Part shown: positions 1 through 45,281 of the stretch, piece after piece
Layout: the number at the start of each line of letters is the position of its first letter
Numbering within the stretch: position 1 is the first letter of the stretch
Assembly: GCA_019695095.1 (NCBI GenBank)
Contig: JAIBAQ010000027.1
Location: 1 to 45,281, forward strand
Direction of reading: 5' to 3'
DNA length: 45,281 nt
Origin: Candidatus Hydrogenedentota bacterium
GTDB lineage: Bacteria; Hydrogenedentota; Hydrogenedentia; Hydrogenedentales; SLHB01
Translations under genes and position numbers: made by a program
Notes under the pieces: model-generated
What the model was told of the DNA's origin: nothing
The model's database searches: none
Seen by the model: only the letters and a program-made list of their open reading frames with translations

Positions 1-2
1 TC

Positions 3-242
3 GACGAGACTTCCGGCGACGTGACGACGCTGGAAGGAACAATCAACACAACGGCGAACACAGTCACGGTGACAACGCCGTCGTTTAGCGTGTTTGTCGT
101 GGCGCAGAGCGGTGATCTGCCCGGCGTACCAATGAAACCGTGGACGGCAATGATGCTGGTACTCACTCTGATGGCGTCAGGCATCACATTCTTAAGGACT
201 ACGCGCGCATGCGAAAGGCGGGAGAAAAGTATCGCACGATAG
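3..242 (+). CDS. C-terminal fragment of an exported protein with sorting-like tail (partial)
   Basis: An open frame enters from the left edge (codons in phase with position 3) and stops with TAG at 240-242, so only the last 79 residues are visible and the true start lies outside the window. The visible part first reads as a beta-strand-rich segment (NTVTVTTPSFSVFVVA), of the type seen at the end of extracellular domains. It is followed by a VPMKPW motif, a hydrophobic stretch of about 20 residues and a basic end (RTTRACERREKSIAR). That layout of short Pro/Trp motif, membrane helix and positive tail is the layout of PEP-CTERM/IPTL-CTERM type C-terminal sorting signals. The exact family is not identified. 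The protein was probably exported and anchored or processed at its C-terminus. The same layout recurs at the end of the heme protein at 27075-29984. Confidence 0.6.
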   Translation, partial: DETSGDVTTLEGTINTTANTVTVTTPSFSVFVVAQSGDLPGVPMKPWTAMMLVLTLMASGITFLRTTRACERREKSIAR

Positions 243-916
243 ACCGTATAGAATGGGCCAACATTCAAAATAGGACTTACCAGACTGTCTGCGGGAACTG
301 ACGTCGGCCAGCCGGATACCGTGGAGCCTTTTGGCTGTGAGAATCGTACAACAAAAGATGCAAGCGAATAACGGTGGAGAACTCAAGCGCCATTGCTAGA
401 CTCTTTGAAGCGGATCAATCACCGGCTCGTGAACCAGTAAGAAGTGGCAGTGAGTTGCTGATAACAAGTGGAATGAGGTGTACAGGTCGACGCGTCCAGG
501 CGTGTGATTAATTGGACACAGAAAAGCACACGCTAACGTTCACGGTACACCAAGTGGGAAGTAACGCAAAGAAATCATAAGCGGCACGCACAACTCTGCG
601 CGCCGTCTAAACTTAAATGGTAGGGGGGTAGGATTCATACCTGCGACCTTCGGTCTGTGATGATCTTAACCCGTTCCAGCACAAGTACTTGCAAAATACA
701 TAACTTGCAACAACCGAGCGAGACACACTCGCCCCTCACGACATGCCTATGTTAATCACTTTCACCAAGGTCGCCAATTTGCAGGTTTCAAACTGAGTAT
801 TGCCCAGTCTGTCGTTGGCCCCCGTAGAAGAGTCATGGACTCATGCCTGCTGTGCCTCGAGGGGGTCTTTACCTCCCAACGGTCTGTCCACACCTGTCTA
901 CGTGTTGAGCGATTTT
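243..916. other. non-coding stretch with no recognisable gene
   Basis: No frame here has a convincing start, ribosome-binding site or recognisable protein. The stretch separates the end of the surface protein gene from the sugar regulator. Two things can be picked out: a tRNA-like remnant around 618-690 on the minus strand, and a copy of the sequence AATCACTTT at 754-762, which matches one half of the palindrome just before the regulator gene. A short inverted repeat (GAGTC-ATG-GACTC) is also present near 830-842. The rest looks like decayed sequence. Confidence 0.5.
618..690 (-). pseudogene. tRNA-like remnant (3' half)
   Basis: Read on the minus strand, 618-655 closely follows the 3' half of the intact initiator tRNA at 14874-14950: AAGGTCG, then an AGGT..GAATCCTACCCCC block, then a CTACCA end with encoded CCA. 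The T-loop is damaged (TATGAAT in place of TTCGAAT), the acceptor strand is one base short, and no D-arm or matching 5' acceptor strand can be found. Counting back from the variable loop, the presumed anticodon loop is ATCACAG, which would give anticodon CAC, but the anticodon stem pairs poorly. It is therefore a broken tRNA or a tRNA end left by an integration event, not a functional gene. The 5' boundary is a guess. Confidence 0.5.
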
Positions 917-932
917 AATCACTTTGGTGATT
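917..932. promoter_or_regulatory. palindromic operator upstream of the DeoR-family gene
   Basis: AATCAC-TTTG-GTGATT is a perfect 6-bp inverted repeat with a 4-base spacer, lying 4 bp upstream of the TTGACA box of the regulator promoter. Its first half, with the adjoining TTT, recurs at 754-762. Position and symmetry suggest the binding site of the DeoR-type repressor for its own control. Inference only. Confidence 0.5.
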
Positions 933-936
933 GATA

Positions 937-963
937 TTGACACGTTATGGCTTTATATATAGA
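937..963 (+). promoter_or_regulatory. sigma-70-like promoter of the DeoR-family gene
   Basis: TTGACA (937-942) is followed after 15 bases by TATAGA (958-963). The spacing is a little short. Transcription would begin near 970, inside the upstream in-frame extension of the regulator frame. This supports the start at 1010 rather than at 947. Confidence 0.5.
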
Positions 964-1009
964 CTTCAATCAGTGTCGGTCATTCAAATTCAAACGCAGG
1001 GAAGTTTCC

Positions 1010-1834
1010 ATGCTTCGACACGAGCGTCATAGGCATATCCTGGCATATTTGACCGAGCACGATGCGATGTCTGTGGAAACAGCGGTCCTGCTGCTCAAGA
1101 CCAGTCCTGCCACTGTGCGACGCGATTTCAATGACTTGGCGCGCCAGCATTTGGCAGTCCGCACCCACGGCGGAATAGGTACGGCAAGGATCTCCACTGG
1201 CGACATGGTGCCCTTTTGGTGCCGTGAAGATCAGTACTCGAAAGAGAAGTCCGCGATAGCGAAGGAAACGGCCTCGCTCTTGAAGCCAAATGACATTGTC
1301 ATGATTGATGGCGGGACTACGACCTTTTACTTGGCCGACCATCTTCCACAATTTCCACTTCGAGTAATTACAAATTCCATACGGTTGGCCGTGGCGATAG
1401 ATGAGCGGTGGAGCAGCGACCCGGGACCTGAATTATTTCTTACAGGCGGTTATATCTACCCGCAGTCCGGTGTGCTTATCGGTCCTCAGGCGACCGCGTC
1501 ATTCGCTCGGTACCACGCCGACTGGGCCTTCATGTCCGTAGGGGGCATTTGCTCCAGCGGCATCCATAACACGAACGAGTTCGTCGTTGAAAACCAGCTT
1601 GCCATGATCGAGAGAGCCGAACGCGTGATTATCATGGCGGATCATAGCAAGATTGGCTCCATGTCCATGTGCCGTGTCTGTGGATTGGACCGAATTCACA
1701 CGCTAATCACGGACAGACACCCGTCGACGGTCTTCGCGCTGAAACAACTTGAGAGCGAAGGGCTTCGGATCATCACGGTAGAACCCGGTGCGCTTTCGAG
1801 TCGAGCGCGGATAGCAAGAGCAGCGGACAAGTAA
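1010..1834 (+). CDS. DeoR-family transcriptional regulator
   Basis: This is a 274-residue protein of usual length for DeoR/GlpR sugar-phosphate-responsive repressors. The N-terminus (RHRHILAYLTEHDAMSVE, then TSPATVRRDFNDLARQ) is the DeoR winged helix-turn-helix, with the typical TVRRDFNDL recognition helix. The C-terminal part has the DeoRC sugar-phosphate sensor motifs IMIDGGTTTFYLADHL, ITNSIRLAVAI and MADHSKIG. The frame is open from 947, but the ATG at 1010 has an AGGGAAG ribosome-binding site at 998-1004, and the predicted promoter overlaps the upstream extension. It heads a run of glycoside hydrolase and transporter genes on the same strand. It most likely represses that locus in the absence of an intracellular sugar phosphate, and the palindrome at 917-932 suggests autoregulation. 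The inducer cannot be read from the sequence. Confidence 0.9.
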   Translation: MLRHERHRHILAYLTEHDAMSVETAVLLLKTSPATVRRDFNDLARQHLAVRTHGGIGTARISTGDMVPFWCREDQYSKEKSAIAKETASLLKPNDIVMIDGGTTTFYLADHLPQFPLRVITNSIRLAVAIDERWSSDPGPELFLTGGYIYPQSGVLIGPQATASFARYHADWAFMSVGGICSSGIHNTNEFVVENQLAMIERAERVIIMADHSKIGSMSMCRVCGLDRIHTLITDRHPSTVFALKQLESEGLRIITVEPGALSSRARIARAADK

Positions 1835-1919
1835 AGCGTGCGCTATTGTGCCGCCTTGCATCCTTCCGAATTCGAAAGGGCATCGGATGGGTCCTGTGTA
1901 ATCTCAAGGAGTGTGATTA

Positions 1920-2144
1920 ATGCCCGAACATCCATATACGAAGCTGCTGGAAGAACTTGATGGTGCCTGCTACGTGCGATTCGACAAGCCGCGCAAGTTG
2001 GTCCTCGCGTGGAAAGGCCGTACGCGCGTCGAGGTCTACAACATGGAAGGGGCATGCGTGGATTTCTTTCGCGTGCCCGGAGATGGGCCTGTCGAGGTCG
2101 TTCAGGATGCCATCGAGGAATATATGGCCACTGACCAAACCTGA
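1920..2144 (+). CDS. small hypothetical protein (74 aa)
   Basis: A short frame with a good ribosome-binding site (AAGGAG at 1906-1911, 8 bases before the ATG). It lies 85 bp after the regulator and 67 bp before the ceramidase-like gene, so it looks like a real cistron. The product is small, soluble and mixed alpha/beta, with no signal peptide, membrane segment or cysteine pair. It begins MPEHPYTKLLEELDGACYV and has alternating charged and hydrophobic residues with a central VEVYNMEGACVDFFRVPG stretch. I do not recognise a family. Its place between regulator and enzyme genes suggests an accessory role in the same locus, but nothing in the sequence defines it. Confidence 0.6.
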   Translation: MPEHPYTKLLEELDGACYVRFDKPRKLVLAWKGRTRVEVYNMEGACVDFFRVPGDGPVEVVQDAIEEYMATDQT

Positions 2145-2211
2145 GCTAGAACACGAAGTACGGATGAAGCACTCCACGTAGTACCTATCGAATGCTCTGA
2201 GGAGAACGATT

Positions 2212-3543
2212 ATGGAAGAAGCATGGGAAAGCCGAGCGCTTGACATGCGTGAGGCTGCCCGCGCTGCGAGCAGGAAACTTCGGGCGGAACTACTCATGCC
2301 GGGTTCGAGGGCAGATGTTCCTGCCGGGATGCGCGCCGGCGTGGCTACCGCGGATATCACCCCCGAAGGCCCAGTGTATTTGGACGGCTATTGGAGTGAC
2401 CGGCTTTCGACTAGGGTCAATGATAGGCTCCAGGTTAAGGCAATGGTTATCGATGACGGCTATACGCGTGTGGCTTTGGTCGTCGTGGATCTAATCGCAT
2501 ACTTCTATCTCTGGGTCGAGCGTGTGCGTTCATTGCAGACATCCGTGTCGCCGCAGAATGTAGTGATCTGTACAACGCACACGCACAGCTGCCCCTGTAT
2601 CCTGGGCATGTTTGGACCTCCGGGGGCCGTTGACCAAGCGTACGTTGACCGTGTCGGCGAGACCATCGCAAAGACAATTGACAAGGCGGCCGATCAACTT
2701 GTACCCGTCAAAATAGGGTTCGGTACAGCCAAGCTTCCGTTCGATGGAGTCGAGATTCCCTCGTTCGCGCGCAATTGGCATAACCCCGGTGTCATGGACA
2801 CCGATGTGCTGCTGATGCGTGTTGTCGATGACGCATCGGATAAGGCTATCGCCAATGTGGTGAACCTCGGGAATCATCCCGATGTGCTCGGGGACCAATC
2901 AACCCTGGTTTCGGCCGACTTCTTTGCGTATGTGTACGACGACATTACGCGCGAACTCGGCGGAGAAACGCTCGTGTTCCAGCGCGCCCTAGGTGGGGTC
3001 GAGCCAATTCCACAAGGGGTAAACGAACCTGATGCCATGGAGCCGGCACTGCGCGCCGTCGCCGGAGTGGCCACCAGCGCCGTACTTCGTGCAGCCGGCG
3101 CACTTGAATGGTGCGTCCGGCCTCGCCTGACGTACCGTCGTGTGCCGACTGCTTTCCCCGTGACCTCCGGCGAGGTACTGAAGGCGCATGCGCTTGGGCT
3201 TTTGCCGGTGGACGCCGCCGATGGCGTGCAGCACAACGAAATGTGCCTGATCGAGATCGGTGCGGCGCAGTTCCTCACAGTGCCCGGGGAACCCCACCCG
3301 GAAGTCGTCTCGAAGCTAACAAGCATGATGCCGGCGAAGTATCCCTTCGTGGTCGCGATGGCCAACGACGAGATCGGCTATGTCGTCGCTCAAGAAATTT
3401 TCAATCGTGCAGGCATTCAGGAATTGCTGTCCGCAGGTTCAGACAACGAACGCGTGGTGTTGTCCGCGGCGCGCACCTTGTTAGGAGTTGATTCGCTGGT
3501 GACACCTGTCGAGCTACAACGATTGTGTGGAACGCACAAATGA
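2212..3543 (+). CDS. neutral/alkaline non-lysosomal ceramidase-like protein
   Basis: A 443-residue protein matching only the N-terminal catalytic region of the neutral ceramidase family (full-length members are about 650-750 residues). Visible family marks are AGVATADITPEG near residues 42-53, the zinc motif HTHS at 123-126 and GNHPDVL around His222. The segment that carries the catalytic serine in true ceramidases corresponds here to VFQRALGGVEPIP, which has no serine, and the usual HTHSGP reads HTHSCP. The metal site seems kept while ceramide hydrolysis is doubtful; such short forms are common near sulfatase and glycosidase genes with unknown substrates. There is no signal peptide, so it should be cytoplasmic. 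The ATG at 2212 has a GAGGAG site upstream. It probably forms a transcription unit with the transporter 29 bp downstream. Confidence 0.82.
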   Translation: MEEAWESRALDMREAARAASRKLRAELLMPGSRADVPAGMRAGVATADITPEGPVYLDGYWSDRLSTRVNDRLQVKAMVIDDGYTRVALVVVDLIAYFYLWVERVRSLQTSVSPQNVVICTTHTHSCPCILGMFGPPGAVDQAYVDRVGETIAKTIDKAADQLVPVKIGFGTAKLPFDGVEIPSFARNWHNPGVMDTDVLLMRVVDDASDKAIANVVNLGNHPDVLGDQSTLVSADFFAYVYDDITRELGGETLVFQRALGGVEPIPQGVNEPDAMEPALRAVAGVATSAVLRAAGALEWCVRPRLTYRRVPTAFPVTSGEVLKAHALGLLPVDAADGVQHNEMCLIEIGAAQFLTVPGEPHPEVVSKLTSMMPAKYPFVVAMANDEIGYVVAQEIFNRAGIQELLSAGSDNERVVLSAARTLLGVDSLVTPVELQRLCGTHK

Positions 3544-3572
3544 CTTCTTGGTCCGCCGATTAGGTTTTCAAT

Positions 3573-4967
3573 GTGTTGAACAGCACGGAAAATACAGAGG
3601 ACAGTGCGTCGGATGTTGTTCCGTGGAAGACCGGCCTGGCCTTCATGTTTGCGGCCGTGGCCGTTCAGTTGTCCATGGAATACATCAATCAGTATGGGCC
3701 CTACTTCCTGCACCCTCCGGATGGTACGGGGCGTACAGCCTATCTCGGGCTAAGTCTCATCGGGGTAGCATTCTTCGCAGGCCGCGCGCTGGACGCGCTC
3801 AGCGATATTTTTGTCGGCGCCTGGTCAGATGGCTGCCGGGAGGGACGGCGCTACGTCGGTATTCTTGGCCGGCGCCGCCCGTTTATTTTTTGGGGTTCCT
3901 TACCGCTCGTCGCGACCAGCATCCTGTTCTGGATGCCGCCAGACAATCATCCTTCCGCGGCAAACTTCATCCATGTAGCGGTACTGCTTCAATTGCACTG
4001 GACCGCGCTTACGCTCTGCGCCGTGCCGATGATGGCGCTTGTACCCGAAGTTGCGGCAACACCGCGCGCTCGCACACGGCTGGGCGCCTGGATCGGCGCC
4101 GGTACGACCATCGGTGTGCTCGCGGCTATTGCCCTTGCGGGCGAGGGCATCGCCGCTTTGGACTCGGCACGCCACACCGCGCAGGGCGGCTTTTCCGCGG
4201 TAGGCTACCAGTGCGTTGCGGCGATTCTCGCCGTGGTTTCTGTACTTGGCTTTCAGGGGCTCGTGTGGAGTGTGCGTGAGCCACTACGCTCTGGACCGCC
4301 GCCAACCGCGCTGGGCTGGCCTGTCGTGCGCGGCGCACTTCGCAATCGCATCTTTCTCAACTACCTGCTTGTCTTTGCGCTGTTCAATATTGGTTTTCTG
4401 GCCCCGCAGCGCGTTCTGCCCCATTGGATCGAAACCGCATTACGCGGGGACGAGGGGACGATGGCCGAGGTGATGGTACCGTTCATGATTACTTCGCTAG
4501 CCGCATCCGCGGCTGCTCCGCTGCTGTCCCGATGGTTCTCGACCCGCGGGGTCCTTTTCTCTGCCCTTGGTATAGTGACAGTCTCGCTGCCGTTCATGTA
4601 TCCGATAGGCCATGCCGATGCCGATCCCCTAGTCAAGCTGCGCTGGGCGCAGGTCCTTTTCGCGTGTTCCGGCGTCGGCAACGGACTGCTTTACGTCGTT
4701 ATCTTTCCGCTTATCGGCGCGATTGTCGATGCCGAGGAGCGGCGCACCGGAGCGCGAAACGACGCGGTGTACTTTGCGTTCAACAACATCACGTGGAAAG
4801 CGGGGATTGCCGTGAGCATTGTGCTTGCCACCTTCCTGCTCGATCGCTTTGGAAATGCCGTCGACCGCCCTGAGGGCATTTACCTCGTGGGGCCGATGGG
4901 TGGACTCTTTGGCCTCTTGGCCATCGCGACAGCATGGAAGTTTCCGGTTACGGACTCGAAGGGTTAG
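3573..4967 (+). CDS. GPH-family (MFS_2) sugar:cation symporter
   Basis: A 464-residue polytopic membrane protein with about 12 predicted helices. The loop after the second helix pair (GRALDALSDIFVGAWSDG, then GRRRPFIFWGSLPL) is the signature of the glycoside-pentoside-hexuronide/melibiose-type carriers, which move sugars or sugar acids with Na+ or H+. A second charged loop (EERRTGARNDAVYFAFNNITWKAG region) also fits this family. The chosen start is GTG at 3573, 29 bp after the ceramidase-like gene. An ATG two bases upstream is out of frame, and the ribosome-binding site is weak. It is likely the inner-membrane uptake system for sugars released by the neighbouring hydrolases. The substrate cannot be told from the sequence. 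Confidence 0.85.
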   Translation: MLNSTENTEDSASDVVPWKTGLAFMFAAVAVQLSMEYINQYGPYFLHPPDGTGRTAYLGLSLIGVAFFAGRALDALSDIFVGAWSDGCREGRRYVGILGRRRPFIFWGSLPLVATSILFWMPPDNHPSAANFIHVAVLLQLHWTALTLCAVPMMALVPEVAATPRARTRLGAWIGAGTTIGVLAAIALAGEGIAALDSARHTAQGGFSAVGYQCVAAILAVVSVLGFQGLVWSVREPLRSGPPPTALGWPVVRGALRNRIFLNYLLVFALFNIGFLAPQRVLPHWIETALRGDEGTMAEVMVPFMITSLAASAAAPLLSRWFSTRGVLFSALGIVTVSLPFMYPIGHADADPLVKLRWAQVLFACSGVGNGLLYVVIFPLIGAIVDAEERRTGARNDAVYFAFNNITWKAGIAVSIVLATFLLDRFGNAVDRPEGIYLVGPMGGLFGLLAIATAWKFPVTDSKG

Positions 4968-5037
4968 TGCTAGTGTGTAGATGGTTCTGCGGCAAGGTCC
5001 ACGAGGCTGGTGAAAGACACCCGAGAGAAACGCACAT

Positions 5038-5289
5038 ATGGAAAGAAGAGAACTGCTACGAGGGATTGGCGCGACCGCGGTCATACTTGGTTCAGGAGGC
5101 ATTGCCTTCGAGGCCGGGCAAAACGTTCGTGCAGCGGACCAAACACCGGCGCGGACATGGTCCCCATTTCTGAGGGCCCGTAGGATGGTCTCAAAGCGAA
5201 GTGAACCAGGAGGGCACGGAATGGGGTACGACGTCACGGCTGTGCCGGCAACTCGCCGTGACGCTAAATATGAAGGAAAACGCAGAGCC
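5038..5289 (+). other. in-frame Tat-leader-like remnant ahead of the next gene
   Basis: Positions 5038-5289 are open and in frame with the following secreted protein. They encode MERRELLRGIGATAVILGSG, a typical twin-arginine leader (RR, hydrophobic core), then about 45 polar residues without a clear fold, ending just before a second, Sec-type signal peptide that starts at 5290. A GAGAGA site precedes the ATG at 5038. Two stacked leaders are not a normal design. I read this as the start of a lost Tat-exported protein gene fused by deletion to the next gene, although translation from 5038 cannot be excluded. Confidence 0.45.
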
Positions 5290-7329
5290 ATGATTTCAAA
5301 CGTATTTAAGACAGTTCTTGTATCGGGGTTTGCCATTCTTTCCTCGGCTGTAGCGGACAATCAGCATCTCGATATCGCAGGTATTTCCCTCACGCCGCAC
5401 GTTATGGCGGATTCTATGCGGTACGCCAGGGATCCCGAGCCTGCGGTCGGTGCGCGAGTGCAATTGTTCCTGCGCAACGCGGGGACGACTGACGCCAAGA
5501 CACTCGTCATTGACAAAGACTCCAGGGTATTGTTTGACGGCAAGGCTCCAGCGGAACTGCTTGATGCCCGTGCCTGGTCCTGGCACGACACGCCTTCAGC
5601 CAGGCCAAATGAAGAGACCGCGTTGCCACCGGGAGCGTTAACGGTTTGGACATTCAATAGCAGAACGGCCCGGTTCGGGCCCGGAGGTCGCGTGCCTCTT
5701 GAATTCGGGCCGGAAAATAGTCCGTGGCTCGCCAAGGAGTTGGCGCTCGATAAACCGGGCTGTTGGCTGTCCGCCGTAACTTTTCTCGGGCCGGATTCAA
5801 GTATTCAGCCCGACCAGATGATAGTCCACGTCGCCAACGCTTCGGATACGGCACTGGATATACGATCATGCCGTTTGTGGTTGCCTCCAGACCCGAAATC
5901 GCCCCGCGTGCTGCTTGCACAGGCTAGCCTGTCTCCTGAGAATTTCAACGGTCACACGACGATTCCGCCCGGTGACCGGGGCGGCTTTATGGTCAGGACG
6001 GGTCCACTTCCTCTCACTTACGCAGCGATAGAGGTTGAACTGGCACGCGCGGGAGGCGAGACTCTTTCCGTCTGGGCGTATCTACGAATCAAGCCAGAAC
6101 GGTTTGACATCTCCGGCGGTTGGGTAAATGGCAATGGCAACCCGGTAACGCACGAGGTCTTCCTTAAGGCCCTCAAGCGACTCTATGTCAATACGGCCCA
6201 TCTTCTGGTCACACCGGGGTACAGCGATACTCCTCTTTACGAGCGATATCCATTGAAGTATTTCGGAGCGATTAAACCCCTTGAGATCTATGACACAGAC
6301 GCGATGCTCCCTAAGATTCATGGGGTCGAATTCCTGGGCGAGCCCCAATACGGCGGCGGCCGTCCCGTTCTGCCACAAGAAGTCTGGACCGAATTGCACC
6401 CATACACGACGACCCGACTGGCAACGACAGTAACGCACAGCGAAGAGCGAATATGGCGGGACTACGCGGGACTCAGCGACTTTCCGCACTATGATGCCTA
6501 CCGGGTTACGGCGCCCTCGGCCGACGCGTGGCGCAAGTACGAACGATGGGGCAAAGATGTGAGGATAGGTTGGGGCGCACCCCTGGAGACAATTGGAGAT
6601 ATGTGCCGGTCCCTTCGTGAATTGAACCGGCCCATGCCGTGCGCCATATGGTCCCAGGGGCCGCACGAAGGCTGGGAACAGTACGGCGGACGAAAGCGGA
6701 CCTCTCCGACCCCGGACGAGATTCGAATGCAGGCCTACCACGCCATCTCTACGCGGATCACATCCCTCTACTGGTTCAACTTGAGCTTAAAGACCTTGAC
6801 GATGTGGCGCGACACCCTCGACGAAGTAGGCCGCATAGGGCGTGAATTGAGGATGATTGATGAATTCCTTCTTGAAGGAGATGCGTACCAGTTTGAACGG
6901 CTGACCCGTGGCAAGAAACCAGACTGGGACCTTGCATCGGTCTGCGGGCCCCGCGCGGCGCTTCTGTTCGCTCTGGACTTGGACTACGTTCCCGACCGGG
7001 ACGAAAAAGTATTCAAATTCGGCGAACCGCGGAGTGCCAAATGGCGCTTCCAGTTGCCGACGTACTTCGGTGAAGTGAAGGACGTCTTTCGCCTGGACGC
7101 CGACGGGCTGTATGACACGAATTGGTCCCGCAAGGGCTCCGCGGTAGAGATCCGTGAGAAAGCGAGCCGTGCAGCCATTTATGTTGTGTCGCCGGACGCC
7201 AGCCTACGCTCCTCATTAGAGGCGAAGCGACAACGCCTCGTTGCGGCTGAGGATGCGCTGCAATTTGATCCTGCGCGAAATGACGCGGACTTTCAGCAGC
7301 TGGTCGAGTTGCTGCAGTCCTTGAAATAA
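5290..7329 (+). CDS. secreted glycoside-hydrolase-like protein (putative TIM barrel)
   Basis: A 679-residue protein starting at ATG 5290, with AAGGAA at 5273-5278 and a Sec signal peptide (MISNVFKTVLVSGFAILSSA). The N-terminal third is beta-rich, like an immunoglobulin-type domain. The middle part (from about IKPERFDISGGW on) looks like an (alpha/beta)8 barrel with a DIGWGAPLETIGDMC-like strand-helix and an IWSQGPHEGWEQYGG segment that could supply a catalytic glutamate. The C-terminal part reads like a beta-sandwich of the kind that follows many glycosidase barrels. I cannot assign a numbered GH family; the call rests on architecture and on the flanking GH30, GH29 and GHL6 genes. The gene ends 11 bp before the GH30 gene, so the two are probably co-transcribed. 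The frame stays open upstream to 5038. Confidence 0.6.
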   Translation: MISNVFKTVLVSGFAILSSAVADNQHLDIAGISLTPHVMADSMRYARDPEPAVGARVQLFLRNAGTTDAKTLVIDKDSRVLFDGKAPAELLDARAWSWHDTPSARPNEETALPPGALTVWTFNSRTARFGPGGRVPLEFGPENSPWLAKELALDKPGCWLSAVTFLGPDSSIQPDQMIVHVANASDTALDIRSCRLWLPPDPKSPRVLLAQASLSPENFNGHTTIPPGDRGGFMVRTGPLPLTYAAIEVELARAGGETLSVWAYLRIKPERFDISGGWVNGNGNPVTHEVFLKALKRLYVNTAHLLVTPGYSDTPLYERYPLKYFGAIKPLEIYDTDAMLPKIHGVEFLGEPQYGGGRPVLPQEVWTELHPYTTTRLATTVTHSEERIWRDYAGLSDFPHYDAYRVTAPSADAWRKYERWGKDVRIGWGAPLETIGDMCRSLRELNRPMPCAIWSQGPHEGWEQYGGRKRTSPTPDEIRMQAYHAISTRITSLYWFNLSLKTLTMWRDTLDEVGRIGRELRMIDEFLLEGDAYQFERLTRGKKPDWDLASVCGPRAALLFALDLDYVPDRDEKVFKFGEPRSAKWRFQLPTYFGEVKDVFRLDADGLYDTNWSRKGSAVEIREKASRAAIYVVSPDASLRSSLEAKRQRLVAAEDALQFDPARNDADFQQLVELLQSLK

Positions 7330-7340
7330 AGGAGAAAGCC

Positions 7341-8744
7341 ATGAAGCAAAATAGTTCGTGTAAATGGACTGCAGTAACGATTACGGCTGCGCTGCTCTTC
7401 TGTTTCTCCGCGTCCGCCGCTGATACTGTCCAAGTTGTGATGTCCAGCCAGGACGGTTCTAAGAGCCTGAGTTCAGAAAGCCCACTGCAATTGGGCAAGG
7501 CTCGAAGGACCAAGGATCCGGTTATAAAGGTGGACGTGTCGAAAAAGGGCCAGTCCATACTTGGACTTGGCGCCTCATTCGATCACGCAACCTGTGAGAA
7601 TCTCTCGAAGCTCCCCCCCGAGAAGCGCGAAGAAGTCATCGAGAAACTGATGAGCCCGGAAACCGGCATCGGAATGAACCTCATGCGGGTATGTATCGGC
7701 ACGTCTGACTTTGTCGGCGAACCCTACTACACCTACAACGATCTGCCGGAAGGAGAGACCGATCCGGAGCTCACGAAGTTCTCCATTGAGAAAGACCGCG
7801 CCTACATTCTCCCCGCCATAAAGATTGCTCAGCGGAAGAACCCCAACCTGCTGCTTTTCGGTTCCCCGTGGAGTCCTCCTGCGTGGATGAAGACGTCAGG
7901 CAAGTTGGAGACCGGCAGTGTTAAGCCAGAGTGTTACCCGGCGTTTGCCAAATACCTGCTCAAGTTCATCCAGGCCTACGAGGCCGAGGGTATTCCCATG
8001 TACGCGATCACGCTGCAGAACGAGCCTCGCATGTCCCACAAGGGCTATCCCACCACGCTGTGGACTGGCGAGGAAGAGCGGGACTTCATCCGTGACCATC
8101 TTGGCCCTCTCTTCAGACAGAACAACGTGAAGACGTTGATCTGGTGCTGGGACCACAATTGGAACCGTCTCGATTTTCCGCGCGCCATTCTGTCCGATCC
8201 GCTGGCGGCGCAATATGTGGATGGCACCGCATTTCACCACTACGAGGGAAAAGTGGAGGCTCAATCGGCCTTCAAGTCCGAATTTCCGGATAAGCACATT
8301 TATTTCACCGAGGGCTCCGTCTTCCGAGCCAACGGCGCAATACGCCTGACTCAGATACTGCGCCACTGGTCTCGTTCGTATAACGCTTGGGTAATCATGC
8401 TTGATGAACACCAGAAACCCAACCGAGGTCCGCACCGGGCCAGCCCCACGTGCATAGAACTCCTGGACGATGGGTCGGTCCGGTACAACTTCGACTACTA
8501 CATGCAAGGCCAGTTCATGAAGTACATCCACCGCGACGCGGTCCGCGTGGAATCCTCGCTGCCTGATATTCGTACATTCAGTAACGTGGCATTTGTGAAT
8601 CCAGATGGCCGCGTGGTGTTGGTTGCTGCAAACTCGGCCACTACGTCGCAGGCCTTTGCAGTAGTCTGCAACGGAAAGTCATTCAAAGCAGAACTCCCGC
8701 CGTCGTCGGTGGCGACGTATATGTGGAATGTCGAAGATCGATAG
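7341..8744 (+). CDS. secreted GH30 glycoside hydrolase (glucosylceramidase-like)
   Basis: A 467-residue protein with a cleavable signal peptide ending near ASAADT and the GH30 core. Clear marks are GLGASFDHATCENL near residue 75, NLMRVCIGTSDF near 113, SPWSPPAWMKT near 175, the acid/base glutamate in TLQNEP (Glu228) and the nucleophile in YFTEGS (Glu324). Both catalytic residues are present, so it should be active on beta-linked glucose, xylose, fucose or related glycosides; the subfamily cannot be fixed by eye. The C-terminal beta-sandwich (VVLVAANSATTSQAFAVVCNGKSF) is also typical. An AAGGAG site precedes the ATG at 7341, 11 bp after the previous gene. Predicted location is the periplasm or cell surface. 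Confidence 0.92.
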   Translation: MKQNSSCKWTAVTITAALLFCFSASAADTVQVVMSSQDGSKSLSSESPLQLGKARRTKDPVIKVDVSKKGQSILGLGASFDHATCENLSKLPPEKREEVIEKLMSPETGIGMNLMRVCIGTSDFVGEPYYTYNDLPEGETDPELTKFSIEKDRAYILPAIKIAQRKNPNLLLFGSPWSPPAWMKTSGKLETGSVKPECYPAFAKYLLKFIQAYEAEGIPMYAITLQNEPRMSHKGYPTTLWTGEEERDFIRDHLGPLFRQNNVKTLIWCWDHNWNRLDFPRAILSDPLAAQYVDGTAFHHYEGKVEAQSAFKSEFPDKHIYFTEGSVFRANGAIRLTQILRHWSRSYNAWVIMLDEHQKPNRGPHRASPTCIELLDDGSVRYNFDYYMQGQFMKYIHRDAVRVESSLPDIRTFSNVAFVNPDGRVVLVAANSATTSQAFAVVCNGKSFKAELPPSSVATYMWNVEDR

Positions 8745-8878
8745 GCGGACTCCGAACTCGGGAATACCAGAATAAACGCTGACGTGCGCGTTCCGGCAGA
8801 ACCGGTACTCGGCCCCGTATCGGTAGTTGACCCGGACCTGCAAACCGAAGACTCCGAGGAGCAACAGATGGGGAGTAA

Positions 8879-10168
8879 ATGGCGTTGAGAACAAAATTGG
8901 GTCTGGTCATCGCGGCGGTTTATGTGTTGACTGTTCAGGCGGAGGTTCCGCCAGGCAACGAGTCCGCCAGACGCAGTCATCCGGAAAACGACCTGCTTGC
9001 GCATCCCTCGATACGCATTACGGTGGGACTTCGCGCGGCAGACATCGTCGGTGACGACAATCGTGCAATTCAGGCTGCGGTAGACTATGTGGGCCAGCTC
9101 GGCGGGGGGACTGTCGAAGTCGGCCCCGGCGAGTATTGGATGCGCGACTCGTTACATATGCGTACGGGAGTTACCCTGCGGGGAGCCGGCGATAAGACCG
9201 TGCTGAAGAAGTGTGACGAGGTGCGCAGCCTACTGTCGGCTGACGGCGATTTCGGCGAGTATGCAGTAACGGTTCAGAATCCTGACGGTTTCGAGGTCGG
9301 CTATGGCATTCACGTCGCCACAAAGCGCGTCAACGGCTTTCATACGATATGTGCGACGATTCTGAACAAGAAGGACAACTATCTAACCTTGAGCCGTCCG
9401 CTCAATGCGGACTGCATGATAGCCGACGATGCCTACGCAGCGACTATTTTCCCTGTCATCAGCGCTTACCACGTGGAGGACTTTCGAATCGAGAATCTCA
9501 CCGTTGACGGCAACCATGTAAAGAATGGCCGCATAGACGGGTGCCGGGGAGCGGGAATCTTCTTCTATCAGGGACATGGCGGCGTGATGGAGGGCTGCAC
9601 TGTCCGTGGTTATAGCGGAGACGGCATCAGCTTCCAGCAGTCCAACGATGTGCAGGTTTTGAACTGCGTCGTTGAGCGTTGTACCGGTGGCGGTATTCAT
9701 CCCGGAAGCGGTTCGCAGCGGGCGGTCGTGCGCGGTTGCAGGTCTCGGCACAACGGGGCGGACGGCTTCTTCTTCTGTTGGCGCGTACGCGACGCGGTGG
9801 TCGAAGACAATGAGTTCTGTAACAACGGCGCAACGGGCATTTCCATCGGCCACAAAGACACAGACAACATCATCCACCGGAACATCATCTCGAACAACGC
9901 GCAGGGGGGCGTCCTCTGGCGCGACGAAACAGAACCGATGGCGGCGCACAATATCACGTTCACGGAGAACATAGTACGCAACAATCGCCAGGTCGGTCTG
10001 AATATCGAAGGCACGACAAACGGCACCGTCATTCGTGGGAATACCATCGAGTGCGATGACCCGAAGGACGCGGGCATCCGCATCGGCGAAAAGGCGGGAG
10101 ACGTCACGCTTGACGACAATCGCATCAAAGCGGTCAAGCCGTTGCTCGACGAGCGCCGTCGACGATAG
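8879..10168 (+). CDS. secreted right-handed parallel beta-helix protein
   Basis: A 429-residue protein with an N-terminal hydrophobic leader (LGLVIAAVYVLTVQA). It opens with a pectate-lyase-3-like segment (DDNRAIQAAVDYVGQLGGGT, VEVGPGEYW, GVTLRGAG). It then runs through many short coils of the NosD/beta-helix type (VEDFRIENLTVDGN, GVMEGCTVRGYSGDGIS, VQVLNCVVERCTGGGI, HNITFTENIVRNNRQVGLN). Such proteins bind or cleave polysaccharides, being lyases, epimerases or galacturonidase-like enzymes. Catalytic residues cannot be picked out here. A GGGAG site lies at 8871-8875 before the ATG at 8879. The gap of 134 bp to the GH30 gene shows no clear promoter. Confidence 0.82.
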   Translation: MALRTKLGLVIAAVYVLTVQAEVPPGNESARRSHPENDLLAHPSIRITVGLRAADIVGDDNRAIQAAVDYVGQLGGGTVEVGPGEYWMRDSLHMRTGVTLRGAGDKTVLKKCDEVRSLLSADGDFGEYAVTVQNPDGFEVGYGIHVATKRVNGFHTICATILNKKDNYLTLSRPLNADCMIADDAYAATIFPVISAYHVEDFRIENLTVDGNHVKNGRIDGCRGAGIFFYQGHGGVMEGCTVRGYSGDGISFQQSNDVQVLNCVVERCTGGGIHPGSGSQRAVVRGCRSRHNGADGFFFCWRVRDAVVEDNEFCNNGATGISIGHKDTDNIIHRNIISNNAQGGVLWRDETEPMAAHNITFTENIVRNNRQVGLNIEGTTNGTVIRGNTIECDDPKDAGIRIGEKAGDVTLDDNRIKAVKPLLDERRRR

Positions 10169-10230
10169 CGGCCAGTTATCGAGAGGCATCCATTGACCGA
10201 GAACCTGACGGAGATTGATTCTTGAGGCTC

Positions 10231-11688
10231 ATGATGAGGAGTACGCTAATCCAACTCACAATCGCCCTGAGCTGCCTGACTTTGTCCGTATTGGGCCAGG
10301 AAAAGAACTATGTTCCGGTCAAGGACACAGTTGTCGCTGAAAAGATTAAAAAATGGCAGGACCTGAAGTTTGGACTCTTCATGCATTGGGGACCCTATTC
10401 GCAATGGGGCACGGAAGCATCTTGGACCATTTGCCCGGGTGACTGGCCCTTCCGGTTCAATGACCGGAATTTAGAGGACTATTTCGCGTACTTGAAGGAC
10501 TACGAAAACCTTCCGAAGACCTTCAATCCGCTTCAGTTCGATCCGGAGCGGTGGGCGAAGGCAGCCAAAGAAGCGGGCATGCGCTATGTCGTCTTCACGA
10601 CCAAACATCACGACGGGTTCTGCATGTATGACACTGCGGAGACCGATTACAAGATAACCGGCACGTCATGCCCATTCTCGGTTAATCCCAAAGCAGACGT
10701 GACAAGGGAAATTTTTAACAGCTTCCGGAAAGAAGGTTTTTGGATTGGAGCGTACTTCTCGAAAGCCGACTGGCACAGCAATGATTATTGGTGGAGGAGG
10801 TTTCCTCCATATGACCAGAACGTGAATTACAATCCGGCGGATTACCCTGAACGCTGGGATCGTTTTGTGCAGTTCACCCACCGGCAGATACTTGAGATCC
10901 TCAGCAAGTACGGACCTGTCGATATCCTCTGGCTCGATCCGCAGGACGTACAAAAACGAAGCCGCGAGGAATTGGAGGCGTACTACAAAAAGTGCGTGAC
11001 CAGCGACAACGGATTCGTCAAGGCCCGCCAGGTGAATCAGGACCTGGGCATGGATGAACTGGTGGCGAAAGCAAGAGCCATTCAGCCATCGCTAATTGTT
11101 GTTGACCGGTTTGTTGGAGGCGCGCACGAGAACTATATCACGCCAGAAAACACAGTCCCTGAAAAGGCACTCGACTTTCCCTGGGAATCCTGCATCACCA
11201 GCTGCAATAGCTGGAGCTATATGTTCAATGCAGAATACGTGAGCGGCTTCGAAGTAATTCACAAGTTGGTTGATATTGTGGCCAAAGGAGGCAACCTGCT
11301 GCTGAACATTCCCCCCAGCCCTACCGGAACTTGGGACGACCCGATATATGTGATGCTCAGGGAAGTTGGCGACTGGATGAAGGTGAACAATGAAGCCATT
11401 TACAGCACACGCTCGCTTCCCCCTTACGTAGATGGAAAACTTCGCTTCACACAGAAAGCGGATGGGAAGAGATTCGTTATCTATCTACCCGATAAGGACG
11501 AACACGTTATTCCACGGGAAATCAGGATCGCTGATTTCCCGCTGGCTTCCGGCGCGAGAATTTCGGTTTTGGGCGGCCCAGAGACCGTCTCCTGGAGTCG
11601 AGAAGGTAACGCTGTAACCATCGCAATTCCCGAATCCCTGTCGGCGAATCCTCCTTGCTTACACGCGTGGGTCTTCAAGGTGGACTGA
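10231..11688 (+). CDS. secreted GH29 alpha-L-fucosidase
   Basis: A 485-residue protein with a signal peptide (STLIQLTIALSCLTLSVLGQ) and a full GH29 catalytic domain. Marks are WQDLKFGLFMHWGPYSQWG, YVVFTTKHHDGFCMYDTAET, the nucleophile aspartate in DILWLDPQ (Asp236 from this start), and KGGNLLLNIPPSPTG near the end of the barrel. A small C-terminal beta-sandwich follows. It should release terminal L-fucose from polysaccharides or glycoconjugates in the periplasm or outside the cell. The frame is open from TTG 10222. ATG 10231 or ATG 10234 is more likely, because TGAGG at 10223-10227 sits just upstream. With the GH30, beta-helix and ceramidase-like genes it points to a fucose-containing glycan as target. 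Confidence 0.93.
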   Translation: MMRSTLIQLTIALSCLTLSVLGQEKNYVPVKDTVVAEKIKKWQDLKFGLFMHWGPYSQWGTEASWTICPGDWPFRFNDRNLEDYFAYLKDYENLPKTFNPLQFDPERWAKAAKEAGMRYVVFTTKHHDGFCMYDTAETDYKITGTSCPFSVNPKADVTREIFNSFRKEGFWIGAYFSKADWHSNDYWWRRFPPYDQNVNYNPADYPERWDRFVQFTHRQILEILSKYGPVDILWLDPQDVQKRSREELEAYYKKCVTSDNGFVKARQVNQDLGMDELVAKARAIQPSLIVVDRFVGGAHENYITPENTVPEKALDFPWESCITSCNSWSYMFNAEYVSGFEVIHKLVDIVAKGGNLLLNIPPSPTGTWDDPIYVMLREVGDWMKVNNEAIYSTRSLPPYVDGKLRFTQKADGKRFVIYLPDKDEHVIPREIRIADFPLASGARISVLGGPETVSWSREGNAVTIAIPESLSANPPCLHAWVFKVD

Positions 11689-11829
11689 GAGGATTGCGGA
11701 GTCCCTCCAGAAGGGGGATACCGTATACCTGATAAACGATAGTCGTTAACCGTACTGCTTGTTGGGCAAGTCAGATGCGGAGCGATACACAACAAGCTGC
11801 AACATGGTGGCAAAAAGGCACTGAAACGA

Positions 11830-14034
11830 ATGAAAGTCAAGCCAGAATCACCCATGAGTGCCCTCGCCCTGTGGCTCGCCATGCTCGTCGGATGGGGCCT
11901 GGCCGTCCCGACGCTCGCTGCCGACGATCCGCCGTGGTTCAGCCGCGCATTGGTTGGCTTGGAGGTCGGCCCAACCGGTGCGCAGTTCGCAGGCGGCGAG
12001 CATGCGCCGGATTATGCCCGCAACTTCAATGGCGCGGAAATCGTTCGTCACAGCGTGGCGGCGCACGCCGATTACCTTGTGCTGTGGGTTAGGGACAGCG
12101 ATTTCACGTTTCATAGTTCCGGACTGGTTACAAAGCCGGTTGGGCTCGGCGAACGCGATGTGTTGCGCGAGGCGGTTGACGAGGCCCGCAAACATCAGTT
12201 GCCCATTATCGCCTACTGTCAGCTTCAGTATCCCGCCCACGAACTGCGTCAGCATCCCGAATGGAAAATGCGTCAGGCGGATGGCAAACCCATTGACCAT
12301 CTTGTCTGTTTCAACTCGCCCTACGCGAATGTCGTCAAGGACCTGTTGGCCGAAATCATGAGCTACGGCATCGCCGGCTTCCACCTCGATATGGTGGATC
12401 AGGGTTTCGGTCCGCCGCACGGTTGCTGGTGTGAGTATTGCCAGAAGCGTTTTCAGGCCGACTACGGGCGTCCTATGCCTAAGGAGATAAACTGGGGTGA
12501 TGACGACTGGGATCGGATGCTGCAGTTCCGATATGCGACGAGCGATCGGTTTGAGAAGATGCTGACCGAACACATCCGCCGCCTCAACCCGCGCGTGACG
12601 GTCGACTTCAATTACCACGGCAACCCGCCCTTTTCGTGGGAAGTGGGCCAGACTCCCGTGGTGCATGCAGGCAATGGCGATTTCGTGACTGGCGAAGCGG
12701 GACTCTGGGCCTTCGGCGCTCTGTCGGCCAGCTTCAACGCCGAATGGTATCGCGCGGCCACTCCCGGCAGGCCGTTCCAAGTCGCCGTGCAGCGCGGCGT
12801 GCGCATGTATCACGACCAAACCACCCGCCCGCTAAATGACATGCGCTGGGAGTTGTTCACGCTGCTTGCGCATGGCGCGTTCGTCACGATGATTGACAAG
12901 ACGGCCTACGACGGCTCGCTCGACCCGGTGGCCTATGACCGTATCGGTGCGCTACTCGGCGAAGCGCAGTCTAAACGGAACGAATTCGGTTACGCGCCCC
13001 TCCGTGAGGTCGGCATTTACTTCAGTGCACGGTCCCGTGACTGGATCGGACGTGACAAACCCGCGACGTGGTTCCAGAGCGTCCAAGGCGCGCACAAGGC
13101 GTGCGTATACGAACATCTCGGATTCGGTTTTCTGTTCGATCAGAATCTGACCCTCGAAGGCTTGAAGCAATTCCCGGTTGTATGTCTGCCAAACGCCGGA
13201 ATCCTCACGGAACCCGAAGTAAACCTGTTCAGGCGCTATGTGCAGGAGGGGGGCAATCTAATCGTCACGGGCCAGAGCGGACAGTTCGATCGCATGGGCA
13301 GGCCACTGGCAGCCTCGACGCTGGAGGAGTTGATCGGGGCGAAGGTAGAAGGTCGGCTCGAAACCTCGGACAACTGGATGCGGTTCGCGAACGGGACTGA
13401 GGCGCCGCCGGAGCTGACCGCCGGACTTCCTCCTGACTGGCCCTTTCTGGTCTGTGGCCCGGCCACTCTGTACGAGCCAACCACCGCGACCTCTGTTGGC
13501 GATTTGCTCGATTCCCATCGCGTTTCACTCGCGAAGCCCGAGGGCTACAACGCTGACTGGCCGCTCAGCGCGCGAAAGGTTGTTGGCCCTGCCGTTCTCG
13601 TGAATTCCGTCGGCAAGGGTGTGGTACTCACCTTTGCGGGCTCACCCGATTTTGCGACTGCCGGAGAACATCATATCGTCGAGACCAGAAAGTTGTGGGC
13701 AAATGCCGTGCGGTTCCTGAATCCCGCTCCACGCGTCCGGATCGAGGCTCCAGCCAACGTGGAGGCGGTTGTGACGGATGATCTGGAGACGCGGACGCTG
13801 CGCATCCATCTCATTGCCTACAACGCGACGCCTCAAACGACGCCGGTCAAGGAACGGCCCTACGTTCTGCCCGGCCTTATCGAGGATACGCCCATGTTCC
13901 GGGCCGGCATCGAACTTCGCGATGGTTTGAAGAGGGCGAGGGCTCTGAATCGAACGTCACAGATCAAACAGCGTGGCAACCGAGTGGAACTCATCGTCTC
14001 AGATATCCACGAAGTCATCAATTGCAGGTACTAG
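11830..14034 (+). CDS. secreted GHL6-type (alpha-amylase/alpha-fucosidase-like) protein with trimerisation-like domain
   Basis: A 734-residue protein with a signal peptide (SALALWLAMLVGWGLAVP). Residues of about 50-350 look like the hypothetical glycosyl hydrolase 6 (GHL6) barrel: WVRDSDFTFHSSGL, IIAYCQLQYPAHEL, GFHLDMVDQGFG, then CWCEYCQKRFQADYG, a Cys-x2-Cys element common in this family. Next comes an alpha/beta domain like the beta-galactosidase trimerisation domain (VVCLPNAGILTEPEVNLFRR, GGNLIVTGQSG) and a C-terminal beta domain. The substrate is unknown; the context suggests exported glycan processing. ATG 11830 is used; ATG 11854 would give an equally good leader. The 141 bp before it hold a weak hairpin (TCCCTC-CAGAA-GGGGGA). 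Confidence 0.8.
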   Translation: MKVKPESPMSALALWLAMLVGWGLAVPTLAADDPPWFSRALVGLEVGPTGAQFAGGEHAPDYARNFNGAEIVRHSVAAHADYLVLWVRDSDFTFHSSGLVTKPVGLGERDVLREAVDEARKHQLPIIAYCQLQYPAHELRQHPEWKMRQADGKPIDHLVCFNSPYANVVKDLLAEIMSYGIAGFHLDMVDQGFGPPHGCWCEYCQKRFQADYGRPMPKEINWGDDDWDRMLQFRYATSDRFEKMLTEHIRRLNPRVTVDFNYHGNPPFSWEVGQTPVVHAGNGDFVTGEAGLWAFGALSASFNAEWYRAATPGRPFQVAVQRGVRMYHDQTTRPLNDMRWELFTLLAHGAFVTMIDKTAYDGSLDPVAYDRIGALLGEAQSKRNEFGYAPLREVGIYFSARSRDWIGRDKPATWFQSVQGAHKACVYEHLGFGFLFDQNLTLEGLKQFPVVCLPNAGILTEPEVNLFRRYVQEGGNLIVTGQSGQFDRMGRPLAASTLEELIGAKVEGRLETSDNWMRFANGTEAPPELTAGLPPDWPFLVCGPATLYEPTTATSVGDLLDSHRVSLAKPEGYNADWPLSARKVVGPAVLVNSVGKGVVLTFAGSPDFATAGEHHIVETRKLWANAVRFLNPAPRVRIEAPANVEAVVTDDLETRTLRIHLIAYNATPQTTPVKERPYVLPGLIEDTPMFRAGIELRDGLKRARALNRTSQIKQRGNRVELIVSDIHEVINCRY

Positions 14035-14103
14035 AGTTGGTCGGCGCTTCGAGTGCCGTTTACGCGATTCCGGCTAACACAGGCAGAACTTATCATCACG
14101 TAG

Positions 14104-14670
14104 CGCGGCCTGGACGGACCGACGCAGTTGTTGCCTGTTCTCTCTAAGTTCGTGCAGACCGCTGACCGGCAATGGGGGGAGGCGAGCATCGCCATGCTCC
14201 AGGATCAACTCCGCGCGCTTGAAGAGGAAGTCCGGGCCAATGGGTGGGTGTGGCAGGATGCCGAACCCACGGCCTTCATACCGGTGTACCGCAAGTACCT
14301 CATCGCGGGCGGCCTCATGACGTAAAAAGATCCCTGTTTCAAGGATCACTGCCTCTACGATTGCTGCAACCTCCACATCTGGGGCACTAAGCCAATCGAA
14401 TGGCGCGGGCCCTGCCATCGCTCTATGCCCGAGGCATTGGCTAAGGGATGGGCAGCGAAATGGTAGTCAGACATTCCCGAGGCCGAGCATTGCACGAAGT
14501 ACTCCGGGCAGGTCTGTGAGGATTTCTGGCTCGTGAGCGGCATTTTCCGCGACGTGTACCCATGTTCTCCTCTCAACGTGCACATCCGCGATAGGACGTT
14601 AGCAAAAGTAGCCGAGTTCGCCGTATCGCATATGGATAGCCCTAGAGACCGCTGCTTGCCACCGACGTAG
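14104..14670 (+). pseudogene. decayed gene with a GH2-like sugar-binding segment
   Basis: One reading frame stays protein-like from 14104 to 14670 but is broken by TAA at 14323-14325 and TAG at 14464-14466, and has no start codon in a sensible context. The last part reads CEDFWLVSGIFRDVY (14515-14559) followed by LNVHIRD (14572-14592). This matches the GH2 N-terminal sugar-binding domain signature, where DFW-x-LSGIFRDVYL and VHIRD occur in the same order. The upstream part (ANGWVWQDAEPTAFIPVYRK, HIWGTKPIEWRGPC) is not recognised and may be from the same or another lost gene. It lies directly after the glycosidase genes on the same strand, as if a beta-galactosidase-type member of the locus had been lost. 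Confidence 0.6.
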
Positions 14671-14833
14671 TAGCAGGCTTAATACACGCAAATCGTTTTC
14701 AGAGAGAGGCCGTGACACTCATTCCTTCTTGTCGGAGCCCAGATTGTGTGGCGAACTCTCTCTTTCGGCGGCAGGAAGGGCGGATGCGATTCACAAGTAT
14801 CACATTAAGTATCATACCGGCCATTTCGGGCAT

Positions 14834-14862
14834 AAAAAAAGGACTTACGCTAGCGTAAGTCC
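14834..14862 (-). terminator. intrinsic terminator of tRNA-fMet
   Basis: 14841-14862 is a perfect 22-bp palindrome (GGACTTACGCT and its complement). On the minus strand it is followed by seven T (the A run at 14834-14840). It begins 11 bp beyond the encoded CCA end of the tRNA, so it is a textbook rho-independent terminator for that transcript. Confidence 0.9.
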
Positions 14863-14873
14863 TCGACTTGTAA

Positions 14874-14950
<77 letters not shown>

Positions 14951-14965
14951 TCAGATTGAAGAGCT

Positions 14966-14994
14966 AGTATAGCAATCGAAAACGGCTAAGTCAA
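14966..14994 (-). promoter_or_regulatory. sigma-70 promoter of tRNA-fMet
   Basis: On the minus strand TTGACT (14989-14994) and TATACT (14966-14971) are separated by exactly 17 bases. The start point would lie close to 14959, about 9 bases before the mature 5' end of the tRNA at 14950. Both hexamers match the consensus at 5 of 6 positions. Confidence 0.8.
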
Positions 14995-15082
14995 ACTTCG
15001 AGCGCACATTTCTTGAACCACCACAATTCGCTGATCTCTGCATGCGATGGATTGCTCCCAGAGATAGACGCGTAAAACAAAA

Positions 15083-15111
15083 TTGACACGGCACGGCGCA
15101 AATGAAAGAAT
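15083..15111 (+). promoter_or_regulatory. promoter of the acetyl-CoA synthetase gene
   Basis: TTGACA (15083-15088), a 17-base spacer and AAGAAT (15106-15111) would start transcription near 15118, giving a leader of about 70 bases. A 7-bp hairpin (TCCCCGC, loop GTCTGG, GCGGGGA) lies in that leader at 15142-15161, ahead of the ribosome-binding site. The -35 box covers the start codon of the longer open frame, which argues for the start at 15191. Confidence 0.6.
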
Positions 15112-15190
15112 GTCGCCGGTCTGTCTGCAAGGTGGTCGGAATCCCCGCGTCTGGGCGGGGAGTATCCATGCTGTGGGAGGTAATACAGCC

Positions 15191-17152
15191 GTGAGTGTTG
15201 CCATTGATCATGTCCTGGTGGAGAATCGTCATTTCGAGCCCAGCACCGAATTCTCCAAGAAAGCCAAAGTCCGCTCGTCCGAAGAATATGAGCGGATGTA
15301 CCGCGAATCCATCGAAGATCCCGAAGCATTCTGGGGAAAGGCCGCGTCCGAACTTCATTGGTTCAAGAAGTGGAAGCGTGTACTAAACGACGACAATGCC
15401 CCCTTCTACAAGTGGTTTGAAGGTGGCAAAACGAACGTGTCCTACAACTGCCTCGACGTGCATTTGAAGACGTGGCGCAAGAACAAGGCCGCGATCATCT
15501 GGGAAGGCGAACCCTACGGGCAGCGGACAATTCTTACGTACCGCGAGTTGCACCGTCAGGTCTGCAAGTTCGCCAACGCATTGCGCGGTCTCGGCGTGAA
15601 ACCCGGCGACCGCGTCGCCATTTATCTGCCCATGATTCCGGAGTTGGCGATCGCGATGCTGGCCTGTGCGCGAATCGGCGCAGTCCATTCAATCATCTTC
15701 GCCGGATTCAGCGCGAGCGCGTTGGTGGACCGCATCAATGACGCCGGCGCGAGCGTCGTGATCACGTCCGATGGCGGATATCGCCGCGGACAAGTCGTCG
15801 AACTCAAGAAGGCCGTCGACGAAGCGCTTCTGAAGTGTCCGACGGTCGCGCGCGTCATCGTCGTTGAACGCACGCACACACCGGTTCAGATGGTCCACGG
15901 TCGCGACATCTTCTGGCACGAGATCATGCTCATGCCTTCGGATGTGTGCCCGCCGGAAGAACTGGATGCGGAACATCCGCTGTACATTCTGTACACGTCC
16001 GGTTCGACAGGAAAACCAAAAGGCATTCTGCACACCACGGGCGGATACATGGTCGGAACGTATCTCTCTTCAAAGTACGTATTCGATCTTCGTGAAGAGG
16101 ATACGTTCTGGTGCAGTGCGGACATCGGGTGGGTTACCGGTCACAGCTATGTGATCTACGGCATCCTCACCAACGGCGCGACGACCGTCATGTACGAAGG
16201 TGCGCCCAACTATCCGACACCTGACCGGTTCTGGCAAATCATCGAGCGCTACCAAGTCACCGTGTTCTATACCGCGCCTACCGCCATTCGCGCGTTTTCG
16301 CGCTGGGGTGAAGGTTGGCCCGCGAAACACGACTTGAGCAGTCTGCGTTTACTTGGCACCGTGGGTGAACCAATTAACCCCGAAGCCTGGATGTGGTATC
16401 ACAAGTACATCGGCAACGAGCGCTGTCCGATTGTCGATACGTGGTGGCAAACCGAAACCGGTAGCATCATGATCACAACACTCCCCGGCGCCATGAGTGC
16501 AAAGCCTGGCTCAGCGGGACGCCCGTTCTTCGGCGTAAAGCCGATGATAGTCGACGAAGAAGGCAACGAAGTTGACCATTCGCACAGCGGCCTTCTGGTG
16601 CTGACAGGACCGTGGCCCGCCATGCTGCGCACGCTTTACCATGCGGATGACCGCTTCAAGGATGTCTATTGGTCGAAGTTCGCCAAACAAGGTTGGTACT
16701 TCACGGGTGACGGCGCCTACGTTGACGAAAACGGCTACTACATGATCATCGGTCGCATTGATGACGTGATCAACGTTTCGGGACACCGTCTAGGTACGAT
16801 GGAAATCGAATCGGCCCTCGTGTCGCATCCTATGGTCGCGGAAGCGGCCGTTGTGGGTTACCCGCACGAGATCAAAGGGCAGGGTGTCTGCGCGTTCGTG
16901 TCGGTGCCCGTCGGTACAACTCCAACGGAACGCGACAAAGATACACTCCGGGAACACGTGGCGAAGGAAATCGGCGCGATTGCCAAGCCCGACCAGATTC
17001 GTTTTACGGATGCGCTGCCCAAGACGCGATCGGGCAAGATCATGCGTCGTCTGCTGCGCGATGTGGCTGCGGGCCGCGACACAAGCGGCGATACCACCAC
17101 CCTGGAGGATTTCAGCGTATTGGCGAAGCTGCGAGAAGATCAGGAAGGGTAG
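15191..17152 (+). CDS. acs: acetyl-CoA synthetase (AMP-forming)
   Basis: A 653-residue member of the ANL superfamily, matching the usual length of about 650. It activates acetate through acetyl-AMP to acetyl-CoA in the cytoplasm. Visible motifs: the ATP-binding loop [11 protein letters not shown] near residue 267, WWQTETGS in the acetate/AMP site, [20 protein letters not shown] with the hinge aspartate, [13 protein letters not shown], and the C-terminal [11 protein letters not shown] whose Lys616 corresponds to the acetylation-controlled lysine of this family. The start is GTG 15191 with GGGAGG at 15175-15180; the frame stays open to 15083, but that would overlap the promoter. The stop codon TAG (17150-17152) lies at the very edge of a dispersed repeat, whose first hairpin begins 4 bases later and may help end transcription. 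Confidence 0.96.
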
Positions 17153-17342
17153 TCCGCAATTTGCACCGGCGCGATTGAGCGCCGACGCAAATTGCTCGCG
17201 TGCAAGACTTTGAGGTCATGCCATGAGGATTTCACAAGAACACACTCTGTTTTCGGAGAACAGCTTTGTTTTTCGTCGCAGGTCTCGCAAACACACCGGT
17301 TACGAGAGAGGTTCAAGTGTGTTCGTGAGAAATCCGGGGTAG
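17150..17342 (+). repeat. dispersed repeat, copy 1 (about 193 bp)
   Basis: This segment recurs, inverted, at 30168-30308. The two share long near-identical blocks beginning TAGTCCGCAATTT and including GCGCGATTGAGCGCCGACGC, CGTGCAAGACTTTGAG, CTCGCAAACACAC, GGTTACGAGAG and TTCGTGAGAAATCCG. This copy carries about 51 extra bases (near 17235-17283) that the other lacks. It starts with a long hairpin (17156-17195): arms GCAATTTGC/GCAAATTGC and GGCGC/GCGCC around loop GATTGA. It lies between the convergent acs and fur-like genes and shares its first three bases with the acs stop codon. No transposase is near. It could be a small non-autonomous element or a structured RNA. Confidence 0.75.
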
Positions 17343-17450
17343 AGGCTAATACTTCAACTACGATGGGAAGGCTTCCTCTAGTAGGGATGTCTTCCCTTTT
17401 CGTTTTTCGGTCGCGGATAGAGGTAAAGGTGGACCCTTTTACGCGCCAGC

Positions 17451-17897
17451 CTACTTGTGCGCGCAACGCGAGCAGAGTCCGCGTATCTCCACGTGAATGG
17501 ACTTCACCGAGCACCCCGGCAGTACTTTGTCTGTCACGTGAAGCTTGCCGACCGCCTCGGAGGAGACATCCGCAACACTGCCGCACGAGGTGCACACGAA
17601 GTGGTGGTGAGGATCTGGATTTGCCTCATAACGGGCGGGCCCAGGCAGCGATCCCACACGCGATATCAACTTCTTTTCTTCTAACAGGCCCAGTGTCCGA
17701 TACACGGTATCGAGTGAAATGCTCGGCATCTTCTTGCGCACGCGACGGTGAACCGTCTCGGTGTCGGGATGCGTATCGAGGCCCATCAACTCTCGAAAGA
17801 TCTCAATCCGCTGCGGAGTCACCCTGACGCCCGCGTCTCTGCACGCTTCCATGAAGCGCGTCATCATCTGTTTGGAATCGATCGTCTCGTTTCTCAT
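17451..17897 (-). CDS. Fur/PerR-family metal-dependent repressor
   Basis: A 148-residue protein of typical Fur-family length. The N-terminal winged helix (VRVTPQRIEIFRELMG, then SLDTVYRTLGLLEEKKLI) is followed by the dimerisation domain with the regulatory metal site region DPHHHFVCTSCG. It has two structural-zinc cysteine pairs, Cys102/Cys105 and Cys142/Cys145 (GLCSRCAHK). The presence of both pairs fits PerR- or Zur-like members as well as Fur, so metal specificity is not assigned. ATG 17897 is preceded by AGGGTG; GTG 17903 is an alternative. It is transcribed divergently from a di-heme peroxidase-like gene, with a strong palindrome in front of that gene at 18097-18117, so it very likely controls it. 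Confidence 0.93.
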   Translation of the reverse strand: MRNETIDSKQMMTRFMEACRDAGVRVTPQRIEIFRELMGLDTHPDTETVHRRVRKKMPSISLDTVYRTLGLLEEKKLISRVGSLPGPARYEANPDPHHHFVCTSCGSVADVSSEAVGKLHVTDKVLPGCSVKSIHVEIRGLCSRCAHK

Positions 17898-18060
17898 AGT
17901 CACCCTGCAAATCGCAAATTACGTGCTTCTCGAATGAACAGGTTTCACGGTCCCCCTTGGGCGTTGAGAGTTCTCAGCGCGACCGGACCAGCCTGCCTAC
18001 ATCCTAACTATACCCTATTTGTGTCCGAAAGCGACAGCCGTTCTTGAGGCGGAATTCTTC

Positions 18061-18089
18061 TTGACAAGGGGTAATTCTTATTGTAGGGT
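18061..18089 (+). promoter_or_regulatory. promoter of the di-heme protein gene
   Basis: TTGACA (18061-18066), a 17-base spacer and TAGGGT (18084-18089). The -10 box is weak, but the position fits the operator lying immediately downstream. The spacer contains AATTCTTAT (18073-18081), the same 9-mer found in the palindrome at 18107-18115, 34 bp away. Confidence 0.55.
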
Positions 18090-18096
18090 ATTTCAT

Positions 18097-18117
18097 AGAT
18101 AAGAACAATTCTTATCT
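18097..18117. promoter_or_regulatory. Fur-family operator (palindrome)
   Basis: AGATAAGAA-CAA-TTCTTATCT is a perfect 9-bp inverted repeat with a 3-base centre. Its AT-rich GATAAG/CTTATC ends resemble Fur/PerR boxes. It sits over the expected transcription start of the di-heme protein gene, where bound repressor would block initiation. The divergent Fur-family gene is the obvious partner. Confidence 0.75.
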
Positions 18118-18159
18118 CGTGTTGCAGGGCAATCCATAAGACTGAGGGAGGAATGGTCT

Positions 18160-19563
18160 ATGCAAACCAAGAAATGGCGCCTGCTCGGAAGCGTCGTTTT
18201 CGGGGCTGTAGTGGCCTCAAGTCCTGCGTTGTGTGCCAACGCGCAGGACGCCAAGAAGCCGACCAGCTATTCACCGGTGGTGATTCATGAACCCTTCGAC
18301 TCCGTCGTGAAACGCATGTCGGAGAAGAAACCGGAGATCGAGAAAGCTCACAAAGAGTTTCTGGAATCGAGATACGACCTGAGCGATCGCCCCAGCGCCA
18401 CCGCAAAAATGTCGCGTGGCAAACCCGTTCAAGAAGGCGTGCGCGTCAAACTGCCTGCTGGCGTCACCTGGAACCAACTGGCGAAGATGAAGCCCGAGAC
18501 GATCAAGGAGAAGGGGCTCTTCCCCGCAGGTCTGCTTCCCCTGTCGCATCCGAATCACGCCGAGGGTGGCATGGTGTTTCCTCAGCACCATATCGATGAG
18601 ATTAACAAACAGGAAGGCCGCGATCTCACACGCTTCGACCTTGACTTCGATCTCCCCACACAGTTCCTTCCTGAATATCCTCCAGCGATCTACCTCGTGA
18701 CGCGTCCCGACCTCGGCGACGTTTCCCAAGGCAAAGTAGTCACGGGAATGAACTACTTCGAACTGTTCGACGGGATTCTGAACCCAAAACAGTTGGAAGG
18801 CTTGCGACTGCTGGTCACTCCGTTCACGCAACAACAATTCAATCTGACGGATGATCGCCGCTCCTTGAAGCCTAGCCGCGGTGTTACCTGCTTCGACTGT
18901 CATGTCAACGGCCATACCAATGCCGCGACACACTTGGTCGGTGACATTCGCCCTCAGGAATTCCGTCACCGCATTGATACCCCATCGCTCCGTGGCGTAG
19001 CGACTTCGCGCCTCTTCGGCTCCCAGCGCGCCTTGCGCTCTATCGAAGATTTCACCGAATTTGAGCAGCGCGCCGCTTATTTCGACGGCGACCCCGTGAC
19101 TGCAACCAAGAAGGGCGTGAACATCCTGGAGCGTGGTAGTCAGGTGCACTTCATGGCCGAATTCGAGTCCATACTCGATTTTCCGCCCGCGCCCAAGCTT
19201 GATGTGTTCGGCAGACTCGACCCCTCAAAAGCGACGGCCGCGGAGAAGCGCGGCGAAAAGCTCTTCTTTGGCAAGGCGAAATGCTCCGAATGCCATCCCG
19301 CGCCTTACTACACAGACGGCCAGATGCACAACCTTCAGACTGAGCGCTTCTACAAGGAGCAAATGCTCAACGGGCGTTTGGCAAGCGCGGACGGAGCTAT
19401 CAAGACCTTCACCTTACGCGGCATCAAAGATTCACCGCCCTACTTACACGATGATCGCTTGCTCACGCTGGCAGACACCATGGAATTCTTCAATCTTGTC
19501 CTGGGTTTGCGGCTCAGCGAGCAAGAGAAAGCCGACATTGTCGCATTCATGCTGACACTCTAG
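18160..19563 (+). CDS. exported di-heme cytochrome c peroxidase/MauG-like protein
   Basis: A 467-residue protein with a signal peptide (GSVVFGAVVASSPALCANA) and two heme c attachment motifs, CFDCH (244-248) and CSECH (375-379), the count typical of bacterial di-heme cytochrome c peroxidases and MauG-like enzymes. Around the second heme the text SECHPAPYYTDGQMHNL and the late FTLRGIKDSPPYLHDDRLLTLADTMEFFN is characteristic of the peroxidase C-terminal heme domain. The N-terminal third is not recognised. The likely role is periplasmic peroxide reduction or oxidative modification of a partner. GGGAGG at 18146-18151 precedes the ATG at 18160. It has its own promoter under a Fur-family operator, linking expression to metal or peroxide status. 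Confidence 0.85.
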   Translation: MQTKKWRLLGSVVFGAVVASSPALCANAQDAKKPTSYSPVVIHEPFDSVVKRMSEKKPEIEKAHKEFLESRYDLSDRPSATAKMSRGKPVQEGVRVKLPAGVTWNQLAKMKPETIKEKGLFPAGLLPLSHPNHAEGGMVFPQHHIDEINKQEGRDLTRFDLDFDLPTQFLPEYPPAIYLVTRPDLGDVSQGKVVTGMNYFELFDGILNPKQLEGLRLLVTPFTQQQFNLTDDRRSLKPSRGVTCFDCHVNGHTNAATHLVGDIRPQEFRHRIDTPSLRGVATSRLFGSQRALRSIEDFTEFEQRAAYFDGDPVTATKKGVNILERGSQVHFMAEFESILDFPPAPKLDVFGRLDPSKATAAEKRGEKLFFGKAKCSECHPAPYYTDGQMHNLQTERFYKEQMLNGRLASADGAIKTFTLRGIKDSPPYLHDDRLLTLADTMEFFNLVLGLRLSEQEKADIVAFMLTL

Positions 19564-19586
19564 CCTGAATCCCCTCCATCGCGACC

Positions 19587-19619
19587 GCGCCGGAGTCTTC
19601 CCTTGGGAGGCTCCGGCGC
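19587..19619 (+). terminator. probable terminator after the di-heme protein gene
   Basis: GCGCCGGAG (19587-19595) and CTCCGGCGC (19611-19619) form a 9-bp perfect stem. The inner CTTCCC-TT-GGGAGG extends it with one wobble pair. Only a weak T-rich run (CTCTCTTGATT) follows, so the call is probable and not certain. Confidence 0.65.
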
Positions 19620-19734
19620 TCTCTTGATTCGCAGGAATGGAACCTTAGGCCCGCTCAGGGGTTTAATAAATACGAAGGGGTTGCGTGTCGGCTTTGCTTA
19701 GACCTACTGAGCAGGTGCGTGCCATCCCAAAAGT

Positions 19735-19801
19735 AACCGCTCCGTGAGCGAAGAATAAAGTCCTCTGCATACCAGGCTTTTGGATTGCTCACGGAGCGGT
19801 T
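19735..19801. repeat. 15-bp perfect inverted repeat with 37-base loop
   Basis: AACCGCTCCGTGAGC (19735-19749) and its exact complement (19787-19801) enclose 37 bases. The element lies between the terminator at 19587-19619 and the SAM-hydrolase-like gene at 19917. It could be a transcript stem-loop, a small mobile remnant with terminal repeats or a binding site. No flanking target duplication is evident. A short T run (CAGTTTT) follows on the plus strand. Confidence 0.75.
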
Positions 19802-19916
19802 CTCAGTTTTCACACCCCCTAGACACCCATTGTCATTTCCCAAGTTGCACACTTTGCATCGCACAACGGCACCGGGTATGCTCCTTCCCGACAACCTCTT
19901 GGAGACACTGCAAGCC

Positions 19917-20813
19917 ATGTACACAAGCACACGCTCTGCCGCCGTTTTGTGTTTAGCTCTGCTCGGTATTGCCGCAATGCCGGCGTATGCTGAGGACGTT
20001 TTACGTCCTTCCGGGCACGTGATTCTGTTGACAGACTACGGTACCGACTCGGTCTATGTTGGCATCATCAAAGGGGCGGTCTACTCCAAGTTTCCAGAGG
20101 CTAAAGTCGATGAGATCACCAATGGCATACCTCCGTTCGACATAACCACCGGCGCCTATCTACTCGCTGAAGCGGCGGGCGAATACCCCAAGGGAACGGT
20201 CTTCTGCTGCATCGTGGACCCCGGCGTGGGAACGGAGCGCAAGGCTATTGCGGTAGAAACCAATGCCGGCTATTTCTTCGTCGGGCCCGATAATGGCATC
20301 CTCACGCTAGTTGCCGAGAAGTTCGGTGTGAAAAGCGTTCGTGAATGCACCAACACCGCATTATGGCGCTCCGGAGTCACCTCCACGGTCTTTCATGGTC
20401 GCGACATCTTCGGCCCAGTCTCCGCCTCCCTCGCAAAAGGAATACCGCTTGTCGATGTCGGCGAAAAACTAGAATCGATAACCAAACTCGAATTGGAGCA
20501 CAGCCGCGTGGAAGGAGACACAGCCCACGGTTCTGTCATGCGGGCCGATCCCTACGGCAATCTTGTGACTACAATCACATCGGTCGACTTCGAGAATCTC
20601 GGCATCAAAGAAGACGACAAACTTGAAGTCACCATTGGAGATGCGACCTATACCGCCCCCCTCGCGAAGACCTACGCAATGGTCCCAGAAGGAGAACGCT
20701 TGGTAGTCGTCCAAAGTTCCGGCTTCATCGAATGCGCAATCAACAAAGGAAGCTTGGCCGATACTATCAAGCAAGGCGCGAAAGCTCCCGTCGCCATCAA
20801 GAAAGCTCCGTGA
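19917..20813 (+). CDS. exported SAM hydrolase/SAM-hydroxide adenosyltransferase family protein (DUF62)
   Basis: A 298-residue protein of the DUF62 family, whose known members split S-adenosylmethionine with hydroxide (or halide) into adenosine-type products and methionine. Family marks: VILLTDYGTDSVYVGIIKG near the mature N-terminus, FCCIVDPGVGTERKAI, FFVGPDNGILTLV, FHGRDIFGPVSA, and the C-terminal barrel HGSVMRADPYGNLVTTI. Unusually, it begins with a clear Sec signal peptide (STRSAAVLCLALLGIAAMPAYA), predicting a periplasmic location where SAM is not expected. ATG 19917 is chosen because the leader starts there and TTGGAGA lies upstream; the frame is open further, to 19785. Its stop overlaps the start of the endonuclease-III-like gene (GTGA at 20810-20813), so the two are translationally coupled. 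Confidence 0.85.
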   Translation: MYTSTRSAAVLCLALLGIAAMPAYAEDVLRPSGHVILLTDYGTDSVYVGIIKGAVYSKFPEAKVDEITNGIPPFDITTGAYLLAEAAGEYPKGTVFCCIVDPGVGTERKAIAVETNAGYFFVGPDNGILTLVAEKFGVKSVRECTNTALWRSGVTSTVFHGRDIFGPVSASLAKGIPLVDVGEKLESITKLELEHSRVEGDTAHGSVMRADPYGNLVTTITSVDFENLGIKEDDKLEVTIGDATYTAPLAKTYAMVPEGERLVVVQSSGFIECAINKGSLADTIKQGAKAPVAIKKAP

Positions 20814-21484
20814 AAAAGGAACTTGCCGACATCTACCGCCGGCTCTCGGAACACTACGGTCCGACGCATTGGTGGCCGGGGGATAGTCCGTTTGAGATTG
20901 CCGTGGGGGCGGTGCTCACGCAGAATACCGCCTGGACCAACGTCGAGCGCGCTATCGTGAACTTGAAGCGCGAGCGTTTGCTGAATCCCAAGGCAATTCT
21001 GGAGAGCTCTGACGATCTCTTGCACGAGGCCCTGCGGCCCTCCGGGTACTTCCGCGTAAAGACAATCCGGCTTCGCAGCTTCTGCCGCTATCTCATCGAG
21101 CAATACAAAGGCAGCATGGCGCGCATGGCCAAGCAGCCTCTCGAGGTTCTGCGCAAGGAACTGCTGGCGGTCGACGGTATCGGTCCCGAAACCGCCGACG
21201 ACATTCTCCTGTACGCGTGCAACAAACCCATTTTCGTCGTCGATGCCTATACCCGACGTATCCTTAGCCGTCACGGGTTGGTGCCCGCCAAGGGCGATTA
21301 CCACGATTTACAGCGGGTCTTTCATCAGAACGTCCGGGCGGATGTTCACGTCTATGGCGAATACCACGGCCTCATCGTATTTACGGGCAAAGACTTCTGC
21401 CGCCGGAACCCGAAATGCGAAAACTGTCCATTGTCTCCAACCTTGAAGCCTGGCCAGCCTATCCTGGTCCATCCCCATCGCTAA
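20810..21484 (+). CDS. endonuclease III-like HhH-GPD DNA glycosylase
   Basis: A 224-residue protein of the helix-hairpin-helix glycosylase superfamily. The core reads SPFEIAVGAVLTQNTAWTNV, then the hairpin VDGIGPETADDILLYA and FVVDAYTRRILSRHG with the conserved catalytic aspartate. The position of the Schiff-base lysine of E. coli Nth (GRKTA) is GPETA here, so it should act as a monofunctional glycosylase if active. The C-terminal cluster loop has Cys in CRRNPKCENCPL, but the fourth cysteine expected a few residues later is absent, so the 4Fe-4S cluster may be lost or use another ligand. GTG 20810 overlaps the stop of the preceding gene. It belongs to the Nth-related subgroup and not to Nth itself. 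Confidence 0.85.
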   Translation: MKKELADIYRRLSEHYGPTHWWPGDSPFEIAVGAVLTQNTAWTNVERAIVNLKRERLLNPKAILESSDDLLHEALRPSGYFRVKTIRLRSFCRYLIEQYKGSMARMAKQPLEVLRKELLAVDGIGPETADDILLYACNKPIFVVDAYTRRILSRHGLVPAKGDYHDLQRVFHQNVRADVHVYGEYHGLIVFTGKDFCRRNPKCENCPLSPTLKPGQPILVHPHR

Positions 21485-21595
21485 GTCTTGACGTGTTTGG
21501 GTCTTGACCTCCAATTCGAGTAAGATAAGCGCAACGCTTCGCCTATGTGAAGTCTCCCGTTTGCCGGGGGAAATACCACTTCATCGCGGATTGTT

Positions 21596-21623
21596 GCCCC
21601 TACGCGACGGTCGGGGCCTTTTT
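21596..21623 (+). terminator. intrinsic terminator after the endonuclease III-like gene
   Basis: GCCCC (21596-21600) and GGGGC (21613-21617) enclose a 12-base loop, followed by CTTTTT (21618-21623). It lies 111 bp after the glycosylase stop and 54 bp before the radical SAM start, so it could also act as an attenuator in the leader of the latter. Confidence 0.6.
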
Positions 21624-21677
21624 GAGTCTGCATCGCCGCAAAAACTTGGTGATACACGGACATACCAAGGAGTTCAC

Positions 21678-22913
21678 ATGACGTCTGATGACCCCATCAA
21701 GAGAGGGACGATAACCCGCCTCTATCAGGGACTCACTCGTCTGTATACGGAGATACCGTTCCGGCTTTTCCGGGAAGGCAGGTCGCTTCCTCCGCTTCAT
21801 TACTACATGGAAGTTACGCGGCGCTGTAATCTCCGCTGCAAGATGTGCCAGTACATCGACTGGCTGGAGAATGTCCCCACCAAGGTCCAGGCCGACGGCG
21901 AGTTGACGACCGAAGAGTGGCTCAACGTCATCGATCAAACGAGCCGCTTCAGCATCATCACGTTTACGGGCGGCGAAGTGTTTGTTCGCAAAGATTTCAT
22001 GCAAATCTTCGAGCACGCGTGCTCCAAGCGGCGCGTCCATTTCATTTCCAATGCGACGATGCTCACCGAAGAGCGAGCGAAGCGTTGCGTGGAACTGGCT
22101 GCGCGCCGTTTAGGCGGACGTGGATTCTTCTTCGCGGGCATTTCCCTGGATGGCACACGCGATATTCACGATTCCATTCGTGCTCAGAAAGGCGCTTTCG
22201 ACCGAAGCACGACCGGGGTGCGCGCCCTGTCACGGTACCGGGACGAGATGCGGAAGACCTGCCCGAAGATTCACATTAACACGGTTATCCAGGAGGCAAA
22301 TCTCGACTGCCTTCCGGAGATGCCGAAGATTGTGAAGGATCTGGGCGCGGGAATCCTCAATCTGCTTACAGAAACGAGAATCCACGACATCCCCAACCTG
22401 GGATATGTGGATCCGTCGACTATTGGGCGCGGCGATTTCCAGCAACCGGTGATTGACCGCAAACGGCTCGACACGGTACTGCGCGCGACTCTCCGCGAGG
22501 CCGAAAGGGCCGGAATTGAAGTTCGCATGCCGCGTATGCCGTACAACGAAGTGCTCAACCACTATGATCAGGGCTACAATCTACGAGAGTTCGGCTGCCG
22601 CGCAATCTGGTCGTCTCTTACGATCGGTTCAAAAGGTGGCGTGTACCCGTGCTGGATTCTCAAAGTCGGAAATGTGCGCACGAACTCGTTGAAAGAGATT
22701 AATAACAATCCCGCGATTCGCGATTTCCGGCTCCGCCGCAAAACGGGTGGATTTGCCGTTTGCCGAGGTTGCTGCGAAATCGAATACACCGGTAAAGTAA
22801 CCGAGTCTCACGTGACGCCGCTTCCCGTTCCGCCTCCATCGGCTGCGGAAGATGACGGAACGGGCTCGAATTCTGGTCAGGGCCGTGAATCCGAGACTTT
22901 GGTGACCAAGTAG
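21678..22913 (+). CDS. radical SAM/SPASM-type protein
   Basis: A 411-residue radical SAM enzyme. The cluster motif is CNLRCKMC (Cys50, Cys54, Cys57), followed by the strand-loop FTGGEVFVRKDF and ISLDGTRDIHDSIR typical of this barrel. The C-terminal region contains further cysteines (FGCRAIWSSLTIGSKGGVYP, then CW, later VCRGCCEIEYT), as expected for a SPASM-like auxiliary iron-sulfur domain. Such enzymes modify peptides or act in cofactor and cell-envelope pathways; the substrate is not readable. The last 35 residues are a low-complexity Pro/Ser/Gly tail. ATG 21678 has AAGGAG at 21667-21672; the frame is open to 21504, but that extension crosses the hairpin and looks non-coding. No peptide substrate gene is visible next to it. 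Confidence 0.9.
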   Translation: MTSDDPIKRGTITRLYQGLTRLYTEIPFRLFREGRSLPPLHYYMEVTRRCNLRCKMCQYIDWLENVPTKVQADGELTTEEWLNVIDQTSRFSIITFTGGEVFVRKDFMQIFEHACSKRRVHFISNATMLTEERAKRCVELAARRLGGRGFFFAGISLDGTRDIHDSIRAQKGAFDRSTTGVRALSRYRDEMRKTCPKIHINTVIQEANLDCLPEMPKIVKDLGAGILNLLTETRIHDIPNLGYVDPSTIGRGDFQQPVIDRKRLDTVLRATLREAERAGIEVRMPRMPYNEVLNHYDQGYNLREFGCRAIWSSLTIGSKGGVYPCWILKVGNVRTNSLKEINNNPAIRDFRLRRKTGGFAVCRGCCEIEYTGKVTESHVTPLPVPPPSAAEDDGTGSNSGQGRESETLVTK

Positions 22914-23090
22914 GCGGTGGTGAGCAACGATTGTGTTGAGCGTTCAATAGAAGTATTTTAGGTAGTCGAGAAGAGATGCCTCGCAAGCCTGCGCGCTAAG
23001 CCAGGCGACGCCCGGACACTGAATGCTGCGGAAAGCAGACTGTTCTGAAGCGCAGGAAGTACTTGCGAGGACATCAGGTTAGAAAGTCCA

Positions 23091-23573
23091 ATGCTGGATA
23101 CAACACGTAAGTCACGCACGTTTGAAATCGAAACGGTCAGTTTCGAACACGAATCCCTTCCCGCTTATCAGGCTGCTCTAGGATTCGTCCGCTGGGTCTC
23201 AGGGCTGGGTAATAGTCTCGGCGCGGGAATTCCTGATGCGTGGTACCGCATACTGCGCTCGAGCCAAGCTATCCCGCCAACCATCGCGGAAGGACTCGGC
23301 CGCAAAACCATTGCCGAATCCATCAAGTGCTACGAAATGGCACACGGGTATGCATTGGAATGCGCTGCGTCTCTGGATGTGCTCGTAGCGGCGGGCGGGT
23401 GCGTGCCCGAACAAATCATGGGGGGAAAGCAGATTCTTACGCGAATCGTGTCGCACCTCAAAGACATGATCGAAAATGCCCAAGCCTCCGAGATTCCTCT
23501 GGGACAAGAGGAAGAAGAGGTTGAAGTCATTTACCACGGATCCCTGCCTGAAGACAGCGAACACGCCATCTGA
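23091..23573 (+). CDS. four-helix-bundle protein (23S rRNA intervening-sequence protein family)
   Basis: A 160-residue protein. The central part, SSQAIPPTIAEGLGRKT followed by YEMAHGYALECAASLDVLVA, matches the IAEG-x-GR and later helix pattern of the four-helix-bundle family first found inside 23S rRNA intervening sequences. Family members form small pentameric bundles of unknown function. The N-terminal 35 residues and the acidic tail (GQEEEEVEVIYHGSLPED) are extra. ATG 23091 has only a weak ribosome-binding site (AGAAAG). It lies 177 bp after the radical SAM gene, in a gap where I see no feature, and just before ribokinase. No rRNA is near, so this is a stand-alone member. Confidence 0.82.
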   Translation: MLDTTRKSRTFEIETVSFEHESLPAYQAALGFVRWVSGLGNSLGAGIPDAWYRILRSSQAIPPTIAEGLGRKTIAESIKCYEMAHGYALECAASLDVLVAAGGCVPEQIMGGKQILTRIVSHLKDMIENAQASEIPLGQEEEEVEVIYHGSLPEDSEHAI

Positions 23574-23595
23574 TTCAATGGGGGAAATGGGCGTC

Positions 23596-24531
23596 ATGAG
23601 CAATACAGGATCGCCATCTGTACTTGTAGTGGGGGGGGTGAACATCGATCTCGTCACACGCGTGACACGGTGTCCCAAACCCGGCGAAACCGTCATTGGG
23701 AGATCCTTCGAGACTATCCCCGGCGGCAAAGGCGCGAATCAGGCCGTCACTGCGGCACGGCTCGGTGCGAAAACGTGGCTTGGCGGATGCGTCGGAGCCG
23801 ATTCTTTCGGCGAATTGCAGCGCAATTCCTTAAGTGCAGAAGGCATCGATCTGACGTACCTCAAGACCCATGACACCGATCCCACGGGTACCGCCATCAT
23901 CTTTGTTGCCGAAGAAGGCGAGAACGTGATTGTCGTCGTGCCTGCGGCCAATTTCGGGTTGCTTCCTGCGGACATCGAAGCAATGGCAGGTCTGTTTACA
24001 AAGCTCGATGCTGTCGTCATGCAGTTGGAGTCCCGCATGGAAACTGTGGAGGCGACCCTGAAGGCCGCCAGGAAAGCAAGTGTATTGTCCGTGCTCGATG
24101 CGGGCCCCGCCCAGAAGGTGCCTCAACAAATCCTGGAACTGGCCGATATAGTCTCACCCAATGAAACCGAGGCCGAGGCCATCACGGGTTTGAAAGCAAA
24201 CACATTGGAGGAGGCTCGCAAGTGCGCGGGCCGGCTTATTGAGACCGGGGCGAGAGAGGTCGTCCTGAAGCTGGGCGCGAAGGGCGCCCTGTACATGTCC
24301 ATCGACGAGTGGTTTCACGTGCCGGCCTTCGAGGTCAACGCCATTGACACGGTTGCCGCCGGCGATGCGTTCACTGCCGCGCTGGCCGTGGCTTGGCGGA
24401 AGATGCACCGTAGGGATGCTATTCGCTTTGCCAACGCGGCCGGCGCGTTGGCAACACTTACGCCCGGTGCGCAACCTTCCATGCCGACCTTGGCCGCTGT
24501 CGAAGCATTTCTTCGCGAAAGGACGTCTTAG
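23596..24531 (+). CDS. rbsK: ribokinase (PfkB family)
   Basis: A 311-residue carbohydrate kinase of PfkB type, close to the 309 residues of E. coli ribokinase. It has the two family signatures: IPGGKGANQAVTAARLG near the N-terminus and NAIDTVAAGDAFTAAL with the catalytic aspartate near the C-terminus. VNIDLVTRV and DPTGTAIIFVAEEGENVI are also typical. It should phosphorylate ribose, or a related sugar, with ATP in the cytoplasm. In-frame starts exist at 23578, 23587 and 23596; I prefer ATG 23596 because GGGGGA at 23580-23585 is at a suitable distance. The gene contains an 8-G run (23631-23638), a site prone to length change. It runs directly into the ribulose-phosphate epimerase gene, forming a pentose module. 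Confidence 0.9.
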   Translation: MSNTGSPSVLVVGGVNIDLVTRVTRCPKPGETVIGRSFETIPGGKGANQAVTAARLGAKTWLGGCVGADSFGELQRNSLSAEGIDLTYLKTHDTDPTGTAIIFVAEEGENVIVVVPAANFGLLPADIEAMAGLFTKLDAVVMQLESRMETVEATLKAARKASVLSVLDAGPAQKVPQQILELADIVSPNETEAEAITGLKANTLEEARKCAGRLIETGAREVVLKLGAKGALYMSIDEWFHVPAFEVNAIDTVAAGDAFTAALAVAWRKMHRRDAIRFANAAGALATLTPGAQPSMPTLAAVEAFLRERTS

Positions 24532-24532
24532 C

Positions 24533-25222
24533 TTGAAACCCAACGAACTGAAATATGCCCCGTCCCTTATGTGCGCCAACTTCCTTCGCTTGGAAGATGA
24601 CATCAAAGCGTTGGAGGCCGGCGGCTGCGACGAACTGCACTTCGACATCATGGACGGCTCGTTCGTCCCCAATATCACCTTGGGCGAAGACTTCGTGCGA
24701 GCCGTTCGGCGCGCAACCAAGTTGCCATTCCACGGCCATCTCATGATCCAGCATCCGGAACGCTACGTGAACCGGTTTGTCGATGCCGGGTGTACGATTG
24801 TAAGTATTCATGTTGAAGCATGTATCCATGCGCATCGCGTGCTCGATCAAATTCGCGCGGCTGGCGCATCTCCGTGCATTGCGATCAATCCCGCCACGCC
24901 TCTGACCAAGCTGGAATTCCTGCTCGACAAAGCCGACCGTGTGCTCGTCATGACCGTAGACCCGGGGTTTGCCGGACAGCGCATCATCAATGGGGCCTAC
25001 GAGCGCGTCAAGATTCTTCGCGAGAACATTGAATACCGGAAGCTTAAGGTCGACATCGAGGTCGACGGCAACATTGATATTCAAAACGCCGCCATACTCG
25101 CAAATCTCGGCGCGCGCGTGTTTGTGCTGGGTTCTTCCAGCATCTTCAAAGGCAATGGAAGTCTGGAGAAGAGTCTCCCTGAATTTCGGTCTGCAGTCGA
25201 TCTCCGTCGTCAGCAAGTGTAG
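24533..25222 (+). CDS. rpe: ribulose-phosphate 3-epimerase
   Basis: A 229-residue (beta/alpha)8 protein that interconverts ribulose 5-phosphate and xylulose 5-phosphate. Motifs are YAPSLMCANFLRLEDDI, the metal-binding HFDIMDGSFVPNITLG, HLMIQHPERYV, LVMTVDPGFAGQ with the catalytic aspartate, and the phosphate-binding IEVDGNI and FVLGSSSIF. The start is TTG 24533, one base after the ribokinase stop, with AAAGGA upstream; the frame is open to 24344 but that part lies within ribokinase. Tight packing implies co-transcription and a link between ribose phosphorylation and the pentose phosphate pathway. Confidence 0.95.
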   Translation: MKPNELKYAPSLMCANFLRLEDDIKALEAGGCDELHFDIMDGSFVPNITLGEDFVRAVRRATKLPFHGHLMIQHPERYVNRFVDAGCTIVSIHVEACIHAHRVLDQIRAAGASPCIAINPATPLTKLEFLLDKADRVLVMTVDPGFAGQRIINGAYERVKILRENIEYRKLKVDIEVDGNIDIQNAAILANLGARVFVLGSSSIFKGNGSLEKSLPEFRSAVDLRRQQV

Positions 25223-25234
25223 GTATAGCCAACT

Positions 25235-25756
25235 ATGAGAAACATCGAGTTGAAGGCCCGCTGCGGGAGCCAAGCACAAGCGCTCCGTGTCTGTGAGTCT
25301 ATCCACGCCGAACCCCAAGGCGAACTCCATCAGGTCGATACCTATTTCGGCGTAGACAAGGGCCGTCTTAAACTCAGGGAATGCTCGCCCGACGCCGATC
25401 ACCTCGTGTTCTACCGCAGACCGGACGACCTCCACGCGAAAGCCTGCGACTACCTCATCACTCCCGCGCAGCAGGGACTCAAAGAACTTCTCGCGGAAGC
25501 CTTTGGTGTGGTTGGCGTAGTGGTGAAGACGCGCAAGCTCTGGCTTTGGAAGAACGTTCGTATTCATCTCGATTCTGTCGAGTACCTCGGAAACTTCATC
25601 GAATTTGAAGCCGTTCTCTCCGACGAGTTCGATGATGCCGATGGCAGCCAGAAAGTCGCTTGGTTGAGCGAACAATTCGGCATTCGTGAGTCGGACTTGC
25701 TTCCGAGTTCGTACATCGACCTCCTTCAAGTCCAGACTGCTTTGTCTCTCCGATAA
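25235..25756 (+). CDS. CYTH-domain protein (class IV adenylate cyclase-like)
   Basis: A 173-residue protein of the CYTH (CyaB/thiamine triphosphatase) superfamily. The start MRNIELKARC carries the family's strand-1 ELK motif, followed by HQVDTYFGVDKGRLKLRE, LVFYRRPD and VRIHLDSVEYLGNFIEFEA, the alternating Glu/Arg/Lys strands that line the triphosphate tunnel. Members bind triphosphate substrates with divalent metal, and activities include cAMP synthesis and triphosphatase; which applies here is open. It starts 12 bp after the epimerase gene, probably in the same operon, and is the last gene before the promoter of the manganese riboswitch. Confidence 0.85.
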   Translation: MRNIELKARCGSQAQALRVCESIHAEPQGELHQVDTYFGVDKGRLKLRECSPDADHLVFYRRPDDLHAKACDYLITPAQQGLKELLAEAFGVVGVVVKTRKLWLWKNVRIHLDSVEYLGNFIEFEAVLSDEFDDADGSQKVAWLSEQFGIRESDLLPSSYIDLLQVQTALSLR

Positions 25757-25796
25757 ATCTTGCCTGTTCCACGGACGCATCGAGCCACGAGGCGAC

Positions 25797-25826
25797 TTGA
25801 CTGATCCCGCGCTACCTGTCTAAAAT
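25797..25826 (+). promoter_or_regulatory. promoter of the riboswitch-terC transcript
   Basis: TTGACT (25797-25802), an 18-base spacer and TAAAAT (25821-25826). The start would lie near 25833, exactly at the beginning of the yybP-ykoY aptamer. Confidence 0.65.
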
Positions 25827-25832
25827 CCGCTG

Positions 25833-25978
25833 CCTCTGATGGGGAGTAGCTCGCGGGCGTTTCTTGTCGCCCGTATTGTTACGGCGTCGTCAGCACGGAC
25901 TCGGGTTCACCTGGCGAGGATGAACCGGGCCCGGCGCCGCAGGCCGCGCACCCGCGCGGCAGCGAGACCAGCAAAGGT
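25833..25978 (+). ncRNA. yybP-ykoY manganese riboswitch
   Basis: The leader of the TerC-family gene carries the conserved sequence blocks of this Mn2+-sensing aptamer in order: GGGGAGTAGC (25841-25850), a variable GC-rich hairpin (GCGGGCG...CGCCCGT), GTCGTCAGCAC (25886-25896), a variable arm and GCGAGACC (25962-25969). The closing helix pairs CCTCTG with CAG..AAGG across the two ends. This RNA class is known upstream of Mn2+ exporters and alx/TerC genes and raises expression when Mn2+ is high. A 60-base stretch then leads to AAAGG and the start at 26038, so control may act on translation; no clear terminator is seen there. Frames crossing this stretch are not genes. Confidence 0.92.
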
Positions 25979-26037
25979 GAACTTGAGTAAACGTTGCTCG
26001 CGTTCGCCACGCTGCACCCAGACAGAAAGGTCCTCTC

Positions 26038-26997
26038 ATGGTGACCGTCGGCACTTCGACTATGTGGTTACTCTTTTCCGCATTCATCCTTATTGCGCTC
26101 GCGCTCGACTTCTTTGCCATGCACAAGCAAGGCGCCCACAAAGTGAGCATGAAGGAAGCCGCCATTTGGTCCGCGATTTGGGTGGCGGTCTCATTCGTAT
26201 TCGTCGGTTGGTTGTGGTGGTATCTGGGCGGCACCCGGGGAGAACCCATCGCTAACATAAAAGCAACCGAGTTTGTGACAGGTTACCTTATCGAAAAGGC
26301 CTTGGCTGTCGACAATATCTTCGTCTTTCTCATGATCTTCAATTACTTCGCGATCTGCGCGGAATCGCAGAAACGCGTCCTGATGATCGGTATCCTCGGC
26401 GCTCTCATTTTGCGCGCCATCTTCATCTTCACGGGGACATGGCTGGTTTCGCAGTTTCACTGGCTGCTCTACGTGTTCGGCGCGTTTCTCGTCATTACCG
26501 GCATCAAGATGTGGTGGGCCGCCGGACAGGAGCCGGATATTGAGTCAAACATCGCCTTGAAATGGATACGCAAGCATATCCGCATCTCCTCCAACTACGT
26601 CGGCGACAACTTCTTCACCATCGTAGACGGTGTCAAAGTTGCCACGCCCCTTTTGGTTGTGGTCATGCTCGTCGGAATTGTCGATATCATCTTCGCCGTC
26701 GACTCCATTCCCGCGATATTCGCTATCACAACGGACCCCTTCATCGTGCTCACCTCAAACGTTTTCGCCATTCTCGGCCTTCGCGCAATGTACTTTCTCC
26801 TCGCGGGAATGCACGAGCGATTCCATTTACTGTCCTACGGTTTGGCCATTGTCCTCGTGTTTGTAGGAGCGAAGATGTTGCTGATGGATATCTATAAGAT
26901 CCCCGTCTTGTGGTCGCTTTCGGTAACCGTTTCGATACTAGTGATCACGATGGTGCTCTCGCTGACTGTCAAGCCTGCCCAGAAACCTCAGACCTGA
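26038..26997 (+). CDS. TerC/Alx-family membrane transporter (probable Mn2+ exporter)
   Basis: A 319-residue polytopic membrane protein with about 9 helices. It carries the TerC signatures YLIEKALAVDNIFVFLMIFN in the N-terminal half and IIFAVDSIPAIFAITTDPF followed by SNVFAILGLRAMYFLLAG in the second half; the paired acidic residues (EKALAVDN and AVDS) lie inside the membrane and are the likely ion site. Members such as Alx and MeeF export Mn2+ and also affect metal loading of exported proteins. The yybP-ykoY riboswitch just upstream supports Mn2+ as the ligand here. The start at ATG 26038 has AAAGG upstream. No tellurite-resistance cluster surrounds it. Confidence 0.93.
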   Translation: MVTVGTSTMWLLFSAFILIALALDFFAMHKQGAHKVSMKEAAIWSAIWVAVSFVFVGWLWWYLGGTRGEPIANIKATEFVTGYLIEKALAVDNIFVFLMIFNYFAICAESQKRVLMIGILGALILRAIFIFTGTWLVSQFHWLLYVFGAFLVITGIKMWWAAGQEPDIESNIALKWIRKHIRISSNYVGDNFFTIVDGVKVATPLLVVVMLVGIVDIIFAVDSIPAIFAITTDPFIVLTSNVFAILGLRAMYFLLAGMHERFHLLSYGLAIVLVFVGAKMLLMDIYKIPVLWSLSVTVSILVITMVLSLTVKPAQKPQT

Positions 26998-27023
26998 CAA
27001 GCAACTTGCAGCGTCAAAAGCAA

Positions 27024-27049
27024 GAGGGCGCCGCATCTACGGCGCCCTC
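27024..27049. terminator. hairpin between convergent terC and heme protein genes
   Basis: GAGGGCGCCG, loop CATCTA, CGGCGCCCTC: a perfect 10-bp stem between two convergent genes. On the minus strand it is followed by TTGCTTTTG, so it should end the long heme protein transcript. It has no T run on the plus side but may still serve terC. Confidence 0.75.
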
Positions 27050-27074
27050 GATAGTCAGGTTCTGTGTATGTTGC

Positions 27075-29984
27075 TTAGGCCGCGCGCGGTGCCAGCTTCC
27101 TCATGGATAATGCCATCACCAGCATCATGGCAAGCCCCAACAGTACGAGGCCCCAATAGGTCGCGGCAGGGACACCGGGTCCTGGGCCCAACTCGTCAAC
27201 GTCTCGGAGTCCATTGGCATTCCGATCAATGCCTGCACGGATTCCCGTGCCGTCAGGAACTACGGAGAACGTTATCTCTGTGCCAGGTGCAGCCAATGCT
27301 AACAGCGTTGCCGTGGATATCGCGCCTTCTGCCGCAACATCCGATTGCCACATCCCGCTTCCAACATAGACCCAGCCGCGCGGAATTCCCGCGACAACAC
27401 CTTTGCCAATGACATCTACCTGACCCGCGTCGGCAAGCGCGAGCATCGCAGTCAGTTCTGACAAATCCTTCGCGGCACTGTCCAGGGTGGTCTGCTTACC
27501 AACGGACGCGGGCGCGTCTTTGCTCATGCCTCCTGGTGGCTCGCCCGGCAACGGAGTGACAAAACTGAATCCTCCTGAGAAGCTGCGAACCAGTGCCACA
27601 AGATCGGCCACTTTCTGGTCAGTGTTCACGTTGGGGAAAGCCGGCTCGGAGAAGAATCGAGCCAACGTATCGATGCTGCCATCATGCAGTACCCCAAACC
27701 CCGACAGACTGGGCGCTCCCGAATTGAGCTGAAATCCCGCCTTGTCGAATTGATTGCGCAGCTGGGGAATCTTGATCGCCTTATTGGTCGATCCATCCAC
27801 TGAAACCAGTGCCACGTGGTGTTGTCCCATCGGCCCCGGCGGAATCGGCTGGAAAACCCCTGCCTGCAAAACGGTGTCCGTGCCATCCCCAATGGGCAAG
27901 GTGTGACACACGATACACGTGAACGGACTGTCTGCTGGGCTGCCCTGATTACGATAAATTGCCAGCCCGTTGACGGCATTGCCATTGGGCAACTGAGTGC
28001 CCAAGGGCAGATCCTTGGTGCCCGAGGCGAATTCCCCGGGCAAGGGAAGATTCGTCGGAAGCGAGTTATCAAAATTGCGGTAAGGATTCGGTGGGAAATG
28101 GATCGAAGCGAGGAAGTCTTCGAACTGCTGCATTTCAACGGGCGACAACATTACATCGTCCCCCTGAAGTCCCATAAACGCCGGATTGAACTGCTCCAAA
28201 CCGTCTCGGTCTCCTCGCCAATGCAGCGGTTCCTTCCCGATGATGTCCTGCAGAGTCTGCGTGGTCATTGGACCCTTCATCGGATGGAAATTGTTGAATC
28301 CGCCGGTTAGCCCCGGAATGCCTGCGCCTAGGTTGTGTTGTCCAGGCGCGTCACCATTCAACACCTTCACGGCGCCGCTTGGATCGCCAAGATCCCACGC
28401 GAGGCGATCCATACGCCCATCGATGTGGCACGACCCGCACGCCGTGTGCCCCAGCCCAGAGTTTTTGTGCGTGTCGTAGAGGTGCTTGCGTCCAATCTTG
28501 ATCGGTGGCGGCGTCGGATCATAGAAGGGAACGTTCGCGACCTCGGTGTCGCTAGCAGTCGAAACGACAGAAACCGAAGCGTCAAACTTGTTCAGAACAT
28601 ACAAGCGCCCGTTGACATCATCCAACGCCAGCCCAGTGGGGCCTTCGCGAACTTCAATGGTTTGGCCTGCGACTACGCGTTCGCCATCCGACTGAACAAC
28701 GACGACGTTGTTGGAGCCCATGCCTGAGATGTATCCGCGCGTGCCTGCATCATTCCAAACGATTCCACGCGGATCGCCAATCGATTTGTTCCGTTCAGAC
28801 TGCGGCACCGTGGACGTCTCATACGGGTCCACACCACCGGGTTGTGCGGCGGCGAGGTGGGCGTGATTCAAGTCAACTACGCTGATGTTCGTGGCATTCG
28901 AAGCATCCACAATCCCGATTTCGACGCGCAAGAATCGCCCACCGATGACGGGCTCAAAACGAATTTCGTTTGTCGCGTCCGTGCCCACCACAGTGATTTC
29001 TCCGGATGCAGGGTTCACGGCAATTGCCATGCAGAGGTTCATCAATCGATCCGCGTACGCAACACTGGGCGACACAGCATTTAGATTGGAAATGATGGCT
29101 ACATCCCGGTCCACCAAATCCCATCCGGTATAGCGCCCCGAAAGCGTTGCGCTCGCACCGCTAACCCAAGGACTCCAATCCTCGCCATTGTCATCGCGCC
29201 AGACTCCGCCTGCGTCCTTTTTCACAATGAGACCCACACGCGGGGGAGTGCCGTTGGCAGCCTTGGGAGGGAACCAAACCTGACCGTCGGGAAGCTTGGT
29301 ATCGTTGGGGTCGTTCGGCGGAGGGTTCACGCCCGCGTAGGGATTTGTAACATCATCGAGCGCGTCGTTGCGTGGAAACCCCAATGTGCCTATGCCTGCC
29401 GCGCCTCCCGCGATAATCGTCGATCCATTGCCCGACTCAAATATCGCCGCATAGACCTTAGTCTTGTCGGGACTAACGGCAAGAGCTCGCGGGTCCTCTG
29501 CCTGAATGGCGATGTCCGTGGGCGGAGTCGCGAGATTCGCGGGATCGAAACGCTGAATGGTGTTCACTTGCGAGCAGGATACGAACGCCATTTCCGGCGA
29601 ACCCGCAAACACAACATCGCAAGGTTCGTCTTTGGTTTGCAGCGTCTTCGTCACGTGCTTCGCCGTGATATCGACAATACTCACGCTATCGGAGATATGA
29701 TTGACAACCCAAGCCTCCGAATTGGACCGGAACCGGACCGTTACCGGATCCACGCCGACAGAAACGGACCCAATCGAATTGGGCGTTCCAGTGCTTACAT
29801 CGAACAACTCAATTCGCGCATCCGCCGTGTTGCATACCGCCAATGTGGTGCGATCCGGGCTGAGGTCGATGGGATGAACTTGCGATGTCTCGAAGTTGAC
29901 GAAGCCGTTCTGCGCAAGCGCAGATGCGCTCATTACTGAAGTGGACACGAAAAGGCACAAGTAGACACGGTTTAGCCAGGACAC
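27075..29984 (-). CDS. exported beta-propeller/di-heme cytochrome c protein with C-terminal sorting-like tail
   Basis: A 969-residue protein. From GTG 29984 (AGGAGG just upstream) it has a signal peptide (SWLNRVYLCLFVSTSVMSAS). Residues of about 30-480 form a YVTN/YncE-like beta-propeller (HPIDLSPDRTTLAVCNTADA, PTGLALDDVNGRLYVLNKFD). Then comes a di-heme part with CGSCH (516-520) and CIVCH (690-694), similar to peroxidase-type heme domains with HDGSIDTLARFF between the second motif and the end. A calcium-loop-like GIDRNANGLRDVDE is followed by the tail VPAATYWGLVLLGLAMMLVM with basic MRKLAPRAA, like IPTL-CTERM signals. Probably a surface or periplasmic electron-transfer or oxidase protein; substrate unknown. 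The open frame extends to 30020. Confidence 0.82.
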   Translation of the reverse strand: MSWLNRVYLCLFVSTSVMSASALAQNGFVNFETSQVHPIDLSPDRTTLAVCNTADARIELFDVSTGTPNSIGSVSVGVDPVTVRFRSNSEAWVVNHISDSVSIVDITAKHVTKTLQTKDEPCDVVFAGSPEMAFVSCSQVNTIQRFDPANLATPPTDIAIQAEDPRALAVSPDKTKVYAAIFESGNGSTIIAGGAAGIGTLGFPRNDALDDVTNPYAGVNPPPNDPNDTKLPDGQVWFPPKAANGTPPRVGLIVKKDAGGVWRDDNGEDWSPWVSGASATLSGRYTGWDLVDRDVAIISNLNAVSPSVAYADRLMNLCMAIAVNPASGEITVVGTDATNEIRFEPVIGGRFLRVEIGIVDASNATNISVVDLNHAHLAAAQPGGVDPYETSTVPQSERNKSIGDPRGIVWNDAGTRGYISGMGSNNVVVVQSDGERVVAGQTIEVREGPTGLALDDVNGRLYVLNKFDASVSVVSTASDTEVANVPFYDPTPPPIKIGRKHLYDTHKNSGLGHTACGSCHIDGRMDRLAWDLGDPSGAVKVLNGDAPGQHNLGAGIPGLTGGFNNFHPMKGPMTTQTLQDIIGKEPLHWRGDRDGLEQFNPAFMGLQGDDVMLSPVEMQQFEDFLASIHFPPNPYRNFDNSLPTNLPLPGEFASGTKDLPLGTQLPNGNAVNGLAIYRNQGSPADSPFTCIVCHTLPIGDGTDTVLQAGVFQPIPPGPMGQHHVALVSVDGSTNKAIKIPQLRNQFDKAGFQLNSGAPSLSGFGVLHDGSIDTLARFFSEPAFPNVNTDQKVADLVALVRSFSGGFSFVTPLPGEPPGGMSKDAPASVGKQTTLDSAAKDLSELTAMLALADAGQVDVIGKGVVAGIPRGWVYVGSGMWQSDVAAEGAISTATLLALAAPGTEITFSVVPDGTGIRAGIDRNANGLRDVDELGPGPGVPAATYWGLVLLGLAMMLVMALSMRKLAPRAA

Positions 29985-30167
29985 GCTAAAGTCCTCCTGC
30001 ACAGGGACACTACTCCCCACGCATTTACCCCAAATGGGTGCCTTGCAGAGACTCCCTCGACGCCGTCACGCCAAGAGTTGACCGGAAGCTAAAGTACAGT
30101 AAGTGCGCCCGGAAGGCAAGACTTTTCGAGCCAGGAATCGCCATGAAGGAGTGGGGAATAGGGGGGG

Positions 30168-30308
30168 CTATCTCGGATTTCTCACGAACATATTTGAATC
30201 CCTCTCGTAACCAGTGTGTTTGCGAGAAATCCTCTTGGCAAAGACTCAAAGTCTTGCACGTGAGCAATTTGCGTCGGCGCTCAATCGCGCCGATTAAATT
30301 GCGGACTA
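30168..30308 (-). repeat. dispersed repeat, copy 2 (about 141 bp)
   Basis: This is the inverted partner of 17150-17342 and lacks the 51 extra bases found there. Read on the minus strand it begins TAGTCCGCAATTT and ends GTGAGAAATCCG-x3-TAG. The leading hairpin is kept (30264-30302: GGCGC/GCGCC inner stem, GCAATTTGC against TAAATTGC), with changes on one arm. It begins 18 bp after the pectate lyase stop codon and in the same direction as that gene, just as copy 1 follows acs. It occupies the upstream region of the propeller/di-heme gene. Confidence 0.75.
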
Positions 30309-30325
30309 TGGCACACTTTATGAGG

Positions 30326-31690
30326 TCAGTTTCCAGAGGCCGGGTCGGAATTGTTCAGAAATTCCTCAATGTTCGTGTAGCCGTCCTTGTCCGTATCTTT
30401 CTGAGCGTCATTGGGATTTTTGCTGTCCAGCCCATGGTCCTGTTCCCAAACGTCGGGAATCCCATCTTCTTCGGTGTCGGTTTGCTGCGAACCGCGCTCA
30501 TACTCCGGCCATGCGCCAACGGCTGTCTGCGAATCGATTATCGTGCCGCGCCCCAAGCGCACATCTTCCAGCACGCGAGCATCGACGCCATCGCGAACGG
30601 GAAGGGTCGCGCCCGCTTCCGTCACAATACGCTTGTACGCGGCCTCCGCCGTTTCTTCACGGATTGTGGGTGTGTCGAATGGCGTAGACAGCATCATCTC
30701 GCGAAGCGCCTGCCTCTCGATATTCTCCGGGAAACGAAGAAGATACAGGTTGTAGCCGGTGACTGTCGGATATCCCTCAATGACATTTTTCGATGCATAG
30801 ATCTTTGTGCCCGTGCCCCCGATTGAGAACGCAACGCTCCGTTCGTTGTCTTTGGTGGAGACTCCGGGTTTCAGATAGTTGGCGACGTAATTCATGCGCA
30901 TCACGTCGTCTGCGTTGTAGCCCGCCTTACCACCCCAGTCATAGATGGCGTTGTTCCGAAAATCCAGCAACAGTCCCGGCTTATCCGGATACCCCCCTGG
31001 GCGCGGATTTCTGCTGTTGTGATGTGCGTACAGATTGTGGTGAAACGTGAACGTGCCATCATGTGCCCTTAACAAGGAGCCATATCCGTGTGCCCCCTTG
31101 TGATGGATCGAATGATTCAGGCTTTCCGAAATCACACACCATTGAACGGTAACGTCGCGCGAATCTCCCGTTACGCTCAACGTCTCGTCCGTGCCCCAGC
31201 TCGCTGAACAGTGATCGATGACAACGTTGCGTGAATTCACGATCCCCAGTGCGTCTTGTTCTTTCCCTGAAATGTCGCCAGGTCGAAATCGCACGTGCCG
31301 TATCACAACGTCGTGCGTCGCAATCACACAACCGTAACCTTTGAAGCAGATGCCGCCTCCTGGCGCGGACTGCCCCGCGATCGTGATGAAAGGCTCTTCG
31401 ATTCTAAGCGGGGATTTGAGTTCGATCAGGCCCCCCGTGCGAAACACGACGATTCGCGGGCCTTTTGCTTCGCACGCCGCGCGCAGACTTCCAGGACCTG
31501 CGTCATCAAGGTTCGTTACAGAGAGAACGGTGCCGCCGCGCCCGCCTGGAGTTGTCGATCCCGCGCCTTCCGCTCCGGGAAATGCAGGCAGGGTTGTCGT
31601 TTGCGCATCTGCCACGAGTAGTCCGCACGTGACAAGCGCAATGGCATATAGCACGCAAGAAACAGACTGCGATAACCCGTGTTGAAGCAT
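30326..31690 (-). CDS. secreted pectate lyase-like protein with thrombospondin type 3-like tail
   Basis: A 454-residue protein with signal peptide (SCVLYAIALVTCGLLVADA). The mature start LPAFPGAEGAGSTTPGGRGG and VLSVTNLDDAGPGSLRAA are typical of PL1-like bacterial pectate lyases, followed by the helix coils IVNSRNVVIDHCSASWGTDE, VQWCVISESL and FTFHHNLYAHHNSRNPR. The C-terminus has calcium-binding Asp repeats (DTEEDGIPDVWEQDHGLD, DTDKDGYTNIEEFLN) of thrombospondin type 3/dockerin-like form. It should cleave pectin-like uronic acid polymers outside the cell, though many relatives of this type in PVC bacteria are untested. ATG 31690 is used; the frame is open to TTG 31723. It is the last gene of the long minus-strand series. 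Confidence 0.87.
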   Translation of the reverse strand: MLQHGLSQSVSCVLYAIALVTCGLLVADAQTTTLPAFPGAEGAGSTTPGGRGGTVLSVTNLDDAGPGSLRAACEAKGPRIVVFRTGGLIELKSPLRIEEPFITIAGQSAPGGGICFKGYGCVIATHDVVIRHVRFRPGDISGKEQDALGIVNSRNVVIDHCSASWGTDETLSVTGDSRDVTVQWCVISESLNHSIHHKGAHGYGSLLRAHDGTFTFHHNLYAHHNSRNPRPGGYPDKPGLLLDFRNNAIYDWGGKAGYNADDVMRMNYVANYLKPGVSTKDNERSVAFSIGGTGTKIYASKNVIEGYPTVTGYNLYLLRFPENIERQALREMMLSTPFDTPTIREETAEAAYKRIVTEAGATLPVRDGVDARVLEDVRLGRGTIIDSQTAVGAWPEYERGSQQTDTEEDGIPDVWEQDHGLDSKNPNDAQKDTDKDGYTNIEEFLNNSDPASGN

Positions 31691-31728
31691 CAGTGTCGCT
31701 CTATTTGGTTGGACAGCCGCCAAGCAGT

Positions 31729-32397
31729 CTACCGCTGCCGTATCTTCGTCACAAACTCATCCGTCTTCATCACGGCGTCGAATTGACTTTCCGCGATTCC
31801 CCGTAGACGCGTCGATTCACGCGCGTTGCTGGTCGCGTCTTCGATGCAGACAGTTCGATACCCAAGCCGTTTTGCCGAGGTAGCCGTCTTGCCCAAGCAC
31901 GCTTCCGTGTGACCGCCAATGAATAGTAGCGTCCGCGCACCCAAATTGGCCAACACGAAGCCGATGTTCGAAGAGATAAACGCGTCTTGAGCCGTCTTCG
32001 CAAGGACATATTCGCCAGGCTGAATACCCAGGCAACCCGCAGGCTGCGATCCTTTGTCTCCAATGTATCCCGACCAGTTGGCGCTGTCAGTCCCGTGGTT
32101 TCGGATCATGGTCGCGCGCACAACGGGGTCCAGATCCATGCCGTCCTTGAACTGATACCCCCAGTGTAGAAACACACGGGGAACGTTCGCGGCCCTGCAC
32201 GACTCCACGACTCGTACGGCGTTAGCCAAGCATACGTCCCATCCGAACGCGTTGGCCGCGTTCACATCGTCCGCGGTAAAACCCATCTTGCGCCAGTCGA
32301 GTGGCAGCGCCTCGTCCGTGATGGGTTCAGGCCTGTCGCCTTCTTGTATATCCACGCTAATGAGTGCACAGTCGCGAAACAGCAATTCAATATCCAT
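31729..32397 (-). CDS. isochorismatase-family cysteine hydrolase
   Basis: A 222-residue protein of the isochorismatase/nicotinamidase-like superfamily. The Asp-Lys-Cys catalytic triad is visible: Asp16 in LISVDIQEGD, Lys134 in VLAKTAQDAF and Cys167 in FIGGHTEACLGK. The segment WDVCLANAVRVVESCRAANV is the usual first helix. Members hydrolyse amide or vinyl ether bonds in small molecules; the substrate here is not evident. No signal peptide, so it is cytoplasmic. Its ATG overlaps the stop of the upstream gene by one base (TAATG at 32395-32399), a sign of translational coupling to the radical-SAM-like/glycosyltransferase gene. Confidence 0.88.
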   Translation of the reverse strand: MDIELLFRDCALISVDIQEGDRPEPITDEALPLDWRKMGFTADDVNAANAFGWDVCLANAVRVVESCRAANVPRVFLHWGYQFKDGMDLDPVVRATMIRNHGTDSANWSGYIGDKGSQPAGCLGIQPGEYVLAKTAQDAFISSNIGFVLANLGARTLLFIGGHTEACLGKTATSAKRLGYRTVCIEDATSNARESTRLRGIAESQFDAVMKTDEFVTKIRQR

Positions 32398-34712
32398 TAG
32401 TAATGTCTCGTAGCTCCGTACCAGTTGCTACTTCCGTGGTCCAAATGAAGAACGGGCATACCGCTCAAGCGCGTCTCTTCGCCAAAGATGTCGCGCATGT
32501 CCTTCCCAAAACGCCAGTCAGCCCCTTCAAAGTGATTCGCTTCTTCGTAGCGCACCTTCTCAAGGCATTCGCGTCGCACACATTGACAATAGCCGATGGG
32601 TACTCCATCGACTTCTCGTCGCCGGTACTCTCCCGGCCCGGAGAGCAGTTCTTCCCAGGTCTCCCATGGGGCAACCTCACCCAACAGCAGGCGCGCGGTA
32701 GTAGCACGATCCAACATTTTGCGTCCATCCGGCACAACGAATTTGCAGTCTGCGGATAGAGCGACGATTCGCGAAAGCATCGTCGGGGGAAGTATCACAT
32801 CCGCGTCCAGCACCATGACCCATTCGCCGCGGGCCTTGTCGAAGGCCTCGTTAAGCATCAGGCCTTTGGCATTGCCGAGCGACTCTGAGAACGTCAGGGT
32901 GACAATATCCAGGTCGGAATAGGCTGCCCTTACACTGTCTATCACGTCACCTGTCGCGTCCAGTCCAGGGACATGAGCAACAAGCACTTCCACCTGCGAA
33001 AGGTCTATTTCTCGCTGATGAGCTACGCTCAGCAAACACGCTTGCAGCCGCCGCGCATACCGCGTGCATACGGTTACGATCGACACCGACTTCCTCGAAG
33101 AGTCCGTCTGCGACTCAGACCGGCCTTGCCAGAGTTGTACGGCCTGCGTGGCAATGGTGCCGTCGATGTTGCGCACGCAAATACGTGGCTCTAGCGCCGC
33201 GCCCAGTTGGGTGGGCACATAGAAGTTGCCCGAGAACTCTACCGGGCGAACCGGGCGTCCGTCGCGAAGCAACACGTAGTGTCCACTCGCCTCGACGTGC
33301 AGTACGATGCGGTGCGTATACGCCGTCATCGGGCACATGATGCGGCTCGCGCGTCCCAATGCGAAGCCTACATACTCCGCAATTCCACCACCAACTGTCA
33401 CCGACAAGGTGAACGGCGGATCCAGCCGCGCGATCGGCGTCGAAAGCTTTTCTGAGCGCGCAAACGAGTACCAGCGCAGACTGCCCGGCGCGGCGAAACT
33501 CCAGTTTCCTTCAACCGAGTACGAGAATGAATCGATTTCGCGATCGGGAGGCCTGTTTCGAATCGTCGCATTGGCGCATTCCGCCAACTCTGCCCATCGG
33601 GTGTTCTCTGCCAGCCGTGCGCTATCAGGCGCATCGAAAAACATCGGCCTCTTTGTCGAGTAATGGAATGGGTCGGTGATGGGCTCGCCGTTCGCCGGTC
33701 TGGGCGCTAGTCCCGCAAGCGACTCCACCATGCCATCGCAAATCGCGCGTAACCTGCAACCCGCACATGCTTCGATCGTTGACGCCGGTGCTGCCTCGGG
33801 AATGCTTCTAATATCATCACCCTCGGACTCCCATTTGCGCCAGCCAACGTGACGTAGAATCTTATGTGCCGCCCATGCGCGTGCGCGCACCCACGGCGTA
33901 CTCCAGATCCACGGCAGCAAGATACGATCGATTGGGTTGTCCGTCGACGTGTGAATCCCCAGGAGCGTCAAGATAATCTGGCGGATGCGGATTGGGCCGC
34001 ACGTGTAGAGTTTTCGGGCAAGTTCGTAGGCATCTCGCTGGTAATGCGTATGTTCCAGATAGAATTGACGCGTACCAACTCCCAACGGTCGATTCGCCTC
34101 GTCGATATAGCAGAAAGGCACGTGAAGTAAATTCACTTCCAATTCTCGTCCCGATAATTCGCGCGCGAGCTCGTTCATCTTCTGGAGGGCCGAACCTCCC
34201 GCTTGAGTGTCAGGGACTGCTACGCCCGAAAACGGATCCCAGGCGGCGATATTCACGGAACTGACGCATTCGGACGTGAGACCTTCCTCGATCCACGCGG
34301 GCACGGTTCCAACAAGCAACGACAAGGGAATCTGGACGCGCGCGAGAATACCGGCTTCCTTGCATGCCGCAAGCCATCCAGTCACGTCTGCGCCTGCCTT
34401 GCCTGGACACAAGCACACGTCCAGCAAGCCCAGGGTCTGCAAATCCGCTGCGCGCGGAGCGGGAGACGAACAGTCGGTGCGCAAAGACACGCGCGTGTCC
34501 AACTCAGTACCAGTTTCAATCAGGGTACGGAGCAGCGGCAGGTCCAGGTCATTCATGAGGATGTCGACCTTGGAGGTCTTGAAGACCATGCGGTTGAGAC
34601 GCAACCAGCGTTCGAGGTCCGAAGCCTTTAGCGCATGGCCTTTGGACGACCGCGCAAAGACTAGACCTCGAACAGGTTCGATGTGATCTTCATGAACGAC
34701 AAGTCTACTCAA
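32397..34712 (-). CDS. radical-SAM-like domain (no catalytic cysteines) fused to family 2 glycosyltransferase
   Basis: A 771-residue multidomain protein. Residues of about 1-345 resemble the barrel and C-terminal part of radical SAM/SPASM proteins: HVPFCYIDEANRPLG near 197 and the cysteine run ACAGCRLRAICDG (Cys316, Cys319, Cys325). However, the N-terminal Cys-x3-Cys-x2-Cys that binds the catalytic cluster is missing, so this part is probably non-enzymatic. Residues of about 370-535 look beta-rich. From about 540 on a GT-A glycosyltransferase follows (SVSIVTVCTRYARRLQACLL, GNAKGLMLNEAF, WVMVLDADVILPP with the metal-binding Asp-x-Asp). It may glycosylate a surface or flagellar component; that is inference. 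The start is TTG 34712 with AGGAA upstream, 27 bp after the sigma-54 regulator gene. Confidence 0.75.
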   Translation of the reverse strand: MSRLVVHEDHIEPVRGLVFARSSKGHALKASDLERWLRLNRMVFKTSKVDILMNDLDLPLLRTLIETGTELDTRVSLRTDCSSPAPRAADLQTLGLLDVCLCPGKAGADVTGWLAACKEAGILARVQIPLSLLVGTVPAWIEEGLTSECVSSVNIAAWDPFSGVAVPDTQAGGSALQKMNELARELSGRELEVNLLHVPFCYIDEANRPLGVGTRQFYLEHTHYQRDAYELARKLYTCGPIRIRQIILTLLGIHTSTDNPIDRILLPWIWSTPWVRARAWAAHKILRHVGWRKWESEGDDIRSIPEAAPASTIEACAGCRLRAICDGMVESLAGLAPRPANGEPITDPFHYSTKRPMFFDAPDSARLAENTRWAELAECANATIRNRPPDREIDSFSYSVEGNWSFAAPGSLRWYSFARSEKLSTPIARLDPPFTLSVTVGGGIAEYVGFALGRASRIMCPMTAYTHRIVLHVEASGHYVLLRDGRPVRPVEFSGNFYVPTQLGAALEPRICVRNIDGTIATQAVQLWQGRSESQTDSSRKSVSIVTVCTRYARRLQACLLSVAHQREIDLSQVEVLVAHVPGLDATGDVIDSVRAAYSDLDIVTLTFSESLGNAKGLMLNEAFDKARGEWVMVLDADVILPPTMLSRIVALSADCKFVVPDGRKMLDRATTARLLLGEVAPWETWEELLSGPGEYRRREVDGVPIGYCQCVRRECLEKVRYEEANHFEGADWRFGKDMRDIFGEETRLSGMPVLHLDHGSSNWYGATRHY

Positions 34713-34739
34713 GACAATTCCTGTTCTATCCCCGCGAGG

Positions 34740-36089
34740 CTACTCTGCATATTCCTTAAGTTTATTTCGAAGTGTACGTACGCTGATCCCCAGTATCTTT
34801 GCCGCGTGCGTGCGGTTCTGACCACACTGCTCCAGAGTTTTGAAGATGAGCTGTCGCTCCATGTCCGCGACCGTCGCACCCACCGTCAATGCACTGCGCG
34901 TATCATTTGCGCCGAACCTCGCGTGGTTCAAGCTGAAATGCTCCGGCTTGAGCAAGGGCTCCGTCGACAACACCACCGCTCGCTCAATCGTGTTCTGCAA
35001 CTCGCGCACATTCCCCGGCCAATCGTATTCCATGAAGAGCGTCCGAGCTTCATCAGAATATCCCGTGATACGACGCGCGTTCTCTTGTGCAAATCTCTTG
35101 AGGAAGAAATCCATGAGCGCCGGTATATCGTCCTTTCGCTCGCGCAACGGCGGCAAGACGATTGGAATGACGTTTAGACGGTAGAACAAGTCTTCCCGAA
35201 GCTGTCCTTTATCGACGGCCTCTTCCAGGTTGCGATTTGAAGTGCAGATAATCCGGGTGTCGACCTGAATCGGCACGGTTCCACCCACGCGCTCGAATTC
35301 ACGTTCCTGCAGGGCGCGCAGAAGTTTCGGCTGCAACTCGATGCTTATCTCCGTAATCTCGTCGAGCAACAACGTACCCGTATCCGCCAGTTGGAACCGG
35401 CCGATCTTGCGCTCGTGTGCGCCGGTGAAGGCTCCCTTCTCGTGGCCAAACAACTCGCTCTCCAGCAAACCGGCCGACAGTGCGGCGCAGTTTACCTTGA
35501 TGAACGGCTTCTCGCGCCGAATACCCGAATGGTGAATCGCGCGCGCGACCAGTTCTTTCCCTGTGCCGCTTTCGCCGCGAATGAGAATCGTCGCGCGGCT
35601 GTCCGCCACCTTCTTAATTTGTTCGTACACGGCACGCATGGCCGGGCTTTCGCCCACCATGGCGGCAAAGTCGTAGTGCTGGTTTAATTCCGAACGCAGA
35701 TACTTGTTCTCTTGAGCCATGCGCTCGCGTTCAATGGCACGGATGACCGCCATTTCGAGTTCGTCGGGGGTAAACGGCTTTAGAATGTAGTCGAACGCAC
35801 CCGCTTTCAATGCCGCCACGGCGGTTTCCACGGTGGCATAGGCCGTCATCATGATGACAGGCGTTACCGGGCTCTCGTCGCGGATGGTCTTGAGTACTTC
35901 CAGTCCATCCACTGGCGCCATCTTGAGGTCGGTTAGGATGACGTCAAAACCGTGCTTGCGAAACGCTTCTATTCCGTCTTTGCCATTCGATACCGAACGA
36001 ACGGAATGTCCTGCGCGCTGAAGTGCTTCTTGAACATACTCGCGCATCAGCGTTTCGTCGTCGATGACGAGTATCTGTGCTTTTGCCAT
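34740..36089 (-). CDS. sigma-54-dependent response regulator (NtrC family)
   Basis: A 449-residue protein with the three NtrC-type parts. The receiver domain (1-120) has acidic pocket Asp10/Asp11, phospho-acceptor Asp54 (ILTDLKMAP) and Lys104. The AAA+ domain has Walker A GESGTGKE at 172-179 and the sigma-54 contact loop GAFTGA at 219-224. The C-terminal Fis-type helix-turn-helix ends NRTHAAKILGISVRTLRNKL. The C-terminal wording (VADMERQLIFKTLEQCGQNR and RTLRNKLKEYAE) resembles flagellar regulators of the FleR/FlrC/FlbD group, though other NtrC-type proteins share it. ATG 36089 is chosen because the receiver domain begins there; the open frame reaches 36395 without domain content. It lies 68 bp after its cognate kinase gene. 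Confidence 0.92.
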   Translation of the reverse strand: MAKAQILVIDDETLMREYVQEALQRAGHSVRSVSNGKDGIEAFRKHGFDVILTDLKMAPVDGLEVLKTIRDESPVTPVIMMTAYATVETAVAALKAGAFDYILKPFTPDELEMAVIRAIERERMAQENKYLRSELNQHYDFAAMVGESPAMRAVYEQIKKVADSRATILIRGESGTGKELVARAIHHSGIRREKPFIKVNCAALSAGLLESELFGHEKGAFTGAHERKIGRFQLADTGTLLLDEITEISIELQPKLLRALQEREFERVGGTVPIQVDTRIICTSNRNLEEAVDKGQLREDLFYRLNVIPIVLPPLRERKDDIPALMDFFLKRFAQENARRITGYSDEARTLFMEYDWPGNVRELQNTIERAVVLSTEPLLKPEHFSLNHARFGANDTRSALTVGATVADMERQLIFKTLEQCGQNRTHAAKILGISVRTLRNKLKEYAE

Positions 36090-36157
36090 CTGTACAACTA
36101 ATCCTTCCTGAAAGCGTCCGGGAATCTGTAAAAGGCTCTCATGCTCAGTTGGCGTTT

Positions 36158-37306
36158 CTACTCCGTACTTGGCAAAGCGATGTAGAACGTCGATCCATTG
36201 CCAGGTTCGCTTTCGACGCGAATGGCGCCTCCATGACTCTCTACAATCTTCGAAGCTATCGCAAGGCCAAGTCCGGTTCCTTTTTCCTTCGTCGTAAAGA
36301 ACGGCGAAAAGACCTTTTCCAGTTGGTCGGCCGACATGCCGCATCCCGTGTCGGAAACGGCTAACCGTACAAGCCCAGAGTCCTTTTCCGCCCATACGCG
36401 GATTTCGCCACGGGATTCGATGCTTTGAGCGGCATTGAGCAGGATATTCATTAGGGTTTGCCGTAAGCGATGTGCATCGGCCATCACTCTCAGGTCCGGA
36501 CTTACCTCGTTTCTGACCGTGATCATCGACGAGTCAATGGTCAAGTACGACAGGGAAGCCTCTACGGCCTCCTTGCACGATACGGTCTGCAACTGAAGCT
36601 GAATGGGGCGAGTGTATTCAAGCAACTCGTTGACCACTCGCTCCAACTCCTTCGCGCCGACCTGAATCCGGTCCACGAGCCGCGCGCGCGGATCGTCCTC
36701 TTCGATGTCCCGCGCCAGCAAAGCGGCAAATCCCCGAATGCCTCCCAGCGGGTTGCGGATTTCGTGCGCAACCGTTGCCGCCATCTCGCCCAGCGCGGCC
36801 AGCCGGTCCTTTTGCCGCACGCGCGTACGCAGCGCTTCGATTTCGGTGAGATCCTGAAATACCTTTACGCTGCCGATTCGCTTGCCGTCACGATCCGACA
36901 GCGGAGAATCGCATTCACTGACCAACACCGGCTCACCGCTTTTCGTACGCCATTCCATGGCATTTCGCCCCGGCGGGGCAGGAAATTCACGTCCAAATAC
37001 ATCGGAAAAAGCCAATCCAATGGTTTCATCGGCGCGGTATCCAAGTACGCGTGTGGCGGCCTGATTAAACGTCGTGACAATTCCGTCCGTGTTCACCGCA
37101 ATCACGCCATCGGACATCCCTTCAAGAATCGAATGAAGGTAATCGCTGGTAAATGCCAGTTCGCGATTCTTGACCGCCAGTTCACGATCCAATTCCTGCA
37201 TCCGCGCTTCGAGCAGACGATACGATTCTTCCATCGACTGCGTCGTACGCGTGAAGAGCTCGAAGGCCTCCGCCAGCGCCTTTATGTCCATTTCGGCATT
37301 GGGCAT
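36158..37306 (-). CDS. PAS-domain sensor histidine kinase (NtrB/FlrB-like, soluble)
   Basis: A 382-residue kinase without membrane segments. In order: a coiled-coil (about 10-55), a PAS domain (SDYLHSILEGMSDGVIAVNT, FNQAATRVLGYRADETIG; about 54-155), a HisKA dimer helix with phospho-acceptor His181 (ATVAHEIRNPLGGIRG), and a HATPase domain with NILLNAAQSI, VSDTGCGMS and GTGLGLAIASKIVESHGG. The pattern fits cytoplasmic kinases that control sigma-54 regulators, such as NtrB or FlrB. ATG 37306 is my choice; ATG 37291 and ATG 37360 are possible and none has a strong ribosome-binding site. It lies 209 bp after the small coiled-coil gene, a gap where I see no certain feature. Confidence 0.9.
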   Translation of the reverse strand: MPNAEMDIKALAEAFELFTRTTQSMEESYRLLEARMQELDRELAVKNRELAFTSDYLHSILEGMSDGVIAVNTDGIVTTFNQAATRVLGYRADETIGLAFSDVFGREFPAPPGRNAMEWRTKSGEPVLVSECDSPLSDRDGKRIGSVKVFQDLTEIEALRTRVRQKDRLAALGEMAATVAHEIRNPLGGIRGFAALLARDIEEDDPRARLVDRIQVGAKELERVVNELLEYTRPIQLQLQTVSCKEAVEASLSYLTIDSSMITVRNEVSPDLRVMADAHRLRQTLMNILLNAAQSIESRGEIRVWAEKDSGLVRLAVSDTGCGMSADQLEKVFSPFFTTKEKGTGLGLAIASKIVESHGGAIRVESEPGNGSTFYIALPSTE

Positions 37307-37515
37307 GTTGAATTTGTGACTCGGTCCTACCCTGCATTTCCCGCGAACACACAAACGCATAGGTCACAACTCGTACGTCTGCGGACTGCGCAGGAAACCA
37401 TACAGCGGTTACCCGCCAACAAAACGTGTCTGCAAAAAGCTCTCATGGCCTTTCTCCATGTCATGCGCGCAAGCAATGAGCTTCAATCCTCTGTTGCGCC
37501 TTGGCAAATTACAGA

Positions 37516-37950
37516 CTAGATCTGTTTGTCCATAAAACCGGGCTCGTCCTTGCCTGGGCGATACCGGCCCATTGTGATTCGGTTCTGGCGCACCCGGCCC
37601 AACTCTTCGCCGACCTCCTTCAAACGTTGATCAATGCGCGCCACGGCGGCGTCGTTACGCGAAATGAGTTGTGCTGCGATCTCTTCAACTCGCGAACTGA
37701 GCGCATCAATCGCAGAGTGCTGTTCAGCGCTCGCGGTGCTGTTGCGCTGCCATTCCTCAAATAGGACTTTCATTTCACGTTGAAGATCCTGGGACAACGC
37801 AGTCCATTCCGTTTGCCGCGCAAGAATGCCCTCCAAATCGGAATCCAGATCGGCTTCATCCGAGCTTGGATACTCGTTCAGCATAAGTTCATACGCGGCA
37901 ATTTGACGTTCAAGACAATCCTTGATGCGGCTATAGATGTCGGGTCCCAC
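37516..37950 (-). CDS. small coiled-coil protein, FlgN/FliT-like export chaperone candidate
   Basis: A 144-residue protein predicted to be almost all helix: IYSRIKDCLERQIAAYELML, then long heptad-rich stretches (SSRVEEIAAQLISRN, IDQRLKEVGEELGRVRQ) and a short tail RYRPGKDEPGFMDKQI. Length, helical build and a C-terminal Tyr-Arg-Pro...Phe-Met-Asp tail remind me of FlgN/FliT flagellar chaperones, but the match is by shape only. GTG 37950 is preferred because AAGGA lies 7 bases upstream; GTG 37968 would overlap the end of the large TPR gene. It starts 10 bp after that gene, so the two are surely co-transcribed. Confidence 0.65.
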   Translation of the reverse strand: MGPDIYSRIKDCLERQIAAYELMLNEYPSSDEADLDSDLEGILARQTEWTALSQDLQREMKVLFEEWQRNSTASAEQHSAIDALSSRVEEIAAQLISRNDAAVARIDQRLKEVGEELGRVRQNRITMGRYRPGKDEPGFMDKQI

Positions 37951-37960
37951 GGTCGCGTCC

Positions 37961-40900
37961 TTAACCACCCGTTTCAGTGGCCGGCTCCTGTGTGTTCGGA
38001 GGCGCTTGTGACGTTTGGCCGGCCTGTGTCTCAGCGCGGGGAGGTGTCGGTTCAGGTAACGCATGCGCGGCGCTTGCCAACGAGATCGGCAAGCGCAGCT
38101 TGAGTGCCAATTCAATGAACTGCGCCTTCAGCTTGGCGTCTTCACTCCAGCGCGATTCCGACGCGCCCACTTCCTTGAACAGCGCCAGGCTTTGCTTGGG
38201 GTTGTCTGCTAACAACAGTGCGTTGGCTCGTTGATACTTCGCCCATGCAACGTCGTCGGCACTATCCGGCACACGCGGATCCGCGGCCAGTTCATACGTG
38301 TCTGCCGCTGCGCGGTAATCGCCCCGTTGAAAGAAATGCTCACCCAACATGAGCGCCGCTTCCTGAAGATCGGCCAATTTCGTCAAGTCTCTGCGCGACC
38401 GAGATTCGATGTTGGCGACCAAAACCCGAGCCGCTGCTTCTTTGCCCGTCTCCATGTATGCGCGAAGCAATGCCTGATCGCCTTCTTTGGTGCGTAGATC
38501 GGGATAGTTGTTCGCTGCATCCTCGAGTTTCGCCACGGCAGTATCGGTCCTTCCGTTGAAGAGTGCTTTGCCGTAGCTCACAAGAAAGTTGTAAGCGTCT
38601 TGGTCGGGCAACTTCTCCGGATCTACCCGGCTGGCCGCAGCAAAGCCGCTGCCATAGATACCCGCTTCAAAAAGGGCTTCGGCGCATTCCGCCAAAACCG
38701 ACGACTCCGTCGTAAGCTCCGCTGCTTTCTCGAAGTCCCCAGCGGCTTTCTCCGCAAGCCCCAAGTCTTTGTATATACCGCCCCGCGCAGTATAAATCGG
38801 CAACCGCTGCGGCTTCCGGGCGTACAACTGTTCCATCTCATCAAGGTTTTCCAGCGCCTTGATTGCGTCTCCATTCTTGTAAAGCAATTGAGCAAGTAAG
38901 ATCTGCCCGTCGAACGCTTCCGGCGATGTCGGATAAAGCGACATGAGTTGATCCAGGTTGAACCTTGCTTCCTCGAAATCGCCGATCTTTCCCAGGCTCT
39001 TCGCAGCCGACAGCAGTATCCCGGGGGTCCGATCTCCCGAACGGATTCCTTCAACCAAACCTTGCGCGGCGGCTTTCTCGTCACCGACCAATGATTGCAT
39101 CGCGGAGTAGTTGCGCAGAAGTTCGCCGTCCTCCGGAAAGCGGTTTTTCGCATACGTCGCCACACGAAGCGCCTCGGGCCTCCTGCCCGCCTGATCCAGT
39201 ACGCGGCTAAGCTCTACGTATGCTTTCGGCGCAAGCTCGGACTCGGGAAAGAAGTCAATCAGTTCCCGTAGCGTCTTCTCTGCTTCCGGCAGTCTGCCCG
39301 AATGCTTATACGCATTCGCGAGCGTCATGTAGATATGCTCGTGTCCTTCGGTGGACGTGGCGACTTCCAGCCGTGCTTCCAGCAGCTTGATCGCTTCGCC
39401 AAACCGTCCATCTTCCACTTCCATGTCGCCCAGTTTCCCGTAGGCCACCGAGCCTTGGTAGGTATTGGGTTCTCCCATCGCCACTTGCGTATAGAGGCGG
39501 CGCGCTTCATCTCTCTTCCCCAAGGCAAGCTGTGAATCGCCCATAAGGAGGCGCGCATCCTGCAAAAGCGGGGATCCGGGATACTTATCCTGCAATTCCT
39601 GCAATACCCCAGCGGCCTGTTCCGGACGCTTAATCGACATATACACCTTGCCCATGGCGAGGAGCGTCGCGTCTTGTCCCGATGCCGCGCTGTACTGATC
39701 GAGAATCTGCTTGTACACGTCCAACGCGGCCATCGGCAAGTTGGTGCGCTCGTAGAGTTCGGCTTTCCACCGAAGCATTTCGGGAGCGTTGGGGAAATTG
39801 GGTGACGATGCCAAGAAGGTATCGATATCTTCCTGAAGCTTGTCTACTTCCGATTCCTTCGGACTCTTAGGTAGCTCACGGTACGCAGTCTCTATCTCGC
39901 GGTATCTGGCATCCTCTGCGCTTGGAGCCGACGCATGCGTCTCGGGAGTCTCCGGAGTCTCGGCCACGGGAGTAGTGTGTTCCGGCGGAAGTTCGGCGTG
40001 CGTCTGAGACTCTTCGGGATGAGCCTCAGGAGTCACCTCCTGTGTCGGCTCTTGTGGGGTCGCCTCCGCTTCTTGTATGGGCTGCTGCGTCTCGACGTGC
40101 TGCTCTGTGGACTCGGCAACCGGCACACTGGGTTCCATCTTCGATGAGAAAAAGAAGAACGAAGCCACGGCGAGCGCTAACCCTGCGGCGATTGCCGTCC
40201 ACTCTTTGAGGCCCGGGCGCGGCCACGGCGTACGGGTGATGCGGAGGCGTGCCACAACTCCCGTTTCTTTGGGCTTCTCCTCCGAGTCTTCCGCTCTGCG
40301 AGACGGGGCTTCCGATGGCGTTGCCACCGGTGCAAAGCCCATGTCTGCCATGTCTGAATCGCTCAGATGAACTGCGCCGCTCGTCTCTACAACGCCTGCC
40401 CCTGCAGGAGGATGAGACGTCAGTTCTTCTGACGACGGAATACTAATTTCATCTAGCGCAGATACCTCTTTCTCGGAAGGCGCGGACGCTGAAACCGGCT
40501 CAGCGGGCGGCTTGGGTGCGGTCTGGCTGGCCTGAGCAAGCAATGAGTCAATGAGGTCTTGCGACAAGATGCTGTCGTCGGTGTCCTTGCTGGGAACAGC
40601 CGCTGCCAGGTTTTCCAGGCTCACGCTTTCCATGGCATTGGCCCGAATTGCACGATCCACGGGATCCACAAGGATCGCATCGTCCTCGTCTGGCTGGGTC
40701 ATCGACGTCGCGCCGATCTGAGACAGGAGGCTATCTACGTCCTCTTGAGCAAGGACAGCATCGTCTTGCGTTGGGCCGATTACGGCATCCATCGAAACGG
40801 GCGATTCCACCCCCGACGGCACGATCGGTGCATCCATATCGGAATTGTCGAGCGGAACATCCGTTGCATCGGCGTGCAGAAGGTTGTCAATTTCCTCCTG

Positions 40901-41716
40901 CGAAAGCGTACCCCCAGTCGGCATCGGTGCGGCAGCGTGGGAAGCTGCTGTTTCGGCCCGTTCGTGCGCCTTCTGGACGACTTCGGAATCACGACGCTCC
41001 AGGTTCTTCGCGGACGCGAGCATCCGATCGATCTCGTCCTGATCCAGCGTTGTGCTCAATTGCGCTTCGGGCTCTTTCGCGGGAGGAGGCGTCACGGGAG
41101 GTTCTTGCTTAGGCGGTGCCGGAGCGCTCATTGCCGCAAGCAGGCGGTCAACTTCATCCTGATCGACGATTGCATCCTGCTGGTTGTCTGCGGGTTTGGC
41201 ATCTTGCACAGGGGGAGTTACTGTCGCCAGCAAGCGATCGATTTCCCCGCGCATCAACGCGTCGATTTCATTCTGCCCTACAGGACGCGCGGGCGTAACT
41301 GCAGTGGGTTGAGGCTTTGCCGGTTGGGGTGGCGGCGGCGGGGCCGGCTCTTGTGCAGGTTTAACCGGCGTCTCCTGCGCTACGACCTTTGCGGGCATCT
41401 CCGCCGCAGCTTCCTTGGGCGGCTCATCGCGCTGAGCCAGGACATTGTCCAGCTCCGCTTGCTTCACCGGCCCCAAATTGGCCTTCTCGACTTGAACCGG
41501 CGGAGGGGGCGGTGGGGGAGTTGCCAACTGCGACTCCAACGCCTTCTTTTTTGCTTTGGCCTCGGCGCGCTGCTTAGCGACGAGCGCCATTACAGCGTCC
41601 AACTCCGATTGGTCCAGCAGCGTCTGCGAAGCTTCCGAATCAGGGTTCGGCGCAGGGGCCGATGCGTCGGTCCCTTCCTTGTCCTTACCGGGCTCGTCTA
41701 TGGCTCCAGGTGACAC
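37961..41716 (-). CDS. large TPR membrane protein with an array of FliM-like 'LSQEEIDxLL' motifs
   Basis: A 1251-residue protein. Residues 1-490 are disordered, Pro/Glu/Ala-rich and hold eight copies of a motif of type [LV]-x-Q-x-[EDL]-[ILV]-D-x-[LMV]-[LM], best seen as LSQEEIDNLL (271-280). One membrane helix follows (about 506-524, WTAIAAGLALAVASFFFF). Then comes an acidic Pro-rich linker (530-600) and a long C-terminal solenoid of TPR-like helices (for example MAALDVYKQILDQYSAASGQ, GRLPEAEKTLRELIDFFPES) to about residue 1200, ending in a Pro/Thr/Gln tail. With no signal peptide, the motif array should be cytoplasmic and the TPR part periplasmic. GTG 41716 starts the frame; its ribosome-binding site is weak, but a strong promoter lies at 41826-41854. 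Family unknown. Confidence 0.85.
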   Translation of the reverse strand: MSPGAIDEPGKDKEGTDASAPAPNPDSEASQTLLDQSELDAVMALVAKQRAEAKAKKKALESQLATPPPPPPPVQVEKANLGPVKQAELDNVLAQRDEPPKEAAAEMPAKVVAQETPVKPAQEPAPPPPPQPAKPQPTAVTPARPVGQNEIDALMRGEIDRLLATVTPPVQDAKPADNQQDAIVDQDEVDRLLAAMSAPAPPKQEPPVTPPPAKEPEAQLSTTLDQDEIDRMLASAKNLERRDSEVVQKAHERAETAASHAAAPMPTGGTLSQEEIDNLLHADATDVPLDNSDMDAPIVPSGVESPVSMDAVIGPTQDDAVLAQEDVDSLLSQIGATSMTQPDEDDAILVDPVDRAIRANAMESVSLENLAAAVPSKDTDDSILSQDLIDSLLAQASQTAPKPPAEPVSASAPSEKEVSALDEISIPSSEELTSHPPAGAGVVETSGAVHLSDSDMADMGFAPVATPSEAPSRRAEDSEEKPKETGVVARLRITRTPWPRPGLKEWTAIAAGLALAVASFFFFSSKMEPSVPVAESTEQHVETQQPIQEAEATPQEPTQEVTPEAHPEESQTHAELPPEHTTPVAETPETPETHASAPSAEDARYREIETAYRELPKSPKESEVDKLQEDIDTFLASSPNFPNAPEMLRWKAELYERTNLPMAALDVYKQILDQYSAASGQDATLLAMGKVYMSIKRPEQAAGVLQELQDKYPGSPLLQDARLLMGDSQLALGKRDEARRLYTQVAMGEPNTYQGSVAYGKLGDMEVEDGRFGEAIKLLEARLEVATSTEGHEHIYMTLANAYKHSGRLPEAEKTLRELIDFFPESELAPKAYVELSRVLDQAGRRPEALRVATYAKNRFPEDGELLRNYSAMQSLVGDEKAAAQGLVEGIRSGDRTPGILLSAAKSLGKIGDFEEARFNLDQLMSLYPTSPEAFDGQILLAQLLYKNGDAIKALENLDEMEQLYARKPQRLPIYTARGGIYKDLGLAEKAAGDFEKAAELTTESSVLAECAEALFEAGIYGSGFAAASRVDPEKLPDQDAYNFLVSYGKALFNGRTDTAVAKLEDAANNYPDLRTKEGDQALLRAYMETGKEAAARVLVANIESRSRRDLTKLADLQEAALMLGEHFFQRGDYRAAADTYELAADPRVPDSADDVAWAKYQRANALLLADNPKQSLALFKEVGASESRWSEDAKLKAQFIELALKLRLPISLASAAHALPEPTPPRAETQAGQTSQAPPNTQEPATETGG
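40538..41617 (-). repeat. eightfold array of LSQxEIDxLL-type peptide motifs (within the TPR protein gene)
   Basis: Encoded motif copies at residues 34-43 (LDQSELDAVM), 84-93 (VKQAELDNVL), 146-155 (VGQNEIDALM, overlapped by GEIDRLL at 157-163), 184-193 (VDQDEVDRLL), 224-233 (LDQDEIDRML), 271-280 (LSQEEIDNLL), 322-331 (LAQEDVDSLL) and 384-393 (LSQDLIDSLL). A ninth, degenerate form may be LSDSDMADMG at 451-460. Spacing ranges from 38 to 62 residues, with disordered linkers. The DNA of the copies is not identical, so this is conserved peptide sequence and not a recent tandem duplication. Confidence 0.9.
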
Positions 41717-41825
41717 GTGCTTTTCGGCCTTACTGGGGTTCTTTCACTGACCGGCTCGTCTCGGTGATGTGAACTCAACGCCCCAACATCTTGTATGAAG
41801 TCAGAATCGCAATCCTATCCTGGGT

Positions 41826-41854
41826 ATTCTATCACGCCCGATCCGCTCTGACAA
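41826..41854 (-). promoter_or_regulatory. promoter of the TPR-protein operon
   Basis: On the minus strand TTGTCA (41849-41854) and TAGAAT (41826-41831) are 17 bases apart, each with 5 of 6 consensus bases. Transcription would start near 41819, giving a leader of about 100 bases before GTG 41716. Confidence 0.7.
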
Positions 41855-41940
41855 TCGCAAATCGGCAAGTTTTTCCCTGCCTCCTTCTGTGGTAGGATAT
41901 CAAGAGGTTTGCATACCGTCCGGCCAAGGCAGGAGGGCAG

Positions 41941-42957
41941 ATGGGCAGTTCTGATACCGATCATAGCGCAGGGGCCTTCTCGCCCGACGGCCCCGATATC
42001 CGTAAGGTCACCGCAGGGTTCGATCCCGGCGACGTGATCGCCGATCGGTATGAGGTAATCGAAGTCCTGGGGCGTGGCGGCATGGGCATCGTCTATCTGG
42101 TCAACGACCGGGAGACACAACAGCGTCTCGCATTGAAGTCTCTGCTTCCTCACTACGTTACGCATTCGCACGCCGTGAACCGGTTTGTGCGCGAAGTGCG
42201 CGCGGCGCGTCAGCTCAACCATCCTTGCATCGTGAAGGTCTACGATGCGCGCCAGCTTGGCTCACTGATCTTCTATACCATGGAGTATGTCGACGGCATC
42301 AGCCTCTTCAAATGGATGAAGAAGCGTGGGAAGATGGGTCTCGGCTCCGTGGTGCGGGTCTTGAGTCTGTTGTGCCACGCGCTTGAGCATGCGCATCAAT
42401 TCACAATTCACCGCGACATTTCACCCGACAACGTGATGGTCCTGCAGGACGGTTCGGTGAAACTGCTCGACTTTGGATTGGCGAAGCTGCTCAATGTCGA
42501 ATCGGCCTTCACCATGATCGGCGTGAGCTTGGGCAAACAGCAGTACATGGCGCCCGAACAACGCATCAGCGCCGCGGAAGTGGACAAGCGGGCCGACATC
42601 TATTCGTTGGGCGTCATGTTCTTCGAGATGTTGGCCGGGGAGCTGCCAAAGACCAACCTGCGCATCACCGATTTCCGTTCGGATCTTCCGTTGGAGTGCA
42701 ACGCGTTCGTGAAGAAGGCGCTTGCGGAAAAGCCCGACGACCGCTTCCAGGACGCGCGCGAATTCAGACATGCCCTCGCGTACATCTATCAGGTTAGCAC
42801 CGGCGAGCCTCTTCAGAACGCGGCGACTCCCGTTCCGGTGATGGACGCTCCGCCCCTGCCGAAGCCAAGTGTGTGGGCGCGGCTCTACGAGTCTATACGC
42901 AGGCTGTTCCGACGCGGTTCAGCCGGCACAAACCACGTTTCGGACGATTCCCAGTAA
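41941..42957 (+). CDS. eukaryote-like serine/threonine protein kinase
   Basis: A 338-residue kinase with a complete catalytic core: glycine-rich loop VLGRGGMGIVY (43-52), ATP lysine Lys66 in LALKSLL, catalytic loop IHRDISPDN with Asp159, DFG at 177-179 and YMAPEQR. HRD is kept, but the usual following Lys is Ser (HRDISPDN), as in several bacterial kinases. There is no membrane helix; the C-terminus is basic and amphipathic (SVWARLYESIRRLFRRG) and may touch the membrane. ATG 41941 has AGGAGG upstream. It is divergent from the TPR-protein operon, and no phosphatase is adjacent. Targets are not known. Confidence 0.93.
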   Translation: MGSSDTDHSAGAFSPDGPDIRKVTAGFDPGDVIADRYEVIEVLGRGGMGIVYLVNDRETQQRLALKSLLPHYVTHSHAVNRFVREVRAARQLNHPCIVKVYDARQLGSLIFYTMEYVDGISLFKWMKKRGKMGLGSVVRVLSLLCHALEHAHQFTIHRDISPDNVMVLQDGSVKLLDFGLAKLLNVESAFTMIGVSLGKQQYMAPEQRISAAEVDKRADIYSLGVMFFEMLAGELPKTNLRITDFRSDLPLECNAFVKKALAEKPDDRFQDAREFRHALAYIYQVSTGEPLQNAATPVPVMDAPPLPKPSVWARLYESIRRLFRRGSAGTNHVSDDSQ

Positions 42958-42978
42958 CCGGCGCACGTTTGAGCCGGT
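42957..42978. terminator. weak hairpin between convergent kinase and prepilin genes
   Basis: ACCGGC and GCCGGT form a 6-bp stem with a 10-base loop, directly at the kinase stop codon (stop at 42955-42957). No T run follows on either side. It lies in the 33-bp gap between two convergent genes, so a shared termination role is possible. Confidence 0.35.
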
Positions 42979-42990
42979 GCAGATTTCGGG

Positions 42991-43851
42991 TTAGGCCAAC
43001 TCGCCGTTCACGTAGGCCATCGTCGTCGTGATCGGGAAATCTCCGGGGAATTTCACGAAGGTGACATGACCATCCAGATACAACGTATTGCCGCCGCCTG
43101 GAACGTGGTTGAACTCCGCCGCATCCGTGCTCGGGCTGTCCCACATGAGCGCAATCTCGCTCTGCGCCCGGCTCGACGCGGCAGGATTGTTGATGTCGCT
43201 GATCAAGAAGCGCTCGATACCTTCCTTCAATCGGTAGGCCGTCAAGTCGCCGCGGCTGTGGCCGGCAAGATCGATGTCATCGTCAAGCATGCTGAAGTCG
43301 CCGCCGTTCACGGCAACAAACGTGTTTGCCAACGTTGTCAGAAACACAATGTCGAGTGCATTGCTCGGTTCAATATCATTGGGATTGGCGCCTGCGCTCG
43401 TTAAGACATCATTGTCTACGAGCCACGAAACATACACGTACGATATCGAATCGAACCGGCACGGCGCCCAGCCATTTGCAGGGTTTTCGCCAACGCTCCA
43501 ATAGCCTCGGTCGATTTCGCTGCGATCATTCGATCCCGAAGGACATACAAAAATGTTCGGATCCGTCACGTACTCGGGATACAGCGAGTTGCCCTGCGGG
43601 AAGAAGTGAAAACTGGGCTGATCGCACAGGTCACCGGTCAAGTGTCTGACCTGGGGGAACTTCTCTCCGCGCGACTCGGCTGCGTACATCTTGAACGCAA
43701 GACCGGCTTGCTTGAGATTGTTCTGACAACTTGCCCGGCGAGCGGCTTCCCGGGCGCGAGCCAAAGCAGGTAACAAGATGGCGGCAAGTATTCCAATAAT
43801 GGCAATGACAACCAACAATTCGATGAGGGTGAAGCCGTTTCTCTTTCTCAT
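42991..43851 (-). CDS. prepilin-type pseudopilin (DUF1559-like, H-x-DG)
   Basis: A 286-residue protein with a type IV prepilin leader: [20 protein letters not shown], peptidase cut after Gly6, conserved Glu at mature position 5 and a hydrophobic helix, then [20 protein letters not shown]. The C-terminal part has [17 protein letters not shown]. This is the H-x-DG signature of the large pseudopilin-like families of Planctomycetes and relatives, with 10 residues between His and Asp-Gly where the named motif has nine. It is probably a surface or secretion-system pseudopilin of unknown role. ATG 43851 has AAGGGAG upstream. The AT-rich stretch at 43890-43935 before it holds a TTGACA on the minus strand but no clear -10 box. 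Confidence 0.9.
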
Positions 43852-43930
43852 TGGATGAATGCTCCCTTTCGACCCAGCGGGCACGAAGAGAGCATACCAT
43901 AAATTATTGTCAAATGGTGCTAAAATTTTG

Positions 43931-44845
43931 TTAAAGCAGTTTTTGAATTCCTGACAGGGTGTATTCCCCCGCGATGCTCACTCCAGCGATGCGGCGGGTT
44001 CCCTTCAGTATGACCCCCTGCTTGTCCTGGAGCTGCTTTGCTACCGCACCCAGCGCCATGCCCAATTGAAAATCCGTGGTCGAGACTTGCTTGTCCTCCG
44101 ACTCCGGCGTACAGTCCAGAACAAACGAAATCCGGAGCGAATCCGCCGACTCCAGATCTCCGTTAACTCGAATGGTTGCAATGGGTAACAGCGTTTTTGC
44201 CAAGTCGTCCAGGGGCAGTCCAATGCGCGGCGCTTTGTTCGCGTCCAGGGTGGCCAGCAACGCAAACAGTGACCCGTCCCGGTTGTCGATAGTCGCCTCC
44301 AGGAGGTGCCCTCCCTCGAACGCCGGGCGCTTCAGATCAAATACTTGCCCCCAATACTTCTGTACCGCTTGAGCCCCCAGCGCAGGCACTTCCGTGGTTG
44401 CGTCCAGAGATAACTCGCCTCGTTGATTACTTGTCATTACATCCGACTGCCACTGTACAAAAGGGTACAGACTCGGCAAGTTTATCTGACTCGGCGCCGT
44501 GGCGATGACCGGTCCCAACCGTTGTTCGTTGACAGAGATCCTCACGCCAAACTGCCCCGTCTCGAATCGCGGCGTCAGGAATATGCCTGCCTCATACGGC
44601 AACACCTTCGCGACCGCCCAAGGCGGCACCCCCTGCGCCTCCAATCTCGGCCGGATCAACTCCAACGCCATTGGTGGCCGCACCGATACCCGAATCGACG
44701 CATTCGGGTCCGCGACCGACTCCACGGCGATCACCGGCGACGCAATCAACGCGTGATACTTCGTCTCCACGACGACCAGCGCCACCACCACTGCCAGCAG
44801 GACCACTACCAACAGTCCCACGAAAATCTTCACCACCATCTTCAA
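43931..44845 (-). CDS. membrane-anchored hypothetical protein
   Basis: A 304-residue protein with an N-terminal signal anchor ([20 protein letters not shown]) and a beta-rich exported domain: repeated strands such as [40 protein letters not shown] and [21 protein letters not shown]. It has no cysteine motif typical of lipoproteins and no domain I recognise. TTG 44845 has GGAGGGG at a good distance; ATG 44839 is the alternative. It lies 79 bp upstream of the prepilin gene on the same strand, so the two may be transcribed together. Confidence 0.65.
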
Positions 44846-44880
44846 GTCAGTCCCCTCCGTGTACGACCCCCGATCCTAGA

Positions 44881-45281
44881 GCCGTATTTACAGGAATGCA
44901 AATACTACGACACGTAGAGTGACACCCTGCGCGCAACTTACGGGGGGCGCCCCTGCCATTATGACGGTTCAAGGGGGGCGAGCAACAGCCGAGGGCGGCT
45001 GCCCGTCATGCAAGCCGGGTTCGGGAAAAGTTGCGCGGCCGCCATCGGCTACGACAATGCTGTGTCGCAGGCATCTTGCCTGCGTCCCGTGCCAGGCACT
45101 GCGCCGAGAGGGGGTGCACCGTCCATGCAATTTGACGATTCAAGGGTCGCTTGCCTGGGTCGTCAGTCGTCTGGGGGGGTGTCCCCGTGCAATTTGACGG
45201 GGCAAGGGGGGGAACTCGTCTTTCCGGACGTTTGCGCTATCGCGCAAGCCGTCCGAGCGACGCAACCGGCGTAATCGCCGG
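44881..45281. other. repeat-rich non-coding end of the window
   Basis: No gene is supported here. The stretch holds three imperfect direct repeats of a 20-base sequence with core TGACGrTTCAAGG (44954-44974, 45126-45145, 45188-45207; the last reads TGACGGGGCAAGG) and several hairpins: CGCAGGCA-TCT-TGCCTGCG (45066-45084), a 13-bp stem with one bulge at 45225-45255, and CCGGCG-TAAT-CGCCGG (45266-45281). G runs are frequent. Open frames crossing it have no ribosome-binding sites and unlikely compositions. Confidence 0.6.
45066..45084. repeat. perfect hairpin CGCAGGCA-TCT-TGCCTGCG
   Basis: An 8-bp perfect inverted repeat with a 3-base loop, in the non-coding end of the window. No T run follows. 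Short palindromes of this type are often scattered in intergenic regions (REP-like); only one copy occurs in this window. Confidence 0.6.

Follow-up and report, generated by a model that had tools for sequence, protein, structure and literature searches.

A TPR membrane protein of Hydrogenedentota with eight FliM-type docking peptides, a candidate CheY-P-collecting scaffold at the flagellar motor

The window analysed here, a stretch of 45,281 nucleotides from Candidatus Hydrogenedentota, encodes a protein of 1251 residues in which a disordered N-terminus bearing eight FliM-type docking peptides is followed by a single membrane helix and a TPR superhelix of about 620 residues. The reading we favor, with a probability of roughly 0.55, is a motor-peripheral scaffold resembling PflB and FlcA, whose cytosolic tail would gather CheY-P, or receivers like CheY, next to the C-ring. 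The array and its match to the FliM peptide were computed directly, and the association with flagella rests on co-occurrence and operon structure; a position at the motor, binding of CheY-P, and an effect on switching are what these sequence features would lead one to expect. The features of the gene are as follows.

37961..41716 (-) array-TM-TPR protein, 1251 aa, GTG start, coordinates including the stop (translation, Pfam, homologues)
41588..41617 (-) docking peptide 1, LDQSELDAVM, aa 34-43
41438..41467 (-) docking peptide 2, VKQAELDNVL, aa 84-93
41252..41281 (-) docking peptide 3, VGQNEIDALM, aa 146-155
41138..41167 (-) docking peptide 4, VDQDEVDRLL, aa 184-193
41018..41047 (-) docking peptide 5, LDQDEIDRML, aa 224-233
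40877..40906 (-) docking peptide 6, LSQEEIDNLL, aa 271-280
40724..40753 (-) docking peptide 7, LAQEDVDSLL, aa 322-331
40598..40615 (-) ENLAAA element, a second short cytosolic motif, aa 368-373
40538..40567 (-) docking peptide 8, LSQDLIDSLL, aa 384-393
40142..40204 (-) membrane helix, aa ~505-525, N-terminus predicted inside (hydropathy and charge bias)
38072..39934 (-) TPR superhelix, aa ~595-1215, predicted periplasmic (Pfam, AlphaFold2, Foldseek)

Docking peptides were defined by the pattern LxQxx[IVLM]Dx[LVIM][LM], with eight matches starting at residues 34, 84, 146, 184, 224, 271, 322, and 384. A degenerate copy without the Q, RGEIDRLL, adjoins the third at residue 154. When the first 504 residues were shuffled 20,000 times, 19,920 shuffles had no match, 80 had one, and none had two or more. 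Translation, pattern, and shuffles bear out the coordinates, eight copies, and domain order given in an earlier, sequence-only reading, which did not say on which side of the membrane the TPRs lie. Back-translated and run against the whole 6.77-Mb genome, the pattern gave 21 matches, versus 2 with a reversed control; seven of the 21 fall in the array-TM-TPR reading frame and one is the FliM N-terminus. Most of the other single matches look like chance (a 479-aa reading frame on contig C88, a RecA-like reading frame, out-of-frame matches) and were rejected.

In FliM, CheY-P binds at LSQxEIDALL (PMC6700473). The array peptides fit the consensus of FliM-type CheY-P-binding peptides, LSQxEIDxLL, and a profile built from array peptides only (A4), searched against 177,635 PDB sequences, ranked FliM residues 3-20 first (E 0.011). 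FliM of the same genome carries MADILSQDEVDLLL, in which the peptide reads LSQDEVDLLL. The PDB search and this FliM thus uphold the likeness that had been proposed, while the suggestion of FliN-type docking found no support; we know of no binding of the FliM-type peptide by FliN. By Pfam, the protein itself has no FliM middle or SpoA (FliMN_C) domain, and the FliMN_C matches sit on other contigs.

The eight copies differ from one another and are unevenly spaced, with Q and D kept. Neutral expansion of a low-complexity linker, in which one or two copies at most are functional, is suggested by nearly identical units, each some 30 aa long, that are repeated in tandem in some homologues, and by jumps in copy number between genera. 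It fits poorly, however, with conservation of Q and D in diverged, unevenly spaced copies, with the finding that no copy lies C-terminal to the membrane helix in any of 43 homologues (all arrays are on the cytosolic side), and with the same array having arisen on unrelated flagellar proteins, described below; we regard it as very improbable.

Hydropathy detects one helix in the protein, at residues ~505-525, with a KR-rich flank on its N side and an acidic flank on its C side, and the N-flank is the more basic of the two in 31 of 36 family members. As the helix is single and the N-terminus is predicted to be inside, the TPR superhelix should lie in the periplasm. The sole Pfam matches are to TPR and TPR-like families and start near residue 600; for this region AlphaFold2 predicts with confidence (mean pLDDT 85) a solenoid made up entirely of helices, in a model built on two sequences. 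The ENLAAA element is present in about half of the homologues.

The family was found in 46 of 68 Hydrogenedentota genomes, with arrays of 0 to 19 copies. Comparison with FliM/FliN in 60 relatives found both in 45, neither in 10, the TPR protein only in one, and FliM only in four (Fisher p 1e-7, computed without phylogenetic correction). The five mismatched genomes are all incomplete, the TPR-only one being 60% complete and the FliM-only four 66-84%, and co-absence of the family and flagella is seen in separate taxonomic families. The expectation that homologues would occur only with flagella therefore held in all but the 60%-complete genome, and the array did not prove common in genomes lacking FliM and FliN. 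Outside the phylum, five Treponema genomes and nine genomes of other phyla yielded no match at family level to a profile of the TPR part (A3). Spirochaete FlcA was rejected as an ortholog, the three weak A3 matches (E 3e-13 to 3e-19) covering short parts at the level of TPR background.

Three genes downstream of the TPR gene are its conserved neighbors.

37516..37968 (-) FlgN/FliT-like coiled-coil protein, overlapping the end of the TPR gene
36158..37360 (-) PAS histidine kinase, NtrB/FlgS-like (domain and homology matches)
34740..36395 (-) sigma-54 response regulator, NtrC/FlgR/FlbD-like (domain and homology matches)

The order TPR - FlgN-like - NtrB - NtrC is kept in most of 35 loci. The FlgN/FliT-like family has 13 members, of which five match FlgN (best E 0.001) and four FliT (best E 0.004), all weakly. 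In one relative (G052) the operon continues into flgB-flgC-fliE-fliF-fliG-fliH-fliI, and in two others (G014, G008) into fliE-fliF-fliG-fliH-fliI; in the host genome, a gene for an E-ring protein of the FlbB/FlgY type is located after fliJ. These neighborhoods bear on the idea that the array does bind CheY-P but at a distance from the switch, for instance at the pole or throughout the membrane, where it would serve as a sink or buffer that reduces the free pool or sets when CheY-P is released. Such a buffer would draw on the same peptide and chemotaxis evidence as a motor scaffold, and the wide range of 0-19 copies would suit its tuning, but both operon and co-occurrence link the protein to the motor proper, and the parallel array proteins FliL, FliN, and FliY are all motor parts. 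We consider it rather unlikely.

The host has a CheA/CheW cluster that includes a canonical CheY, encoded at bases 12404-12766 of contig C5; its alignment with E. coli CheY scores E ~1e-28 and shows D57, W58, T87, Y106, K109, and K119 all conserved. Median array copy number is 4 in genomes with chemosensory genes versus 1 in those without (p 0.007 by genome, 0.027 by genus); strict copies are nevertheless absent from three flagellated, CheA-bearing genomes (G001, G029, G032). Within one genus, a chemotaxis-less genome (G037) has two copies plus eroded remnants, such as LLSPSDLDRLI in place of LLSQSDLDKLI, against 8, 11, and 19 copies in relatives. Absence of CheA was dropped as a ground for refutation: four genomes first called CheA-negative (G004, G005, G008, G031) have CheW and MCPs and were reclassified.

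Five flagellated genomes lacking CheA, CheW, and MCPs (G026, G034, G037, G040, G050) keep one or two strict array peptides, and the FliM peptide is intact in chemotaxis-less flagellated relatives wherever FliM is readable. Because both are retained there, CheA-made CheY-P is not the whole story, and a ligand of the peptide seems to remain in these relatives without the chemosensory kinase. As Cle proteins show, use of the FliM peptide is not confined to CheY driven by CheA but extends to other receivers (PMC7534056), which would explain the peptides of chemotaxis-less genomes. The same retention could instead mean that the array docks a partner other than CheY, a C-ring or export component with a face similar to that which binds the FliM peptide, and so holds the scaffold to the rotor side or tethers it to intermediates of assembly; the FlgN-like chaperone is a conserved neighbor. 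Yet the partners of the FliM peptide named in PMC6700473 and PMC7534056 are CheY and CheY-like proteins, and array copies erode upon loss of chemotaxis, so that we judge this unlikely. A third possibility, that the array binds other receivers, above all the NtrC-type regulator of the same operon, and reports motor assembly to flagellar gene control, is invited by the conserved kinase and regulator genes, which resemble FlgS/FlgR and FlbD, among others. It appears quite improbable: the operon order could merely reflect flagellar regulation, and copy number follows the chemosensory genes, whereas the NtrB/NtrC pair is present in chemotaxis-less genomes as well.

Under the favored motor-scaffold reading, the protein would be an inner-membrane component of the motor periphery, its periplasmic superhelix sitting in or on a scaffold around the motor, as PflA and PflB do in Campylobacter and FlcA in Borrelia, and its disordered cytosolic tail of ~500 residues displaying the eight peptides. 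Each peptide would bind one phosphorylated CheY or CheY-like receiver through the receiver's FliM-binding face. Numerous molecules of the protein surrounding a single motor would together make up a dense, multivalent store of CheY-P adjoining the C-ring; local CheY-P concentration would be raised or steadied, and switching would thereby be tuned.

A search for other multi-copy proteins, as the sequence-only reading had advised, showed that they exist and that many are flagellar. Certain Desulfobacterales proteins carry 4-12 cytosolic FliM-type peptides, one membrane helix, and a FliL fold (top PDB matches all FliL, Z 11-12), and their genes sit in FlhA-FlhF-FlhG-FliA clusters. They share with the Hydrogenedentota protein the cytosolic array, the single helix, a periplasmic flagellar domain, and a flagellar operon, and differ in having FliL rather than TPR in the periplasm; as these domains are unrelated, the array design appears to have arisen separately in Desulfobacterales. 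The motif scan also found FliN or FliY with 2-3 copies, as well as multiple copies in DUF3999, Lon, and Ig-domain proteins, for which a connection to flagella is not apparent. Matches in Phycisphaerae (VEQGDLDLVL...IDQAELDGVL) were set aside, as they look like dockerin-type repeats, many per genome, near the C-terminus of large proteins.

Chemotaxis models assume that CheY-P sites per motor are about as many as FliM subunits. We tentatively suggest, at somewhat less than even odds, that CheY-P antennae are a general, unnamed motor part, several phyla having separately placed FliM-type arrays on motor membrane or C-ring proteins (a TPR scaffold in Hydrogenedentota, a FliL-type protein in Desulfobacterales, and FliN/FliY with extra copies in Deltaproteobacteria, Treponema, and gut Firmicutes), and that CheY-P sites per motor are not set by FliM alone. 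If so, peripheral scaffold proteins, many per motor and with 8-19 sites apiece, would offer CheY-P a multiple of the sites otherwise present there; cooperativity and response time would both change, and the supply of CheY-P would become linked to the state of the stator or scaffold. Stators and CheY-P binding have already been seen to be coupled in E. coli, by another route (PMC8440544). The array idea can be checked directly, since the peptides are short and amenable to testing and occur in Desulfobacterales that are in culture, Desulfospira joergensenii among them.

In full-text literature readable without subscription, neither CheY-binding peptides in multiple copies nor their occurrence on FliL was found described. 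A multi-copy array on a motor membrane protein thus appears to be undescribed, while the peptide and TPR scaffolds are of known kinds. The FliM/FliY peptide shares with the array the Q, D, and hydrophobic positions of its consensus, a disordered context, and a flagellar setting, but it is found singly, right at the N-terminal end of a C-ring protein, in place of eight internal copies in a membrane protein. Cle proteins are ligands of the FliM peptide, whereas the array protein displays it. The polar hubs FimV and HubP are likewise large TPR membrane proteins and gather chemotaxis and flagellar factors; they differ in their LysM/FimV domains (Pfam finds neither LysM nor the FimV C-terminal domain in the array protein at E 0.01) and in having their TPRs on the opposite side of the membrane.

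PflA/PflB of Campylobacter, FlcA/FlcB of Borrelia, and MotC/MotK are periplasmic TPR motor scaffolds, and share with the array protein a long TPR superhelix and a flagellar gene neighborhood. In PflB, a cytosolic N-tail leads through a single membrane helix to TPRs in the periplasm, and motility is halved when this tail is lost (PMC11870540); prediction gives the array protein the same layout. Foldseek places the Campylobacter scaffold (9hmf_K) seventh, at E 3.5e-11 and a TM-score of about 0.3, among hundreds of TPR matches, many of them unrelated. Neither the antiparallel beta pair of PflB nor the AMIN domain of PflA is seen in the AlphaFold2 model, which has no strand in place of the former and rests on two sequences. 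The claim that no named family has this design stands insofar as no family covers the whole; its TPR-membrane part probably belongs, with PflA, PflB, and FlcA, to a known general kind of periplasmic motor scaffold, and so is not wholly new. What sets the protein apart from these scaffolds is the tail, ~500 aa long and packed with docking peptides.

The array protein joins a peptide-bearing tail to one membrane helix and a TPR superhelix, and no Pfam or NCBIfam family covers it as a whole.

37961-41716, minus strand: array protein gene, an open reading frame of 1251 residues
40598-40615 of the window: [GS]xENLAAA element of the array protein, also found in homologues

A, P, E, D and S are abundant in the first ~500 residues, where aromatics and cysteine are nearly absent. 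This stretch contains eight decapeptides matching LxQxx[IVL]Dx[LV][LM], irregularly spaced at 38-62 residues, and one degenerate copy; shuffling these N-terminal residues 20,000 times never produced more than one match. A single membrane helix lies at ~505-525, followed by TPRs up to ~1215. The N-terminal flank of the helix is more basic than the C-terminal flank in 31 of 36 family members, a charge pattern that predicts a cytosolic N-terminus and periplasmic TPRs. An AlphaFold2 model from a two-sequence alignment renders the TPR part as a single all-helical superhelix (mean pLDDT 85). About half of the set of 43 homologues plus the window share a second cytosolic element, usually [GS]xENLAAA, close to the tail's membrane-proximal end.

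The array is conserved yet elastic. Strict peptide counts in this same set range from 0 to 19, and no member has a copy on the periplasmic side. Homologues with no strict copy may still have look-alikes lacking the Q, such as PADMDEIIASL in genome G002. Some arrays (G042, G047, G055) have expanded through tandem units of ~30 residues. Q3 and D7 are invariant by construction of the search; elsewhere the most frequent residues over 157 copies are L/I/V/M (position 1), S/D/T (2), D/E (5), L/I (6), A (8), L (9) and L/I (10). When a profile of 36 array peptides and nothing else was run against 177,635 PDB sequences, the top match was to residues 3-20 of FliM from solved C-ring structures (E 0.011); FliM encoded in the genome of the window starts MADILSQDEVDLLL. 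Judged by sequence, the array peptides are FliM-type.

Searched with a TPR-part profile (E below 1e-40), 46 of 68 Hydrogenedentota genomes contain the family, mostly in single copy; in 14 genomes from other phyla the family as such was not found. With FliM/FliN scored by Pfam FliMN_C, 45 of 60 relatives have both, 10 have neither and five are mismatched, all five in genomes 60-84% complete (Fisher p 1e-7, kinship between genomes ignored). Joint absence of the family and FliM/FliN is seen in separate taxonomic families, in G006 (f1), G046 (genus g24) and most of f10, of which genus g35 retains both. At most of 35 loci the array gene is followed by genes for a coiled-coil protein of ~150 residues, with weak matches to FlgN and FliT, then a PAS histidine kinase and a sigma-54 response regulator resembling NtrB/NtrC-type pairs, FlgS, FlgR and FlbD among many others. 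By gene names that we assigned from the sequences and from BLAST between loci, this operon runs on, on the same strand, to flgB, flgC, fliE, fliF, fliG, fliH, fliI and fliJ in G052, and to fliE-fliI in G014 and G008. In the genome of the window, fliH-fliI-fliJ, FliL, FliN and an FlbB/FlgY-like E-ring gene lie in a separate flagellar cluster; the E-ring gene matches NCBIfam collar_FlbB at E 1e-10, under that model's cut-off, and Pfam MgtE_N over its cut-off. The array protein is very probably a flagellar membrane protein.

Divergent from the array gene is a serine/threonine protein kinase gene (41941-42957, plus strand). It was not found beside array-gene homologues, one weak match at locus L110 excepted, and is therefore probably not part of the array system. 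At 42991-43884 (minus strand) lies a gene for a DUF1559 protein whose N-terminal methylation motif is type IV pilin-like.

The genome of the window encodes CheA, CheW and CheY, with 13 MCP-domain matches. Its CheY aligns over the full length with those of E. coli and H. pylori (E ~1e-28) and, by that alignment, retains D57, W58, T87, Y106, K109 and K119 in E. coli numbering. CheA, CheW and MCPs were not detected in five relatives (G026, G034, G037, G040, G050), though FliM/FliN are present, and CheW was the only one of these chemosensory genes found in G002 and G019. Strict copies in these seven genomes number 0, 0, 1, 1, 2, 2 and 2; the remaining genomes have a median of 4 (one-sided Mann-Whitney p 0.007 by genome and 0.027 by genus, no tree used). 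G037 retains a tail of 573 residues with just two strict copies plus eroded ones (LLSPSDLDRLI, compared with LLSQSDLDKLI in G047), while its relatives in genus g30 have 8, 11 and 19. Wherever the FliM N-terminus of a chemotaxis-less genome could be read (G019, G026, G034, G037), the FliM peptide is intact. Low counts, erosion and intact FliM peptides together indicate an array that is weaker without chemosensory genes but still present, so that some ligand probably remains; the intact FliM peptide in G026, G034 and G037, which lack CheA, CheW and MCPs, suggests a ligand other than chemosensory CheY-P.

Similar arrays appear to have arisen convergently. A scan of ~85,000 species genomes returned at least 118 stretches with two adjacent motif copies. 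Phycisphaerae matches, among records L124-L241, were set aside as dockerin-type in appearance: many large proteins of each genome carry, towards the C-terminus, motif-mimicking pairs such as VEQGDLDLVL...IDQAELDGVL. Among the other matches listed, arrays occur on several unrelated proteins. In Desulfobacterales and relatives, an array of 4-12 copies is borne by proteins with one membrane helix. Pfam assigns their C-terminal domain to FliL in 7 of 14 members; FliL crystal structures are the best match to a model of this domain (Foldseek E 1e-5; against 7sgn, Z 11.9 over 98 residues, rmsd 3.1). The genes looked at lie downstream of flhA-flhF-flhG-fliA, as we named the neighbours. FliN proteins from Deltaproteobacteria and Treponema have two copies, a Eubacterium FliY three, and a Planctomycetota protein (L211) eight, with a membrane helix and possible TPRs. 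Arrays also occur on proteins with no obvious flagellar link:

L175:275-3169, plus strand: DUF3999 protein, 9 FliM-type copies
L183:1660-3924, minus strand: Ig/cadherin-domain protein, 7 FliM-type copies
L219:4604-5779, plus strand: protein whose N-terminal segment is CxxC zinc-ribbon-like, 2 FliM-type copies
L231:768-3797, plus strand, and L218:3487-6441, minus strand: Treponema proteins, four 15-residue LTQxEIDxLV repeats
L197:809-1249, minus strand, and L214:5522-5929, plus strand: Lachnospiraceae proteins of 136-147 residues, four FliM-type peptides and little else

The L231 protein is a Lon protease by Pfam; its repeats separate the AAA lid from the protease domain, and a further FliM-like peptide lies close to the N-terminus.

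We propose that the Hydrogenedentota protein acts as a motor scaffold whose tail would extend into the cytosol next to the C-ring, where each peptide could hold one CheY-P and might thereby affect switching; to this whole chain we assign a probability of roughly 0.55. FliL forms a ring around the stators, and its bearing a similar tail in Desulfobacterales would fit the same role. The FliM-type peptide and the TPR scaffold are each of a known kind; a full-text search of literature outside subscription papers found no description of a multi-copy CheY-docking array on a motor membrane protein. The scaffold would be of the general kind of PflB of Campylobacter, in which a cytosolic tail and membrane helix precede periplasmic TPRs at the motor rim, and deletion of whose cytosolic tail halves motility; species with FlgY commonly encode a single TPR protein near their flagellar genes (PMC11870540). 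In its predicted topology, the array protein has the same order of tail, helix and TPRs as PflB.
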